In this document: positions 1 to 64,000 of the stretch, one piece after another | How positions within the stretch are numbered: the first letter of the stretch is position 1 | Layout: each line of letters begins with the position of its first letter | Origin: Mycolicibacterium chubuense NBB4 | GTDB taxonomy: Bacteria; Actinomycetota; Actinomycetes; Mycobacteriales; Mycobacteriaceae | NCBI RefSeq assembly: GCF_000266905.1 | Contig: NC_018027.1 | Location: 1,674,001 to 1,738,000, forward strand | Direction of reading: 5' to 3' | DNA length: 64,000 nucleotides | The notes under the pieces: model-generated | Told to the model about the DNA's origin: nothing | The model's database searches: none | Seen by the model: only the letters and a program-made list of their open reading frames with translations | Made by a program: the position numbers and the translations under genes

Positions 1-289
1 ACGCCTCGGCCACCACCACCTGATCGACGATCAACCGGGTTCGGGCCATCTGCCGCCGAAATTCCTTGCTATGGCGGACCGCATCGAGTTGCTCCTCGCT
101 GCCGCGCGCCAGGATGAAGCCGTTCAGATGTGCGTGCGGTCCCAGCAGAGTCACATCGAAGCTCGAGATCTTGCCTTCGCTTTGGAGGCCGGACCAATAC
201 TTCATCCCGTCCTCGTAAATTCGCAGGGCGCGCTTCTCCCGCCCCCGCACTACTTCTCCGAAACCGATGAAAAGAGCTGCGTCGGCCAC
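1..289 (-). CDS. Unrecognised protein, 3' end outside window
   Basis: A reading frame on the minus strand is open from a GTG at 289 to the window edge, giving 96 residues with no stop. The GTG is preceded by a good ribosome binding site (AGAGGAGAAG about 4 bases upstream), which decides the start. The peptide begins MADAALFIGFGEVVRG and later has a stretch reading LLGPHAHLNGFILARGSEEQ. This is compact, non-membrane and without a signal peptide. I do not recognise the family. Small proteins of this look in actinobacteria are often conserved hypotheticals related to report or summation (DUF3303/GYD-like) folds, but that is only an impression. No partner gene is visible, because the region 290-534 upstream carries no convincing gene. 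Confidence 0.6.
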   Translation of the reverse strand, partial: MADAALFIGFGEVVRGREKRALRIYEDGMKYWSGLQSEGKISSFDVTLLGPHAHLNGFILARGSEEQLDAVRHSKEFRRQMARTRLIVDQVVVAEA

Positions 290-534
290 TGTCTTCTCCT
301 CTCTGGTTGGACTCCGGTCCACCCCTCGGTCGAGGAGCGGACCGGGTCGAACGGAACGCTACGCCGCGCGCCTGGACACAGACCCGCGTTGTGACGCGTC
401 GGCAATCAGGCGACCAGTGGGCTGAGGCGGGGTCGGCAGACGCTTCTCGGCCGGGCTGTCGGCGGAGGCGGTGATGCATCGGTGGACGTCGGCGAAACCC
501 TCACCATCCCCACCGCGAACGGACTGAACGCGGT

Positions 535-1815
535 TCAGCGGTCGGTCGAGGTTGCTGTGAAGCCGTTGCGCAGCTGATCCGCCAGCCAGGGCAGGTTTGC
601 GGCGAACGCATCGGCGGCGAACGGCCACGTGTGTCTGCCGTCGCGGGTGTCGATCGAGCAGCCGATGCCGTGCGCGGTGCCGAGGGTGCACAGCGTGGTC
701 GCGGCCTGCAGGTAGGGATCTCTCGACGGGTCCGTGGAGGCGGGTACGACGAAACGGCCGGAGACGCCGATGTAGTGGCCGTGCCCCCTGATCACCGTGC
801 TGGGATCGAAGCGCGCCCACGCCTCGGCGTCCCCGCCGTAGAGCCGCGCGATCGTCTGATCCGTGGTGCCGGCGTTCGGCCCGAGGTCACCGGCGATGTC
901 GACGAAGGCGCCGAACACGCCGGGGTGCATGACCGTGAGGTCGACCGCGCAGGTGCCGCCGGAGGAGAACCCGACGACGCCCCAGTGCGCTGCCGGGACG
1001 TCGAAGCGCCGTGCGACATAGGGAACGACATCCTCGACGAGATGGTCGGCGGCGTTGCCGCGGGCGCCGTTGACGCACTCGGTGTCGTTGGCGAAGGTGC
1101 CGTTCGGGTCGGCGAACACGGTCACCGGTGCATACCCGCCGTGTGAGGCGGCGAAGCCGTCGAGGGTGTGGACGGCTCGCCCGGCGCGCACCCAGTCGGC
1201 CGGGGTGTTGAACTGGCCGCCGATCATCATGAGCGCAGGTAGCCGCACCGCCGGGGTTCGGGAGAACCACGCCGGCGGGAGGTAGACGTACTCCTCCCGG
1301 TGCTCGAAGCCGGACGCGTGGGCTCCGGTCGAGACGGGCACCACGGCTCCGTGCGACGGCGCGGTCGGTCGGTGTTGCATGCCGGCGATGGCGGCCGGAT
1401 CGACCTGGTGCGGCAGCGGCCTGGAGGTCAGTTGGCCGAACGCGGTCTGGACGGTGGGGAAGTAGCCGATCCACGAATTGACGACCAGACCGACGCTGAG
1501 CAGGCACATCGACGCCGCGAAGACGTCGGCGTTGCGCGTGGCCCAGCCCGCGCCTCTCCAGCCGGCCAGTGTCATCCCCACCGCCGCCGCGCACGCCCCG
1601 GTCCACACCCACAGCCAGACCGGGGCCGGTTCGCTGGCGAGGCCGAGCACGTCGAGACACCACCGCACAGCCAGGGCGCCGGAGACACCGAGCGCGATCA
1701 GCACCGGAATCCACCGCCTGTTCCACGCCCGGCTGCGGCGCAGGACTGCGGCGGCGAGGAGCACCACCGCGGCGGCTTGCACCGCCAGGAGGATCCAGCC
1801 GTCCATCAGGGACAT
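535..1815 (-). CDS. Membrane-anchored Ag85/esterase-D-like alpha/beta hydrolase
   Basis: A 426-residue protein. Residues 1-120 hold about four hydrophobic segments, followed by an extracytoplasmic alpha/beta-hydrolase domain. The nucleophile elbow is GFSSGG with Ser284. A later DGRHTW stretch is a plausible site for the catalytic His. The domain belongs to the putative esterase family (PF00756) that includes mycolyltransferases and esterase D; the hydrophobic N-terminal module plus esterase domain is common in mycobacteria. The substrate is unknown; an acyl ester of the envelope is plausible inference. It is the last gene of a minus-strand pair, starting 10 bases after the FNT gene stop, so co-transcription is likely. 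A paralogue with the same architecture lies at 27959-29395 and shares the EYVYLPPAWF and NDTECVNG motifs. The family call is firm, the function is not. Confidence 0.85.
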   Translation of the reverse strand: MSLMDGWILLAVQAAAVVLLAAAVLRRSRAWNRRWIPVLIALGVSGALAVRWCLDVLGLASEPAPVWLWVWTGACAAAVGMTLAGWRGAGWATRNADVFAASMCLLSVGLVVNSWIGYFPTVQTAFGQLTSRPLPHQVDPAAIAGMQHRPTAPSHGAVVPVSTGAHASGFEHREEYVYLPPAWFSRTPAVRLPALMMIGGQFNTPADWVRAGRAVHTLDGFAASHGGYAPVTVFADPNGTFANDTECVNGARGNAADHLVEDVVPYVARRFDVPAAHWGVVGFSSGGTCAVDLTVMHPGVFGAFVDIAGDLGPNAGTTDQTIARLYGGDAEAWARFDPSTVIRGHGHYIGVSGRFVVPASTDPSRDPYLQAATTLCTLGTAHGIGCSIDTRDGRHTWPFAADAFAANLPWLADQLRNGFTATSTDR

Positions 1816-1825
1816 GCCGGCCTCC

Positions 1826-2644
1826 TCACGTCGCGTCCGCGGCTGCGCGCTCCTCCTGGAGGCGGTCCTTGCTGCGCAGCAGGCGCAGAAGCGTGACCAG
1901 AAGCAAGCCGCCGACGACGTTCCCGACGACGGTGTAGCCGAACCACCGGAGCCAGTCGAGGTAACCGAAGGGCGCGTCGCCCGTCGACAGTGCTCCGAAG
2001 ATCAGCAGCGAATCGAGGATGGAGTGGAACATCTGCAGGCCGGCCAACAGGAAGGCTCCGACGACCGCGGCGGCGATCTTGCCGGTCATCGAGTCGGTGC
2101 CGTGCTGCATCCGCGTCATGAGGGTGATCACCATGCCGCCGAGGAGGGACAGCGCGACGGTTTCCGCGTTGAGCGGGGCAAGGGCGTAGTGGCTCGCGGA
2201 TTCGACCGTCTGCTCGTGCAGTTGGGGGAAGGCGGTCATGATGAGCCACATCAGCACCCAGCCGCCTACGAGATTGGCGATCAGCGTGCCGCTCCACAGT
2301 TTGAGCAGTTGGCGGAAACTCGCGCGTTTGGCGGCCACCGTGGTGACCGGAACCAGGAAGCCCTCGGTGAACAGCTCGCTGCGGCCGAGCAACAGCGAGA
2401 GGAATCCGATCGAGAAGGCAAGGCCGGCAAGGAGTTTGTTCTGCGTGGCGGCCAGTACCGACAGGTAGGCCAGCACGCCGACCGCCACCTCGGTACCGCC
2501 GAAGAACCCCGTCACCAGCACTTCGCGCCACGTCCGGTGCAGACGTTGGGTGCCCTCGTCGACCATCCGGCCGAAGGCGGCCTCCAGCTCGTCCTCGATG
2601 GGACTGTCGGAGTCGCCGAGCTCGCGCTGACTCGTCTCGCTCAT
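1826..2644 (-). CDS. Formate/nitrite transporter (FNT) family channel
   Basis: A 272-residue integral membrane protein with about six hydrophobic segments. The N-terminal 35 residues are acidic and cytoplasmic. It shows the FNT-type signatures GRSELFTEGF (around residue 87-96) and the half-membrane-helix region around NLVGGW. FNT proteins form pentameric channels for small monovalent anions (formate, nitrite, hydrosulfide, lactate), and this subfamily resembles the actinobacterial YfdC-type members. Which anion it carries cannot be told from sequence. It starts at an ATG at 2644 and is followed after 10 bases by the membrane esterase gene. No formate or nitrite enzyme gene is adjacent, so context gives no help with the substrate. 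Confidence 0.85.
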   Translation of the reverse strand: MSETSQRELGDSDSPIEDELEAAFGRMVDEGTQRLHRTWREVLVTGFFGGTEVAVGVLAYLSVLAATQNKLLAGLAFSIGFLSLLLGRSELFTEGFLVPVTTVAAKRASFRQLLKLWSGTLIANLVGGWVLMWLIMTAFPQLHEQTVESASHYALAPLNAETVALSLLGGMVITLMTRMQHGTDSMTGKIAAAVVGAFLLAGLQMFHSILDSLLIFGALSTGDAPFGYLDWLRWFGYTVVGNVVGGLLLVTLLRLLRSKDRLQEERAAADAT

Positions 2645-2724
2645 GTCGGCTCCTTTGTGCGGGCAATGGGTGAGGGCTGCGGATACCCATCGTGCTCCCG
2701 ATCGAAAAGCGGTCCTCGACCCGG

Positions 2725-3585
2725 TCAGTCCTGCACGGCCTTGGCGATCGTGACGTACCTGGTCAGGGCGTTCCGATCGGCGTCGTCTGCACGTTCGAGC
2801 GCACGGACGGCGGCGAGGACGACCCGCACGACCGTCCAGGCGCGGGCGCGGTCCTCGTCGAGAGCGGCGGCGTCGACGAGGGTGTAGAAGCGGTGACGGA
2901 CTCCGTCGCGGATGTTTCCGGTGAGTTCATCCCACCGGTGCCAGAGCATGGGAGCCAGCTCGTAGTGGGGATCGCCGTTGACCGGGTCCGGCGAGATCGC
3001 CAGCCAGGACGCGCGATCGGCGGCCAGCACATTGGCGTAGTGCAGATCGCCGTGCAGCAGCACCTCGGGCGCCGACGACGCCCCGGCCAGCTCGCGCCCC
3101 GAGGCGACCGCCTGCTCCACCAGCCGGCGCGGTATCGGCGCGCTGCGCGGCAACTCCTGCAGATCCAGTTGCCACCGATCGACTTGTGCTGTCAGCGAGC
3201 GTAATCGGGGTAGCGCGGGCGCGTGCAGATGTGCGAAGAGCCCGGCCACCACCTCGCACGCCTCGGTGTCCGGCAGTGTCGAGAGGTCGCGAAGGTGCAG
3301 CCGCTCCAGCAGCAGGGCGCGCCGGGGCGGGTCGGCGCTGAGCAGACGCACTGCCCCGTCACCACCCCAGCGACGCAGCGCGAGGTGCTCGTACTCGGAG
3401 TCGGCCTCTGGGAGGCTGACTTTCAGCACCGCCGGTATCTCGTCGGCGGTTCGCACCGGCACCACGAGCGCGTGGGGTCCGCGCCGCACCGGCCCGTCGG
3501 GCGCGAGCCGCCACCGCTCGAGGTGATCCCGCGCCGCAGCGTTGAGGTGTTCGGCCCGCTCGGTCGCCGAGAAATCCTCTGGCAC
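2725..3585 (-). CDS. Streptomycin 6-kinase-like aminoglycoside phosphotransferase
   Basis: A 286-residue protein of the APH(6)/streptomycin 3''-kinase family (PF04655). It has the N-lobe lysine in AVLKVS (about Lys55), the catalytic loop HGDLHYANVL (Asp180, Asn185) and the metal-binding DPVNGDPHYE segment (Asp200 region). The family phosphorylates streptomycin, hydroxyurea or unknown small molecules. Chromosomal mycobacterial members are usually uncharacterised and should not be read as proof of resistance. It lies 3 bases downstream of the stop of the flavin monooxygenase gene (3589-4755), so the two are probably one transcript. Length is close to family average and all catalytic residues are present. 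Confidence 0.85.
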   Translation of the reverse strand: MPEDFSATERAEHLNAAARDHLERWRLAPDGPVRRGPHALVVPVRTADEIPAVLKVSLPEADSEYEHLALRRWGGDGAVRLLSADPPRRALLLERLHLRDLSTLPDTEACEVVAGLFAHLHAPALPRLRSLTAQVDRWQLDLQELPRSAPIPRRLVEQAVASGRELAGASSAPEVLLHGDLHYANVLAADRASWLAISPDPVNGDPHYELAPMLWHRWDELTGNIRDGVRHRFYTLVDAAALDEDRARAWTVVRVVLAAVRALERADDADRNALTRYVTIAKAVQD

Positions 3586-3588
3586 AGG

Positions 3589-4755
3589 CTATTCGGAGGA
3601 TGCGGCGTGTCTGGCCTGTTGTTCGGCGGCGTGGTCCTCGATGGCCTTTCCGATCGCGTGCGCGGCCTGCTCGACGAAGGTGCTACCACGTCCGGCGACC
3701 CAGTCGCAGGACGCGGCGGGACCGGCCAACTGACCGGTGAAGTGCGGCATCACATACTGTGCGAACAGCTCGTAGCTGCGCAGCTTCGCCGCGGGTCGGG
3801 CCCAGTCGTGGTCGAAGAGCAGGAACGCGCCGAAGCCCCCGTCGCTGGCCTCGACCAACTCCTCGATCTTGGCCACCGCGTCGTCGGGCGTACCGATCAC
3901 CGCGAAACCGGACTCGCGGTTGTTCGCGATGATCTCGGCGGCGGTGTCGCCCTGCACGGGGCCGGCGGGCAGGATGTGGGAGAAGTAGCGGGAGAATTCC
4001 GCGATGCCGTACTCGACGTCGCGCTCGGCCTCCTCGCGGGTCTCCGCGAGGTGCATGGGCCCGACCAGTCGCCACTTCGACCGATCCGCGACATGCCCGT
4101 GCTCGAGTGCGACTTCCTCCCACGTGTTCCAATGCTGGGCAAGCAGATTCATGCCCTGGCGAGCGGTGGCCGCGATCGAGAGCATGCCGATCCCGTGCCT
4201 GCCGGCGCCGCGCGGGCCGGTGGGAGAGAAGGACGCTGCCACGGCGACGTCGAAACACGGGTCGCTGTAGGGCGTCAACTGCAGCCGCGCGTCGCGCAGG
4301 GTGAACCCGTCGGTCTGCATGCTGACCGTCTCGCCACGCAGAAGCCGCATGATCGCATCCAGGCACTCCTCCATCCGGGGTCGCTGCTCGTCGGCGGGAA
4401 TGCCCAGCATGTGAGCATCCGACGTGAGCTGGCCCGGGCCGCAGCCGAGCATCACCCGGCCCCGGGTCAGGTGATCGAGCAGCACCATGCGGTCGGCCAG
4501 CAGCAGCGGGTTGTGGTACGGAAGCGAACTCACGCCGGTACCGAGCTTGATGTTCTTCGTCCGCTCCGCGGCCACGCCGATGAACACCTCGGGGGAGGCG
4601 ATGATCTCGAACCCCGCGGAGTGGTGCTCGCCGACCCACGCCTCGTGGAAACCGAGGCGGTCCATCGCCACGATCAGGTCGAGGTCCCGCTCGAGGGCCA
4701 GCGTCGGGTTCTGCCCGACCGGATGAAAAGGTGCCATGAAATTCCCGAAGCGCAT
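3589..4755 (-). CDS. LLM-class flavin-dependent monooxygenase (limonene-monooxygenase-like)
   Basis: A 388-residue luciferase-like (LLM, PF00296) protein. The start MRFGNFMAPFH, the early WVGEHH motif (about residues 40-45), the SLPYHNP strand and the GRVMLGCGPG loop are typical of the group A flavin monooxygenases that resemble limonene 1,2-monooxygenase. These enzymes use FMNH2 supplied by a reductase, or in mycobacteria sometimes F420, and act in the cytoplasm. The C-terminal part carries the FLLFDHDWA strand. It is the first gene of a two-gene minus-strand unit with the APH-like kinase. A divergent APC permease starts 115 bases away, leaving a shared promoter region at 4756-4870. Confidence 0.85.
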   Translation of the reverse strand: MRFGNFMAPFHPVGQNPTLALERDLDLIVAMDRLGFHEAWVGEHHSAGFEIIASPEVFIGVAAERTKNIKLGTGVSSLPYHNPLLLADRMVLLDHLTRGRVMLGCGPGQLTSDAHMLGIPADEQRPRMEECLDAIMRLLRGETVSMQTDGFTLRDARLQLTPYSDPCFDVAVAASFSPTGPRGAGRHGIGMLSIAATARQGMNLLAQHWNTWEEVALEHGHVADRSKWRLVGPMHLAETREEAERDVEYGIAEFSRYFSHILPAGPVQGDTAAEIIANNRESGFAVIGTPDDAVAKIEELVEASDGGFGAFLLFDHDWARPAAKLRSYELFAQYVMPHFTGQLAGPAASCDWVAGRGSTFVEQAAHAIGKAIEDHAAEQQARHAASSE

Positions 4756-4870
4756 CCGCTCATTCTGGCCCCCGCCCGCGACGCTGATGCATCAAACGCC
4801 CACGACGGGGTATGTCGTGCGAGGGCGTTCGCCCGGACCACGTGCCGAGACCAGTTCGTCGAGGGGGGAC

Positions 4871-6235
4871 ATGTCTTCCGACACCACCGAAAGCAGCGCT
4901 GCGCCGTCGAAGCTGGCACGCAGGATCACCGGTCCGCTGCTGTTCCTCTTCATCCTCGGCGACGTGCTCGGCGCGGGAATCTATGCCCTGATGGGCGTGC
5001 TGTCCGGCAAAGTGGGCGGTGCGCTGTGGGCTCCGCTGGTCATGGCCCTGCTGATGGCGCTGCTCACCGCCGGGTCCTACGCCGAGCTGGTGACCAAGTA
5101 CCCGCGCGCCGGCGGAGCGGCGGTGTTCGCCGAACGCACCTACGGCAAGCCAGTGATCTCCTTCCTCGTCGGGTTCAGCATGCTGGCCGCCGGCGTGACC
5201 AGCGCGGCAGGCCTCGGGCTGGCCTTCTCCGGCGATTACCTCGCGGCCTTCCTCGACACCCCCGCCACCCCGGCCGCACTCGTCTTCCTGCTGCTGGTGG
5301 CCTGCCTCAACGCGCGCGGTATCAGCGAGTCGCTCAAGACCAACGTCGTCATGACGGTGGTCGAGCTGTCCGGATTGCTCATCGTCATCGCCGTCGTGGC
5401 GGTCATGCTCGGCAGGGGCCACGGTGACATCGGGCGGGTGGTCGAGTTCCCCGCCGACACCAGTCCGGCCCTGGCGATTCTCAGCGGCGCGGTCATCGCC
5501 TACTACTCGTTCGTGGGCTTCGAGACCTCGGCCAACGTCATCGAAGAGGTCACCAACCCCCGCACGGTGTACCCGCGGGCGCTGTTCGGAGCGCTGATCA
5601 CCGCCGGCGTCGTCTACGCCCTGGTGGGTATCGCCAGCTCGATCGCCCTGCCCGCCGACAAGCTCTCGCTGTCGTCGGGTCCGCTGCTCGACGTCGTCGC
5701 GGCCTCAGGCGTCGGGATCCCCGACTGGCTGTTCAGCCTGATCGCTCTGATCGCCGTCGCCAACGGCGCGCTGCTGACCATGATCATGTCCAGCCGATTG
5801 GCCTACGGCATGGCCGAGCAGGGTCTGCTGCCGGGCATACTGGCCCGCGTGCTGCCCCATCGGCGGACTCCGTGGGTCGCCATCGTGGCGACCACGGCCG
5901 TGGCGATGCTGCTCACGCTGACCGGTGAGCTCTCGACTCTCGCCGAAACAGTGGTGCTGTTACTGCTTTTCGTCTTCCTGTCGACGAACATCGCGGTGCT
6001 GGTGCTGCGCCGCGACCACGTCCCGCACGACCATTTCAGGGTCTGGACGGCCGTGCCCGTGCTCGGCATCGGTTCCTGCGTCGTGCTGTTGACGCAGCAG
6101 AGCGCCACGGTGTGGTTGTTCGGCGGCGCCCTGCTCGCAGTCGGCGCACTGCTCTACGCGTTGGCGCGCACGGTGAGCGGAAAGAAGCGTCAGGCAACGG
6201 CTTCCGAGGTGGCCGAGCCCAGCAGATCGCGGTAG
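4871..6235 (+). CDS. APC superfamily amino-acid/polyamine permease
   Basis: A 454-residue membrane protein with about 12 transmembrane segments. I chose the ATG at 4871 (MSSDTTESSA), which sits right behind GAGGGGGGAC. A longer in-frame ATG at 4736 would overlap the divergent monooxygenase gene and add an implausible basic leader. The TM1 region GDVLGAGIYALMG carries the unwound-helix glycine motif of the APC family, and the TM6 region is SFVGFETSANVIEE. Members exchange or import amino acids or polyamines with protons; the substrate here is undetermined. Its 3' end overlaps the convergent lipase gene (6190-7722) by 46 bases. Confidence 0.85.
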   Translation: MSSDTTESSAAPSKLARRITGPLLFLFILGDVLGAGIYALMGVLSGKVGGALWAPLVMALLMALLTAGSYAELVTKYPRAGGAAVFAERTYGKPVISFLVGFSMLAAGVTSAAGLGLAFSGDYLAAFLDTPATPAALVFLLLVACLNARGISESLKTNVVMTVVELSGLLIVIAVVAVMLGRGHGDIGRVVEFPADTSPALAILSGAVIAYYSFVGFETSANVIEEVTNPRTVYPRALFGALITAGVVYALVGIASSIALPADKLSLSSGPLLDVVAASGVGIPDWLFSLIALIAVANGALLTMIMSSRLAYGMAEQGLLPGILARVLPHRRTPWVAIVATTAVAMLLTLTGELSTLAETVVLLLLFVFLSTNIAVLVLRRDHVPHDHFRVWTAVPVLGIGSCVVLLTQQSATVWLFGGALLAVGALLYALARTVSGKKRQATASEVAEPSRSR

Positions 6236-7722
6236 ATCTCCGGCCGTACCCAGTGCGCGTCGGGCAGGAAGGGGAATGTCGCGAAGTCGTGGATCAGTCC
6301 CTTGCGCAGCGTGAACGTCACGTTCGGAATGCCCTCGGCGACAACGCGATCCCGCAGGCGGAGCGTGTCCACGGTGAGCAGGTCGCGCGACGAGCTGAAG
6401 ACGTAGGTGGGCGGCAGGCCGTCCAGCGACCCGAACAGCGGGCTGACCAGCGGATCGGTGGTCGACAGTCCGCCCGCCCATTTGACGCCGTCCTTGGTCA
6501 GGTTGGGGATGTCCAGGAGCGGGTCGTCGATCTCGGCGCTGCGGGGGTCGCTCATCGAGACGTCGAGCCACGGAGCGAGCAGCACGAGACTGCCCGGCGT
6601 GGTCTCGCGGCGACGGACCATCTCCTGAATCGCCGCGAGCGCCAGACCACCGCCCGCGGAGTCGCCGAGCACGCTGACGTTGTCCGCCCCGTGGTCGTCG
6701 ATCGTGGTGGCGATGAAGTCCGCCATGCGGGGAACTTCGGTGGCGGCAGTGCCTTTCGGCGCCAGCGTGTAGATCGGGACGAGGAAGGTCGCGCCCGTGT
6801 CGCGGGCCATGCCGGCGTACGTCCACCAGTGGAAGACGCTCACCTGCCCGACGTAGGCGCCACCGTGTATCGCGACGACGACCTTGTCGGTCGCCTCCTT
6901 CCGCGGCTCGAGCGACCACACGGGCATGCCCTCGTACTCGGTGCGGTGCACCTTCAGGCCGCCCATCAGCCCGATCGGCGGGAGGCCGTCGGTGAAGACG
7001 GGGATGCGCAGACTGGTGAACGTCAGCAGGCCACCGAAGGGCTTGAGCGCCACCTGGAGGGCCTTGAGGCCGGCGGTCACCACGTCGGCCACCACCGAGG
7101 GAGTGCCGGTGTAGTCCTTCTCCCAGTCGGGGCCGGCCTGACTCGTCGCGGCATCGGTGGCCGGGCGGAAGGTCTTACCGGAGGTCGCCGGCAGCGTGGG
7201 CGCGGCGACCGATCCGCCGCGGTCCGTCTCCCGTCTCGATGCTGCGAACAGGGTCCACAGTGCCGGGTTCGCGGCCGGGGCTTCGGGCGGATCGCCTGCC
7301 TGCCTGCGCGGGGCGACGACGGTGTCGGCAACGTTCCGGACGGTGCGCGTGACCGTCTCGGCGGGCTTCTCGTCGCGGGGGGAGTGCTTCAGGGGCTTAC
7401 GGCGCGCCGATTCCGCGGCCGGCGACGGCCCGTCGCCGTCGCCGGCTTCGGTCGATTCGATTGTCCGTGACGTCGTGGAGTCGGCCTTCTTCCTCGAATC
7501 ATGGTGCCGGCGTTGCGCTTTCCGCCCTGGTGCGGTGCTCGAATGCTGAGATGACGCGTGGCCGGTGCCGGCCGATGCCGTTTCGTCACCCGTCGCCCAC
7601 GCCGTTCCCGTCGCGCCGAGCGCGATCGCGCCGCCGATTCCCAGGGCGACCACAAGCCCGCCCACCCGGCCGACAGCGCGCCCGCCCACCGGCCCGACAG
7701 CCGTCCTGCGCCCAGTCGCCAT
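6190..7722 (-). CDS. Exported HSL-type alpha/beta hydrolase (lipase/esterase)
   Basis: A 510-residue protein from the ATG at 7722; an in-frame GTG at 7764 would add 14 residues. The N-terminus is a signal-like segment with GRVGGLVVALGIGGA and an Ala-x-Ala region, then about 120 residues of Ser/Thr/Arg-rich low-complexity linker. The catalytic part has the oxyanion-hole HGG motif (AIHGGAYVG), the nucleophile elbow GDSAGGG, and a late GLIHDF supplying the histidine. This places it in the hormone-sensitive-lipase group (Lip proteins of mycobacteria). It probably acts in the cell envelope on short or medium acyl esters. The same GRVGGL.VALGIG leader recurs in the unrelated secreted protein at 23825-25681, which is treated as a finding. 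Confidence 0.85.
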   Translation of the reverse strand: MATGRRTAVGPVGGRAVGRVGGLVVALGIGGAIALGATGTAWATGDETASAGTGHASSQHSSTAPGRKAQRRHHDSRKKADSTTSRTIESTEAGDGDGPSPAAESARRKPLKHSPRDEKPAETVTRTVRNVADTVVAPRRQAGDPPEAPAANPALWTLFAASRRETDRGGSVAAPTLPATSGKTFRPATDAATSQAGPDWEKDYTGTPSVVADVVTAGLKALQVALKPFGGLLTFTSLRIPVFTDGLPPIGLMGGLKVHRTEYEGMPVWSLEPRKEATDKVVVAIHGGAYVGQVSVFHWWTYAGMARDTGATFLVPIYTLAPKGTAATEVPRMADFIATTIDDHGADNVSVLGDSAGGGLALAAIQEMVRRRETTPGSLVLLAPWLDVSMSDPRSAEIDDPLLDIPNLTKDGVKWAGGLSTTDPLVSPLFGSLDGLPPTYVFSSSRDLLTVDTLRLRDRVVAEGIPNVTFTLRKGLIHDFATFPFLPDAHWVRPEIYRDLLGSATSEAVA

Positions 7723-7853
7723 GAGACCTCCCCGTCGAGGTGATTCCGCCCCGGAGTCGGCCACGCGAGGCCCCGCGGCCAGAGCTCACGGTAGCCGATC
7801 GGCTACCACTGGACAACCGGTCGTCGCGCGGCAGCGCAGCATTCCGCCGAGGA

Positions 7854-10115
7854 TCAGGCCTCGTCCTCATCGGGGAGCGGCGCCTCGACGAGCAGCGACA
7901 TGCCGTGATGGAAGGGCAGTTGCACGGCGAAGCTGTGCAGGTCGTCCACGGTGGCCACGGGCTCGCCGGTGAACATGTCCGACACCGCGCCACCGGGCGG
8001 CAGCTTCTCGGACCGGACGGTGCCGGCGACGTCCTCGTTGGCGAAGTTGAGCACCGTGAGCTGGAAGCGTCCCTCGCCGTCGAGTTCGTGAACCAGCACG
8101 AGCATGCCGCGGTGCGAGACCTCGGGGATGTCGACCTGCCTGCTGGTGGCGATGCCGTAGTGCGACCGGACCTTCAGGATCGCCTGAAGCTGACGCAGGA
8201 AGCTGGTGTCGTCGGCGAGCTGTTCCGGGATCGAACCGTAGAGACTTCTGCCCCTTGGCATTCCCGCCAGCGACTTGGTGGCCGACGGGTTGACTCCCAT
8301 CAGGTCGTGGGCGGCTCGGTGAATCCAGCGGGTGTCGCCGCCGCGCAGCAGCTCGGACACCTGCGACCGCGGGAGGGTGAGCATCCCGCACAGGTCCCAC
8401 CCCGACAGCGCGAAGACCCCCGGCTGCAGCGCGTTGAACATCGCGAGCAGCAGGTGCGCCCTCCTGATGTGGTCGATCTGCGCCGAGTCGGGCTCGATGT
8501 CGTCGAGGTCGGTGATGCCCAGCGTCGCGGCGATGACGGTGGCGGTCGTGCACGCGATCCCGTTGGTGGTGAACACGAGGTTGTAGGGAGCCGTGTCCCC
8601 GGTGAGCTTCTCGGAGAGGTCCGTGCGAATCGTCTCCCCGAGCGCCTCGCCGGTCACCTCCTCGCCCTTGTAGGTGTACACGTCGTCGCGGTGCCCGGTC
8701 GACCAGTGCACCAGCTCGTAGGTCAGCTCGTCGTGATTCTGCAGCGCGTGGACCAGCGAGGCGGGATCGACGCCGAGTTCGAGCGTGGTGCGCAGCGTCA
8801 GGCGCAGGAACTCGGTGTCGGCGGTGGCCAGCGCGTGCTGATAGGCGGGCCGGTTGATGAAGTCATAGGACAGGTCGGCCCCGGCTTCGCCGATCTCCCG
8901 GATGTCGTCGATGGTGAGATTGAGTTCCTGGAACGTGAAGCCGCCGACCTTGCGCACCATGCTGGCGATCAGATGGTTGGCGGCCTCGGACAGGGGATGG
9001 CCCTCCGACCAGGCGGTGCTGTCCTCGGCGGCGGTCTTCTCCGCACCGAGGAATCCGTTCGCATCGAGCCGCAGGCCGCCGGTGCCCAGATCGGTCAGCG
9101 AGTGCAGCGCGTCGCCGATGACCAGCCGCATGCCCGCGAAGGACGGATCCAGCCAGTTGATCGAGGGCTGCCCGTCTTTGAAATAGTGCAGGTAGACCCA
9201 CCGCCGTTCGACGCCGTCGGTGCCGATCACCGGGCGCGTGACGCTCCAGTTCGTCTCCTTGACGCCTTCGGCGTAGAAGATCACGCGCTGCAGCCGCCCG
9301 ATGATGTAGCCGGCCTTGTCGAGCCACTCCTCGGTAGCTGCGTCGATGTTCACCGAATCGGCTCCGGGCGGGACGGCGGGCAGGTGCTCCCAGTCGCGCG
9401 GGTCGACCTCCACCATGTGGTAGATGCCGGGATAGTCGGCGTACTTCATCTCAGCCAGCCGGAAGTCGGCGCCCTTCCCCGTGTGGCCCGGCACGATGTC
9501 GTCGATGATGGTGCCGCCGTACCAGTTCGCGGTGCCGCACATCGTGCGGAACTCGTCCTCGGTGCCGAACGCCGGATCGATCTGGGTGCTGATGCGGTCG
9601 AAGTGCCCGTCGACGCTGGGCGTGTGTTCCCAGCCTGAGATGCCGCCGGCGCGCTTGACCGGTCCGGTGTGGATGCCCTCGATCCCGATCTCGGCGAACG
9701 CCTTCCACATCTCCTCGTCGGCCATGGCCTTCAGGAAGGACTCGTTGGGCCGGGTGATCAGCGACAGGGGATAGGCGGTGAACCACACCGACGCCGTCTC
9801 CACCGCACCGCGCGGGCTCGGCGTGGCGTAGGGGTTCTGCCACATGGAGCCCTGGCCGGAGAACTGCCTGCTGATCTGGTTGGCGTCGGCGAGCATCGAC
9901 TGGCTCAGCAGCCACGACACGTAGGCCGGGTTGTCCCCGGAGGCGGCGCCGTCGCGGGCGATCGAGTGACGGGTGAACGGGTTGCGCACCCGGGGACGGA
10001 ACCGCAGCGAGCGCGGACGCGCAGGGTGCAGATGTTCGTCGAAGGTGATCTCCGTCGGCTCGTTGCCCTGGTCCACGAGCTGATCGTCGGACTCCGACCC
10101 TGCCGCTTGAGACAT
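7854..10115 (-). CDS. GH13 trehalose-synthase/maltose glucosyltransferase-like enzyme
   Basis: A 753-residue GH13 (alpha-amylase superfamily) protein. The three catalytic acids are visible: Asp351 in LRLDANGF (nucleophile), Glu397 in FTFQELNL (acid/base) and Asp462 in [10 protein letters not shown] (transition-state stabiliser). The last motif resembles trehalose synthase. The N-terminal 60 residues are a charged extension, and the region-I motif is altered to [11 protein letters not shown]. The C-terminal 100 residues form the usual beta-sandwich domain. Likely role is interconversion or transglycosylation of maltose and trehalose in the cytoplasm, but the substrate is inferred. It is not followed by a maltokinase domain or gene as the classical treS locus is. 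It is divergent from the PAS-ANTAR gene with 165 bases between. Confidence 0.75.
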
Positions 10116-10280
10116 GCACTTCCTTCGCCGATGGTGGATCCCAGTGTTCCCGTCGCAGTATTGCCAGTCGAGCGCGAAATCGAAACCGCAGCATCATCAC
10201 AGCCGCATGAACGCCGATGACGTTTGCGAGAAGCACCGCGAACACGTTTGCGCCCGTCGGCGGAGTGGAATAATGCGTCA

Positions 10281-10973
10281 ATGCCGGATCCTGTTCGCAC
10301 ATCCGCTTCCGAGGCGGATGGGATCGTTGCGTCACCCGGCGAACTGCGCGCCGGCGGCTTCCGGTTCTGGTTCCTGGGTCAGCGATGGGAGTGGTCCGAC
10401 GAGGTCGCCCGGATGCACGGCTACGAGCCCGGCACCGTGACCCCGACCACCGAACTGCTGTTGTCCCACAAGCATCCCGACGACCGCAGGCACGTGCAGG
10501 AGCTGCTCGACCATGCCCTGCACCAGGGAGGGTCCTTCTCCAGCAGGCACCGCTTCATCGACACGCAGAACCGCGAACACACCGTGATCGTGCTCGCCGA
10601 CCGGATGTACGACGAGAACGGCGCCGTCGTGGGCACCGAAGGCTATTACGTCGATTTGACCGACACGCTCGACCAGGCGCGCCGGACCGCGCTCGACGAG
10701 TCACTGCCCGATCTGTTCGACGCCCGGGCGGCGATCGAGCAGGCGAAGGGCGCGTTGATGCTCGTGTACCGGGTCGACGCCGATCAAGCGTTCAAGCTGC
10801 TGCTCTGGCGTTCACAGCAGACCAACACCAAGTTGCGCGCGCTCGCGGCGCAACTCGTCTCCGAATTGACCACCGTGGAGTACAACACCGAAGCGCTGCG
10901 CCGGCGATTCGACCATCTGCTGTTGACGGTCCATACGCGCGTCGGCGCCGCGACCGCGGGAGAAGCCCGGTGA
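10281..10973 (+). CDS. PAS-ANTAR RNA-binding antitermination regulator
   Basis: A 230-residue cytoplasmic regulator. Residues about 25-130 form a PAS fold (WEWSDEVARMHGYEPG, then SSRHRFIDTQ). The C-terminal about 60 residues form an ANTAR domain (IEQAKGALMLVYRVDADQAF), which binds dual-hairpin RNA antiterminators. I prefer the ATG at 10281 because it opens directly before the conserved part. An upstream in-frame ATG at 10224 would add 19 Arg-rich residues. It is the first gene of a four-gene plus-strand unit with two STAS proteins and a kinase-phosphatase fusion; the next gene begins 7 bases after its stop. Mycobacterial PAS-ANTAR proteins of this type are known, and their RNA targets are largely unknown. 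Confidence 0.85.
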   Translation: MPDPVRTSASEADGIVASPGELRAGGFRFWFLGQRWEWSDEVARMHGYEPGTVTPTTELLLSHKHPDDRRHVQELLDHALHQGGSFSSRHRFIDTQNREHTVIVLADRMYDENGAVVGTEGYYVDLTDTLDQARRTALDESLPDLFDARAAIEQAKGALMLVYRVDADQAFKLLLWRSQQTNTKLRALAAQLVSELTTVEYNTEALRRRFDHLLLTVHTRVGAATAGEAR

Positions 10974-10980
10974 GAGCCGG

Positions 10981-11370
10981 GTGTCGAAGGACGGGTGGCG
11001 CGGGCGCGTGGGTCTCTTGGACGTAGAACAGGACATCGCCGACGGCGCGGTCGTCGTGTGCGTGCGCGGCGAAGTCGACTCGGGAACAGTGCAATCGCTC
11101 ACCGCGGCGCTCGACGGCGCCTTCACTGCTGCCGTCGATGCACCGTCGCGCGTCCTGATCGTGGATCTCGGTGGGGTGACCTATTTCGGCAGCGCGGGCT
11201 TGAACGCCGTCGTCGGCTGCTTCGAGCGCGGCGTCGCCGACGGCGTGGAGGTGCGGGTGGTGGCCGACAACGCGGAGGTGCTGCGACCCATCGAGGTCAC
11301 CAAACTCGACAGCGTGCTGCGTCCGTTCAAATCCATCGTCGACGCGCTCGCTCCCCGGGACGCCCGGTGA
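10981..11370 (+). CDS. STAS-domain anti-sigma-factor antagonist
   Basis: A 129-residue protein starting at GTG 10981. It is a single STAS domain (PF01740). The segment IVDLGGVTYFGSAGLNAVVG has the conserved Asp-x-x-x-x-x-Phe-x-Gly-Ser-Ala-Gly-Leu loop with the phosphorylatable Ser (YFGSAG). In partner switching such a protein, when dephosphorylated, binds the RsbW-like kinase and frees the sigma factor. Its stop overlaps the GTG start of the large fusion gene by 3 bases (GTGA), so translation is coupled to its likely phosphatase and kinase. The SpoIIE and RsbW-type domains next door are the natural partners. Confidence 0.88.
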   Translation: MSKDGWRGRVGLLDVEQDIADGAVVVCVRGEVDSGTVQSLTAALDGAFTAAVDAPSRVLIVDLGGVTYFGSAGLNAVVGCFERGVADGVEVRVVADNAEVLRPIEVTKLDSVLRPFKSIVDALAPRDAR

Positions 11371-14300
11371 CCGGCGAGGGCTCTCAAGACGCCTCGGCCG
11401 CCGCGCTTTTCGCCGCGGGTGGCGAGGTGGGCCGCGACCATGCCCGCGTGGACTGGGCGGCCACGCCGCTCGGACCGCCGGAAGACTGGCCGCAGAGCCT
11501 GCAGACCGCGGTGAGCATCCTGCTGTCGTCGCGTTTCTCGATGTGGTTGGCGTGGGGACCCGAGCTGACGTTCTTCTGCAACGAGGCCTACCGCCGCGAC
11601 ACCCTGGCGAGCAAATACCCGTGGGCCCTGGGCCGCCCCGCGCGGGAGGTCTGGGCCGAGATCTGGGACGACATCCGGTCGCGCATCGACCACGTGATGA
11701 CCACCGGGGAGGCAACCTGGGACACGTCTCTACTGCTGTTCGTCGAACGCTCGGGCTATCCGGAGGAGTCGTACCACACGTTCTCCTACAGCCCGCTGCG
11801 CGACGATGACGGCGACATCGTCGGCTTGCTGTGTGTGGTCAGCGAGGAGACCTCGCGGGTGATCGGTGAACGCCGGATGGCGACGCTGCGCGACCTCGGT
11901 TCGGACCCCAGCGTGGTGCGCACCGAAGCCGAGATCCTCGCGTTCGCCGATCTGCAGCTCTCGCACAACCTGCGTGATCTGCCCTTCACGCTGACCTACC
12001 TCTTCGACGACGACGGTTCCGCGCGGCTGGCCGGAAGGAGCGGGATCGCCGCGGACCACCCTGTCGCGGTGCCCACGCTGACCCCCGGCGGCGGGATCTG
12101 GCCGGTGGCGGAACCGGCCGCCGGTGAGGTCGTCGTCGTCGAGCTGTCCGGCGAGGAGTATCCGCGGCTGCCGACCGGCGACTGGCGCGACCCGCCCACC
12201 CACGCGCTCGTCGCGCCGCTGCTGCAGCAGGGCGCAGCGCCCGTCGGTTTCCTCGTGGCGGGGCTGAACCGCTACCGGCCGTTCGACGGGATGTACCGCA
12301 GCTTCGTGACCCTGGTGGCAGGGCACATCGCCGCGGGCATCGGGCTGGCCCGCAGCTACCGCACCCAGCAGCGTCGGGCCGAGGAGCTCGCCGAGCTGGA
12401 CCGCGCGAAGACGACCTTCTTCTCCAACATCAGCCACGAGTTCCGCACGCCCCTGACGTTGATCCTGGACCCGGTGTCCGAGTTGCGCCGAACCGAGACG
12501 CTCGACGACGCGACGCGCCGGGAGCTCGACGTCGTGTGGCGCAACGGACTGCGGCTGACGAAGCTGGTCAACACGCTGCTGGACTTCTCCCGCATCGAGG
12601 CGGGACGCACCCAGGCCAACTACGCGCCGGTCGACATCGGCACCGTGACCGGCGAGCTCGCCAGCGTGTTCCGGTCCGCGGTGGAACGGGCCGGGTTGAC
12701 CCTGACCGTGGACTGCGAGCCGATTCCTGACCCGGTCTACCTCGACCACGACATGTGGGAGAAGGTGGTCTTCAACCTTCTGTCCAACGCGCTGAAGTTC
12801 ACGTTCGAGGGCACCATCTCCGTGCAGGCCCGCAGCGAAGGTTCCGAAGCGGTGATCGTGATCGCCGACACCGGCATCGGCGTGCCCACCGAAGAGATCC
12901 CGCGGCTGTTCGAACGGTTCCATCGCATCGAGAACGTCCAGGCCCGGTCCTACGAGGGCAGCGGCATCGGTCTGGCGTTGGTGAAGGAACTCGTCGAGTT
13001 GCACGGCGGCACGATCGTCGCCGACAGCGCAGCGGGCGTTGGCACGACCTTCACCATCAGGCTGCCGTTCGGCGCCGCGCATCTGCCGCCGGAGGGGCTC
13101 GCGCCGACGCCCGCACGCCGGCCGGCCCCCGGCGCTGCCGACGCCTACGTCGAGGAAGCTCTGCGGTGGATCCCCGACGGTGACGCTCCGGCTGCCGACA
13201 TACCGGCCGTCACACCGTCAGCCGACGTCTCGGAGGCTTCGCGCAGGGGCGCCGCGGTACGGGTGCTCGTCGCCGACGACAACGCCGACATGCGCGACTA
13301 CCTGACCCGGCTGCTGCGCTCCGACGGATATGCGGTCGAGGCCGTCACAGACGGTCAGCAGGCGCTCGACGCCATCCGCGCCAGCACACCCGACATGGTC
13401 ATCAGCGATGTCATGATGCCCAGGCTCGACGGGCTGGGTCTGGTCGCCGCTCTGCGCGCCGACCGCCGGACCGCGTCGGTTCCCGTGCTCCTGTTGTCGG
13501 CCCGTGCCGGGCAGGAGGCGTCGATCAGCGGCCTGCAGGCCGGCGCGGACGACTACCTGGTCAAGCCTTTCGCCGCCGCCGAACTCCTGGCGCGCGTGCG
13601 GGCCAACGTCGAGCTCGCGCGCCTGCGTGACCACCACGCGCGGTGGCGCACCGCGCTGGTCGACTCCCTGCAGGAGGCGTTCTTCGTCTGCGACGAGCAG
13701 GGCGCGGTCATCGAGATCAACGCCGCGTTCGCCGAGATCCTCGGCTACGGGGCGGCCGGCCTGCCGTACGCGCCGGAATATCCGTGGTGGCCGTCGGCCG
13801 ACATCGACCCGGAGGCGCACCGGCAGGTGCAGGACGCGTTCGGTGACCTGGTGGAGCAGCCGCACGGCACCATCGCCGCCGTGCCGGTGACGCACCGCGA
13901 CGGGCATCGGCTGTGGGTGACGGCGACGTTCACCCATGCCGAGGAACCGGACGACGGTCGGCGAGTCATCGTCGGCACGATGCGCGACGTCACCGCCGAG
14001 CACTACCTCGTGCAGCGGGAGACTGCGCTGGCTTCGCTGAACGAGAAGCTCTCGCAGGCGGACACACTCGACGACGCGGTGCTCGCCGCCGCCGAGGAAC
14101 TGCGGACGGTGTGGAGCGCGCGCCGCGTCGTGGCGGTCACGCTGCCCCCCGACACCGACACCGACACCGATGCCGACTCCGGGACACCGCCGACCGCGTC
14201 CCAGTTCATGTGTGTCGGCGAACCCGCCAGCTGGGACTCGCTGCCCCAGCGCACGCGCCAGGCGATCATCGCGTTGCGCGACGACGACCTGCTGGCACCC

Positions 14301-15551
14301 GAGATCTCCGAACCCGGCGTCGCCGGGATCGCGCTGCAGCATCCGCGAGGCGTGCTGGTGATGTACATCGAGCTGTTCGAGCACCGGCGGTTCACGTCGG
14401 ACGACCACACGCTGCTCACCGTGCTCGCGGGCCGGCTCGGTCAGGGCCTGCAGCGCGTGCACCAGATCGACCAGCAGCGCGAGACGGCGCTGGCGCTGCA
14501 GCACGCGATCCTGGGCCCGACGCTCTCGAGCGGGTTCGCGATGCGCTATCAGCCGGCCAGCCGTCCCCTACAGGTCGGCGGCGACTGGTACGACGTCGTC
14601 GACCTCGAGGACGGCCGCATCGGGCTGATCGTCGGCGACTGCGTCGGCCACGGCCTGGCCGCCGCCACCGTCATGGGCCAGCTGCGCAGCGCCTGCCGGG
14701 CCCTGCTGCTCGAGCACCCCGGTCCCGCCGCCGCGCTGTCGGCGCTCGACCGGTTCGCCGCACGGCTGCCGGGGGCGCGGTGCACCACGGCGTTCTGTGC
14801 GGTGCTCGACCCGGAGACCGGCGAACTGGTGTATTCGTGCGCCGGGCACCCGCCGCCCATCCTGGTGCTCTCGGACCGCTCGACGCGGCTGCTGGACCAG
14901 GCCCGCGCCACCCCGCTCGGGTTGAGGTTCACGCCGCGCCGGCCCGAGGCGCGCGAGGTGATGCCGCCGCGGGCCACGTTGCTCCTCTACACCGACGGAC
15001 TGGTGGAGCGACGTCGCGAATCCATCGACGACGGCATCGCCCGGGCCACCGACGTCGTCCAGGACAACCGGGCGACCGCTCTCGACGAGCTGGCGAACGT
15101 GATCATGGCTCGCCTGGCGCCGGCGGACGGCTACCACGATGACGTCGCACTGCTGCTCTACCGTCAGCCTGCGCCGCTTGATCTGCAGATCCCGGCCGAT
15201 GTCGGCGAGCTCGCCGGAAGCCGCACCGGCCTGCGGAGTTGGCTCTCGCGGGCCGGGGTGAACCCTGAACAGTCCCTGGACGTGTTGATCGCCGCGGGGG
15301 AAGCGCTGGCCAACGCTATCGAACACGGTCATCGCGACCGCCGGGACGGTACGGTGCGGTTGCGCGCGGTCGCGTTGCCCGACCGGGTGCATCTCACCGT
15401 GGCGGACTCCGGGCAGTGGAAGATGCCGGCCGCGGTGCCCTCGGTCCACCGGGGGCGGGGAATCGCGCTCATGCGGGCGCTGATGCACGATGTCACCATC
15501 CATTCGCAGACCACCGGTACCACGGTTCACATGCACACGAGGATCACTTGA
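11367..15551 (+). CDS. Hybrid kinase-receiver-PAS-GAF-SpoIIE phosphatase-RsbW fusion hub
   Basis: A 1394-residue protein from GTG 11367. Order of domains: PAS-like sensor (about 25-165); GAF-like (180-330); HisKA with phospho-His357 in [10 protein letters not shown]; HATPase (460-570, N-box [10 protein letters not shown]-boxes DTGIGV and GSGIGLAL); receiver (632-750, acidic pair 637/638, phospho-Asp681 in VISDVMMP, Lys733); PAS (760-880); GAF-like (890-1030); SpoIIE/PP2C phosphatase (1050-1265, [25 protein letters not shown]); and a C-terminal RsbW-type ATPase (1270-1394, E-x-x-x-N-x-x-EH at 1312-1320, [12 protein letters not shown] G-box). It combines two-component phosphorelay and partner-switching antisigma control in one cytoplasmic chain. 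An Asp-Thr repeat sits near residue 930. Reading frames that continue upstream to 10995 overlap the STAS gene and are rejected. STAS genes overlap both ends. Confidence 0.9.
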
Positions 15552-15868
15552 TGATGGCCACGCCGCTGCGCCTGAGCACCGACCGTCGCGACGACGGCAC
15601 CGTGGTGCTGCGGGCCGTCGGCGAATTGGACCTGAGCAACATCGAGATCTTCTCCGAGGCGCTCTCCGGTGCCGTCGACGAGGGCGCCGAGCGCAACCCG
15701 GTGCGGGTGGACCTCAGCGCCGTCGACTATCTCGACAGCGGGGCGATCAACGTGCTGTTCAACCACGCGACCGCCATCGACCTCGTCGTCAACCCGATCC
15801 TGTTGCCCGTCCTGAAGATCAGCGGTCTCACCGACGTGATCGCCGTGGAGCCGGCGCCCGGGGCCTGA
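15551..15868 (+). CDS. STAS-domain anti-sigma-factor antagonist
   Basis: A 105-residue single STAS domain. The loop reads [16 protein letters not shown], with Ser in LDSGA as the phosphorylation site. The ATG at 15551 shares one base with the TGA of the hub gene (TGATG), so translation is coupled and the hub's RsbW-like or SpoIIE domain is the likely partner. A second ATG follows immediately at 15554. It differs clearly from the first STAS protein of the operon (FGSAG versus LDSGA), so the two may set different thresholds or have different targets. It ends one base before the stop of the convergent LigD-polymerase gene. Confidence 0.88.
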
Positions 15869-16828
15869 TCACTCGCCGCGGTCGCGGCGTGCGCGGGCGC
15901 GGCGTTTGCCTTCGTGCATCGCCGCGACCCGGGCGACCGGGATGGTCCGCCCGTGTGCGATCAGCTCGTCGGGCAGGCGCTGCGGGTCCGGCATCGCTTC
16001 AGCCCAGGGGTCTCGGCCTGCGAGTGCGTCCACCGCGGTGTGCACGGTGAAATCTGACGGGGAAACCCGATCGAGGTCGGACCAGTCCAGCGGAAAGGAC
16101 ACCGGCGTACCGGGGCGCAGCCGCGGGCTGTAGGCGGCGGCCACGGTCGCACCGCCGGCGCGGGTGGCGTCGACGAAGACCTTGCCCTCACGGTCGGAGA
16201 CGATGAACGCCGTCGTCGCGATGGACGGGTCGAGCGCCGCCGCCCGGGCGGCGAGCGCGCGGGTGGCCGCCGCCACGTCGTCGACCGGCGCACTGCCGTC
16301 GATCGGGACGAACACGTGCAGGCCCCGCGACCCGCTGGTCTTGACCGCACCCGCGAGGCCGGAGTCGGCCAGTGCCTGCCGGACCAGACGCGCGACGGCC
16401 ACGACGGCGGCGAAGTCGTCGCCGGTGGGCGGGTCCAGGTCGAGGATCAGATGGGTGGGGCGGTAGACGTCACCGGCCAGTCCCAGCGCCGGGTGATACT
16501 CGACGGCGCGCTGGTTGGCCAGCCACAGCAAGGTGCGGCGGTCGTTGCACAGCGCGTAGTGGATCTCGCGGTGGGACGCCTCCGCCCAGATCGACACGGT
16601 GCGGACCCAGTCGGGGGTGTAGGTGGGAACGTTCTTCTGCATGAACGGCGCACGGCCCCGCAGCACGCGCAGCACCGTGAGCGGCCGGTCCCTCAGCACG
16701 GGAAGAATTCGATCGGCAACGGCGTCGAGGTAGTCCACGAGGTCGCGCTTGGTCGCCCCGGACTCCGGGCTCAGCGGCTGGTCGAGGTTGGTCAGATCCA
16801 CCCCGGCCCGCTGCTCTGCGACGCTCAT
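15869..16828 (-). CDS. Stand-alone LigD-type polymerase/primase
   Basis: A 319-residue archaeo-eukaryotic-primase-like protein matching the POL domain of DNA ligase D. Visible features are the metal-binding Asp-x-Asp in LILDLDPP, the KTSGSRGLHVFVP segment that binds nucleotide, and the PLDWSDLDRVSPSDFT stretch before the C-terminus. LigD-POL enzymes add ribo- or deoxynucleotides during end joining and gap filling. Mycobacteria carry free-standing versions besides full LigD. There is no ligase or nuclease domain here and no ku gene nearby, so it is probably an accessory repair or primase-polymerase enzyme. The basic tail (KRRARARRDRGE) may help bind DNA. It is tail-to-tail with the STAS gene. 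Confidence 0.88.
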   Translation of the reverse strand: MSVAEQRAGVDLTNLDQPLSPESGATKRDLVDYLDAVADRILPVLRDRPLTVLRVLRGRAPFMQKNVPTYTPDWVRTVSIWAEASHREIHYALCNDRRTLLWLANQRAVEYHPALGLAGDVYRPTHLILDLDPPTGDDFAAVVAVARLVRQALADSGLAGAVKTSGSRGLHVFVPIDGSAPVDDVAAATRALAARAAALDPSIATTAFIVSDREGKVFVDATRAGGATVAAAYSPRLRPGTPVSFPLDWSDLDRVSPSDFTVHTAVDALAGRDPWAEAMPDPQRLPDELIAHGRTIPVARVAAMHEGKRRARARRDRGE

Positions 16829-16995
16829 CGGCCCAGCGTACGGGCATGGGGCGGACGATCACCTGCTCGCGGCGGCCGGCATGGTGGCATAGTCGCGACA
16901 ACCGGCCGGCGGCCGAACGATGACATCGATCCATCGTCGCCGAGAGGAGGCTCGCAACCTGTTAAATTTCTGGCAATCCGCACCGCTCGTCCGCG

Positions 16996-17025
16996 TTGAC
17001 AGCAGATGCTTTGACAAGCTAGTTG
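16996..17025 (+). promoter_or_regulatory. Candidate housekeeping promoter of the MmpL gene
   Basis: TTGACA at 16996-17001 is followed 18 bases later by TAGTTG near 17020. The -35 hexamer is a perfect match and the -10 is weak. It lies about 75 bases before the GTG start of the MmpL gene, in the 271-base space between the divergent LigD-polymerase and MmpL genes. Confidence 0.4.
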
Positions 17026-17099
17026 TAGGGGCGCGCGGCGCATGCCACGCGTACGGCTTCGGTGTGGGCCGATTCAGGCCTGATCGGGGGCAAGGGTAG

Positions 17100-19991
17100 G
17101 TGTCAGATGTGACGGAGGCTCCGCGCCGACGGCCGGGGAGCCCGCCGGTCGCCGAGCGGTCCCGGATCGCCAAGGTCATCCGCACGCTCGCGCCGCTCAT
17201 CGTGCTCGGCTGGATCCTGCTCACGGTCGTGTCCAACACCGCGATCCCGCCCCTGGAGAAGGTCGGCCAGGATCACACCGTCGGCCTCTCCGCCAAGGAC
17301 GGGCCGGCGCTGATCTCGATGAAGCGAATCGGCACCAACTTCGGTGAATTCGATTCCGACAGCAGCGCGATGATCGTGCTCGAGGGCGATCAGCCGCTTG
17401 GCGACCAGGCGCACCGGTACTACGCCGACCTGGTGAACAAGCTCGAGGCCGACACCGCCCACGTCGAGCACGTCGCGGATTTCTGGGGCGACCCGCTGAC
17501 GGCGTCGGGCGCACAGAGCGCCGACGGGAAAGCCGCCTACGTGCAGGTGTATCTGCGCGGAAACCAGGGCGAGTCGAAAGCCAACGAATCGGTCGCCTCG
17601 CTACGCAACATCGTCGACACGACCCCCGCTCCGCCCGGCGTCAAGGCCTACGTCACCGGACCGGCGCCGCTGATCGCCGACCAGGCACATGCCGGCGACA
17701 AGAGCATCTTCAAGGTCACCCTGATCACCATCGGTGTGATCGCGCTGATGCTGCTTCTCGTCTACCGGTCCATCGTCACGACGGTCCTGATCCTGGTGAT
17801 GGTGTTCATCGAGCTCGGCGCGGCCCGCGGCATCGTCGCGTTCCTGGCCACCAACGAGATCATCGGCCTGTCCACCTTCGCGGTGAACCTGTTGACCCTG
17901 ATGGTCATCGCCGCGGGCACCGACTACGCCATCTTCGCCGTCGGCCGCTACCAGGAGTCCCGCGGCGCCGCCGAGGACCGCGAATCGTCGTTCTTCACGA
18001 TGTTCCACGGCACCGCCCATGTGGTGCTCGGATCCGGCCTGACGATCGCCGGAGCGATGTTGTGCCTGAGTTTCACGCGTCTGCCGTACTTCCAGACGCT
18101 CGGCGTGCCGTGCGCGGTCGGCACATTCGTCGCCGTGGTCGCGGCGCTGACCCTCGGGCCCGCGGTGATCGCGCTGGGCAGTCGGTTCGGGCTCTTCGAG
18201 CCCAAACGCGCGATCCGCTCCCGCGGCTGGCGGCGCATCGGCACCACGGTGGTTCGCTGGCCCGGCCCGGTGCTGGCCGCAACGCTCGCGCTGGCGCTGG
18301 TCGGCCTCGTCACGCTGCCCGGTTACAGGACCAACTACGACGCCAGGGTCTACCTGCCGAACGACATCCCCGCCAACGTCGGGTACGCCGCCGCGGACCG
18401 CCACTTCGGCACCGCGCGGATGAACCCCGAACTGCTGATGGTCGAAAGCGATCACGATCTTCGCAACCCGGCGGACTTCCTCGTCATCGACAAGATCGCC
18501 AAGGCCCTGTTCCGGGTGCCCGGGGTCGCGCGCGTCCAGACGATCACCAGACCGGACGGAAAGCCGATCAAGCACAGCACCATCCCGTTCCAGATGAGCA
18601 TGCAGGGCACGCTCACCCAGCTGAACGAGAAGTACCAGCAGGACCGGATGGCCGACATGCTCACCCAGGCCAACGAGATGCAGAAGACCATCGACACGAT
18701 GGAGAAGATGTCGAGCATCACCCAGCAGATGGCCGACACCACGCACTCGATGGTCACCAAGACCAAGAACATGGCCATCGACATCGCCGACGTGCGCGAC
18801 AACATCGCCACCTTCGACGACTTCCTCCGGCCGATCCGCAGCTACTTCTACTGGGAACCGCACTGCTACAACATCCCGGCCTGCTGGGCGATCCGCTCGG
18901 TGTTCGACACCCTCGACGGCATCAACACGATGACCGACGACATCCACGCGATCATCCCCGACCTCGAGCGCCTCGACACCCTGATGCCGCAGATGGTCAG
19001 GCTGCTGCCGACGCAGATCGAGTCGATGCGGACGATGAAGTCGATGATGCTGACGATGTATCAGACCCAGAAGGGCATGCAGGACCAGATGGCGGCCCAG
19101 CAGGAGAACTCGCACGCCATGGGTGAGGCGTTCGACGACTCCCGCAACGACGACTCCTTCTACCTGCCGCCGGAGGTGTTCGCGAACAAGGACTTCCAAC
19201 GCGGCATCAAGCAGTTCCTCTCCCCGGACGGCAAGTCCGTGCGGTTCATCATCAGCCACGAGGGAGACCCAGCGACGCCCGAGGGCATCTCGCGCGTGAT
19301 GCCGATCAAGAACGCCGCCAAAGAGGCGATCAAGGGCACGCCGCTCGAGGGATCCACCATCTATCTCGCCGGCACCGCCGCCACCTACAAGGACATGAAG
19401 GACGGGTCGCACTACGACTTGCTGATCGCCGTCATCGCCGCGGCCACCCTGGTCTTCGTCATCATGCTGATCATCACCCGCAGCGTCGTGGCCGCCGCGG
19501 TGATCGTCGGTACCGTGCTGCTGTCACTCGGCGCGTCGTTCGGTCTCGCGGTACTGCTGTGGCAGCACGTCTTCGGGTTGGAACTGCACTGGATGGTGCT
19601 GCCGATGTCGATCATCCTGTTGCTCGCGGTGGGGTCCGACTACAACCTGCTGCTGGTCTCCCGGTTCAAAGAGGAGCTGCCGGGTGGCCTGAAGACGGGG
19701 ATCATCCGCGCGATGGCGGGGACGGGGTCGGTGGTGACGTCCGCGGGCCTGGTGTTCGCGTTCACGATGGCCTCGTTCGCGTTCAGCGACCTGAAGGTGA
19801 TGGCCCAGGTGGGCACGACGATCGCGCTGGGCCTGCTGTTCGACACCCTGGTGGTGCGGTCGTTCATGACGCCCGCGGTGGCCTCCCTGCTCGGACGCTG
19901 GTTCTGGTGGCCGCAGCGGTACCGCAGCCAGGCGTCGCAGCGACGGCTTCGGGAGATCCGCCAGGACCCCGAAGTCGCAGCTAACCGCTGA
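17100..19991 (+). CDS. MmpL4/5-type RND transporter
   Basis: A 963-residue RND-superfamily transporter of the MmpL family. One transmembrane helix near residues 28-48 precedes an external domain. A first five-helix bundle carries [14 protein letters not shown] (Asp275-Tyr276) and a second external region a long Met-rich coiled coil (about 500-700). A second bundle carries [15 protein letters not shown]. The paired Asp-Tyr motifs form the proton relay. The coiled-coil tip has two cysteines ([10 protein letters not shown], near residues 585-595), a trait of MmpL4/MmpL5, which export siderophores and lipids with MmpS partners. No mmpS gene is adjacent, which is unusual for that subgroup. The start is GTG 17100. 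The 3' end overlaps the convergent HAD gene by 11 bases. Confidence 0.92.
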
Positions 19992-20667
19992 GGCTGCGCG
20001 CCAGCTCGCCGATGCGGGTGGTGTCGAGCTTGGCCAGCAGGTCGCCCGGATCCTCGAAGACGTCCGACGCGCCGGCCTCGCGCAGTTCACCGCGAGAGAC
20101 CCCACCGCTGAGCACCCCGATAGACGGGACGTGCGCGCGACCGGCGGCCTCGCAGTCCCAGACCGCGTCACCCACGAAGACGGCCTCGTCCGCGCTCACC
20201 CCCGCCCGGTCCAGAGCCACCTGCACGATGTCGGGCTTGGGTTTTGCCGTGTCCACATCCTGAGAGGACGTCACCTCCGACACCACCGCGTCGCAGTCGA
20301 GCACCTCGCGCAGCATCGTCAGTTCGTCCTCGGGCGCCGAGGTCGCGAGCACCACCTGCAGACCGAGGTCGGCTACTCGCCGCAGCAGGTCGCGCGCACC
20401 GGGCAGTACGGCGAGCAGGTGTGCGCTCTCCTTGTAGAACGCGCTGTGCCGGTCCTTGAGCCGGTCGAGCACGTCCTGACCGGTGTCGCCGGCGAGGGTG
20501 CGCATGAGCGTCGTGCCGTCCATGCCGATGCAGCGGTGGATGCGCCATCCGTCGACGCGCAACCCCTCGGCGTCGAAGGCGCGAAGCCACGCGTAGACGT
20601 GCAGATAGTTGGAATCGATCAGCGTGCCGTCCACATCGAACAGCACAGCGGGCCGCGCGGATGCCAT
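19981..20667 (-). CDS. HAD-superfamily hydrolase (phosphoglycolate-phosphatase-like)
   Basis: A 228-residue haloacid-dehalogenase family enzyme. Motif I is [10 protein letters not shown] (nucleophile Asp), motif II is LATSAPED, motif III is the Lys in TAKPKPDI, and motif IV is [13 protein letters not shown] helical cap of subtype I lies between motifs I and II, so it is a small-molecule phosphatase or phosphomutase. The substrate is not predictable. The start is ATG 20667. The gene is followed by the MmpL 3' end on the other strand and preceded by a hairpin terminator that isolates it from the Gly-rich lipoprotein gene. Confidence 0.88.
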
Positions 20668-20698
20668 GGAATGTCCTCTCGCTGCTGGGAAACCGAAA

Positions 20699-20730
20699 GC
20701 ACCGCCCCGGCGAATCGTCCGGGGCGGTGC
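20699..20730 (-). terminator. Hairpin terminator after the Gly-rich lipoprotein gene
   Basis: A perfect 12-bp stem, GCACCGCCCCGG / CCGGGGCGGTGC, with an 8-base loop. It is followed on the minus strand by TTTCGGTTT. It lies between the stop of the lipoprotein gene (20744) and the start of the HAD gene (20667) and should end the lipoprotein transcript. Confidence 0.75.
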
Positions 20731-20743
20731 TCATCGGTGAGGG

Positions 20744-21205
20744 TCAGGGAACCGAGACGCAGCCGACGCCCGGGACGCAGCCGCCGCCACCGCCGGGGCC
20801 GCCGCCACCGCTTGGGCCGCCGGGAATGGAGCCGCCGCCACCGCCGGGGCCGCCGCTGCCGGTCGGGCCGCCGGGGATCGCGCCGCCGCCACCGCCGGGG
20901 CCGCCGCTGCCGGTCGGGCCGCCGGGGATCGCGCCGCCGCCGCCGTTGGCATCGCCGCCGCCGGTGGCGCCGCCGGGAGCGGTACCGCCCCCGCCGGGTG
21001 CGTTCGTGTCGCCCGGCGCGGGGGCGGGCGAGACCGCCGGCGCCCCAGACGTGGGCGTCGGCGTGACGCTGCTCGAGCTGGTCGTGCTCGTCGTCGTCGA
21101 CGTGCTGGTGGAATCGCCGCCGTCACTTCCGCCGCATCCGACGGCGAACACGAGCAAGGCGGCGCCGCCGAACACGGCGAACGCTGTCCTCGGTTGGGAT
21201 TTCAT
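20744..21205 (-). CDS. Small Gly/Pro-rich lipoprotein with tandem repeats
   Basis: A 153-residue secreted protein. The signal peptide ends in a lipobox-like FAVGC with Cys24 as the probable lipid attachment site. Then come a Ser/Thr-rich linker (about 30-55), a Pro/Ala stretch and a Gly-rich region. The Gly-rich region has three copies of a 17-residue unit beginning (A/S)IPGGP (residues 92-142), and the end contains two cysteines (GGCVPGVGCV). No enzymatic domain is present. Such low-complexity lipoproteins are probably surface spacers or cell-wall-associated structural proteins, which is inference. The start ATG at 21205 is the first Met before the signal peptide; longer frames upstream are antisense artefacts. 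Confidence 0.8.
   Translation of the reverse strand: MKSQPRTAFAVFGGAALLVFAVGCGGSDGGDSTSTSTTTSTTSSSSVTPTPTSGAPAVSPAPAPGDTNAPGGGGTAPGGATGGGDANGGGGAIPGGPTGSGGPGGGGGAIPGGPTGSGGPGGGGGSIPGGPSGGGGPGGGGGCVPGVGCVSVP
20780..20932 (-). repeat. Three tandem 51-bp repeats inside the lipoprotein gene
   Basis: Three in-frame units of 51 bp encode (A/S)IPGGP(T/S)G(S/G)GGPGGGGG. Two are nearly identical at DNA level and the third is diverged. The exact 51-base period means gain or loss of units keeps the frame, so length variation between strains is expected. Confidence 0.85.
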
Positions 21206-21376
21206 GTAGTCACCTGACTGTCGAGTTGTCCTCCGCAGGTACCCGAGCAACCGAGCGGCGAAACAGTCACGGCGATGAGTGGGGCTCGTCGTTGGCCGAA
21301 TCGTTGCCGACCGTCTCGTCCGACACCTGCGGGTACGCTTCGACACCATGACCGCAGAGGCGATCAGGGTGACGCG

Positions 21377-22330
21377 ATGAGCGGCGGCCTGTTCGCCCTC
21401 CTCGATGACGTCGCAGCACTGGCGCGGCTGGCCGCGGCGTCGGTGGACGACGTCGGCGCGGCCGCGGGGAAGGCCACCGCGAAGGCGGCCGGGGTGGTCA
21501 TCGACGACACCGCGGTCACACCGCAGTACGTCCACGGCATCACCGCCGAGCGGGAGCTGCCGATCATCAAGCGCATCGCGATCGGCTCGCTGCGCAACAA
21601 GATCATCTTCATCCTCCCTGTCGCCCTGCTCCTCAGTCAGTTCGCGCCGTGGCTGCTCACCCCGATCCTGATGCTGGGCGCGACCTATCTCTGCTACGAG
21701 GGTGCGGAGAAGGTGTTGAGCATGGTCTTCCACCGCCGTGGGCACGCTTCACCCGGCGCCGGTGGTCCCGTCGTCGGTGCGGACGCCGAGAAAAAGGTGG
21801 TGACCGGCGCCATCCGTACCGATTTCATCCTGTCGGCCGAGATCATGGTGATTGCGCTCAACGAAGTCGCGGACCAGTCCTTTCTGCCGCGGCTGATCAT
21901 TCTCGTGGTCGTGGCGCTGGTGATCACCGCCGCGGTGTACGGGGTCGTCGCCGGCATCGTCAAGATGGACGACATCGGATTGAGCCTGGCGCAACGGTCT
22001 TCGGCATTCGTCGCCAAGATCGGCCGCGGGCTGGTGGCGGCCATGCCCAAGCTGTTGAGCGCGCTGTCGGCCATCGGCACGGTCGCGATGTTGTGGGTCG
22101 GCGGTCACATCCTGCTCGTCGGTGTCGACGAACTGGGCTGGCATGCGCCTTACGGTCTGGTGCATCACCTGGAGCACTACGGGCACGACGTCGCGGGCGT
22201 CGGCGCGGCGTTGGCGTGGTTGATCAACACGGCGGCCTCGGCGGTGGTCGGACTCCTCGTCGGCGTCGTCGTCGTCGGTGTGACGCACGTGCTGGCGTTC
22301 GGCCACAAAGCCGACCACGCCGAGAGCTGA
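21377..22330 (+). CDS. DUF808 (YedI-like) inner-membrane protein
   Basis: A 317-residue membrane protein starting MSGGLFALLDDVAALARLAA, the characteristic opening of the DUF808 family. The segment DDTAVTPQYVHGITAERELP and several hydrophobic helices follow (about 85-125, 180-220, 240-310). The start at 21377 fits this family opening. An upstream in-frame ATG at 21275 would add 34 atypical residues. The function of DUF808 proteins is unknown; they are plasma-membrane proteins in many bacteria. It is divergent from the Gly-rich lipoprotein gene, and the IS110 element abuts its 3' end. Confidence 0.88.
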   Translation: MSGGLFALLDDVAALARLAAASVDDVGAAAGKATAKAAGVVIDDTAVTPQYVHGITAERELPIIKRIAIGSLRNKIIFILPVALLLSQFAPWLLTPILMLGATYLCYEGAEKVLSMVFHRRGHASPGAGGPVVGADAEKKVVTGAIRTDFILSAEIMVIALNEVADQSFLPRLIILVVVALVITAAVYGVVAGIVKMDDIGLSLAQRSSAFVAKIGRGLVAAMPKLLSALSAIGTVAMLWVGGHILLVGVDELGWHAPYGLVHHLEHYGHDVAGVGAALAWLINTAASAVVGLLVGVVVVGVTHVLAFGHKADHAES

Positions 22331-22340
22331 GCGCCCTATG

Positions 22341-23555
22341 TCAAGCGGCCTCCGCTTCGAGGGTGTTGAGCCTGCCGTGGAGTTCGGGGTTGTAGGCGGT
22401 GTGGTCGTGCCGGCAGCGCCATAGGATCCTGGTCCAGGCTTGGGCCAGGATGCGTGCGGCGTGTGGATGGCGGCAGCCGCGTTGTCGGGCTCGGTAGTAG
22501 GTGTCGTGGGCCCAGGTGTTGGCGCGGGGGGTGTCTTGGGCTCAGTCGATGAGCGCAGCGCGTAGTTGTTTGTTGCAGCCTCGGCGGTAGGTGACGTTGC
22601 AGTGCTTGCCTGATTGGCGGGTTGATGGGGCGACTCCGGCTGCGGCAGCCAGGGATTGGGCGTCAGGGAAGCGGGCTCGGCAGTCACCGATCTCGGCGAG
22701 GAGGGTGGCTGCGCGCACGACTCCAGATCGTGGCAGGGACTGCATAATCGGGCCGTCGGGGTGAGCCAGTAGGGCTTCTTTGATCCGGGTTTCCAGTTCG
22801 GATTGTCGTTGGCGAATGCTGGTGAGTAGGTCGACCAAGCTCAGGACGATCAGCTCGCCGGCCTCAGAAGTGGCACCGCTGAGATGGCCGGTAGCGGCCT
22901 GGTGCAGATGAGTGAAGAGTTCCTCGGCAGTGGCGCGACCGCAATAACCGTTGGCATGAAGCCAGTGCGCCAGCCGGGTCGGCGACAACCAGGCGGCTTT
23001 GGCTTCACAGGGGAACCGCCGTAGAAAGGCCAGGCTGATCGGTATGTCGAGCTGGTGAAACAAGCCGATGGCGCCAGGGAAATGGTGCTGCAGTGTCGCC
23101 AGCAGCTGGTTATGCACCGCAATTCGATGTCCGACGAGGTCCTGGCGTGCACGGACCAAGCCCCGAAGCGCCACCGTCGCGTCGCTGTCCGGACGCACGA
23201 CCGCCCACCGGTAGGGATCGGTGCGCAAAGCATCGGCCAGCACGAAGGCGTCGAACCGGTCATCCTTGTTGCCTGCCGACCCATACCGCGCGCGTAGCGA
23301 TTTCACTTGCCGCGCCGAGATCACCACGACTTCCAACCCGTCGCGGATCAGGTGCTCGACGACCGGCCCATCGCCACGCTCGATCCCGACACGCTCCACG
23401 CCGTGGCGGTGTAGCAATGTCGTCACCTTGGCCAAGCCGGGCTTGCTGTGCGCGACGGTGATTTCCTCAGCCCGTCGCCCGGCAGCATCGACGATGCATA
23501 ACGCGTGGTGCTGCCAGGACCAGTCGATCCCGGCGTAAGTGGGCGTAACCTCCAT
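22341..23555 (-). pseudogene. IS110-family transposase with in-frame stop
   Basis: The frame opens at ATG 23555 (MEVTPTYAGIDWSWQHH) and carries the RuvC-like DEDD acids: Asp11 in GIDWS, Glu59 in GIERGDG, and the DDRFDAF cluster near 98-102. It also has the second-domain Ser region APSTRQSGK. A TGA at 22542-22544 ends it after 337 residues (QLRAALID stop). The same frame continues open beyond the TGA for 66 more codons, with typical C-terminal family sequence (TPRANTWAHDTYYRARQRG), to a TGA at 22341. The intact protein would be about 404 residues, the usual IS110 length. It is therefore a recently inactivated or truncated transposase. Confidence 0.85.
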
Positions 23556-23824
23556 CAGTAGTGCTCCTTCCGTCTGCCCACGGATTAAGCACTCCGGTCC
23601 GGGACGTGACGGTCGGTCGCTCACTGAGGCGCTCCGGGCGGTCGCACAACCGCCGTGGCGCATAGCCCTATGGCCGATCTGCACGTCCCGGGCCGCCAGG
23701 CCCCGCAACTCTCAGCGAGGTCATCCCATACGAGGCGACTCGGTCACTCCGGCAGTGACCCGACGAGCCCGGGGTGCATGACAAGACATACGCCTGTCCA
23801 CCACCAATGGTCCACCAGTGAGCG
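23556..23824 (-). ncRNA. Candidate bridge-RNA leader of the IS110 element
   Basis: This 269-base region upstream of the transposase has no supported gene. It contains several short inverted segments, for example GGCGACTCGGTCACTCC/GGCAGTGACCC near 23732-23762 and GGTCCACCA/CCACCAATGG near 23797-23818. In IS110-subgroup elements the non-coding end before the recombinase encodes a structured bridge RNA whose loops pair with target and donor DNA. Placement fits; the folding has not been computed, so this is a positional inference. Confidence 0.3.
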
Positions 23825-25681
23825 TCACTGCGGAAACGGCGCGAACCGCACATCGAAGCCCGCCTTGCGGCGTGCGAGCTGATCCTGCCGCTCGGCCGCG
23901 GTGACGTACTGCGACTGTGGCGGTAGCACGCTGCCCAAATGGTCGAGCGCCACCACCTGTGCACTCACCGTCGGCAGGTCGGCGGATGCGGGGTCCACAT
24001 CCTGGAAGCGGATCGAGATCGTGCCCTGGTTGAGGCCGCCGGTCGAAACCCAGTTGCGCACACCGGGATCCGTGGGGGTGATGACGATCGTGTAGGTGCC
24101 GTCCGGGTTCGCCACCGCCTGTGCGTTGTTCAGGCTGGTCTGCTGGTCCCAGTAGTCGTCCGTGATCGTCCAGAGGTTGGTGACGGGGACGACGAAATAC
24201 CCGGCGCTGCCGGGGTCGACGGTGACGACGAGCGCTTTGGTGTCGGCGAGCTGGAAATAGCCCGCGCTCTGCAGCTGGGTCGCCAGGAACTCGGCGTTGC
24301 GGGAGGGTTCGGGGAGTTCGTTGGGGGCGACGATTTCGCCGGTCTGCGGATCGGTGGTGGCGACCTTGATGTACTTCGCCTCCCTCGACAGGCCCAGCGC
24401 CATCACCAGGGCGGTGACCGTGCCGCGCAGAATCGGCGGCGGATCCGGGATCGCCGGGACCAGCGACACCAGCGTGGTCAGCAGTCTGCTGTTGGTGACC
24501 GCCGGGCCGATCAGGGGGATCGCGAACCCGCCGAGCTGACTGAACAGGCTGTCGCGCGGCCCGGACACCCGCTCGATCGCCAATTCCATCGGCGGCTGGG
24601 AGTTCCAGTCGGACAACGTGTTTCGCACGGCGATCAAGGTCGAGTCGGAGGTCAGCTGGAGGTGGTTCACCTGACCCGGCGCAGCCGGGTCGCCGCTGAC
24701 GGTGATCGTGAACGAGCCGTCGCTTCCGATCTGGAGATCACCCGCGCTGAGCACCGCCGCGGTCGTCCCGGACAGGCCGGTGAGCACGCTGAAGGTGGTG
24801 TCGGCGGGCATCTCGCCGGTGAAGCGGCCCGTGATGACGTACGTCGACGTCTTGTTGACGCCCATGAAGCGGTAGACGGTGTCCGGATTGTCGTAGAGGA
24901 TCCGGGAACCGGCGACCTGCTGACCGAACCACGTGTGCGGCGGGGCGACCTGCGCGACGACCGTCGGCGCCATCGGGTCGAGCAGCTGCTGCTGGAACGC
25001 AGCGGCCATGGCGTACTCGTCGACGGACCGTCGCAGCTGGGCCAGGTTCGCGCTGTCGGGGCCGCCGATCTGCTGGTATTGGCGCTTCGCCGTCGCCTGC
25101 CAGCCGAGCCGGAGCACACCGGTCATGAGACGGACCGGCCAGGTGCGGACCGTCTCGGCAGCGAGCTGTTCGGCCTCCAGCTGCTGCGGGGTGCCCAGCG
25201 GGCTGGTCACCTGGGCGGCGCTGTCGTCGGTTGCGGCGGTGGCCACGGCGGCCTTCCGGCCCTCCGCGGCGACGGTCTCGGTGCCCAGTTCGCGCCGCGC
25301 GGCTCCGGCCATCACCCACTGCGACGGCGACGTCGCGGGGACGGCAGGGGTACGCGGAAGCCGGGGTGTCGATGACACCGCGACCTGGGTGCGGCGAGCG
25401 AACCGGTGACCCCGGTCGTCGTCGCGCGGAGAGTCCGCGTGGCGTGCTCGCGGCGTCTTCGTCTCGCGGGTCTCGCGGGTCTCGCGGTTCCCGCGGGCGG
25501 CCTTCGACGGTGCCTGCCGTGAGGATGACTGCGATGACGAGGACGAGGCCGGGCTCGACGCACCGTCCTCGGCGGTGGCAACGCCGGAGCCGTTCGCGAG
25601 CGCCACACCGATGCCCAGCGCGACGGCGAGTCCGCCGACCCGGCCGATGACGTGTCCGTGCCGCTCGAGGATGACAGACAT
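23825..25681 (-). CDS. Large secreted protein, DUF1214-like C-terminal part
   Basis: A 618-residue exported protein. Residues 1-40 are a signal segment (GRVGGLAVALGIGVALA, then ATAED), followed by a Ser-rich and Arg/Glu-rich linker to about residue 120 with an RET triplet repeat. The remaining about 480 residues form a beta-rich region containing NPDTVYRFMGVNKTSTYVI, TFSVLTGL and NPDGTYTIVITP. These resemble the DUF1254/DUF1214 group of secreted proteins with no known activity. The start ATG 25681 immediately precedes the signal segment. The leader is nearly the same as that of the lipase at 6190-7722. An IS110 element has inserted just past its stop. Confidence 0.7.
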   Translation of the reverse strand: MSVILERHGHVIGRVGGLAVALGIGVALANGSGVATAEDGASSPASSSSSQSSSRQAPSKAARGNRETRETRETKTPRARHADSPRDDDRGHRFARRTQVAVSSTPRLPRTPAVPATSPSQWVMAGAARRELGTETVAAEGRKAAVATAATDDSAAQVTSPLGTPQQLEAEQLAAETVRTWPVRLMTGVLRLGWQATAKRQYQQIGGPDSANLAQLRRSVDEYAMAAAFQQQLLDPMAPTVVAQVAPPHTWFGQQVAGSRILYDNPDTVYRFMGVNKTSTYVITGRFTGEMPADTTFSVLTGLSGTTAAVLSAGDLQIGSDGSFTITVSGDPAAPGQVNHLQLTSDSTLIAVRNTLSDWNSQPPMELAIERVSGPRDSLFSQLGGFAIPLIGPAVTNSRLLTTLVSLVPAIPDPPPILRGTVTALVMALGLSREAKYIKVATTDPQTGEIVAPNELPEPSRNAEFLATQLQSAGYFQLADTKALVVTVDPGSAGYFVVPVTNLWTITDDYWDQQTSLNNAQAVANPDGTYTIVITPTDPGVRNWVSTGGLNQGTISIRFQDVDPASADLPTVSAQVVALDHLGSVLPPQSQYVTAAERQDQLARRKAGFDVRFAPFPQ

Positions 25682-25755
25682 GGGCGGCGTCCTTCCGTGC
25701 GGCTGCCCGTACCGTAACCCCGGCGGACTTTGCAGAGGCGGGAACCGGCGAAAGG

Positions 25756-25950
25756 TCAGTCCTCGCTGCCGTCGCGCTCCCCGACGAACGCGAGCAGATG
25801 CGGGTCGTCACTGGTGAACCGGCCCACTTCCTCGCCGGCGTCGCAGCGCAGCAACGCCACCGTCACCGCACCGGCGCCGCGGCCGATCACCCGCCATACC
25901 GCACCGGCGTCTTCCCAGCGCTGCAGTTCGGCGACGCGGTCGACGTCCAT
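25756..25950 (-). CDS. Small conserved-looking hypothetical protein
   Basis: A 64-residue cytoplasmic protein, MDVDRVAELQRWEDAGAVWR at the N-terminus, with a central hydrophobic strand AVTVALLRCD and an acidic C-terminus. The balanced composition and high-GC third positions suggest a real gene. It begins 44 bases after the stop of the glycosyltransferase gene on the same strand and may be the last gene of that operon. No function can be assigned. Confidence 0.65.
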   Translation of the reverse strand: MDVDRVAELQRWEDAGAVWRVIGRGAGAVTVALLRCDAGEEVGRFTSDDPHLLAFVGERDGSED

Positions 25951-25994
25951 GGCTTTACCTTCTCACCTGTGCCGCGACGACGCTTCACCGATGG

Positions 25995-27959
25995 TCAGGA
26001 CCGGCGCATCGTCAGATCCCAGTACGTGACACCGTCGACCGACTTCGCGGTGAACGTGCGCGCCACCCAGTCGGCGATCTTGCCACCTTCGGTGTCCAGT
26101 CGACGCGCCTGATCGCCGCCGCTGCCGCCGTGCATGCCCCGGCGATGGCCCTCGATGTAGTAGTGGATGCGGCCCTGCGCGACGTCCTGTTGGAACTGCG
26201 CCAGCGTCGGCGACGGGTCGCTGCCGCTGAAGCCTCCGACGGGCATCACCGCGTCACCGGTCGCCAGTTGATAGCCGGCCGCCTCGTTGGCGCCGCTGGT
26301 CGCCGCCACCCACGTGTAGCCGCTGCTGTGCTGCGCCAACTCTGCGACGAGCGCCGGGCTCGGCGGCTGACCCATCCACCCGCCGCCGTGTCCGCCGGGG
26401 CCGGCGCCCGGCCCGTCGGCGTCGGCCGGAGCCATCCAGGGAAAGCGGCTGCCCGCCACCTGCGGGCCGGCGACGACCATACCGCCGTGGTGCGGCGTGC
26501 CGACCGTCTGAATGGAGTAGGCGAGGGGTCCGGCGATCGCCGCGGCGGCTCCAAGACCGATGCCCCACAGCCCGATTCGTCGCTGGAGCCGTCGTCCGCG
26601 CAGACCGTAGGTCAGCGCAACGGCGATCGCGGCGATCAACCCCCCGACGAGCACCGCCCACCGCAACGGCGGTGCGAATTCGGGCGTGCGGCCCAGGAGC
26701 ACCCAGGACCACACCGCCGTCACCGCGGCCGTGCCCGCCAGCGTCCACGCCACCCACGGTGTGAAGCGGCGGGCCCACATGTCGGTGACGCCGACGGCGA
26801 CCAGGGCTGCTACGGCCGGTGCCAGCGCGACCGAGTAGTAGTCGTGGAACATGCCGGACATGAAACTCAGCACCACGCCGGTGCTCAGCAGCCAGCCGCC
26901 CCACAGAAGGTACTGCGCGCGACGTTCGTCGGTGCGAGAAGATCTGCCGCGCAACACGAGTCCCACGATCAGGCAGATCAAGGCCGCCGGCAACAGCCAG
27001 GAGATCTGCCCACCGGTGGTGCTGCTGAACAGCCGGGTGATGCCGGCATTCGAACCGAAGCCGTGCCAGTCGTGGCCGGGCCCGCCGGGCGGCATGAAAC
27101 CTTCGGGGAAAGCGTGGCGTCCGGTCAGCCGCGCCATGCCGTTGTATCCGAACGTCAGGTTCATGAAGCTGTTGTCGGTCGACCCACCGACGTACGGCCG
27201 GTCAGCGGGCGGGATCAGTGCCACCAACGCCACCCACCAGCCCGCCGCGACGACCAGCGCCAGCGCGGCGGCGCCGAGTTGAACGATCCTGCGCCACAAC
27301 CGAACCGGACCGGCGATCAGATAGGCGAGTGCCAGTCCGGGCACGACGAGCATCACCTGCAACTGCTTGGTGAGGAACCCCACCCCGACCAGGGCGCCGC
27401 ACAACACCAGCCAGCGGGTGCGTCCGTCGCCGACGCCTCGCATCATCGCCCACGCCGCCGCGATCGTCACGAACACCAGCAGTGCGTCGGGGTTGTTGTA
27501 GCGGAACATCAGGGTGGCCACCGGCGTGATCGCCAGCGCCGCACCGGCGATGAGACCGGCGACGGCGCCGAACTGCCGCTTGACGACGAGGTAGAGCAGC
27601 GCGACCGACGCCACACCGATCAGCACCTGCGGCAGCAGCATCGACCAGCTGTTCAGGCCGAAGATGCGGGCGCTGAGCTCCATCGGCCACAACGACGCCG
27701 GCGGCTTGTCGACGGTGATCGAGTTGCCGGCGTCCGACGAGCCGAACAGGAACGCCTTCCAGCTCCGGGTTCCGGCTTGCACGGCGCCGGCGTAGAAGTC
27801 ATTGGCCCACTCCATGCGGCCCAACCTGATAGACCAGAACGCGGCGGTTGCGGCGAGCAATGCTGCCAGCGCCCACCGCGTCCACCGCGATTCGAGGCTG
27901 CGGGGCTGCGCGGTCTTGCCGACTGGCGCGGTGGCGTCGGTGACGGTGGGTGCGGACAT
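25995..27959 (-). CDS. GT39-like polytopic glycosyltransferase (PMT_2 family)
   Basis: A 654-residue membrane protein starting at ATG 27959, which shares one base with the TGA of the upstream esterase gene (TGATG). The first external loop has the acidic motif WANDFYAGAV, where the catalytic Asp of ArnT/PMT-type enzymes lies, and then TVDKPPASLW. About ten to twelve hydrophobic helices follow. A C-terminal extracytoplasmic domain starts near residue 500 with Gly/His-rich stretches (GGHGGGWMG). Such enzymes transfer a sugar from a polyprenyl-phosphate donor to protein, lipid or polysaccharide on the outer face of the membrane. Translational coupling to the esterase suggests both act on the same envelope glycoconjugate, which is inference. 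Confidence 0.85.
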   Translation of the reverse strand: MSAPTVTDATAPVGKTAQPRSLESRWTRWALAALLAATAAFWSIRLGRMEWANDFYAGAVQAGTRSWKAFLFGSSDAGNSITVDKPPASLWPMELSARIFGLNSWSMLLPQVLIGVASVALLYLVVKRQFGAVAGLIAGAALAITPVATLMFRYNNPDALLVFVTIAAAWAMMRGVGDGRTRWLVLCGALVGVGFLTKQLQVMLVVPGLALAYLIAGPVRLWRRIVQLGAAALALVVAAGWWVALVALIPPADRPYVGGSTDNSFMNLTFGYNGMARLTGRHAFPEGFMPPGGPGHDWHGFGSNAGITRLFSSTTGGQISWLLPAALICLIVGLVLRGRSSRTDERRAQYLLWGGWLLSTGVVLSFMSGMFHDYYSVALAPAVAALVAVGVTDMWARRFTPWVAWTLAGTAAVTAVWSWVLLGRTPEFAPPLRWAVLVGGLIAAIAVALTYGLRGRRLQRRIGLWGIGLGAAAAIAGPLAYSIQTVGTPHHGGMVVAGPQVAGSRFPWMAPADADGPGAGPGGHGGGWMGQPPSPALVAELAQHSSGYTWVAATSGANEAAGYQLATGDAVMPVGGFSGSDPSPTLAQFQQDVAQGRIHYYIEGHRRGMHGGSGGDQARRLDTEGGKIADWVARTFTAKSVDGVTYWDLTMRRS

Positions 27960-29395
27960 CAGTGGTGCTCCTCTGCGGATCCCGGGGTGTGGATGCGTTC
28001 GGCCAGCCACGGCAGAGCGTCGGAGAAGGCCCGTTCGGCGAACTGCCACGAGTGGAAGCTGATGATCTTGTGCACGGTGCAGGAGATGCCGACGGTTCCA
28101 GCGGTCGCACACAGGTCTTCGGCGGCTCCGGTCTCGTCGGAGTCGCGGATGTCGTCGTTGCCGCCGAATCCCGACGGTGCAGCCGATTGCGGCCGATGCG
28201 CCCCGGCGTTCCTCATCAGCCGGCCGGCGTCGGCCGGTGTGACGGTGTCTTCGAACCACCCGGCGACGCCCGTGTACGGACCGTGTCGAGTCATCACCGT
28301 CCGCGGGTCGAAGGTGTCGTACAGTGCGGCGTCGCCGCCGTAGAGCCGGCTGATCGTCTGGTCTTTCGTGCCGGCGGTGGGGCCGTGATCGCCGGCGATG
28401 TCCTCGAAGGTGGTGAAGAGGTCCGGGTGCATGACGGTCAGGTCGATGGCACAGGTTCCGCCCATCGACCAGCCGACGACCGCCCAGTCCGCCGCGTCGG
28501 CCTGCGCGTCGAAGGTGGACACGAGGTAGGGGCGGACGTCCTCGGTCAGGTGGTCGGCGGCATCACCGCGCGGGCCGTTGACGCACTCGGTGTCGTTGTT
28601 AAAGCTGCCGCCCACGTCGACGAACGCGAAGATCGGCGCTTGTCCGCCATGCGTTTTCGCGTAGGAGTCGATGATCGGCAGAGCGTTACCGCTGCGCATC
28701 CAGTCCGCAGGGGTGTTGAATTCCCCGGCGATCATCATGATCACGGGCAGATGCGGCGGTGTGTCGCCGGCAAACCACGCAGGCGGCAGGTACACGTATT
28801 CACTGCGGTGCTTGAACCCGCTGGCGTCGTCGGGAATGTCGGTTTTGACCACCTTGCCGGTGCTCGGATCGGTGTTGCGCAGCGACGGCAGCGCCGACGC
28901 ATCCACCTCGTCGGGCAGCGGGCCGGCGGTCAGGGCCCCCCACGCGGACTGCACCGACGGGTAGTAGCCCACCCAGTGGTTCAGCGAGAGCGCCGCGGTC
29001 GACAGCGTCAGGGGGACGGCGACGATCGACAGGATGCGCCGCCACCATCTCGCGCCGCGCCAGCCGAACACCGCGACCGCGATCGCGGCTCCGAAGACGG
29101 CCGTCCACACCCAGAGCGAGAGAGGCGCCGGGTCGGAAGCGAGCCCTTCCGAGTTCATGTACGTCCGCGCCGCGAGCGCGAGAACAACGCCGACGACGGC
29201 GCTGACGGGCACCCAGACCAGGCGCCACCGGCGGGTGCGCCACCCGACGACCGCGACGAGCACCGCCACGCTGACGATCTCCACGGTGAGCGGGAGCCAG
29301 CCGGCCAGCAGCGAAACCCCGTGCCTGAACTGGTGGAAGTCGGGTGCCGGCAGTTGGGGCAGGGGTTCGGGCGGCGGGGGTGGGGTCGGCGGCAC
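27959..29395 (-). CDS. Membrane-anchored Ag85/esterase-D-like alpha/beta hydrolase
   Basis: A 478-residue paralogue of the protein at 535-1815. It has a Pro-rich start, four hydrophobic segments in residues 25-145, then a hydrolase domain with EYVYLPPAWF, the nucleophile elbow GWSMGG (Ser310), and HSWQF near the C-terminus as the likely catalytic His. The conserved NDTECVNGPRG stretch includes a cysteine shared with the paralogue. It is the first gene of a unit with the GT39 glycosyltransferase and probably the 64-residue protein. A 16-bp tandem repeat lies 38-69 bases upstream of its start. The reaction is likely acyl transfer or hydrolysis at the outer membrane face; the substrate is unknown. 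Confidence 0.85.
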   Translation of the reverse strand: MPPTPPPPPEPLPQLPAPDFHQFRHGVSLLAGWLPLTVEIVSVAVLVAVVGWRTRRWRLVWVPVSAVVGVVLALAARTYMNSEGLASDPAPLSLWVWTAVFGAAIAVAVFGWRGARWWRRILSIVAVPLTLSTAALSLNHWVGYYPSVQSAWGALTAGPLPDEVDASALPSLRNTDPSTGKVVKTDIPDDASGFKHRSEYVYLPPAWFAGDTPPHLPVIMMIAGEFNTPADWMRSGNALPIIDSYAKTHGGQAPIFAFVDVGGSFNNDTECVNGPRGDAADHLTEDVRPYLVSTFDAQADAADWAVVGWSMGGTCAIDLTVMHPDLFTTFEDIAGDHGPTAGTKDQTISRLYGGDAALYDTFDPRTVMTRHGPYTGVAGWFEDTVTPADAGRLMRNAGAHRPQSAAPSGFGGNDDIRDSDETGAAEDLCATAGTVGISCTVHKIISFHSWQFAERAFSDALPWLAERIHTPGSAEEHH

Positions 29396-29432
29396 GTCCC
29401 CATGGTGGCCGAGCTTGCTGTTAACAGGCTAT

Positions 29433-29464
29433 GTAGCAGCTATGCGAGGTAGCAGCTATGCGAG
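29433..29464. repeat. Perfect tandem 16-bp repeat upstream of the esterase gene
   Basis: GTAGCAGCTATGCGAG occurs twice head to tail with no spacer. Each unit contains the near-palindrome TAGCAGCTA. It sits in the 110-base space between the DUF190 gene stop and the esterase start, where a regulator could bind. It could also be a simple local duplication. Confidence 0.8.
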
Positions 29465-29505
29465 CGGTCACTCCCGTCACGGGTCTTTCTCCGGCAGGAG
29501 TTCGT

Positions 29506-30546
29506 CTAGGGCAGGCTCAGGCCGCCGCCCCGGCGCCCGTGGTCGACGAACAGCGCCGCCGGCACGGTCTCGCACATCACCAGCCCGTGCCCGTCGGTGA
29601 GCTGGTCGACGATGTCGAAAGCGCGCGCGATCGCCTCCGGTGTGTCGACGATGCTCGTCGCGACGGGCACGCGCCGGCCCAGCCGGAACATCCGATCGCC
29701 GTGCGGGCGGTGGTCTCCGTGGAAGCCCCACAGGCCGCGCAGCACCGTCGCTCCGCTGACCACACCCGACTCCCGCAGCCTGCGGACGAGGGCGCGGTGG
29801 ATGGCGACGCCGTGATACAGGCTGTCCTCGGAGGTGAGGACCGTCAGCTTCTGATAGCCGGCCGCGCCGGTCGGTGCGCGAGGTCGCTCGACCACGCGGC
29901 CGTCGCGCTTGCACAACTGCGCGCGTTCCAGCGTCAGCAGCGGATCGTCGAGCACCTCGGCGAGCCGGTCGCGGACGGCGGTCGCCTGCTCCGGCAGCCC
30001 GATCGCGGTGACCATCGTCGGCACGTCGGCGTTGCGGCTGAGGAACCGGGCTCGCCGGCGCTGGCCGTCGACGGTGCCGTCCACGCCGAGGAAGGTGGTC
30101 GCGCTGGCGAAGCCCAGCTCGCGGAAGATCTCGCACGCCGCCACATGCCCGGGCCGTCCGCCAGCGCGCTGCTGGCGGCCGAGGTAGACGGTCAGCCGGA
30201 CGGTGTGATCGACGGCGGGGATCGGCCCGCCGACCGAGCGCGCACGTTCCAGCGTGATCAGTCCACGTGGTGTCGCGTCCGCCACCTCGCCGGCCAGACC
30301 CGCGATGACGTCCGGGGCGTCGACGGCCGAGATGACCACCGGCAGGTCCTCGGACATGCTCAGCGACTCGTCGGTGCGAACGATGTTGCGCGGACCGAAG
30401 CTGCTGATGCCGCGCAGCATGATGCTTGTCGCGATGCCCCGGCGGGCATACAGGTCGAGCAGCACGTCGGACAGGTACCTGCCGTCGGTGCGTTCCCGCT
30501 CGGCGAAATGGACGGTCAGCTTCAGGGTGTCGGCGAGTCGTGTCAC
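29506..30546 (-). CDS. DUF190 multi-domain protein linked to fluoride channels
   Basis: A 346-residue cytoplasmic protein from GTG 30546 made of tandem PII-like DUF190 units. Three repeats can be seen opening with LKLTVHFAER, VRLTVYLGRQ and YQKLTVLTSED. Each is followed by a (G)IA(T/I)...L-R-G or related glycine segment. PII-like folds bind nucleotides or small ligands and control channels. The start overlaps the stop of the downstream CrcB gene by 4 bases, so it is translationally coupled to the fluoride channel pair. The gene order crcB-crcB-DUF190 next to pgm is one I recall from M. tuberculosis (Rv3068c-Rv3071 region). The likely role is gating or sensing for fluoride export, by inference from linkage. 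Confidence 0.85.
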   Translation of the reverse strand: MTRLADTLKLTVHFAERERTDGRYLSDVLLDLYARRGIATSIMLRGISSFGPRNIVRTDESLSMSEDLPVVISAVDAPDVIAGLAGEVADATPRGLITLERARSVGGPIPAVDHTVRLTVYLGRQQRAGGRPGHVAACEIFRELGFASATTFLGVDGTVDGQRRRARFLSRNADVPTMVTAIGLPEQATAVRDRLAEVLDDPLLTLERAQLCKRDGRVVERPRAPTGAAGYQKLTVLTSEDSLYHGVAIHRALVRRLRESGVVSGATVLRGLWGFHGDHRPHGDRMFRLGRRVPVATSIVDTPEAIARAFDIVDQLTDGHGLVMCETVPAALFVDHGRRGGGLSLP

Positions 30547-30908
30547 AGCGCACCCGCGATCCAGTGGCCCAGCCACGCCGCGGTGACCCCGGCGAGGACG
30601 CTGACGACGATGTTCGCCGCGGCAGGCAGGTACTGGCGTTCTTCGGCGAGTCGCTGGGTCTCGAACATCCACGTCGAGAAGGTGGTGTACGCCCCGACGA
30701 ACCCGGTGCTCACCAGCAGCGCCGCGGGTTGGCCGAGCGCAAGGCCGCTGAGGAAGCCCAGCAGCACCGCGCCGGTCAGGTTGACCGTCAGCGTCCCGAA
30801 CGGGAACACCCCCGCGATCCGCGTGGCGACGCTGCGGTCGATCACGAAGCGGGCCACCGCACCGAGGCCGCCCATCACCGCGACACCCGCCCACACCGCG
30901 ACGGTCAT
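30543..30908 (-). CDS. crcB: CrcB/Fluc fluoride channel subunit (second copy)
   Basis: A 121-residue, four-helix membrane protein. It carries the Fluc signature pieces [24 protein letters not shown] with the pore Asn, and [12 protein letters not shown] with the central sodium-site and phenylalanine-box region. Fluc channels are dual-topology dimers that expel fluoride passively. Where two adjacent genes occur they usually form an antiparallel heterodimer. Its ATG at 30908 overlaps the stop of the first copy (30905) by 4 bases, and its own stop overlaps the DUF190 start. Confidence 0.9.
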
Positions 30909-31300
30909 GCGCGGACCCGGGCGCGGCGCACCAGCGATGTCGCGACGTGAACCGCGGCCAGTCCCGCGGCGAGACTGGCCCCGGTGTAGCCGATCGCCAG
31001 CCCGTAGTGCTGGTGTTCGATCATCGTCAGGGTTTCCACCTGCATCGTCGAGAAGGTCGTCAGGCCGCCGCACAGGCCGGTGCCCAGCAGGGGGCGTCGA
31101 TAGCTCGACAGCGGCAGCCGTTCCAGCAGCCGGGTGGTGAAGTAGCCGAGCAGGAACGCGCCGGCGATGTTGACGGTGAATGTGGGCCAGGGCCACCGGC
31201 CGGGGTCGGGGGCGGCGAGTTCGGCCAGGCCGGCGCGCGCCAGCGTGCCCAGAGCGCCACCGGCGAACACCGCGGCCAGTTCTTGCCGGTCGAAGGCCAT
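30905..31300 (-). CDS. crcB: CrcB/Fluc fluoride channel subunit (first copy)
   Basis: A 131-residue, four-helix membrane protein with [27 protein letters not shown] (pore Asn) and [15 protein letters not shown]. It differs strongly from the adjacent second copy, which is what is expected when two Fluc subunits face opposite ways in a heterodimer. The start is ATG 31300, 71 bases from the divergent pgm start. I looked for a fluoride riboswitch in that short leader and see none. Confidence 0.9.
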
Positions 31301-31371
31301 GCCCGGAAGTATGCCTAGCTCGCTGCACTCCGGTGTTTTAAGGGTGGGCGTGACGTAGCAGAATCGAACCC

Positions 31372-33018
31372 ATGGCGGCGAACCCCCGTGCCGGTCAGCC
31401 GGCGCAACCCGAGGACCTGATCGACATCGCTGCGGTGGTGACGGCGTACTACACCGTCACGCCCGACCCGGACAACGTCGACCAGCAGGTCGCGTTCGGT
31501 ACGTCGGGGCATCGCGGGTCGAGCCTGGACGCGGCGTTCAATGAGGCGCACATCCTGGCCACGACGCAGGCCATCGTCGAGTACCGAAACTCGCAGAACA
31601 CCACCGGTCCGCTGTTCATCGGTCGGGACACGCACGCGCTGTCCGAGCCCGCGTGGGCGTCCGCCCTCGAGGTGCTCGCCGCCAATGACGTTGCGGTGAT
31701 GATCGATTCGGCCGATCGCTACACGCCGACCCCCGCGGTCAGCCATGCGATCCTGACTTTCAACCGGGGTCGCGACACGGCCCTGGCGGACGGGATCGTG
31801 GTGACTCCGTCGCACAACCCGCCGCGCGACGGCGGATTCAAGTACAACCCGCCCAACGGCGGGCCCGCCGACACCGACGCCACCGGCGTCATCGCCAAGC
31901 GGGCCAACGAGATCCTGCGCGACGGCCTCAAGGCGGTGAAGCGCGTCCCGCTGGCCAGGGCGATGGCACACGCACAGCGGCACCACTACCTCGACGCCTA
32001 CGTCTCGGATCTGCCGAACGTCGTCGACCTGCACGCGATCCGCGCCGAAGGCATTCGCATCGGCGCCGACCCCCTCGGCGGGGCGAGCGTCGACTACTGG
32101 GCCGCCATCGCCGAGCGGCACAACCTCGACCTGACCGTCGTCAACCCGCTCGTCGACGCGACGTGGCGATTCATGACGCTCGACACCGACGGCAAGATCC
32201 GGATGGACTGCAGTTCGCCCAACGCGATGGCTGCGCTTGTTCAAAAAGTGGTCGGCGATGCTGACTCCTATCAGATCGCGACCGGCAACGACGCCGACTC
32301 CGACCGGCACGGCATCGTGACGCCCGACGGCGGTCTGCTCAACCCGAACCACTACCTCGCGGTGGCGATTGACTATCTGTTCGCGCACCGGCCGGAGTGG
32401 GCGGCCGACACAGCCGTCGGCAAGACGGCCGTCAGTTCCTCGATCATCGACCGGGTGGTCGGCGGTCTGGGCCGCAAGCTCGTCGAGGTGCCGGTAGGCT
32501 TCAAGTGGTTCGTCGACGGGCTCATCGGCGGCACAATCGGTTTCGGCGGGGAGGAGAGCGCCGGGGCGTCGTTCCTGCGCCGCGACGGTTCGGTGTGGAC
32601 GACGGACAAGGACGGCATCATCCTGGCGCTGCTGGCCTCGGAGATCCTGGCGGTCACCGGATCGACGCCGTCGCAGCGCTATGCGGAGCTGGCCGACAAG
32701 TACGGTGCCCCGACGTATGCCCGCATCGATGCGCCGGCCAACCGTGAGCAGAAGGCGCGGCTGGCCAAGCTCTCGCCCGAGCAGGTGAGCGCCACGGAGT
32801 TGGCGGGGGAATCGATCACGGCCAAGCTGACGACCGCTCCGGGAAACGGTGCGCCTCTGGGCGGGTTGAAGGTCACGACGGAGAACGCGTGGTTCGCCGC
32901 GCGGCCGTCCGGCACCGAGGACGTGTACAAGATCTACGCCGAGTCCTTCCGCGGACCAGAGCATCTCGCCGAGGTGCAGGAGGCCGCGCGGGAAGTGGTG
33001 TCGGCGGTTATTTCGTGA
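31372..33018 (+). CDS. pgm: Alpha-D-glucose phosphate-specific phosphoglucomutase
   Basis: A 548-residue enzyme interconverting glucose-1-phosphate and glucose-6-phosphate, the entry to glycogen, trehalose and cell-wall sugar nucleotides. The features seen are [11 protein letters not shown] near residue 43, the phosphoserine loop [13 protein letters not shown] (about 143-155), the metal loop [11 protein letters not shown] (about 305-315) and the sugar loop [30 protein letters not shown] is the C-terminal phosphate-binding loop. Length matches bacterial Pgm. The next gene (MFS) overlaps its stop by 3 bases. Position beside crcB/crcB/DUF190 agrees with the mycobacterial pgmA locus. Confidence 0.95.
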
Positions 33019-34280
33019 GGTCGCCCGCGGAGGGCGACTGTCCGGAGGCCACCAAGCAGCGGCTGCCGCGCGAGGTGTGGCTGCTGGTCGCGGCCAACGT
33101 CGTCGTCGCGCTCGGATACGGCGTGGTGGCGCCCGTGCTCCCGCAGTACGCGCGGCATTTCGGGGTCAGCATCAGCGCGGCGACGTTCGTCATCACGGCG
33201 TTCGCAGTCATGCGGCTGGTCGCCGCGCCTCCGGCGGGGTTGCTCGTGCAGCGGCTGGGGGAAAGACGGGTCTACATCACCGGCCTGCTGATCGTGGCGC
33301 TGTCCACCGGCGCGTGCGCGTTCGCCCAAACCTATTGGCAGCTTCTGCTTTTCCGATCGCTCGGTGGCCTGGGCTCCGCGATGTTCACCGTGTCCTCGCT
33401 GGGATTGATGATCCGGATCTCGCCGGCCGATGCCCGTGGCCGGGTCGCGGGACTGTTCTCGTCGGGGTTCCTGTTCGGCTCGGTGGCCGGGCCGGTGCTG
33501 GGCAGTGTGACCGCCGGTCTGGGGCTCTCAGCTCCGTTCGTCATCTACGGGGCGGCGTTGCTGGTGGCCGCCGGGGTGGTGTTCTTCAGCCTGCGTGGGT
33601 CGGCGGTGGCGTTGCCCGAGGAGACGGTCGAGGAATCGGTGTCCGTGCGCACGGTGTTGCGGCATCGGGCCTATCGGGCGGCGCTGTTCTCCAACTTCGC
33701 GACGGGCTGGGCGTCGTTCGGCTTGCGCATCGCGCTGGTTCCGCTGTTCGTGGTGGACGTCCTGGGTCGCAGTATCGGCGCCGCCGGGATGGCGCTCGCA
33801 GCGTTCGCGGTGGGAAACATCTCGGTCGTCATTCCCAGCGGCTACCTCTCCGACCGCGTCGGGCGGCGCAAGCTGCTCATCGCCGGGCTGGCCGTCGCCG
33901 CGTTGTCGACGATCCTGGTGGGGTTCACGACGTCGCTGCCGATCTTCCTGGTGGCCGCCTATATCACTGGTGCTGCCACCGGCGTGTTCGTCGCCCCACA
34001 GCAGGCAGCGGTGGCCGACGTGGTCGGCAACAAGTCGCGCGGCGGGACCGCGGTCGCGACGTTCCAGATGATGGCCGACTTCGGGTCGATCATCGGGTCG
34101 CTCGTGGTGGGACAGATCGCTCAGCGTGCGACGTTCAGCTGGGCCTTCGTGATCAGCGGCGTGATTCTCGCGGTGGCGGCGCTCGGCTGGGTGCTGGCGC
34201 CGGAGACCAGGCCGAGGCCGTCAGCCGAGCACACGGAGGCGCGTCCGTACGGTCCGGAAGCCGGGGGAGAAGTGCCGTGA
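33015..34280 (+). CDS. Major facilitator superfamily transporter
   Basis: A 421-residue protein with 12 predicted helices. I start it at GTG 33015, which overlaps the TGA of pgm (GTGA). In-frame starts further upstream lie inside pgm. The TM2-3 loop carries [13 protein letters not shown], the half-length MFS signature, and the second half repeats it as [12 protein letters not shown]. The C-terminal about 30 residues are hydrophilic. Drug- or sugar-efflux members look like this, and the substrate is not predictable. Translational coupling to pgm is notable but may only reflect compact packing. tRNA-Ala follows 55 bases downstream. Confidence 0.85.
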
Positions 34281-34335
34281 CCTGGGATTTTGATGCTGAC
34301 CGGGTCCTGGTGTAACTTCGATGGGCACGACACAA

Positions 34336-34408
34336 GGGGCTATGGCGCAGTTGGTAGCGCACCACACTGGCAGTGTGGGGGTCAGGGGTTCGAATCCCCT
34401 TAGCTCCA
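34336..34408 (+). tRNA. tRNA-Ala (anticodon GGC)
   Basis: A 73-base cloverleaf. The acceptor stem is GGGGCTA with TAGCTCC, the discriminator base is A, and the D arm contains GCGCAGTTGGTAGCGC. The anticodon stem is CCACA/TGTGG with loop CTGGCAG (anticodon GGC, reading GCC and GCU). The T arm is GGGGTTCGAATCCCC. CCA is not encoded. A strong terminator follows. Confidence 0.95.
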
Positions 34409-34414
34409 CAGAGT

Positions 34415-34445
34415 AAAACCCGAGACCATCAGGTCTCGGGTTTTT
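34415..34445 (+). terminator. Rho-independent terminator of tRNA-Ala
   Basis: AAAACCCGAGACC, loop ATCA, then GGTCTCGGGTTTTT: a perfect 13-bp stem with a T run. It starts 7 bases after the tRNA 3' end. Confidence 0.92.
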
Positions 34446-34642
34446 GCTGTGTGAGAGTTGTCAAGCCTGTTTGACGACAGCATTGCCCCAGCAGTGCCGT
34501 TCTTACGTGCACTTTGTGCCCCACGCTGAAGTTGGATGGACATACGCGTCCGGATCACCTCGTACCCCCGCTACGAGAGGGTCGCGTAGGTTCTTAGAGA
34601 ATCGAGCCCAAGACCCCAACGCAGCAGTCAACGGAAGCCATC

Positions 34643-34900
34643 ATGCCCGAGGATCAGATCCCAGACGTTCCACCGAATCACCTCTCTATCGATCCGCGCA
34701 GCGCCTTCTATAGCGAAGAAGTGCTCCGCCGTGATGTGGGTATTCGCTTCAATGGCGTCGAGAAGACCAACGTCCACGAGTACAACGTGGCCGAGGGTTG
34801 GGTGCGTGTTGAAGTCCCTACCGCAAAGGATCGCCGCGGAAATCCTATGGTCGTCAAGCTCAACGGCACGGTCGAACCTTATTTCCGTCGAGCAAAATAG
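34643..34900 (+). CDS. DUF3297 family small protein
   Basis: An 85-residue cytoplasmic protein with the family pattern LSIDPRSAFYSEEVL, GIRFNG, EGWVRVEV, DRRGNP and KLNGTVEPYF. DUF3297 proteins are short, widely conserved and without known role. The start ATG 34643 is preceded by GGAAGCC at a workable distance. It stands alone between the tRNA-Ala terminator and a gene-free stretch. Confidence 0.9.
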   Translation: MPEDQIPDVPPNHLSIDPRSAFYSEEVLRRDVGIRFNGVEKTNVHEYNVAEGWVRVEVPTAKDRRGNPMVVKLNGTVEPYFRRAK

Positions 34901-35453
34901 CGGACGCCAGCGTTGATCGGGCTGACGGTGGGGTCGTCGAGGGCCGGTTCGGCTGCCCAGTGGCGTTCGCACAGGCGTGCCTGCACAAGCCACGGAGCGC
35001 GCGGTGCGATCGTTTCGATGTGGGTTGCCCAGGGCTATGTCGAGCCAGGGCGGGAATCAGGGTGAGGGATAGGCCGTAGATCTGCCATGACATGGTGTTG
35101 CCCTCGACTCTATGCCGACTCAGAGTGCGTCTGAGGCGGCGCGGCGGCTGAAGATGCAGCCACTGGGGAAGGTGCCTTCGAGAGCGTTGTAGCCGTGCAC
35201 TCCGCCACCGCCGATCCGGCGACTTCACCGCGGCGTAGAGGCCGTCGATGCGTGCACGACTGCACCGAGGGCTCGTGAGGACAAGTCGGTTTGTATGCAG
35301 CTCAAAGCCTTTCGCGTCAATATGTGCGTCTTGACGCCGATGAGCGATCCGGCGGCGGGGGCGAGGATGCGATGGGGGCCGCGGTGCGGCCGAGCCGGTC
35401 GCCGCGGGCTTTGTGGTTTCCGGGTGGCGATGCGGTGTCCGAATCCGCAGCCG
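34901..35453. other. Gene-free stretch, probably decayed sequence
   Basis: 553 bases in which all frames are broken or lack gene-like composition. No RNA gene, long repeat or clear promoter was recognised. Its position between DUF3297 and a frameshifted 13E12 gene suggests an insertion scar, but no identifiable remnant is readable. Confidence 0.5.
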
Positions 35454-36981
35454 TCAGGCCGCCTGATCTCCAGGTGGTGCGGGGCCGCCGGGTTCGCCGG
35501 TGTTGTCGGTCGGGTCGGGGTCGAAGGCGTCGTCGCGGCGCGGACCGTCGGGAGCGGGTCCGCCTGAGGCAGCCTCCGCAGCGGTGTTGTGGGGCGGGGG
35601 TTCCGCTTGGTCGGGTGGGCGGAGGAGTTTTTCGGGGCGGTGGTGGTAGTTGAGTCGGGTTTGGCCGGTGTCCAGGTGTGGGGGTGGGGTCCATTCGACT
35701 TCGCAGTGGTTGTTCATCTGGGTGGTCCAGCCGCCGGGTGTGACGCTGCGGTTATCCGGTGGGCAGGCCAGGCCGAGGTCGTCGAGGTTGGTGTTGCCGC
35801 CGGCGGCCCAGTCGGTGGTGACGTGGTGGACTTGGCTGCCGTAGGCGCCGACGGTGCAGCAGGGTTTGGTGCACCCGCCGTCGCGGGCGATCAGCATGAT
35901 CCGCTGGGCGGGGGTGGCGATGCGTTTGGCGCGGAACAGGTCGAGCGCGGAGCCGGTGGCACGGTCGAAGACGGCGAGGTGGTGGTTGGCGTGGCCGGCC
36001 ATGCGGATCACGTCGGCGATCGGGATCACGCTGCCGCCGCCGGTGGTGCCGATCCCGGCGCGGGATTCGAGGTCTTGGAGGGTGGTGCGGATGATCACCG
36101 AGACGGGTAGGCCGTTCAATCGGCCGAGCTCGCCGCTCATCAGGGCGATGCGTCCGGCGGCGAGTAGGGCGTCGTGTTGGCGTTGGGCCAGGCTGCGGTG
36201 GTCGTTGTCGATCTGGGCTTGGGTCGGGGTGCCGGTGGTGCAGGGGTGGGGGTCGTCGGGGGTTGCACATGCCCGGGGCGGCGTATTTGGCGAAGATGGC
36301 TTCCCACACCGCCCACGCTTGGGGGTTCAGGGTGGCGGTCAGGTCGGTCATGGCGTCGCGGCGTTGTGGGTGTTTGACGACCGCGCGGGTGCGGGCGCGT
36401 TCGGTGTCGTCGGGTTCGGGGCCGTCCTGGTCGAGCAGGAACAGTGTGCGTTCGGCGGTGTCGTGGAGTTCTTTGGGGCCCACTCCGACCGCGAGGCGGA
36501 CCAGGTCGGCCTCGAACTGCTCCCGGGTGGCGGTGTCGACGAAGCCGGGTAACCGGTGGACGGCTTTGCGGATCACCTCGACGTGTTCGCCGTTGATCAG
36601 CCCCTGGGCCTGGGCGGCCGCGGTGGCCGGCAACACCGGCGGCAGCGAGGGCCCGGTCACGGCTTGGCGGGGCGCCAACAAAGCAGTGTCGGTCAGCCGG
36701 CGGTGCGCCTCCGAGGTGGAGATCCGCCAGCGGAGGGCGAGTACGTCTTTCCAGGATTTGGCGCCCAGCTGCTGCGGGGTGGTCTCGGTTTGCAGGCGGG
36801 CCAACAGCCGGTGGCTGACCGCGGGCAGCCGGCACCACAACGTCTCGAGCTCATCGAGCACCCCGACCAGCTCCGTGGAGGTCGCCAGGTCGATCCCGCA
36901 GTCGGCCACCTCATCGAAGGCGCCGAGCAACGCGGTGACCGCGCCCTGCAGATCCCCCACCACCATGACTCGAACATACAT
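35454..36981 (-). pseudogene. 13E12 repeat family HNH endonuclease (DUF222), frameshifted
   Basis: The gene opens at ATG 36981 with a DUF222 domain (LETLWCRLPAVSHRLLARLQ, then KAVHRLPGFVDTATREQF) and runs in frame to about 36262. There a run of five Cs (minus strand, 36258-36262) shifts it out of frame. The next frame over continues the same protein (DDPHPCTTGTPTQAQIDNDH) through MSGELGRLNG and an HNH nuclease motif (RDGGCTKPCC, VHHV, GGNTNLDDLGLAC) to 35454. Deleting one C would restore a protein of about 508 residues. Members of the REP13E12 family are repeated in mycobacterial genomes. This is either a true pseudogene or a homopolymer sequencing error. Confidence 0.85.
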
Positions 36982-37049
36982 TCGACCACCGACAAATTCC
37001 GCTGCCTCACATCTGTGATGTGTCAGGACATCGGTGACATTTCATCGCT

Positions 37050-37520
37050 TTTAGGGGCGTTGACCGTTCTTCCGTTGCCGACATATCTCACCCCGGCTGC
37101 GGGGTGTGTGCTCGATGAGGACTTCGCCGTCGAGGTCGGCCACGGTGATGCTGTCGTCGTCAACGCGGCCAAGACGTGCTCACAGGCGAGCCGTCCGTCG
37201 ACTTTGTGGCGGACTCCGCCGAGCAAGAATGTGCCGGCGGTGTTCAGAGTCAAGGCGCAGGTGCCGTCGGGGAAGTCTTGGGCGCCGGCGCAGGCCGATG
37301 TGGCTTTACCGCGGCGGGGGCGAATAGGGGTTGGTCAGGCTTGGGGCGAGGAGCGTCGGCTTTCGTGGTGGCTTCCCATGCCGTGCGTGGTGTGACGCAT
37401 CCCGGCAGCCCTTGGTGGGGCGCTCGGTGTTGCAGATCTCGTCGAAGGTGTCGACCTGGGCCTGCAGCTCGGCAGCGTGCTGGCCAGCGGTTGTTTGTCG
37501 AGGTAGCGGAACAAGGTTTG
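37050..37520 (-). pseudogene. Decayed IS481-type transposase, C-terminal remnant
   Basis: On the minus strand, fragments in different frames spell the end of an rve/IS481-type transposase. They are TFDEICNTERP and HQGLPGCVTPRTAWEATTKAD near 37380-37460, PRPKPDQPLFAP near 37320-37350, LNTAGTFLLGGVRHKVDGRL near 37195-37250, and PAAGVRYVGNGR near 37065-37105. The order is correct for one protein but at least two frame changes separate the pieces, and the catalytic core is absent. It is a relic, immediately upstream of the 13E12 pseudogene. Confidence 0.75.
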
Positions 37521-37696
37521 ATGGCCGATGTCTTAAGAGATGAAACCGCTACCGAGGACCGTGTCACCCCGACCGATGTACGCCGGACCGCCCGCACCGA
37601 TGACTCGACACGCGAGCGGATGACCAACGGCCCTGTGGTGACGCCGATTGCTTGACGCACGCTGGACAAGGTGACGGCATCTCGTAGGGCTTGTCG

Positions 37697-40078
37697 ATGA
37701 CTTCCGGGCCGCCGGACACCGTGGGGACAACCACCGGCCCGGCGTCCGACTCGCAGTACGCGGGTCTGACGTCGGTCCAGGCGCGAAGCTTGCTGGCCGA
37801 ACGAGGCCCCAACACAGTGCCCGAGCAGGGCCGTCACCCGGTGTCGGAAGTAATCAAGAGCCTGTGGGCGCCGGTCCCGTGGATGCTCGAGGCCACCATC
37901 GTGTTGGAAGCGGTGCTGGGGCGGTGGCTGGACGCCGCGATCGTCGGGGTCGTGCTGGTGTTCAACGCCGGACTCGGGTACGTGCAGCAACGGCGGGCTG
38001 CCTCGGCGCTGGCGTTGTTGCGTCGGCGGCTGGAGGTCAACGCCCGTGTCTGCCGCGACGGCGCCTGGCAGAGCGTCCCCGCGGCTCAGTTGGTCGACGG
38101 CGATCTGGTGCATGTGCGGGTCGGCGATCTGGCACCTGCTGACCTGTTGGTCCACTCGGGGGATGTGCTCGTTGATCAAGCGAGTTTGACCGGTGAATCG
38201 GTGCCCGTGGAACGGGGTTGCGGCGCAGCAATTTACGCCAGTTCCGTCATCGCGCGCGGTGAAGCGACCGCCTCGGTGACGGCGACCGGGCCGCGAACGT
38301 TCTACGGGCGCACTGCGGAACTGGTGCGTAGTGCTGAATCGGCGGACCACTTGGCCGCGGTCGTACTGCGCATCGTGCGGGTGTTCATCGCGATCGACGT
38401 CGCACTGGCGATTGCGGGCACGGTGTTTCTGGCGATCGGTGGTGCGTCAGCAGGCGAGATCGCTTCTTTTGCCGTGGTATTGCTCCTGGCGTCTGTGCCC
38501 GTCGCGTTACCGGCAGCGTTCGCGCTCGCCGGTGCCCTGGGTGCGCGCCACCTGGCTGGGCGCGGAATTCTGACTGCGCGACTGGCCGGGGTGGCCGATG
38601 CCGCGGAGATGGATGTGCTCTGCGTCGACAAGACGGGCACCATCACACGCAATCAGCTTGTGGTCGAAGCGGTCACGGCTCGGGCTGGCGCCGGCCGAGG
38701 CGACGTGCTCGCCATGGCCGCGGTGGCGTCGGACCGAGCGACGCAGGATCCGATCGACTTGGCGATCCTCGATGCGAGCGCGGATCGTGCACTGCCCGAA
38801 CATCATCGGATCGCTTTCGTACCTTTCGACCCGGCCACCAAACGCTCTGAAGCCACGCTGCAGCTGCCCGGCGGTACGGTGCGGGTCACCAAAGGCGCAC
38901 CGCATGTCATCGCGCAGCTGGCCGGTCAGCCCGTCGACCCGGCGCTCGAGCGATTGGCCGCAGACGGCGCGCGGGTGCTGGCGGTGGCGGCCACCGACGC
39001 CGCCGGCACATGGCGGGAACTCGGTCTGGTCGCACTGGCGGACCCGCCGCGACCAGACGCGGCCTCACTGATCGCCGAACTCACGGCGCTGGGAATCAGA
39101 GTCATCATGGTCAGCGGCGACAGCGCCGCCACCGCCGCCTCGGTCGCCGCGCGTGTCGGCATCAGCGGACCGGTGGTTCGCGCCGGCGCCCTCCAGGACG
39201 CGTCATCGGCCCGGCTGGACGCCGGGGTGATCGCCGAGGTGCTGCCCGAAGACAAGTTCCGGATCGTCAGGCAGCTGCAGTCCGACGGGCACACGGTCGG
39301 AATGACCGGCGATGGAGTGAACGACGCGCCGGCGCTGCGGCAAGCCGACGTCGGCATCGCTGTGGCAGGAGCCACCGATGTGGCCAAGTCGTCGGCGGCG
39401 ATCGTGCTGACCGGGGAGGGGCTGACCGACATCGTGGGGTTGGTCGAAGAGAGCCGACGCACCCACCAGCGGTCGCTGACCTACGCGCTGAACGTCAGCG
39501 TGAAGAAGCTCGAAGTGCCGCTGGTCCTGACCTTCGGCGTGTTCGTGTGGCACCAATTCGTGTTCACGCCGCTGCTGATGGCGTTGCTGCTCCTGGGCAA
39601 TGACGTTGTCAGCATGGCGATCACCACCGACCGGGCTGACTATGCCCAGAGGCCGGATACCTGGAACGTCCGCAACATCCTCAGCGGCGCGGCGGTGGTC
39701 GCGGCGCCGTTGTTGGCGGCTTCGCTGGGGCTGTTGTGGTGGGGGCGTGATCTGGGACCGCGCCTCGATCTCGACCACCTCCGCACTCTGGTCTTCTTCA
39801 CTTTGATCGTCAGCAGTCAAGCCACCATCTACCTCGTACGGAGCAGGAAACGCGTCTGGGCGAGTCGGCCCGCCACCGTACTGGTGACCGCGACGCTGAT
39901 GAACTTCGTCGCCGCACTTGCGCTGGCCTTGACCGGAACACTGATGTCGGCCCTGTCGGTGACGGTCACGGCCGTCGCGGTCGTCACCGTGGCTGCGGCC
40001 GCGCTGATCGCCGACACCGTGAAGGTTCCAACGTTCACAATGCTGGGTCTGCACCGGCTCTGGCGGCCGAGGACCTGA
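37697..40078 (+). CDS. P-type ATPase, plasma-membrane proton-pump (P3A) type
   Basis: A 793-residue P-type ATPase from ATG 37697; an in-frame TTG lies 6 bases before. Motifs: actuator DQASLTGESVPV; phosphorylation site CVDKTGTITRNQ with the catalytic Asp; nucleotide-binding KGAPHVIAQL; hinge MTGDGVNDAPALRQADVGIAV. There is no N-terminal heavy-metal domain and no CPx motif. The TM4 segment is SVPVALPAAFALAG, as in H+-ATPases. The protein lacks the long C-terminal regulatory tail of plant and fungal pumps. Likely role is proton extrusion. Next to a Na+/H+ antiporter cluster, it suggests an ion and pH homeostasis island. Codon use is GC-rich, but the spacing around it is looser than in the core regions. 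Confidence 0.88.
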   Translation: MTSGPPDTVGTTTGPASDSQYAGLTSVQARSLLAERGPNTVPEQGRHPVSEVIKSLWAPVPWMLEATIVLEAVLGRWLDAAIVGVVLVFNAGLGYVQQRRAASALALLRRRLEVNARVCRDGAWQSVPAAQLVDGDLVHVRVGDLAPADLLVHSGDVLVDQASLTGESVPVERGCGAAIYASSVIARGEATASVTATGPRTFYGRTAELVRSAESADHLAAVVLRIVRVFIAIDVALAIAGTVFLAIGGASAGEIASFAVVLLLASVPVALPAAFALAGALGARHLAGRGILTARLAGVADAAEMDVLCVDKTGTITRNQLVVEAVTARAGAGRGDVLAMAAVASDRATQDPIDLAILDASADRALPEHHRIAFVPFDPATKRSEATLQLPGGTVRVTKGAPHVIAQLAGQPVDPALERLAADGARVLAVAATDAAGTWRELGLVALADPPRPDAASLIAELTALGIRVIMVSGDSAATAASVAARVGISGPVVRAGALQDASSARLDAGVIAEVLPEDKFRIVRQLQSDGHTVGMTGDGVNDAPALRQADVGIAVAGATDVAKSSAAIVLTGEGLTDIVGLVEESRRTHQRSLTYALNVSVKKLEVPLVLTFGVFVWHQFVFTPLLMALLLLGNDVVSMAITTDRADYAQRPDTWNVRNILSGAAVVAAPLLAASLGLLWWGRDLGPRLDLDHLRTLVFFTLIVSSQATIYLVRSRKRVWASRPATVLVTATLMNFVAALALALTGTLMSALSVTVTAVAVVTVAAAALIADTVKVPTFTMLGLHRLWRPRT

Positions 40079-40491
40079 TGCCTCGCTGGACGAATTCAAC
40101 GCCTCGGGCTTCGCGTTTCGGCAGTGCCGGTGTCGCGGGCTACGCCTGAAAATCCGCGTCCATAGACCTTCGGCAGGCACTGAGCGGTCGCCCTTCCGAT
40201 CCTCACGTGTCGTTTGGGTCGTCCGACCCCCTTCACGGCCGTCGTCCGCGAGCTTCCATGCGACGTTCGTCATGTCCGCACGATCCACCCGGCTCGAGCG
40301 TTTTCGAACATCAGAATTCACTGCCGCCTCCGTTCAGTCCCCGGGGCGCATGCGTCATCGGATGATCTGTCGGCCAGAGTCATTCGCAGGCACGGCCGCT
40401 CGGGCACATCGTGAAGGTCCTCTTGCGGATCGGCGCGAGGCAATCACGACATCGGGTGCATCAACAGGTCCGCTTCGGGGTACCCGTCGAC
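40079..40491. other. Intergenic stretch without recognised gene
   Basis: 413 bases between the P-type ATPase and the first LpqH-like gene. No frame has gene-like sequence, and I see no tRNA, strong hairpin or repeat. It presumably holds the promoter of the lipoprotein pair. Confidence 0.5.
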
Positions 40492-40929
40492 ATGGGCGTG
40501 CGAGACAGCCTGGCGGCGCGGTGCGGTATCGGCCTCATGGCGGTCGGGGTGCTGGCCATTGCCGGATGCGGAAGGGACTACAAGGCCTTGGACACCCACA
40601 CGGCCCGTGTGTGGATCGATGGCCACGAGATCGGCGAGCATCCACGAATACGATGCGTGCAGGACCAGTGGGTCTGGCATATCGAGACGCTGCAGAAGAA
40701 TCCTGGATTCACCGCGCAGATCGTCACCGGGGACAGCGTCACACCGCGAGCGGTCCAAATACAAGACCTCGGCGGATTCACGGGAAGCTTCTGGGACACC
40801 ACCGTCGGCAGCGCCCAGGCCCAGCTCGACCACCGCACCTTCACGGTGACTGGCGTTGCCAAAGGCTCCTTCCGGCAGGCGCCCGCCAAAACAACCACCG
40901 CGCGATTCGAGATCCGAACGGACTGTTGA
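40492..40929 (+). CDS. LpqH-family (19-kDa antigen) lipoprotein
   Basis: A 145-residue lipoprotein. The signal peptide ends with LAIAGC, making Cys26 the acylated residue. The mature part has the pattern of the Mycobacterium 19-kDa lipoprotein family (PF05481): a VWIDGHEI strand, IRCVQDQWVWHIET with a cysteine, VQIQDLGGFTGSFW, and a final TDC. The two mature cysteines probably pair. The start is uncertain. ATG 40492 places the signal peptide correctly but has a weak ribosome site; a GTG 81 bases upstream is in frame. The following gene starts one base after its stop. Members are surface-exposed, and their biochemical role is unclear. Confidence 0.8.
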   Translation: MGVRDSLAARCGIGLMAVGVLAIAGCGRDYKALDTHTARVWIDGHEIGEHPRIRCVQDQWVWHIETLQKNPGFTAQIVTGDSVTPRAVQIQDLGGFTGSFWDTTVGSAQAQLDHRTFTVTGVAKGSFRQAPAKTTTARFEIRTDC

Positions 40930-40930
40930 C

Positions 40931-41383
40931 ATGTCAGACATGGGGGTGTGGGCGGGCAAGGCAGCTCGCCGCTGGCTCTTGGCTGCATTGATGATCTCGG
41001 CAGCGGGGCTCACCGGGTGCTCCAGTTCCGTGCAGACCGCTCCGAGCAGTCACGCAACTTTGACAGTCAACGGCGTCACCGTCGACGTCGACGCTCTTCG
41101 CTGCGGCCGAGTGAAGTCCTACCTCACCGTTGCCGGAGATCAGCAGCAAAACGAATTCACCGCCGTCTTCGACGTGAGCGGGAGCGAGCCGAAGATGGAC
41201 TGGGTGAAACTGCGGAATGTCGCGGGCTTCAGCGGTGATGTCTGGCGAGGAGGCGTGGGAGACGCGACCGCAGCGCGCCGCGACGACACGTACGTCGTGG
41301 CCGGTTCCGCTTATGGCTATTTCCGTTCCCGACCCACAGAGCTTGGCGTCCTTGCGCCGTTCCGCATCCAAGCCAGGTGCTGA
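40931..41383 (+). CDS. LpqH-family (19-kDa antigen) lipoprotein
   Basis: A 150-residue lipoprotein with lipobox AGLTGC (Cys30). The mature sequence follows the same plan as its neighbour: ATLTVNGVTVDVDALRCGRV, NEFTAVFDVSG, VKLRNVAGFSGDVW, and a terminal ARC. The shared GGF/AGF-(T/S)G-(S/D)-(F/V)W motif and terminal Cys show a tandem duplication followed by strong divergence. It starts one base after the stop of the first copy and is certainly co-transcribed. It is tail-to-tail with the antiporter gene at 88 bases. Confidence 0.85.
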   Translation: MSDMGVWAGKAARRWLLAALMISAAGLTGCSSSVQTAPSSHATLTVNGVTVDVDALRCGRVKSYLTVAGDQQQNEFTAVFDVSGSEPKMDWVKLRNVAGFSGDVWRGGVGDATAARRDDTYVVAGSAYGYFRSRPTELGVLAPFRIQARC

Positions 41384-41470
41384 CGGATGCCCGCCGTGCC
41401 GGATGGCGCGGCCTGCCTTGAGGAAGCACACCGATACTGAGGCGCCGAACAAGTCGGCGAGGGTCGGGTG

Positions 41471-42697
41471 TCAGGTCGGCGCTCGGTCACCACTCACCTC
41501 GGCGGGCTGCTCGTCGGGGGCAGCGTTCGGGAGGTCGTTGGGTGGCTCCACGCGAAGCATCTTCGCGGCGGGTACGTCAGTCGTGGAGTGCACGACGATC
41601 GACAGCGCGATGGTCGCCGCCACGATGTCGAACACGACTTGACTGTCGGGGATTCCGGACTGCAAGACCAATAAGCCGTAGACCACCGACGCGAATCCTT
41701 TCGGCCCGAACCATGCCGCCGTCACCCGCTCGCGTGTTGGCAACCGGGTGCGGATCAGCGAGAGGAGCAGTGCAGCCGGCCGTACCACCAGGATCGCGAC
41801 CACGGGCAGTATCCACTGGGTCCAGCTCAAGCCGAACAAGCGCTCGGGAGTGATCAGCGCACCGAACACCAACAGGGCAGCGAACTTCGTCAACTCCGAT
41901 ACGAGGTCCCCGAAAGGCTGGAACCTGTCGGAGGCCACGCCGTCCAGTGTCGCCAGCACCGAACCTGCGGCGAACGCGGCGAGATAGGCGTTGGCGTGCA
42001 GGAGATGGCAGCTCGCGTACACGACGATCGCGATCGCCGCGGGCCCGAGCGGTTGGAGCCTGGGCTCGGCGCTGAACAGAGGGAGCCGCCACAACAACGC
42101 GACGGCAGCGGCGATCGCGGCTCCCATAACCAAGCCGAGCACCAACTCGAGGATGAGGCTTTTCAACTCGGTGTTCTCGTGTCTCGCGGTCGCGAGGAAG
42201 ATCAGCACGAACGGCAGGGCGAGCCCGTCGTTGAGTCCCGATTCGACGTTGAGCAGCCGCCTCAGCCGCAGCGGTACATCGTCTCTGCCCACCAGCGCCG
42301 AGGCGAAGACAGGGTCGGTCGGGGAGAGGATGGCGCCGATGAGAAACGCTGTGGTCCAATCGAGTCCGAGCAGATAGTGCGCGGGCATCGCGATGCCCAC
42401 CATGGTCAGCGGCATCCCGAGCCCCAGGGCCCGGCCCGACAGTCGCCAGTTCTCCCGCAGAGCTGGCAGGCAAGCCCGCTGGCCGTCGGTGAACAGCACC
42501 GTGAACAACGCGAGGTCAGCGAGTACCGTGACGATCTCGTCGCCGGCATGGATGTCGTCCACCCCGAAACCCCCGGGCCCCAGCAGGGCGCCGGCGACCA
42601 AGAACAGCAGAGCGGTGGAGAGGACCGTTCGGGCCGCCAGGCCGGACAGGGACACACTGGTGAGCAGCACCAGTCCGAAGGCGAGGGTCAGCGCCAT
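41471..42697 (-). CDS. CPA-type Na+(K+)/H+ antiporter
   Basis: A 408-residue membrane protein with about 12 helices. SPTDPVFASALVG is the unwound-helix motif with the key Asp. ESGLNDGLALPFVL is the second conserved acidic motif of CPA1 antiporters. HANAYLAAFAAGSVLA and AWFGPKGFASVVYG are later conserved helices. The C-terminal tail is short, with no regulatory domain. It exchanges protons for sodium or potassium. It begins three bases after the stop of a 42-codon small-protein gene (TGATCCATG spacing), so the two form an operon, and a SigF-like promoter lies upstream of both. Confidence 0.88.
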   Translation of the reverse strand: MALTLAFGLVLLTSVSLSGLAARTVLSTALLFLVAGALLGPGGFGVDDIHAGDEIVTVLADLALFTVLFTDGQRACLPALRENWRLSGRALGLGMPLTMVGIAMPAHYLLGLDWTTAFLIGAILSPTDPVFASALVGRDDVPLRLRRLLNVESGLNDGLALPFVLIFLATARHENTELKSLILELVLGLVMGAAIAAAVALLWRLPLFSAEPRLQPLGPAAIAIVVYASCHLLHANAYLAAFAAGSVLATLDGVASDRFQPFGDLVSELTKFAALLVFGALITPERLFGLSWTQWILPVVAILVVRPAALLLSLIRTRLPTRERVTAAWFGPKGFASVVYGLLVLQSGIPDSQVVFDIVAATIALSIVVHSTTDVPAAKMLRVEPPNDLPNAAPDEQPAEVSGDRAPT

Positions 42698-42700
42698 GGA

Positions 42701-42829
42701 TCACACCGCCTCTTCGATGCCGCGACGGAGAAGCCGGACATCCGCCGGCCACGCGGTCGCGAAGCCGATCACCATGCCGATCTGCATCAGGAACCAGTAG
42801 GCCGGATCGGTCCACTGACGCACACCCAC
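42701..42829 (-). CDS. 42-residue DUF4396-like membrane microprotein
   Basis: A very short frame with strong support. GTG 42829 is preceded by GAAGGAG at 5-6 bases. The peptide has one hydrophobic helix (YWFLMQIGMVIGFATAWP) and then LLRRGIEEAV. The sequence matches, from memory, the C-terminal helix of DUF4396 membrane proteins (WF-MQIGM-GF-T-YP---LIRRGIKE). Either the rest of the gene has been lost and only the end is translated, or a single helix has been kept as a microprotein. It is followed after 3 bases by the antiporter start. A helper or regulator role for the antiporter is inference. Confidence 0.7.
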   Translation of the reverse strand: MGVRQWTDPAYWFLMQIGMVIGFATAWPADVRLLRRGIEEAV

Positions 42830-42893
42830 GTCGGCTCCTTCGCGCTGGCTGAAGGCGCAACATGCGGCAGCGCACGCTGCAACCGCCAGGCAT

Positions 42894-42917
42894 TACCCTG
42901 CCTCGCGCTCGGGAAAC
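42894..42917 (-). promoter_or_regulatory. SigF-like promoter of the microprotein-antiporter operon
   Basis: On the minus strand the sequence reads GTTT, 15 bases, GGGTA. This is exactly the mycobacterial SigF consensus (GTTT-N15-17-GGGTA). The GGGTA box lies 64 bases before the GTG of the microprotein gene. It implies induction of the antiporter in general stress or stationary phase. Confidence 0.6.
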
Positions 42918-43013
42918 ATTCCCGGGCGTCACGAAGTCTGCGATCGACCGCTGCGCACTCGAGCGCCCGCGAGCAACCACGGTTCGATCCGCCGGTGCCT
43001 CTTCGGAGCCGAG

Positions 43014-43610
43014 TCAGGAACGCTGCTCGGCGTTGTCGGCGGTGTGCTCGTCGATGAGCCGTTCCGCGATCGGTCTCGCTCGTCTGGCCGATTCGATATC
43101 GCCCTCGGCGGCGCACACGATGCTGCCCTTGATCAGAATGTTGAGGCTCCAGGCCAGGGCCTCCGGGTCGCGCAAGCCGGCCTGTTCGGCGCGGTCACGG
43201 AGGATGTCGCGAATCCTGTCGAGGTGAGCCACGCACGCCGCACCGATGCGGCCTTCGCTGCCCACCTCGAAGAGGACCTTGATGAACGAGCAGGCCTCGT
43301 ATTCGGAGCGCCGGTGGAACCATTCGTCGAACACGTCGAACAGCGCGAGTAGCTGCTCCCTCGGTGTCTCGGCGCGCTCGCGGGGCTGACGGTCGATCAC
43401 TTCGTCGGTCCACAACTCGGCGCGACGCTGAAGGAATGCCAGCACCAGGTCGTCCTTGGACGGGAAATGCCGATACAGGGTGGCCTTGGCGACGCCGGCC
43501 TTGTCGACGACCTCGTCGATGCCGACGCCGCAGATGCCACGCCGGGTGAACAGTTCATAGCTCGTGTCGATGAGTCGCTCGCGCGCGCTGGGCGAGTCGT
43601 TGATCGTCAT
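43014..43610 (-). CDS. TetR/AcrR-family repressor
   Basis: A 198-residue regulator. The N-terminal HTH runs from about residue 10 to 55 (LIDTSYELFTRRGI, then DEVVDKAGVAKATLYRHFPS). The C-terminal ligand domain has the actinobacterial pattern ending ALAWSLNILIKGSIVCAAEG. It is divergent from the redox operon starting at 43771, with a perfect 18-bp palindrome between them. The likely role is to repress itself and that operon until a small hydrophobic ligand binds. Its 3' end is followed by the SigF-like promoter of the antiporter unit. Confidence 0.9.
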   Translation of the reverse strand: MTINDSPSARERLIDTSYELFTRRGICGVGIDEVVDKAGVAKATLYRHFPSKDDLVLAFLQRRAELWTDEVIDRQPRERAETPREQLLALFDVFDEWFHRRSEYEACSFIKVLFEVGSEGRIGAACVAHLDRIRDILRDRAEQAGLRDPEALAWSLNILIKGSIVCAAEGDIESARRARPIAERLIDEHTADNAEQRS

Positions 43611-43657
43611 TGACGGTGCTTCCTCGAGTTCATGTGGCGGTCCAGTTCCTGGTTTAG

Positions 43658-43675
43658 AGACAGACCGGTCTGTCT
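43658..43675. promoter_or_regulatory. TetR operator palindrome
   Basis: AGACAGACC-GGTCTGTCT is a perfect 18-bp inverted repeat without spacer. It lies 48 bases before the TetR start and 96 bases before the ferritin-like gene. Location and symmetry are those of a TetR binding site, and ACAGACCGGTCTGT-type half-sites are common for mycobacterial TetR proteins. Confidence 0.8.
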
Positions 43676-43770
43676 ACAGCTATTACGTGGTGTCGCGGGG
43701 GGCCCCGCAGGCACGCACGACCTCGTGAACACGCACCCACAGCACGGAATGTAGAGCAGAGGAGCGGTCA

Positions 43771-44700
43771 ATGCCTGAGGTGGAACTGCATCACGACGGG
43801 CATCCGGCGTTTCGTCGCCAGGTCCGCTTCGACTGGTCGAATCTGCCGGTGCACTGGGTGCCGGGCAATCCGTTCGCGACGCACATGATCAACGTATTGC
43901 ACCTGCTTCTGCCCGAGGGGGAGCGGCACTTCATCAAAGCGGTCCTCGAGGCCTCTTCACTCGTCGACGACCCGGAACTGGAGGCGGCGATCAAGCCGTT
44001 CATTCAGCAGGAGTCGTGGCACGCCTGGGCGCATCAGGTGGTGCTCGACCGGTTGGCGGAGCAAGGCATCGACACCGCGCCCTATACCGACCGCCTCGGT
44101 CGAACTCTGTCGCTCACGCTGGGTGACCCGCCCAAGTTCTTGCCGGCGCCCTTGAAACGGTGGTGGTTGTACCGGCGTCTGGCCGACGTCGCGTCGCTCG
44201 AACATTTCACCGCGGTCCTGGGACAGTGGATCCTGCAGAACAAGGGGCTGGAGAAAGCCGGTGCCGACCCGACGATGCTCGACCTGCTGCGCTGGCATGG
44301 CGCCGAGGAGGTCGAGCACCGCTCGTTGGTCTTCGATGTCTATCAGAACGTCAGCGGAAGCTACGCCATCAGGGCATTCTCGATGCTGATGACGGCACCG
44401 TTGTTCGTCGGCTGGTGGATCGCGGGAGCCCGCTACCTGATGGCCAACGACAAGAGCATCGACACCAAGTGGCGCTGGCGGGATTGGCGTCGGGCGGCCC
44501 GACAGGACTTGCTCCCCGACCCCTGGAATTTCCTGGTGGCGGTGCCGCTGCGGTACATGCGCCCGAGTCACCATCCGGGCCCGGAGGCGAACACCCAGGC
44601 GGCACTGGACTACCTGGCGTACTCGCCTGCGGCTCGGGACGCCCGCGAGCGCGCTCGGGAACACGAACGGACGGCGGCGGCACGGGCGGCACATGGCTGA
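43771..44700 (+). CDS. Ferritin-like 'metal-dependent hydrolase' (PF10118) candidate oxygenase
   Basis: A 309-residue protein of the predicted metal-dependent hydrolase family. Carboxylate and histidine ligands appear in a four-helix arrangement: LPEGERHF, QQESWHAWAHQ, SLEHFTAV and HGAEEVEHRSLVFD. The repeated E-x-x-H and EH pattern is that of a di-iron ferritin-like site rather than a classical hydrolase. A hydrophobic segment near residues 200-220 (LMTAPLFVGWW) suggests membrane contact. It is the first gene of an operon with a ferredoxin and a ferredoxin reductase, which strongly suggests an oxidative, electron-consuming reaction. That reading is inference. The start is ATG 43771 behind GAGGAGCGGTCA. 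Confidence 0.75.
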   Translation: MPEVELHHDGHPAFRRQVRFDWSNLPVHWVPGNPFATHMINVLHLLLPEGERHFIKAVLEASSLVDDPELEAAIKPFIQQESWHAWAHQVVLDRLAEQGIDTAPYTDRLGRTLSLTLGDPPKFLPAPLKRWWLYRRLADVASLEHFTAVLGQWILQNKGLEKAGADPTMLDLLRWHGAEEVEHRSLVFDVYQNVSGSYAIRAFSMLMTAPLFVGWWIAGARYLMANDKSIDTKWRWRDWRRAARQDLLPDPWNFLVAVPLRYMRPSHHPGPEANTQAALDYLAYSPAARDARERAREHERTAAARAAHG

Positions 44701-44741
44701 CGGCGGGTCCGACGCACAGTGATCTCGATGAAGGAGGACCG

Positions 44742-44930
44742 ATGAAAGTCTTGGTCGATTTCGACACGTGCGATGGCAACGGCGTCTGCATGAGCATCTG
44801 CCGGGAGGTGTTCGACGTCCGAGAAGACGGCCTCCACGTGCTGCAGGAGCAGCCCGGAGAAGAGTTGCGCGACAAGCTGATCGGTGCGCAGGTGTCCTGC
44901 CCAACGGGTGCGATCACGGTGAAGGACTGA
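44742..44930 (+). CDS. [3Fe-4S]-type ferredoxin
   Basis: A 62-residue ferredoxin. Cluster ligands are Cys10 and Cys16 in CDGNGVC and the Cys-Pro near residue 53 (SCPTG). The fourth position of the usual CxxC motif is Asn13, one of the variants known in mycobacterial CYP-type ferredoxins. An additional Cys20 (CMSIC) is present. It should carry a 3Fe-4S or, with Cys20 or Asn, an altered cluster. The start ATG 44742 has an excellent ribosome site (AAGGAGGACCG). It lies between the ferritin-like protein and the reductase, 3 bases before the latter, and is the obvious electron carrier between them. Confidence 0.9.
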   Translation: MKVLVDFDTCDGNGVCMSICREVFDVREDGLHVLQEQPGEELRDKLIGAQVSCPTGAITVKD

Positions 44931-44933
44931 CCC

Positions 44934-46166
44934 ATGCCGTCGAATAAGCAGCTGAGACAGGTGGTGGTGGTCGGTGCGGGAGTGGCAGGCACCATGGCCG
45001 CGCAAACGTTGCGGGCGGAGGGTTACGACGGTGAGCTGACACTCGTCGGGGCCGAACGGTATGCCGCTTACCATCGGCCGGCGTTGTCCAAGAAGCTTCT
45101 CACCGGCGAGGTGTACCGGGCGGGTATCGACATGGCGCCGCAGAACGAATTCGAAGTTCGTGCCTTGCGGGGCGTCAGTGCCGTCGGACTCGACATGGCT
45201 TCGCGGACAGTGCAATTGCGTGAGGGCGCCGACGAGCGAACCATGCCGTTCGACGGGCTGGTCATCGCCAGTGGAGCCGACGTCCGGCCGTGGCCCGGCG
45301 GGTCCGTGCCCGACGGTGTGATGCCGCTGCGCACCGTCGACGATTGCCTGGCCATTCGCTCCAAGCTCGGCAGACGTACTCGCGTGGTGGTGGTCGGTGG
45401 CGGGTTCATCGGTACGGAGGTCGCCGCAAGCCTGCGCTCACTGGGCCTGACGGTGACCCTTGTGAGCCGGGAAGACGCCCTGCTTCAGTCCGCGCTGGGC
45501 GAGGAGATGGGCAGTTGCTGGACCGACCTGCATCGTCGGCACGGGGTGGACGTACACCTCGGCGTCGCGGTCGAATCTCTGGTCGGCGACGGTCATGTGA
45601 AGGCCGTCCGACTCAGCGACGGTTTGAAATTGAAAGCCGATCTGGTTCTGTTCGGCCTCGGGGTGGAACCGGCCACGGGTTGGCTGCGGGGCTCCGGCAT
45701 CCCGGTCGACAAGGGTGTGGTCTGCGACGCGACGGGCGCAGTCGAGGGGGTGCCTGGCGTCGTCGCCGCGGGGGATGTCGCGCGCTGGTGGCACCCGCTC
45801 TATCAAGAACACCTGCGGATAGAGCACTGGGACCAAGCCTCCCGGCAGGGTGTGACGGTGGCGCGGACGCTGCTGGCCGGACCTGGCAACGCCGAAGAAT
45901 ACGACGCGGTTCCGTACTTCTGGTCCGACCAGTACGACGTGAAACTACAACTCGTGGGTGTGCCCACCGGCCATGACAACGTAGAAGTCGTCGAAGGCAG
46001 TGTCCGGGAGGGGGAGTTCGTCGCGGCGTACGGGAAGAACGGACGAACCATCGCCGTGCTCAGCACCATCCCCGGTCGCGTGAACGACTACCGCGGCGTG
46101 ATCGCCGATGCCGCAGCGTTTCCTCCGCGACTGAACGCGAAAGCCGATTCGACCACTTCGACATGA
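44934..46166 (+). CDS. FAD-dependent NAD(P)H-ferredoxin reductase
   Basis: A 410-residue flavoprotein of the oxygenase-coupled reductase type (PF07992 with a C-terminal reductase domain). The FAD-binding GxGxxG is VVVGAGVAGTMAA (about 11-23). The pattern YAAYHRPALSKKLL is typical of this family. The NAD(P)H site is VVVGGGFIGTEVA, and VAAGDVARWWHP closes the FAD site. The enzyme passes electrons from NAD(P)H to the ferredoxin of the preceding gene. No cytochrome P450 or Rieske oxygenase is encoded in the operon, so the ferritin-like protein is the only visible acceptor. It is convergent with the acyl-CoA synthetase gene. Confidence 0.9.
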   Translation: MPSNKQLRQVVVVGAGVAGTMAAQTLRAEGYDGELTLVGAERYAAYHRPALSKKLLTGEVYRAGIDMAPQNEFEVRALRGVSAVGLDMASRTVQLREGADERTMPFDGLVIASGADVRPWPGGSVPDGVMPLRTVDDCLAIRSKLGRRTRVVVVGGGFIGTEVAASLRSLGLTVTLVSREDALLQSALGEEMGSCWTDLHRRHGVDVHLGVAVESLVGDGHVKAVRLSDGLKLKADLVLFGLGVEPATGWLRGSGIPVDKGVVCDATGAVEGVPGVVAAGDVARWWHPLYQEHLRIEHWDQASRQGVTVARTLLAGPGNAEEYDAVPYFWSDQYDVKLQLVGVPTGHDNVEVVEGSVREGEFVAAYGKNGRTIAVLSTIPGRVNDYRGVIADAAAFPPRLNAKADSTTST

Positions 46167-46221
46167 CAGCCACGGCGACGAGCCCTCGTCAGTCATTCGC
46201 GCACGCCACTGGCAAGCGGCT

Positions 46222-48033
46222 TCAGGAGTAGAACGAGTCGAGCAGTTCTTGGTTCTGCGTTTCGATCACCGAACGCTTCAGCTTCAGCGAGGGTGTCAGC
46301 TCGCCACCTTCTATGGACAGCTCGTGGTCGAGCAACGCCCACTTTTTGATGGTCTCCCAGCGATTCAACTGCGAATTGAGCTTGGCCACATACTCGCCGA
46401 CCATATCTCGCACCGCATCTGACTTCACCAGACCGGCGTAGGACTTGTCACCGAGGCCGCGCTGCTCGGCCCAGTCCGCCAGCGCGTCGGGATCCAGCGT
46501 GATCAACGCAACGCAGAAGTTGCGGGATTCACCGAAGACCAGGATGTGGCTCGCATACGGACACAGCGCCATGAATTTGCCTTCAATCGCCGGCGGTGCA
46601 ACATATTTCCCGCCCGAGGTCTTGAACAACTCCTTGATCCGGCCGGTGATCGTGAGAAATCCATCATCGTCCAACTCACCCTTGTCGCCGGTGCGCAACC
46701 ACCCGTCCTCGGTCAGCGCCTCCGCCGTCTTGTCGGGCAGGTTGTGATAGCCGTCCATGACGCACGGCCCCTGCACCTGCACTTCGCCTCCGTCGGCGAT
46801 CCGCACCGCCGTGCCCTCGAATGCACGCCCGACAGTTCCGAGCTTGTAGTTGTCGGGTCGGTTGATGAATGCGCCGGCAGCAGTCTCGGTCAGGCCATAG
46901 CCCTCGAGGATCAGCAAGCCTGCGGCGTGAAACCACTCCGCGATGTCGCGGTTCAGTGGCGCCGAACCGGAGATGAAGAACTTGATGCGCCCGCCGAACA
47001 CGTCACGCACCTTGCTGAAGACCAGGCGGTCGAAGATGGCGTGGGCGATCGTCAGCGGCAAGGGAATCCGCCTGCCGGCAAGCCTGTAGCGGTCGGCCTC
47101 ACGTCCCGCGGCGAAGGCGGCGGAGAAGAGTTGCCCCTTGACGCCCTCCTGAGAGGTGACGACGCGCGCATATGCCTTCTCGAAGATGCGCGGGGCGGCG
47201 CCCATGAATGTCGGCTTGACCTCGGCCATGTTCGGGACGATCTTGTCCACGCGGCCGTCGATGGCGCTGGCGAAGCCGCATGCCAACTGGGCCGTGATCA
47301 ACACCTTGCCGAATGCGTGGGCCAGCGGCAGCCACAAGAGCTGCAGGTCGTCCTCGTGCAAGATGTCGAAGTCGGCGACCGTGGTGCCCTCGTACACCCA
47401 CGCCCGGTGTGACAATCTCACACCTTTGGGTTTGCCCGTCGTACCCGATGTGTAGATCAACGTCGCCAGTTTGTCTGATTCGATCGATTCCGCCACTGCC
47501 TGCACACACGCCGGGTGATCGGCGAGGTACTTCTTCCCGATGTCGGCGAGATCGGCGAGGGAGATGATGCGGTCACCATCGCCCCCTCCGTCGAAAAGCA
47601 CCACCTTCTCGACGCCGGGCAGGTCGTCGCGGTGTTCGTTGAGCTTCTCGAGCTGCGTCTCGTCCTCCGCGAAGACGACCCGGCACTGGGAATCGCTCAA
47701 GATGTAGGCGGTGTCGGTTGAGTTGGTCGTGGGATACACCGTGGTGGTGGCGGCGCCGGCACACATGATCGCCAGATCGGCGAGGACCCATTCGTATCTG
47801 GTGCTCGAGGCGATGCCGATACGTTGCTCAGGTTGGATGCCCAGCGCCAACAGCCCGGCGGCCAGGTCTTCTACCTGTCGAGCAGCCTCCTGCCATGTGA
47901 CCGATATCCATCGGTCCCCATCGAGTCTGCGGAACGCCTCCCTGTCGCCGGATTCTCTGACGCGGTCGAGAAACATTCCGGCCACGCTCGCCGGTGTCTT
48001 GGTCGTGGATTTGTGGTTGGTGTCGGTCGACAT
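46222..48033 (-). CDS. Long-chain fatty-acid-CoA ligase (FadD15-like)
   Basis: A 603-residue AMP-binding enzyme activating fatty acids to acyl-CoA. The P-loop-like motif is YTSGTTGKPKGV (about 194-205). The A5 motif is EGYGLTETAAG, the A7 motif DGWLRTGDKGELDDDGFLTITG, and the C-terminal catalytic part IKELFKTSGGKYVAP with the conserved Lys-containing end. Length and order match the FadD15/long-chain synthetase group that is cytoplasmic or membrane-bound. The start ATG 48033 is 231 bases from the next gene. It faces the redox operon tail-to-tail, so joint regulation is not implied, though a lipid substrate for that operon would fit. Confidence 0.9.
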   Translation of the reverse strand: MSTDTNHKSTTKTPASVAGMFLDRVRESGDREAFRRLDGDRWISVTWQEAARQVEDLAAGLLALGIQPEQRIGIASSTRYEWVLADLAIMCAGAATTTVYPTTNSTDTAYILSDSQCRVVFAEDETQLEKLNEHRDDLPGVEKVVLFDGGGDGDRIISLADLADIGKKYLADHPACVQAVAESIESDKLATLIYTSGTTGKPKGVRLSHRAWVYEGTTVADFDILHEDDLQLLWLPLAHAFGKVLITAQLACGFASAIDGRVDKIVPNMAEVKPTFMGAAPRIFEKAYARVVTSQEGVKGQLFSAAFAAGREADRYRLAGRRIPLPLTIAHAIFDRLVFSKVRDVFGGRIKFFISGSAPLNRDIAEWFHAAGLLILEGYGLTETAAGAFINRPDNYKLGTVGRAFEGTAVRIADGGEVQVQGPCVMDGYHNLPDKTAEALTEDGWLRTGDKGELDDDGFLTITGRIKELFKTSGGKYVAPPAIEGKFMALCPYASHILVFGESRNFCVALITLDPDALADWAEQRGLGDKSYAGLVKSDAVRDMVGEYVAKLNSQLNRWETIKKWALLDHELSIEGGELTPSLKLKRSVIETQNQELLDSFYS

Positions 48034-48264
48034 CGTCGTCTCCTGCGGGGCACTTCGTACGTCACCGTGTGGCGCGATGCCGTTGATGTTGCACTCTTCG
48101 TAGCCGGCGCGGGGCCGTATGACGCGATGCGACGGCCGCGCTGCGCTCCCGGCCGCTCGGCGTCGGGGTCGACGGCATTTCGCGCAGTCAGCCCGTTTCC
48201 TCCGCGCCTTCGGAGACAGCCCGTTACGCGTTCTCCGATGACGAGATCGGTAGGTGGTGTCGAG

Positions 48265-48951
48265 TCACGATCCGGATGGGATGAGTGACGGGCTTCCGAC
48301 GCCGATGGTGATCAGAGGCGACGCGGATGGGTCGAGCCAATTCAACAGGGAGCGCATTTCGTCGCGGCCGATGGCCACACATCCCCAGGTGGGGCTACCG
48401 TCGGTCACGTGAAGGAATATCCCGGACACCCGGCCCGGGATCCGTTGCGGGTTTACGGCGATGTTCACCGCGTAGTCGTAGACCGGGCCGGAGTCGTACA
48501 GATTCTCCGCGATCGACGAGGGACTGCCGGATCGGCGCACGTGTGTGTTGTACGTGGGTGATCGGGCGTCTTCGTCCCACCAGTCCTGGTTGCCGGCCTG
48601 GAAGTAAGGCATTCGAGTGCCGGGGTTGGGTTGGCGACCGAAAGCCTGGTCGAAGGCGAACGTTCCCACCGGGGTGCGATGAACGCCGTCGGCGGGAGCG
48701 CCGACGCCGAGCTCGCCGACCTTGGCGGGTGTCGGTCCCAGGACCACCTTCCACTGCTGACCGTAGCGTTGGAACGCAGTGAGGCTTCCAGTTGTCGCAT
48801 TGGCCGCAGGGACGCCCACTATGATCCATTGCAGCGGCTGGCCGGCGGGGGACGTCACCGGCTCCGCCGCCGCGGGCGCGACGAGCAGCAGGCTGGCGAG
48901 CATCACTCCGAGTTGCCCCGCGACCGCCGCGAGTGTCTTGGCCATTGTCAT
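48265..48951 (-). CDS. Secreted L,D-transpeptidase-like (YkuD) protein
   Basis: A 228-residue exported protein with a signal peptide (hydrophobic to about residue 28, AAAEP). The catalytic motif is IFLHVTDGSPTWGCVAIGRDEM, so His181 and Cys191 form the YkuD-type active pair, with the expected TPTGTF-like strand seen as RTPVGTFAFDQ. The family forms 3-3 cross-links or couples proteins in peptidoglycan. This short variant lacks the Ig-like domains of mycobacterial Ldt proteins and belongs to the group of compact YkuD-like proteins common in actinobacteria. ATG 48951 and 48945 are alternative starts. Confidence 0.82.
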   Translation of the reverse strand: MTMAKTLAAVAGQLGVMLASLLLVAPAAAEPVTSPAGQPLQWIIVGVPAANATTGSLTAFQRYGQQWKVVLGPTPAKVGELGVGAPADGVHRTPVGTFAFDQAFGRQPNPGTRMPYFQAGNQDWWDEDARSPTYNTHVRRSGSPSSIAENLYDSGPVYDYAVNIAVNPQRIPGRVSGIFLHVTDGSPTWGCVAIGRDEMRSLLNWLDPSASPLITIGVGSPSLIPSGS

Positions 48952-49300
48952 CGAACACTCCGCGGTAGTGACTGAGCTATCGCACCCGAAAGCGCGCTCA
49001 TCTTAACCGGATCGCGAAGCAGATCCCGGCAGCGAAATGCCACCGACGTTTTTTGCTGCCTGCCGGCCGTCCTACGAGGGCCCCCTCAGCTCGCCCCCAT
49101 CCGGAGGGCGCGGTGCGCGAGGTCCTCGACCGACATGAGCACGTCAGGATCGCCGGGCAGCTTGAAATTCACGCGACAGCGCTTGTGCCAGAGGCTCTTC
49201 AACGCGGCGCGGTGTCCACGAACGTCTCACTGATCTCACCGCCGGTAGCCGGTCCGCCTCGCGGCCGGGTGGATCGCTTGCCTTGTCGCTCTTGGCGATT
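48952..49300. other. Intergenic stretch without supported gene
   Basis: 349 bases between two minus-strand genes. A frame of about 38 codons (minus, near 49090-49205; NFKLPGDPDVLMSVEDLA) looks protein-like but has no good start or ribosome site and may be a gene remnant. Nothing else was recognised. Confidence 0.45.
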
Positions 49301-49801
49301 CTAAACGCGAACGGCCGTCATGTTCATCTCGACGGTGCCCTGGCATGCGCCGCTCGCGATGTCCGTGTGCATGGTGCCCGACAGTGACCCGTCGGGTTGC
49401 GGGGTGTAGCGCACCTCGGCGTGAGCCGGATTCCATTGGATCGTGCCGTCCGGCATCATGCAGTCCCACTGAAAATCGCTGACCTGATTCCAGGACGACC
49501 CGTCCCACGTGAATTGAATTGGTTGCGGAACGGTCGAGTTCCTCGGGGCAGGGCCACTCACGATCGTTGCGGTGCACGTACCGCCGGTGCAGTTCGACCG
49601 GAAGCCGTATGTATCGGTGTACTGCACCTCAGACTGGCCGGCGGCCTGGCTGGTTCCCGACTTCGGTCCGACGATGAACGTAATCGCGTATTCGCCGTTC
49701 CAGGACGCGATGTCGGCGAAGGCCGCCGGACAAAGCGATAGGGCGATCGCGAGCGACGGGGCGCACAAACCAACCAGACGGCTCAGACTCGCGCGACTCA
49801 T
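49301..49801 (-). CDS. Small secreted protein of unknown function
   Basis: A 166-residue exported protein. The signal peptide ends around ALSLCPAAFADI. The mature part is beta-rich with Thr/Ser and conserved-looking cysteines (FRSNCTGGTCTATI, FQWDCMMPDG, SGACQGTV), suggesting two disulfides. GEYAITFIVG and QFTWDGSSW read like an extracellular beta-sandwich. ATG 49801 has an AGGAAG site and opens the signal peptide, whereas the long upstream extension is not gene-like. I do not recognise the family. Similar domains, as I recall, follow kinase or membrane domains in other mycobacterial proteins. Confidence 0.75.
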   Translation of the reverse strand: MSRASLSRLVGLCAPSLAIALSLCPAAFADIASWNGEYAITFIVGPKSGTSQAAGQSEVQYTDTYGFRSNCTGGTCTATIVSGPAPRNSTVPQPIQFTWDGSSWNQVSDFQWDCMMPDGTIQWNPAHAEVRYTPQPDGSLSGTMHTDIASGACQGTVEMNMTAVRV

Positions 49802-50079
49802 CGGCTTCCTTCCTGGGTGTGCCTGCGTTCCGTGAGTGTCGCAGAAGCAACGTCTCGAGGTAGGGGAATGAAAAGCGCGTATTCGCGGGCCCAGAATCTC
49901 GGTCGTCCCGTGCGCCGACCGTTCGTCATCGACGTGGTCACCAGCTTTTCGCGCAACAGGGTGACCATGCGGAGACGGGTTGGGTCCGATCCGCAGCCTG
50001 TACATACTGGCGGCGAGGATGGTGCATGCCGAGATGCCGGCTGTCCATCGCACGGGGACAAACCACCCGAAGGGACCTC

Positions 50080-50976
50080 ATGACCGAGACGACGAATGTC
50101 GCAACGCGGCCGACACGACTGGGGTGTGTGTATCTTCCCCAGTTCGCGCCCGAATGGTTGGCCGCGACGGCGCGCGGTGCCGACGAGGCGGGCCTCGACG
50201 AGCTGTGGGTCTGGGAAGACTGCTTTCTCACCGGCGGGATCTCGGCTGCTGCGATCGCGCTGTCGAGCAGCAACACACTCACCGTCGGAGTCGGCGTCGC
50301 CCCGGTTCCCATGCGCAACCCTGCGCTGACCGCAATGGAGGTCGCGACGTTGGCGCGCGCATTCCCCGGTCGGGTACGCGTCGGCGTCGGCCACGGCGTG
50401 CAGGACTGGATGGCGCAGATCGGTGCGAAGGTGGGCTCCCCGATGACGCTGTTGCGCGAGCATCTCACATGCATCACGGCGCTTCTGCGCGGTGATCGGG
50501 TCACCTACCAGGGCCGTTACGTTCGACTGGACGACGTCGCCCTCGATTGGCCGCCGCCACCTGACACCGAATTGCTCGCCGCAGCAGTGGGTCCGAAGAC
50601 GTTGCGACTCACGGGGGAGCTCGCCTCCGGCACAGTCATCACCCAGTGCACCACTCCCGCCGAACTGCGTGAGGCGGTCGCGCACGTCCGAGCCGGTAAT
50701 GCGTTGGTAGGCCCAACCAAGGAGTCTTCGATCGTCGTCTACGTGCTGAGCGCCGCCGGTCCGAACGCCGAGGCCGATTTGGCCGCAGAGATCAAGCGCT
50801 GGGACGCCGACAAGACCGGCGACCTCGGCGTGTGCGGCACCGCCGAGGGGATCGCCCTTGGTGTCCGGAGGTGGGTCGACGCCGGCGCCGACACGATCGT
50901 GCTGCAGCCCCCCGTCGACGCGGCCATCGAAGACTTCGTGAGGTTCGCCGGCACGGAGGTCAAGCCCCTTCTCTGA
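50080..50976 (+). CDS. LLM-class flavin/F420-dependent oxidoreductase
   Basis: A 298-residue luciferase-like protein. GCVYLPQFAPEWL opens strand 1, DELWVWEDCFLTGG contains the conserved early acidic/Trp motif, GVGVAPVPMRNP is the strand leading to the cofactor, and GRVRVGVGHGVQDW is the phosphate-binding loop typical of F420-dependent members. I start at ATG 50080, behind GAAGGGACCTC. The C-terminal VDAGADTIVLQP strand is the barrel end. The substrate is unknown. It stands alone, divergent from the small secreted-protein gene. A MMR-type or hydride-transfer reaction in cytoplasm is expected. Confidence 0.85.
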   Translation: MTETTNVATRPTRLGCVYLPQFAPEWLAATARGADEAGLDELWVWEDCFLTGGISAAAIALSSSNTLTVGVGVAPVPMRNPALTAMEVATLARAFPGRVRVGVGHGVQDWMAQIGAKVGSPMTLLREHLTCITALLRGDRVTYQGRYVRLDDVALDWPPPPDTELLAAAVGPKTLRLTGELASGTVITQCTTPAELREAVAHVRAGNALVGPTKESSIVVYVLSAAGPNAEADLAAEIKRWDADKTGDLGVCGTAEGIALGVRRWVDAGADTIVLQPPVDAAIEDFVRFAGTEVKPLL

Positions 50977-51047
50977 CACTCGAGCCGTGGCGCGGTCCAG
51001 ATCGCTTCTCGAGACTCGGCCGGGCTGCGTCCGGAGGGTTGCTCACT

Positions 51048-51431
51048 CTAGCGTCGTCCACCGCCACGCCTCGGCGGGGACGGCCGGGGCGCGGGTCCCG
51101 GCCGTCCGATATCCGGGCGCCCGGGTGCGGGAGGCCGGATGTTCGGCGGCCCAGGCGGTCCCGGCGGTGCCGGCGGGCGAGGAACCGGGATGTCGATGTC
51201 GATGTCGGGGATGACATCCGGGACCCACACCGGCACCCACGGGTCGACGTAGACGGCTGGAGGCGGCGGAAATTCACAGATGAGCGTGGTGAAATTCCAG
51301 TACATGCCCGGCGGGCAAGGCGGTGGTGGCGGGGGCTGGGCCCGGCCGATCGCGGGTGAGGTGAGTTCTATGAGCGGCAGAGCTGCCAACACGGCAGCAG
51401 ATACGGCGCTGCGTTGTAGCCAAGGCTTCAT
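51048..51431 (-). CDS. Proline-rich small secreted protein
   Basis: A 127-residue exported protein. Residues 1-31 form a signal peptide (ALPLIELTSPAIGRAQ). The mature part opens with a polyproline run and a PPGMYWNFTTLICEFPPPP segment with two cysteines. It continues with Val/Asp/Pro repeats and ends in a Pro/Arg/Gly-rich basic tail. No catalytic motif is visible. Such short Pro-rich proteins with one disulfide are frequent in mycobacterial secretomes. It is divergent from a hemophore-like gene, with 370 bases between. Confidence 0.7.
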   Translation of the reverse strand: MKPWLQRSAVSAAVLAALPLIELTSPAIGRAQPPPPPPCPPGMYWNFTTLICEFPPPPAVYVDPWVPVWVPDVIPDIDIDIPVPRPPAPPGPPGPPNIRPPAPGRPDIGRPGPAPRPSPPRRGGGRR

Positions 51432-51801
51432 CGGACATCTTCTCTCGCTTGCCTCCTGCAGGGAAAGCCTACGATTCGGCTGCTGTCTGAGGGGCTCGAT
51501 TCAGCGCAGACATCAGACGACCACTGATGAATGTGCGCGCGCGACACGTCGGATCAGTGTCCCGCCGATTTGCTGACGCGGTTGGTCGGGCGCAGCGGGG
51601 TCGGTTCGGTCCGAATGGCACACGGGCGTCGATGCATTCAAAATTCTGCTCAGTGACCTTGGGAGCGCGCGCTCTGGTTCTCCAACGGCGAATACGCCAC
51701 GCGTTCGGGGCCGTGTCCTTATCGTGTGGTCATACGGTGCAGAGAGCCTTTGCGCAGAAATGTTTGCGAGAGTAGCGCCTTTCGATGAAGGAGGAGCAGC
51801 A
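51432..51801. other. Divergent promoter region between two secreted-protein genes
   Basis: 370 bases between the Pro-rich protein (minus) and the hemophore-like gene (plus). I see no gene, and no RNA or strong palindrome. AAGGAGGAGCAGCA just before 51802 is the ribosome site of the plus-strand gene. Confidence 0.5.
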
Positions 51802-52206
51802 ATGATGTTGCCATCACAACCTTTTGGAAGCCGGTCGGCAAGGGCAGCCGTGGGCGCCGTCGCAATGGCCGGTGCGGTGTTTCTCGGCGGCACCGTCACG
51901 GCAAGTGCCGAGCCGCCGGCGCCGCCGCCACCCGCGCCACCGAACTGCTCGCCCGCGGATTGGGCCGGCGTGAGGGCGGGCGTTGCCGCGGCGCTGTCGG
52001 CATACCTGTTCACCCACCCTCCGGTGAATGACTTCTTCGCGACGCTCAAAGGCCAATCCAGAGACGAGATTCAGCCGAAGGTACAGACGTATCTGGACGC
52101 CAATCCTCAGGTCCGCAGCGAACTGCAGGGCATCAGGCAACCCGCGGACGACTTCCTGGCCCGGTGCAACCAGCAACCGAATCCGCCGAACGTCCCGATT
52201 CCCTGA
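51802..52206 (+). CDS. Hemophore-related secreted protein (MHB family)
   Basis: A 134-residue exported protein. The signal peptide ends near ASAEP (about 37). A Pro-rich spacer follows, then an all-alpha domain with a conserved cysteine pair (Cys49 in PNCSPADW and Cys122 in LARCNQQ). The pattern NCSPADWAGVRAGVAAALSAY-L, THPPVN-FF and YLDANPQVRSELQGIRQP is that of the mycobacterial heme-binding/hemophore-related family (Rv0203-like). These proteins bind or shuttle heme in the envelope, although many paralogues have no proven heme binding. The start is ATG 51802 or the overlapping ATG 51805, with an AAGGAGGAG site. Confidence 0.85.
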   Translation: MMLPSQPFGSRSARAAVGAVAMAGAVFLGGTVTASAEPPAPPPPAPPNCSPADWAGVRAGVAAALSAYLFTHPPVNDFFATLKGQSRDEIQPKVQTYLDANPQVRSELQGIRQPADDFLARCNQQPNPPNVPIP

Positions 52207-52288
52207 CCGCGCGGCACCCGGCTGGGAAAGGTGAACGGATCACCGCTGAATTCGGCGGCGTCCATGATGCAAAGCCGTGCATGATGTC

Positions 52289-53416
52289 CTAGACCGTCAC
52301 GGCGAGCAGAAGCCGCACCAGTTCGGCTTGGCGATGTGTCGCGGTCTTGCTGAAGACGTTGCCCAAGTGCGTTTTCACGGTATCGCGGGACAGTTGTAGG
52401 TGGTCCCCGATCGGTCCCAGACCTTCACCGTTCAGCGTGAGCTGCGCGACCGCGGTCTCGGTCTTGGTCAGACTGAACAGCTCGCGGAGCACGTCGGATG
52501 CCGGTATCGGACGCCGCTCGGGATCGACGATGACGACCTGGGCAGTTGGTCCCCGAGAAACGACCTCGGTCCTCGGATGGTTCATCGGCACGACGTGGAC
52601 AGCGTAGGGGCGACGGCCGGACGGGCGGTCACACGCCAGAGAGCCGCCATGGCGGATGCCGAACGCATCCCCGTCGAGTGCGAAGTTCAGCAAGGCCTCC
52701 AGTCGCAGGCACATCCGGGGGGCTGAAGCTGCGAGACGACCGGCGCGCGAAATCAATCCGTCGCCTTCGCGCAACATGCGCTCGGCCGCGGCGTTGGCGT
52801 GCACGAGACGCAAGCCGGCGGCGACGATGACGATCCCGTGTTCGACGTAGTCCAGTGCATCCGCGAGCTCACCGGTGCGACGTGACAAACTCGTCAGACC
52901 GTTCTGCACGCGCAGCCCGTGCTGGAGGTGCGGGACGAGCATGGTGAACAACTGTGTCAGGTCTTGGTTGTCGAATGTCTCGGAGCCTTGCGTTCCTGCG
53001 ATCAGGAAGCTCGTCGGCTCGGCTTCGTTCGTCAGCCGAACGAAGATGCCATCGGTCAGGCCGTTCGGACGAATCCAATCGTTGAAGAACTCGGCGCTTG
53101 TGCGGGGCTCGATCACTTCCGTCCCGGTGCGCAACACACCAACTGGTCCGCGCTCAACGGTCTGCAGAACATAGTCGTGGCGACCGAAGTGCTCGGCGTA
53201 GGAACCCGGTTGGGTTTCCGGTGACAAGGCGCCGGTCATCGACCGGCTGACTCCGTCGGTGAACACCAGCGACGTGGACCGCACCCGTCGCCCCGCGACG
53301 GTCGCCGTCACGAAGGTGTGATGAATGTGCGCGATCGCCTCATCCCACAAGTCCGGGGTGACCGCCGCGGCATAGATCATCGACAACATCTCTGAGAAAG
53401 CAGCGACAGTGATCAT
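52289..53416 (-). CDS. LuxR-type HTH transcriptional regulator
   Basis: A 375-residue regulator. I use ATG 53416 (MITVAAFSEMLSMIYAAAV) because the 22 residues from an earlier ATG at 53482 are Arg/Cys-rich. The N-terminal about 300 residues form a sensory region (autoinducer- or PAS-like, WDEAIAHIHHTF, and later DYVEHGIVIVAAGLRLVHAN, which reads as a PAS core). The last 65 are a GerE/LuxR HTH (FSLTKTETAVAQLTLNGEGL, SRDTVKTHLGNVFSKTATH). It is divergent from the operon of mosaic secreted proteins with 213 bases between, making it their best candidate regulator. Confidence 0.85.
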   Translation of the reverse strand: MITVAAFSEMLSMIYAAAVTPDLWDEAIAHIHHTFVTATVAGRRVRSTSLVFTDGVSRSMTGALSPETQPGSYAEHFGRHDYVLQTVERGPVGVLRTGTEVIEPRTSAEFFNDWIRPNGLTDGIFVRLTNEAEPTSFLIAGTQGSETFDNQDLTQLFTMLVPHLQHGLRVQNGLTSLSRRTGELADALDYVEHGIVIVAAGLRLVHANAAAERMLREGDGLISRAGRLAASAPRMCLRLEALLNFALDGDAFGIRHGGSLACDRPSGRRPYAVHVVPMNHPRTEVVSRGPTAQVVIVDPERRPIPASDVLRELFSLTKTETAVAQLTLNGEGLGPIGDHLQLSRDTVKTHLGNVFSKTATHRQAELVRLLLAVTV

Positions 53417-53629
53417 CAGTCCGCAACACCGCCTTCGCTCGCATCTGGAGCGGCGGCCAGCGACATCGACATCGACCGCCACGTGTCAGTAAACCTCACC
53501 CGTTCGGGCGAAGCGGGCAAAACGACGCGATGGTGTAGTTGACCCACGGTCGAGTAATCGCGACGACCGGCTCAGACGACCTCTCGACAGGGTGCGCGTC
53601 AGATCGGGCGACGAAAGGCAAGAGCAGCA

Positions 53630-54295
53630 ATGAATTTCACAAGATCAAATACTTCGAGGTTGCTGGCCGCGGTAGCTGTCGGCGCGGTCGGAATCGTCTC
53701 GGCACCGGCCGCCCACGCCGACGAATCGTGCAAGGTCGACGGCGAGTACCTGAATCTCAAAAATCGGGAGCTGGGCTACCAATCGATGTTCGTCCAAACC
53801 GACGGAACGCACTTCGGGCCAGGAATCGGAACCGCCGCCCACGGCGAGAACCCGACGTATGGCACTGTCAGCGACAGCGTATTCTCGGGCCGATTCCTGT
53901 CTTTCACGATCACGTGGAATGACAACAAGGGAAGAGCGCACTACGCGGCCACCGTCGGCGACGACGGATTCGCGCACGGCGCGGCCGACGGACCGCAGAT
54001 ACCGATCAACCTCTGGAATGCCGGATTATGGGACTCGACAACGCACATCACGTGCTCATCGACCCAAAGTCCTGCGGCGGCACACACGTTGACCGGTGAT
54101 GTGCAGCTCTATGACAAGCCCGGCGGCGACGACGCGGGTGCCGTCGTCATTGCGGAGCTCAAGAAAGGCGATGCTGTGGTACTCAACGGCCCGTGTCCCA
54201 TAGTCGCCGCCGACGCGACAAACGGCTGGTGCGTGATCACCGACACCACCAAGAACAAGACAGGCGCCGTCTGGGGGGATTTCGTCTCGAAGTGA
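53630..54295 (+). CDS. Secreted protein, domain B plus SH3-like tail
   Basis: A 221-residue exported protein with a signal peptide ending AHADES (about 30). Residues 33-145 form a beta-rich domain (called B here) bounded by cysteines, with LSFTITWNDNKGRAHYAAT at its heart. Residues about 152-221 form a bacterial-SH3-like unit (VQLYDKPGG, ELKKGDAVVLNGPCP, GWCVITD, AVWGDFV) with a cysteine pair. Domain B reappears as the C-terminal half of the next protein (LSFTIVWYDKQGGHAE). The start ATG 53630 has an AAGGCAAGAGC site. Function is unknown; SH3-like tails often bind peptidoglycan or peptides. It is the first gene of a three-gene run. Confidence 0.8.
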   Translation: MNFTRSNTSRLLAAVAVGAVGIVSAPAAHADESCKVDGEYLNLKNRELGYQSMFVQTDGTHFGPGIGTAAHGENPTYGTVSDSVFSGRFLSFTITWNDNKGRAHYAATVGDDGFAHGAADGPQIPINLWNAGLWDSTTHITCSSTQSPAAAHTLTGDVQLYDKPGGDDAGAVVIAELKKGDAVVLNGPCPIVAADATNGWCVITDTTKNKTGAVWGDFVSK

Positions 54296-54384
54296 CGTCG
54301 CCGCGCACTATCTCCGACGACCTCGAACCAAGGAATCAGCGGCGTTTGAGTACCGGCCACTCGCTCGCCGGGGAAAGGAGGGGG

Positions 54385-55218
54385 ATGGTCAGCGTCAAGT
54401 TCGCCCGGCGTCACCGTCGCGTCGCGACGGGAATGATGACCGGCATTCTCACGACCGCTCTGGTGCTCGCCCCACCCGCGGCCGCGCTCCATGTCGAGCA
54501 ATACATCGAAGTGCCGCAATGCCAACCGGCTACGAGCCAAGTGTGTCCGCAGAGCCCGGAAGTGCGGTTCACCGCTGGACAGAACGACCGGATTCAAGCG
54601 CAGTTCACCGCGAATGCCAACCACTGCTCGGACATTCTCGTGCGCTTCAACGTCGACAACTACCCGCAGAGCGAGTGGCTTCGAGTCGGACCGGGTCAGA
54701 CCGTCACCAGCCCGTTCTTCGACAGGAGCGGAGAGCATGTCCTCAGCGTGACTGCCCAAGGTGTCGAAGGTGGCTGTAACACCGGTGTTCTCAATGCATG
54801 GGGTGGCACAGTTCGCATCGATTCGGTTGACGTTGTGGGACCCGCTCCCCATCCCGTCGCCGATTCCACGCCGGCACCTTGTTCGTGGAGGTACTCCGGC
54901 GGCGTCGTCATCGACCAGGACAACGGTATCCGGGTCGACCTCGACCAGTGGCACGATCTCACGGCCATGGGTCCCGCGCATCTGTACGCGCCGGGGTCGA
55001 CCGTCCAGTCCAATCGTGGAGAGGTCATCGGAGCAGGCGGTGAGGGAACGAACCTGAGCTTCACCATCGTGTGGTACGACAAGCAGGGAGGGCATGCCGA
55101 GACCAACGATTACACCGGCAGTATCGACCCACAATGGGGGACGCTGGGCGGAACCACCGTCAACAACGCCGGAGTCACCAATCACTGGTCGGCGCAAGAA
55201 CATTGGATGTGCACGTGA
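54385..55218 (+). CDS. Secreted two-domain protein (A plus B)
   Basis: A 277-residue exported protein. I start at ATG 54385, placed behind AAAGGAGGGGG and directly before a signal peptide ending PPAAALHV. Residues 36-148 form domain A, with four cysteines in CQPATSQVC, ANHCSDI and GGCNTG. Residues about 165-277 form domain B, opening CSWRYSGG and containing LSFTIVWYDKQGGHAE, ending MCT. Domain A is the whole mature part of the next protein, and domain B the first domain of the previous one. Longer in-frame sequence upstream is not gene-like. The gene is 89 bases after its neighbour. No enzyme motif is visible. Confidence 0.8.
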   Translation: MVSVKFARRHRRVATGMMTGILTTALVLAPPAAALHVEQYIEVPQCQPATSQVCPQSPEVRFTAGQNDRIQAQFTANANHCSDILVRFNVDNYPQSEWLRVGPGQTVTSPFFDRSGEHVLSVTAQGVEGGCNTGVLNAWGGTVRIDSVDVVGPAPHPVADSTPAPCSWRYSGGVVIDQDNGIRVDLDQWHDLTAMGPAHLYAPGSTVQSNRGEVIGAGGEGTNLSFTIVWYDKQGGHAETNDYTGSIDPQWGTLGGTTVNNAGVTNHWSAQEHWMCT

Positions 55219-55340
55219 GGGCGTCACCGCCGGTGGGCCAGGGAGCGACCACCGAATCGTTGAGTGTCGGCAGCACCGCGGCAGGGCGTCTTGTCCCTCC
55301 GTGACTCACTCGGTCGAAATCTCTGTCGAAAGGAACATTG

Positions 55341-55799
55341 ATGTCTCGCAACAATCTCCGCCTCGCGCGGTTGGCTGCCGAAGTCTGTGTCATGGTCACC
55401 GCGACCACTGCCGCCGGGCTGGCGATCGCCTGGCCCGCATCGGCAAAGCCTTACGTGCAGGACAGCTACATCGAGGTGCCGCAATGCCAGCCGGCGACGA
55501 GCCAGCTCTGTCCGCAGATCCCGACCGCGAGCGTCGGCGCGATCATGGCCCCCACCGTGTCGTTCACGGCCAACGCCAACCACTGCTCCGACATCATCGC
55601 TCACGTCTTCATCGACGGGGAGGAATTCGGCTCCGACCTCCTCGAGCCGGGGGAGACCACTCCCGAGTTCCCGTTGGAGGATCTACGACCCCACACGGTC
55701 GGCATACAGGCCGAGGGCGTTCCTGGCGGCTGCAACCGCGGCTGGGTCGACGCGTGGGGCGGGACTCTTCATTTCAAGGGGACCCTGCCACTGTCGTGA
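55341..55799 (+). CDS. Secreted single-domain protein (A)
   Basis: A 152-residue exported protein starting at ATG 55341; a TTG directly precedes it. The signal peptide ends WPASAKP. The mature part is domain A: YIEVPQCQPATSQLCPQIP, SFTANANHCSDIIAH, GVPGGCNRGWVDAWGGTLHF. All four cysteines and the NHCSDI and AWGGT motifs are shared with the first half of the previous protein, and the YIEVPQCQPATSQ segment is identical. It is clearly a duplicate by sequence. The FUSC gene follows after 36 bases, possibly in the same transcript. Confidence 0.8.
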   Translation: MSRNNLRLARLAAEVCVMVTATTAAGLAIAWPASAKPYVQDSYIEVPQCQPATSQLCPQIPTASVGAIMAPTVSFTANANHCSDIIAHVFIDGEEFGSDLLEPGETTPEFPLEDLRPHTVGIQAEGVPGGCNRGWVDAWGGTLHFKGTLPLS

Positions 55800-55835
55800 A
55801 ACCCTCCGCGGCCACGCCGAAGGTCCCGGCACCCG

Positions 55836-57932
55836 ATGCCGGACAATCAGCGGATGCAGACGTGGTCCGTGAGGCAGGTGGCCAGGCGGCTGGTCCCGAC
55901 CGATCCGGGGCAGGTCCGGCTGCGCTCGGCCGCGGCGACGACGACGTCGCTGATCATCGCCATCGTCGCGCTGCTGGGTTTCACGCGAGTGACCGGACAG
56001 CCGATCACCGTGGCGATGCTCGGCGCGGTGGTGGCGATGCAGGCCTCGGCTGCGGTCAAGGATCGCGACCAGCGCAGCCGCGTCATCACCACACTGTGGC
56101 TGTTCGTGCCGTCGATCTGCGCGGTGACGCTGGCGGCGTTGCTGACACCGCACGGCAAGATCGCCGACGTCGGGTTCATCGTCGTGCTGTTCGCCGCGGT
56201 CTGGGTCCGACGGTACGGCCCGCGCGGCAACGCGCTCGGGGTGATCGCGTTCATCTCCTACTTCTTCGCCCTGTTCCTGCGGGTCTCGATCAGCCAGGTG
56301 CCGGTGTTGGCGGTGGCCGTCGCCGTCGGGATCGCCTCCTCGTTGTTCGTGCGCGTGGTTCTGTTCCCCGACCGCCCCCGTGCCGAGGCACGGCGTCTGA
56401 TGTCGGCTCTGCGTGCAGCGTCGACCGTCGCGCTGGACGCGGCGGCCGCTCCCGACGACGGTATCGAGGCGTTGCGGCGACGAATGGACCAGCTGGGCGA
56501 GACCGCGCTGCTGATCGACGACTGGCTGGACCGCCATGAGGCCGCGAAGTCGCTCAGCGTGACGAGCAAGGACCTCGCGCGCCGGGTCTTCGAGGCGCAG
56601 ATCATGCTCGAGCAGTCTGCGGTCCTGCTCTGGCGCCTGGGTTCTCCGCACCGGTGGCCGGCCGACGTTCGGGACGCGGTCACGGCACTGCGGACGACGT
56701 TGACCAACGACCCGGCCGACGACGAACTGCGAGAGGCGCGCCGGCACGGAGCGGCATCGGCGGAGCGGGCTGATCTCTCGACACCGGAGGGCTTGGCCAC
56801 GGTGGCGGTGTTCCGGGCGATGCAGGCGCACTTGGCCATACATCACATCACCACCAATGCGCTCGGTGTCACCGACGAAGCCCCCCAAGAGGAGCACGAC
56901 GACTCCCGAGACGCCGACGAGGACGAGGACTCGGGGCTGCATCCCACCACCAAGACCGCCGTTCAAGTCGCGATCGCCACCAGCGCGGCCACGATTCTGG
57001 GCGAGCTCATCTCGCCGGATCGGTGGTACTGGGCCGTGCTGACCGCCTTCCTCGTCTTCACCGGTGTCACCACCCGCGGGGAACTCTTGTCGCGCGTCGG
57101 CCATCGCATCATCGGCACCATCGCCGGTGTGGTGGCGGGGGTGCTGTTGGCGGCCGTCGTCGGCCAGCACCCGGCCGTGCAGATCGTCGTGCTGCTGATC
57201 TGCGTCTTCTGCGCGTTCTACCTCGTCACGGTCGCCTACGTGTGGCTCACGTTCTTCGTGACGGTGCTGTTGGCCATGCTGTACGGGCTGCTGGGCAACT
57301 TCAGCCTGCAGGTGCTGGAGTTGAGGATCGCCGAGACCGCGGCGGGCGGGCTGGTCGGGGTCGCCGCGGCGTACTTCGTCTTCTCCACCAAGACCCGCGC
57401 CACCTTCGTCGAGAAGGTGCACGAGTATCTCGATCGCGTGCAGGAGGTGATCGACTCGAGTGTGGATTCCGTGCTCGCTCCCGGCGGTGAGACCGACCTG
57501 GTGGCACAGTCTCGCCAGATGGACAACGCGCTGCTCGCCGTGATCACGGCCGGCAAGCCGTTGCAGATCGGGCCCACATCGGACCTGCGTCGCGGTGTGC
57601 GGCGGCTGGTCCGCGGATTGCAGATCGGCAACAGGTCGGCGCACGCGTTGGCTCGAGCCGGCGTGGCCGCCGCTGCAGCGCAGCAGGATTCGGCGCCGCC
57701 GGAGGCGACTGCCGATGCGCTTCGGCACGCAGTCGCCCAGACCTGCGCCACAATCGCCGTCGTGAGAACCGTCGCCTCGGGGGAGCAGGCGGCCGCCTCC
57801 GACCGCCGGAGCGACCAGGTGATCGCCGATGCTCTCGACATGCCGGAACTGCCACCGGGACCCGTGCGCGCCGCGATCCGCGCCATGAACACTCTCGATC
57901 GCACCCTGGCCGAGGTGACCAACCGCGTGTGA
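55836..57932 (+). CDS. FUSC-family membrane protein
   Basis: A 698-residue protein with two hydrophobic bundles of about five to six helices (residues 35-175 and 380-530). They are separated by a hydrophilic, partly coiled-coil region with an acidic stretch (EEHDDSRDADEDEDSG). The second bundle has AVLTAFLVFTGVTTRGE and the RIIGTIAGVVAGVLLA helix typical of the FUSC/aromatic-acid-exporter-like family. The C-terminal about 170 residues are cytoplasmic helices. Members export aromatic acids or act in envelope stress; the substrate here is open. Two starts (55836, 55854) are possible. Its nearness to the secreted trio makes a secretion-related role conceivable but unproven. Confidence 0.85.
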   Translation: MPDNQRMQTWSVRQVARRLVPTDPGQVRLRSAAATTTSLIIAIVALLGFTRVTGQPITVAMLGAVVAMQASAAVKDRDQRSRVITTLWLFVPSICAVTLAALLTPHGKIADVGFIVVLFAAVWVRRYGPRGNALGVIAFISYFFALFLRVSISQVPVLAVAVAVGIASSLFVRVVLFPDRPRAEARRLMSALRAASTVALDAAAAPDDGIEALRRRMDQLGETALLIDDWLDRHEAAKSLSVTSKDLARRVFEAQIMLEQSAVLLWRLGSPHRWPADVRDAVTALRTTLTNDPADDELREARRHGAASAERADLSTPEGLATVAVFRAMQAHLAIHHITTNALGVTDEAPQEEHDDSRDADEDEDSGLHPTTKTAVQVAIATSAATILGELISPDRWYWAVLTAFLVFTGVTTRGELLSRVGHRIIGTIAGVVAGVLLAAVVGQHPAVQIVVLLICVFCAFYLVTVAYVWLTFFVTVLLAMLYGLLGNFSLQVLELRIAETAAGGLVGVAAAYFVFSTKTRATFVEKVHEYLDRVQEVIDSSVDSVLAPGGETDLVAQSRQMDNALLAVITAGKPLQIGPTSDLRRGVRRLVRGLQIGNRSAHALARAGVAAAAAQQDSAPPEATADALRHAVAQTCATIAVVRTVASGEQAAASDRRSDQVIADALDMPELPPGPVRAAIRAMNTLDRTLAEVTNRV

Positions 57933-57942
57933 ATGCGCGTCG

Positions 57943-58833
57943 TCATCCGGGCGGCGCCGGCGGTGTCGCGGCCTGGGACCGCACGGCTCCGATACTGGCC
58001 GTCACGACCAGCCCGATCGCGACGTAGTCGGTCGGGCCGAGTCGCTGACTCAGCACAACCCATCCCGCCAGCGCGGCGATGGCCGGCGACAGACTGGTCA
58101 CGATCGCGAAGACGTGGGGCGGCAGCGTCCGCAGGGAGGTCAGCTCCAGCGAGTAGGGGATGACCGAGCACATCAACCCGACAAGGATCGCCAAACCCAC
58201 CACGGTCCAACTGGCGGCCGCGCGAGTGTCGATCGACATCGCCGCGGCCGGGGCCGTCAGCGCAGCACCGATCGCGCTGGCCAGCGCCAGAGCGTCCAGG
58301 CTGGGGAAGATCCGGCCGGCATGGGCGGTCGCCAGAATGTAGCCGGCCCAGCCGATCGCGGCTCCGGCGGCGAGGACCAGTCCGAGCGCATCCCACGCAG
58401 GCAGGTGGCCGCGGCCCAACCCCAGCAGCGCGACACCGGCGAAGGCCAGTGCGGCCCAGGCCCAACCAGACCGGCGGCGACTGAGCATGACCGAGAGGAT
58501 CAGCGGTCCGCAGATCTCAACGGTGACGGCGACGCCCAGGGGTATCCGCGAAAGTGCTTCGTAGAAGCACAGATTCATCGTAGTCAGCGACACGGACAAC
58601 GCGGCGACCGAACGGTATGCGTGCCTCGTCAGACCGCGCACCGTGGGACGGACCGCTACGCACAGCACCACGGCCGCCACCGCGAATCGCGCGAAAACCG
58701 TACCGGTGACGCCCAGTGGGGCGAACAAGCCGACCGCGAAGGCGGCGCCCACTTCCTGGACCGCGGCTGCGATGACCACCAACAGCGCCGGCCACGCCAC
58801 TGCGCTCTCTCTTCGCGCCGGCATCCTGTCCAT
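57943..58833 (-). CDS. EamA/RhtA-type exporter
   Basis: A 296-residue membrane protein with ten helices in two EamA repeats, ending LAGWVVLSQRLGPTDYVAIGLVV, the classical last-helix motif. It resembles RhtA, a threonine/homoserine exporter, and other drug/metabolite transporters. It begins 13 bases after the stop of the SbtA-like gene on the same strand, so the two share a transcript. Exported compound unknown. Convergent with the FUSC gene. Confidence 0.85.
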   Translation of the reverse strand: MDRMPARRESAVAWPALLVVIAAAVQEVGAAFAVGLFAPLGVTGTVFARFAVAAVVLCVAVRPTVRGLTRHAYRSVAALSVSLTTMNLCFYEALSRIPLGVAVTVEICGPLILSVMLSRRRSGWAWAALAFAGVALLGLGRGHLPAWDALGLVLAAGAAIGWAGYILATAHAGRIFPSLDALALASAIGAALTAPAAAMSIDTRAAASWTVVGLAILVGLMCSVIPYSLELTSLRTLPPHVFAIVTSLSPAIAALAGWVVLSQRLGPTDYVAIGLVVTASIGAVRSQAATPPAPPG

Positions 58834-58846
58834 CGTCGCAGAGGGG

Positions 58847-60085
58847 TCAGGTGACCGGAAGCCAGTGACCGACGGCGCGGGAGATCTCCATGTAGACCGG
58901 GATCCCGATGGTGACGTTGTAGGGGAACGTGAGGCCCAGAGACGCGGCCAGCGGTAGCGTCGGGCTGGCCTCGGGGATCGCCAGCCTCTGCACCGCAGGC
59001 ACGGCGATGTAGGAAGCCGAACCGCACAACAGGGCGAACAGAACGTAGGTGCCGGGCTCGAAATGGGTGTGTGTCGCCACGGCGTAGCAGCGCGCGACCA
59101 GAATCCCGAAGGTCGCGAACAGGTTTGGTGCCAGCAGGCCGAAGACGACGAGTCCTCGGCCGCCGCTCCTGACGTCCTTCAACTTGCGGGACGCCCTCAT
59201 GCCCATCTCGAACAGGAACAGGCAGAGCAGACCTTCGAAGGCCCGATTGAAGATCACATTCGTCGACTCGACGGCCTTGGCACCCTGGAGTCCGCTGAGC
59301 AGGCCGATGATCAGTCCGCCGAAGAGCAGACACAGCCCGGGGTTGAGGAACAGCTCCCGCAGCAGAGAGGCGGAGATGAGACGCTGCTTCCCGTACTCGG
59401 CGGAGATGCCGCCCGACTCGGGATGCTCACGTTTCTCGAGCGACAGCTCGAGCTCGTCCTCGACGGCGCGCTCGAGTCGGGTCGGTGCGTGCCCGGCCGC
59501 GGCAGCGACGACGGCCTGCCGCTCGGCGTGCCTGTCGTAGCCGGGTTCGTCGGGCATGTTGCCCAGAGGGTCCATCCCGCGCCGGCGCAGCCGGGAGACG
59601 AGGTAGATCGCCACCAGACAGCCGGGAACCTCCATGACGGCCAGCATCACCGGCATGTAGGCGTCGAACGCCAGGCCTGCCGCCGTGAGGACCGCGACGC
59701 AGGTCGCGAACGTGCCCGCCGAGTCCGAGCCGTAGTAGCCGGCGACGGTGGCCGTGTCGACGCGCCGCATCGGCGTCGTCCGGGACAGCAGAAGATAGGC
59801 GACGACACCCACGATCAGGTTGGTGAGGAAGCCCAGGACCATGAACCCAGCCACGGTGCCGATGGAAGAGGGGTGGATCAGCGCCAGCTGCTCGCCTCCG
59901 TGCCAGCCGACGGCCAGCAGCAGGTACATGGTCAGGCCCTGGTACACCGCGTACGGAAACTCGAACTCCACCTTCAGGATCGGGATCAGGAAGCCGAAAT
60001 AGAAGAACAGCAGCAGCGGCTTGAAGAGGTTGGACTGAAAATTCGCCAAGAAGTCATGGACCACCGATCGCCCCCCGATTCGCAC
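58847..60085 (-). CDS. SbtA-type sodium-dependent bicarbonate transporter
   Basis: A 412-residue membrane protein of the SbtA family (DUF897). FQSNLFKPLLLFFYFGFLIP opens the first helix region. ATVAGYYGSDSAGTFATCVA holds the anion site motif with conserved Gly-Ser. A cytoplasmic charged loop (about 190-235, acidic) separates the two halves. The second half contains LFLFEMGMRASRKL and CGSASYIAVPAVQRLAIPEA. In cyanobacteria SbtA imports bicarbonate; in heterotrophs it may supply carboxylases. The usual regulator SbtB (PII-like) is absent next to it. The EamA gene is co-directional 13 bases downstream. The start is ATG 60085. Confidence 0.85.
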   Translation of the reverse strand: MRIGGRSVVHDFLANFQSNLFKPLLLFFYFGFLIPILKVEFEFPYAVYQGLTMYLLLAVGWHGGEQLALIHPSSIGTVAGFMVLGFLTNLIVGVVAYLLLSRTTPMRRVDTATVAGYYGSDSAGTFATCVAVLTAAGLAFDAYMPVMLAVMEVPGCLVAIYLVSRLRRRGMDPLGNMPDEPGYDRHAERQAVVAAAAGHAPTRLERAVEDELELSLEKREHPESGGISAEYGKQRLISASLLRELFLNPGLCLLFGGLIIGLLSGLQGAKAVESTNVIFNRAFEGLLCLFLFEMGMRASRKLKDVRSGGRGLVVFGLLAPNLFATFGILVARCYAVATHTHFEPGTYVLFALLCGSASYIAVPAVQRLAIPEASPTLPLAASLGLTFPYNVTIGIPVYMEISRAVGHWLPVT

Positions 60086-60170
60086 AGTGGCGGCATCGCG
60101 ATCTGCCGCGGCTAGTGGAATCTAGCGCGAGCTGAGCCGATACCCCTGCGAACACTCCGCAGAGGACGCC

Positions 60171-63100
60171 TCATCGGTGCGGCCACCAACTCTTCTCCCG
60201 AAGTAGAGTCGCGATCGCCGGAACGGTGATCGTTCGCACGACGAAGGTGTCCAGCAGGAGCCCGCAGCCGATGACGAACCCCGCCTGGACCATCATGTCG
60301 ACGGATCCGATGATCAGCCCGAACATGCTGGCGGCGAAGATCACACCTGCCGAGGTGATCACCGAACCTGTGCTGGCGACTGTGCGCAGCACGCCGACGC
60401 GCATGTTCTGCATGGATTCCTCGCGCAGTCGCGAAACCAGCAGCATGTTGTAGTCCGCCCCGACGGCGACCAGCAGGATGAACGCCAGAAGCGGTACAGG
60501 CCAGGCGATGTCATGTCCCAGCCCGTACTGGAAGACCAGCACGCCCAAGCCGAGTGCTGCGAAGTAGTTCAGCACAACTGTGCCGAGGAGATAGAGCGGG
60601 GCGACGATGGCGCGCAACAACAGAATCAAGATGACGCCGACGATCAGCAGCGTGGCCGCAGCCAGCCGCTTGAAGTCTGCGGACAGCAGCTGTTGGAGAT
60701 CGGAGTTGACCGCCGGGAATCCGGCGACGGAGATCGACGTATCGGCGAGTGACGTGTTGGGCCTGGCAGCGTTGGCCGTGTCGATGATGCGGCGGTTCAA
60801 AGCCATCGCCTCGGCGGAAAAGGGGTCATAGGACGACGTGATGGCGAATCTGGCGGTGCGTCCGTCGGGCGAGACGAATTGAGCTGCGAGGTCGCTGAAT
60901 TGACGGTTCCCGAAGGCGTCCGGGGGCAGGTAGAAGCCGGATGCAGCGTCGGAGTCCGCTGTGGCGCGGGCCGAGTTCTGCAGCGCAGTGGCGACCTGAC
61001 TCATGCCGCCGAGCAGCTGGATGTTGCTGTCGGCCAGCGTGTGCACACCGGTGGCCAACGCCTGGGCACCGGAGGCGAGACGGCTGACGCCGTCTTGGAG
61101 CCGGTGCACCTTGCCGACGAGGTCGGCGGGCTCGCCGGCGGCGTCAAGGGTCTGCTGCATGGTGGACGCCGCCTTCTCGACGTCGGCGAGCGTGCCTGCC
61201 ACGGTGGCGTTCTGGCGAAACTGGTCGCTGAACGCGGCGACCTGATCGAAGAATCCACCGTTACGGAGGGTGACGAGAACGTGCGTCTCGTCGCGAAGTT
61301 GTGCGCACTGTGGGGTGGCGGCGCACCACGGAGAAGCATCGAGGCTGTCGACCAACGGCTCGATGACCCCGACGGCACCGGCGGCCTGGTGGGCGAGTGG
61401 TCGAAGGCCGGCGCCACTGCGGACGGCTTGATCGACCGTGGGCGCTGCCGCGCCGAGTTGCCGCAGCAGCGGTTGAGTGCTCTGCAGCGTCTGGGCTGAG
61501 GTCTGCGCCCGGCTGAGGAGGCCGGTCAGGGGAGTCAGCGCGCGCCGCAAAGTGGTGTCAAGTTGGCCCAAACCGGCCGCGAGTTGGTCGGCGCCGTCGG
61601 TGAGCTTGGCGAGATCGTCCCTGTGGGCTTGTCCGTCGGCGACAGCGCCGGCCATCTTGTCGCCGATCCGGCCGTTCTGCCAAGACAGTTGCGCCTGATC
61701 GAGGCGCTTCCCGGTGGGGCGGGTGACACCGGAGACACGGGTGACTCCCGGCAGTTGGGTGATGCGCGAAGCCAGTTCGTCGAGATCGGCGAGCCCCTTC
61801 GCGGTGCGCATGTCGGTGTCGGATCGCAGGAGCAGGAATTGGCTGATGACTGCGTCTTTGGGGAAATGCCGGTCCAACAGCTGGTAGCCCTGATTGCTGT
61901 CGGTGTCGGCCGGCTGCCCGGCGCGGTCGTCGTAGCTGATCTTCATCGTCGCGGCGATGCCGGACAAGGCGAGCAGCACCACCACACTCGCGGTCAGTAG
62001 CGGCCACGGTCGCCGAACCACGGCGACGGCCACCCGGTTCCAGTGGCGGCGGGACAGATCGGCGCGGGGTTCTCCGATGCCGTGTCTGGCGGCCAGCGCC
62101 AAGACCGGCGGGAGCAGTGTCACTGTGGCCAGGAACCCGATCAGCACTGCGACCGCGCACGCGGGGCCCAGGCCCTGGAAGACACTGAGTCGGGCGAAGA
62201 CCATGGCGGCGAAGGCCAGCGCGACGGTGGCCGCCGAGGCCATGATGACGCGTCCGATGCTGCCGGTCGCCGCCACGATGGCTTCTTCTGCGTGGATGCC
62301 CTGCCGTCGTTGCTCGTGGTAGCGACTGATCAAGAACACGCTGTAGTCGGTGCCCGCACCCAACAGGATGGCCACCAAGAACGTGATGGTGAACTGTGAG
62401 ACCGGCACGCCCGCTTCGCCCAGGCCCGAGAGGATTCCGCGCGCGACGACCAGGCTGACGCCGATGACGAGCAGCGGTAGGAGCGCGGTGAACACAGAGC
62501 GATAGACCAGGAGAAGTATCAGAGCGATGATCGCCGCAGTGGCGATCGAAACGATGTGCGCATCGCGTTCGCCGGTGGCGATCTGATCGTGGAATGTCGT
62601 GGGGGGACCCGTGACGTGGGCCGTGGTCGGAGTGCCGGCGAAGGCCGAGGCCACGCCGGCCCGCACGGCATCGACCGCCTCGGTGGCCTTGGGGTCGCCG
62701 AGCGTGCCGGCGATGCCGACCGGGAGGAACCAGGCCTTCCCGTCCGCGCTGATCGCGTGTCCCTTGGTCGTGGGGTCGGCGAGAAGATCCTGCACCATCA
62801 GGACGTGCGTGGTGTCGGCACGCAGTGCGGCCACGAGTTCGTCGTAGCGGTGCCGCACCGAGGAGGTCAGTCCCTGCGGGTCCTCCATCGCGACGATGAT
62901 CGAGGTTTTCGCGCCTCGCTCGTCAAAGGCGGTGGCCATGTCGTCGAAAGCTCGAAATGAGGCCACGTCGTTGGGCAGCAGTTGCACAGACTGCTGGCGG
63001 ACGACGCTTTCGAGCTGGGGGAACACGACCGCCAGTAGCACGGCCGCGCCGATCCACGCCGCTATCACCAGCCCCTTGTGCCGGATGGTGAATCGGCCGA

Positions 63101-63239
63101 GCGCTGCCAGCCGGGGGCTGTATTCACCCGTGCGCCCGCGAGGCCCCTGTGGCCGCTTGGTCGTTACCGTCGTCAACGGGACCACCGGCACGAGAGGCCA
63201 GCTTCGAGAACATGTTTCGGCGGTGCCGCGTCGATACAT
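60171..63239 (-). CDS. MmpL-family RND transporter
   Basis: A 1022-residue RND transporter. The first long external domain ends in a five-helix bundle with GAGTDYSVFLISRYHEQ, and the second bundle has VGADYNMLLVSRLREES. Both Asp-Tyr pairs needed for proton transfer are present. The second external region (about 550-780) is rich in coiled-coil-like helix with two cysteines (WCAATPQCAQLR). The start is uncertain. ATG 63239 gives a leader of about 35 residues that looks atypical, and GTG/TTG codons near 63175-63195 are alternatives. It is divergent from a TetR gene with palindromic sites between. Typical cargo are lipids or drugs; no mmpS is adjacent. Confidence 0.9.
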   Translation of the reverse strand: MYRRGTAETCSRSWPLVPVVPLTTVTTKRPQGPRGRTGEYSPRLAALGRFTIRHKGLVIAAWIGAAVLLAVVFPQLESVVRQQSVQLLPNDVASFRAFDDMATAFDERGAKTSIIVAMEDPQGLTSSVRHRYDELVAALRADTTHVLMVQDLLADPTTKGHAISADGKAWFLPVGIAGTLGDPKATEAVDAVRAGVASAFAGTPTTAHVTGPPTTFHDQIATGERDAHIVSIATAAIIALILLLVYRSVFTALLPLLVIGVSLVVARGILSGLGEAGVPVSQFTITFLVAILLGAGTDYSVFLISRYHEQRRQGIHAEEAIVAATGSIGRVIMASAATVALAFAAMVFARLSVFQGLGPACAVAVLIGFLATVTLLPPVLALAARHGIGEPRADLSRRHWNRVAVAVVRRPWPLLTASVVVLLALSGIAATMKISYDDRAGQPADTDSNQGYQLLDRHFPKDAVISQFLLLRSDTDMRTAKGLADLDELASRITQLPGVTRVSGVTRPTGKRLDQAQLSWQNGRIGDKMAGAVADGQAHRDDLAKLTDGADQLAAGLGQLDTTLRRALTPLTGLLSRAQTSAQTLQSTQPLLRQLGAAAPTVDQAVRSGAGLRPLAHQAAGAVGVIEPLVDSLDASPWCAATPQCAQLRDETHVLVTLRNGGFFDQVAAFSDQFRQNATVAGTLADVEKAASTMQQTLDAAGEPADLVGKVHRLQDGVSRLASGAQALATGVHTLADSNIQLLGGMSQVATALQNSARATADSDAASGFYLPPDAFGNRQFSDLAAQFVSPDGRTARFAITSSYDPFSAEAMALNRRIIDTANAARPNTSLADTSISVAGFPAVNSDLQQLLSADFKRLAAATLLIVGVILILLLRAIVAPLYLLGTVVLNYFAALGLGVLVFQYGLGHDIAWPVPLLAFILLVAVGADYNMLLVSRLREESMQNMRVGVLRTVASTGSVITSAGVIFAASMFGLIIGSVDMMVQAGFVIGCGLLLDTFVVRTITVPAIATLLREKSWWPHR

Positions 63240-63323
63240 GCCATGCCCCGGGCGGCTCGGCGAGGCCGCAAGGGAGCTTCGAGCGATTGACGGTCCGAAA
63301 CCACCGGCGGCCCCTTATCATCA

Positions 63324-63365
63324 TGGTGAAGAGCTTCACCAACCAATTGGGTGACACTCTTCACC
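63324..63365. promoter_or_regulatory. Repeated operator between MmpL and TetR genes
   Basis: TGGTGAAG-AG-CTTCACCA (63324-63341) is an inverted repeat with a 2-base centre. The half site recurs as CTCTTCACC at 63357-63365, so GGTGAAGAG and CTCTTCACC also form a 9-bp perfect inverted repeat 23 bases apart. Two TetR-dimer sites could overlap here. They lie between the divergent start regions. Confidence 0.6.
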
Positions 63366-63421
63366 AAACTTGGGCGGCGGCGCAACCCCCGCCGGCGAAC
63401 CGGGAGGTGCTGCACGCTTCG

Positions 63422-64000
63422 ATGGCCATGCATCGCGGAATGACCGCGGATCAACGACGGGAGCAGCGGCGCGGGCAACTGATGGAGGCGGCTCTCGACG
63501 CCGTCGCAGAACGCGGCGTGAGCGATCTACGCGTGCGCGCCGTCAGTGCGCGGGCGCGGCTCAACGACCGGTACTTCTACGAGAGCTTCCGTGATTGCCA
63601 AGAGCTCCTCCTGGCGACCTTCGATGACCAGTTCACCCGTGCCCTGACAGGGATCATGGCGACGCTGACGGAGTCGCCGCCCGACCTCAGGCCTCGGGTC
63701 AGGGATATCCTCGAGTTCGCCTTCGCCTTCATCGACGACGACCCTCGGCGTGCGCGGCTGCTCACCGAGCTCCAGACGGCCGAAGCTCTCGCTTCGCGTC
63801 GTCACGAGGTGATCGACACCCTCACTGAGATCATGGTGGGGCAGGTGCGACACCTGCTCGGAGTGAACGCGGGAACTGACGACACGATCAGGTTGACGGC
63901 GTTGACCGTCATCAGCGGCCTTCTCGAGTTGGTCGCACAGTGGTACCGAAGCGAGGTGAGTGTCAGCAGAGCTCAGCTGATCGAGTTCGCCACCGCACTC
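63422..64000 (+). CDS. TetR/AcrR-family regulator, 3' end outside window
   Basis: A frame of 193 codons is open to the right edge. I start at ATG 63422 (GGGAGG lies about 12 bases upstream), and ATG 63440 is an alternative that places the HTH closer to the N-terminus. The HTH (QLMEAALDAVAERGVSDLRV, then AVSARARLNDRYFYESFRDC) is clear, and the C-terminal domain begins with RVRDILEFAFAFIDDDPRRA. An in-frame ATG at 63323 lies inside the operator and is unlikely. It probably represses the divergent MmpL gene. Confidence 0.85.
   Translation, partial: MAMHRGMTADQRREQRRGQLMEAALDAVAERGVSDLRVRAVSARARLNDRYFYESFRDCQELLLATFDDQFTRALTGIMATLTESPPDLRPRVRDILEFAFAFIDDDPRRARLLTELQTAEALASRRHEVIDTLTEIMVGQVRHLLGVNAGTDDTIRLTALTVISGLLELVAQWYRSEVSVSRAQLIEFATAL

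What the first reader, a model, noticed from the sequence alone, without database searches (positions are those of the whole stretch)
53630..55799. Mosaic trio of secreted proteins sharing two cysteine domains
Three consecutive secreted proteins are built from two modules. The first is B plus an SH3-like tail, the second A plus B, the third A alone. Domain A is marked by YIEVPQCQPATSQ-CPQ, ANHCSDI and AWGGT. Domain B is marked by LSFTI-W-D--G-AH. The A copies share an identical run of 13 residues and the DNA there is nearly the same, so duplication and shuffling were fairly recent. I know of no named family for A or B. The arrangement suggests proteins that assemble with each other, or graded forms of a surface or effector complex. 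A LuxR-type regulator is divergent at one side and a FUSC membrane protein lies at the other.
Basis: partly seen in the sequence, partly recalled or inferred. Interest (0 to 1): 0.7.

Follow-up and report, generated by a model that had tools for sequence, protein, structure and literature searches.

The report
Mix-and-match mycobacterial surface protein trio
Three neighbouring genes of a Mycobacterium encode proteins, likely exported to the cell surface, that share reusable modules found in other combinations in related bacteria; two modules are predicted to fold like a sugar-binding jelly roll and like avidin, so the set would let the bacterium vary what its surface holds on to.

The parts
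53630..54295 (+). Gene 1: predicted exported protein, B plus S (221 aa)
   Evidence: ORF; 19 of the 182 sequences in hand have B-S order
53729..54055 (+). Module B of gene 1, predicted avidin-like eight-stranded barrel, Cys34 and Cys142 at its ends
54074..54292 (+). Module S, predicted bacterial SH3 tail with Cys189 and Cys201
54385..55218 (+). Gene 2: predicted exported protein, A plus B (277 aa)
   Evidence: ORF; 42 of the 182 sequences in hand have A-B order
54487..54840 (+). Module A of gene 2, four-cysteine predicted jelly roll (Cys46, 54, 81, 131)
   Evidence: Cysteines in 131-132 of 132 distinct A sequences; pLDDT 81-97 by blocks of ten; fold rows
54880..55212 (+). Module B of gene 2, predicted avidin-like barrel (Trp230, Tyr243, Trp268)
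55341..55799 (+). Gene 3: predicted exported protein, A alone (152 aa)
   Evidence: ORF; 86 proteins at E up to 0.001
55461..55790 (+). Module A of gene 3
   Evidence: 43% identical to A of gene 2; other side of a 100/100 branch
52289..53482 (-). Divergent LuxR-type regulator (neighbour; role in the set unproven)
   Evidence: Pfam GerE E 1.1e-9
55836..57932 (+). FUSC-type membrane protein (neighbour, not found beside the homologous pairs)
   Evidence: Pfam FUSC_2 E 1e-21; no match in L037 and L039

Best explanation
Three neighbouring Mycobacterium genes encode proteins, likely exported, built from three reusable modules (A, predicted jelly roll; B, predicted avidin-like barrel; S, predicted bacterial SH3) that would together form a wall-held surface assembly. 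Shown: the module orders B-S, A-B, A; the same modules in other combinations in relatives (A-S, and S or A behind a CAP-type domain); independent variation of B and S. Predicted: the three folds. Inferred: S grips peptidoglycan and so holds gene 1 in the wall; the B barrels of genes 1 and 2 pair, or hold a small ligand; A of genes 2 and 3 binds glycans and may pair; gene 2, having both A and B, would be the bridge between gene 1 and gene 3. Swapping S or B would re-target the assembly without changing its partners.
For: Folds. Partnership of A and B: fused in gene 2 and in 42 of the 182 sequences in hand, a set gathered with these very proteins as queries; adjacent as separate genes in G335 and G087, so gene-3 orthologues of 75% identity or more follow a B gene in 3 of 3 genomes read, the window included. 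Homologues of two or all three genes share exact longest-contig length and source in seven cases: all three at 1109774, 7040 and 9989 bases; two at 32186, 253457, 3407 and 1668. Swapping: 28 B-S proteins, 378 pairs, Spearman 0.09 (p 0.10) between B and S identity; 25 pairs with B at least 65% and S at most 45%, 37 with S at least 65% and B at most 40%, 48 with both at least 65%. P0105, P0106 and P0109 have B 77-79% like the second B-S gene of the window's genome and S 71-76% like gene 1.
Against: No binding, localisation or complex was tested. The bridge gene is dispensable: no A-B gene was found in G335 or G087, and of 396 genomes only the window's own and G008 gave a match over the whole of gene 2. 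A relative of gene 3 in G144 (59% identical) has a second A gene beside it and no B in the 13.5 kb read. Of 20 stretches fetched around A or B hits, only 3 hold both. Pfam gives the window's own S no match. The fold of A matches many unrelated jelly rolls at similar Z, so glycan binding is a guess from class. Equal contig lengths do not give gene order, and for short contigs such equality also arises by chance: 2130 and 1427 bases recur between different sources.
Confidence: 0.33

Rival explanations
1. Ligand scavengers: the B barrel binds a small molecule (biotin or another hydrophobic compound) and A or S merely holds it at the surface; no defined complex among the three.
For: Avidin-like fold in both B domains. 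Trp230 is kept in 81 of 84 distinct B sequences, an aromatic residue at Tyr243 in 83 of 84, Trp268 in 78 of the 78 without a gap. A local profile alignment pairs the first two with what I recall as avidin Trp70 and Phe79, score 21.4 against at most 17.7 in 200 shuffles. Trp70 and Trp110 together matter for biotin binding of chicken avidin (PMC8033661, passages).
Against: The same test with streptavidin is no better than shuffles (13.0 against a maximum of 18.3). A larger B profile gives weaker scores (17.1 for avidin, 14.5 for streptavidin); against the two avidins together it scores 16.3 in a different register, and 1 of 200 shuffles does better. No Pfam Avidin match in 22 B members and no avidin among the 5 PDB rows of the B profile. 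The hydrogen-bonding biotin residues could not be mapped.
Confidence: 0.27
2. Plain paralogues: independent accessory exoproteins that share modules by descent and sit together only because of duplication, each acting alone.
For: Patchy presence (some part of gene 2 matches in 31 of 396 genomes; of gene 1 in 20 of 396); the modules also occur alone and scattered, as in G144 with 16 B matches.
Against: The A copies split long ago, yet B-type and A-type genes are neighbours in three species and share contig lengths in seven cases.
Confidence: 0.28
3. Variable antagonism or phage-contact factors: reassorting heads and tails change who or what the cell binds, as in polymorphic surface or toxin systems.
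For: Independent variation of B and S, patchy distribution and expansion in one species.
Against: No toxin, enzyme or immunity family among the matches of the three proteins; gene 2 has no match in 50,697 phage or 72,556 plasmid records.
Confidence: 0.1

Closest known systems
Avidin / streptavidin family (Pfam PF01382), with fibropellin avidin-like domains that do not bind biotin
   Same: B is predicted as the same eight-stranded barrel in two separately modelled proteins. Fibropellins do not bind biotin (PMC8033661, passages); that they are extracellular multidomain proteins is recalled.
   Different: No Pfam Avidin match; sequence link weak and not seen with streptavidin; joined to SH3 or jelly-roll modules
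Jelly-roll binding modules: CBM35/CBM36, Bc2L-C N-terminal lectin, C1q head
   Different: 4-13% identity; best Pfam match among 22 A members is Cadherin-like at E 0.0065 in one member; four conserved cysteines of its own
Bacterial SH3 (SH3b; Pfam SH3_3, PF08239)
   Different: All these matches are under Pfam's cut-off of 27 bits; the window's own S has none; invariant Trp54, Trp69 and Gly70 in 18 diverse S sequences
CAP-domain secreted proteins (PF00188)
   Different: The window trio has no CAP domain

Membership tests
Avidin family (PF01382) | Eight-stranded meander barrel of avidin type | tested here: met
Avidin family (PF01382) | Match to the Pfam Avidin profile | tested here: not met
   Not among matches of the window proteins at E up to 1 nor of 22 B members at E up to 10 (the filters drop most matches above about 0.1)
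Avidin family (PF01382) | Pocket aromatics equivalent to avidin Trp70 and Phe79 | tested here: inconclusive
   Local alignment with avidin supports it; streptavidin and the larger profile do not
Avidin family (PF01382) | Biotin binding and oligomerisation | not testable with these tools
   Needs protein
Bacterial SH3 (SH3_3, PF08239) | SH3b barrel fold | tested here: met
Bacterial SH3 (SH3_3, PF08239) | Pfam SH3_3 above its cut-off | tested here: not met
   Window S none; relatives 16.7-20.3 bits against 27
Bacterial SH3 (SH3_3, PF08239) | Binding to peptidoglycan | not testable with these tools
   Needs protein
CBM35/CBM6-like modules | Jelly-roll beta-sandwich | tested here: met
CBM35/CBM6-like modules | Sequence profile match | tested here: not met
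   No CBM family among the 6 families matched by 22 A members (the filters drop most matches above about 0.1)
CBM35/CBM6-like modules | Glycan and calcium binding | not testable with these tools
   Needs protein

The most novel reading that the evidence does not exclude
Mycobacteria own a private, freely reassorting kit of surface modules: a genus-specific branch of avidin-fold barrels (B) that serve as interchangeable heads or couplers, exchangeable SH3 wall anchors (S), and a four-cysteine lectin-like jelly roll (A). In this trio the kit is arranged as a chain, wall-S-B:B-A:A, with gene 2 as the bridge.
Probability: 0.2. Interest if true: 0.65.

Novelty: new variant of a known kind. Interest (0 to 1): 0.42.

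Why it matters
If right, it gives structure-based names to two unnamed exported modules of mycobacteria, shows recombination of binding heads and wall anchors between species, and offers a simple testable model of a multi-protein surface complex in this genus. It would also extend avidin-type barrels to a role that may not involve biotin.

Tried and rejected
Recent duplication of A: rejected by tree and codon comparison. Phage or plasmid origin: gene 2 has no match. Chance similarity of B with B: the bare pair does not exceed shuffles, so an intermediate and the folds were needed. Homology of B to avidin by sequence: mixed, left open. Profile searches of solved structures with B-S, A-B, B and A gave nothing significant (best E 0.56, 0.43, 0.14, none). 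Foldseek alone gave weak E-values (best avidin 0.02 for P0001, at probability 0.99) and, for the two-domain P0002, top rows over the whole chain with rmsd above 20 that I did not use; VIA-align only re-aligns Foldseek's own candidates. Presence of true avidins in the class: 0 of 197 genomes, but the 14 controls were also silent, so no conclusion. Contexts: LuxR and FUSC not conserved as such. No promoter-like site, and one terminator-like site on the other strand, no more than in shuffles. PHROGs: best match E 0.0067 to a family of unknown function, in the tail of gene 1. Named-genome scan: one search found none, one (a groundwater Mycobacterium MAG, contig of the same length as G335:C16). Seven paper searches listed no paper on these modules; three showed only part of their hits (10 of 222, 15 of 39, 8 of 30); I saw listings and abstract starts, and of PMC8033661 the abstract, outline and passages. 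The genome searches score a capped number of candidates, so their counts are lower bounds. Rows covering less than about 95 model positions of A were left out of the tree, and of two A genes in L044 one was kept.

Full report
What is there. Three ORFs on the + strand, 53630-54295, 54385-55218 and 55341-55799, are separated by 89 and 122 bases. All three start like Sec-exported proteins (read directly). Their modules are B-S, A-B and A. Neither Pfam nor NCBIfam has a match for them above cut-off (the one listed Pfam row, DUF7327 for gene 3, is E 0.35).

The modules are real families. Protein searches found 86, 36 and 88 proteins for genes 3, 1 and 2 (the sets overlap and include the window's own). 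With profiles built from the window and one paralogue, the 182 sequences in hand are A 102, A-B 42, B-S 19, S 15, B 3, A-S 1. The set was gathered with these proteins as queries, some single-module rows are fragments, and improved models later found S in two of the three called B alone. In A, four cysteines are kept in 131-132 of 132 distinct sequences. In B, Trp230, an aromatic at 243 and Trp268 of gene 2 are kept in 81 of 84, 83 of 84 and 78 of 78 ungapped distinct sequences.

Is B an avidin? By sequence the answer is open. The 22-row B profile aligns to chicken avidin locally (28 columns, FGFTVNW with LSFTIVW and VFTG with DYTG) at a score of 21.4, above all 200 shuffles (maximum 17.7), but streptavidin scores 13.0, inside its shuffles (maximum 18.3). 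An 85-row profile scores lower (17.1 and 14.5); against the two avidins together it scores 16.3 in another register, and 1 of 200 column shuffles did better. No B member matches Pfam Avidin. I therefore call it avidin-like in predicted fold and do not file it as an avidin.

How old is the A duplication? In a tree of 154 A rows, gene 3 lies among 63 rows and gene 2 among the other 91, the branch between them 100/100 (few columns, bootstrap not fully settled, root only for drawing). The shared 17-residue stretch has 12 of 16 same-residue codons identical between the two window copies, 12 of 16 between gene 3 and its G087 orthologue, 11 of 16 with G335. The near-identical DNA is best read as protein constraint.

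Where the shuffling is. Among 28 distinct B-S proteins (378 pairs) identity of B and identity of S are uncorrelated (Spearman 0.09, p 0.10): 48 pairs have both at least 65%, 25 have B at least 65% with S at most 45%, 37 have S at least 65% with B at most 40% (pairs are not independent). At a 60% threshold there are 12 B types and 8 S types in 16 combinations; 3 B types occur with more than one S and 4 S types with more than one B. At a 50% threshold S collapses to 2 types and no B type has more than one S. The window's genome has two B-S genes, gene 1 and one at C3:452843; P0105, P0106 and P0109 combine the B type of the second (77-79%) with the S type of the first (71-76%). S also stands behind A (P0111, S 70% like the window's) and behind a CAP domain (P0110, P0117), and A stands behind a CAP-like part in G204 (L045; Pfam is silent on it).

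Who has it. Some part of gene 2 matches in 31 of 396 genomes of the genus, the window's own included; only the own genome and G008 match over the whole length. Some part of gene 1, often S alone, matches in 20 of 396. The B profile matches in 31 of 297, with 16 matches in G144. Across the order, B in 2 of 200 and A in 1 of 200 genomes, all in 1 of 60 genera; an A/A-B profile in 8 of 148 relatives, 1 of 36 genera. Gene 2 matches no plasmid or phage record. The genus is Mycobacterium: the G335 contig has the length of a named groundwater Mycobacterium MAG contig that encodes the same kind of protein.

Are A and B partners? They are fused in gene 2. Around gene-3 orthologues of at least 75% identity a B gene lies directly upstream in G335 and G087 (3 of 3 genomes with the window, where the gene before gene 3 is A-B and the one before that B-S); in both no A-B gene was found. 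The G144 relative at 59% has no B nearby, and only 3 of 20 fetched stretches hold both modules. Proteins of all three kinds share exact longest-contig length and source at 1109774, 7040 and 9989 bases, two kinds at 32186, 253457, 3407 and 1668. I infer shared contigs; order there is unknown, and for the shorter lengths chance is possible, since 2130 and 1427 recur between different sources.

Mechanism. The best reading is a wall-held surface set: S as anchor (a known role of SH3b domains in wall enzymes, recalled), B as coupler or ligand holder (avidins form dimers and tetramers, and fibropellin domains of this kind do not bind biotin; PMC8033661 passages), A as glycan-binding head, gene 2 as bridge. 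Each functional step is inferred. That the bridge was not found in two species, and that A's fold class is broad, keep the confidence at one third.

Novelty. Folds are known, the sequence families are unnamed in the libraries searched, and the free exchange of B and S is the most unusual part. Seven paper searches listed no work on these modules in mycobacteria, three of them showing only part of their hits.

Noticed in passing
window 51748-52206 (+): Haemophore-related secreted protein (Pfam MHB E 5e-30; NCBIfam MTB_hemophore E 3e-25), just beyond the LuxR-type gene.
   Followed up: no
window 51048-51431 (-): Small proline-rich, apparently exported protein without a clear family.
   Followed up: no
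L003 1384-2181 and 2511-3257: Second B-S gene of the same genome, with a LuxR-type regulator close by on the other strand; G335 also has a LuxR-type ATPase regulator upstream of its B-S and A pair. LuxR regulators near B genes may be more than chance.
   Followed up: partly
G144 (for example L066, L086, L087): One species carries 16 B matches, a large expansion.
   Followed up: no
L012 207-443 (-): Short frame in G145:C48 in which the start motif of A runs straight into B, like a decayed deletion form of an A-B gene.
   Followed up: no
L039 6601-7566 (-): The B gene next to the gene-3 orthologue in G087 leaves its reading frame within the tail, compared with P0103; decay or sequencing error.
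   Followed up: no
L023 865-2007 (-): B followed by a DUF4189-like domain (E 7e-5, just under the cut-off): yet another partner of B.
   Followed up: no
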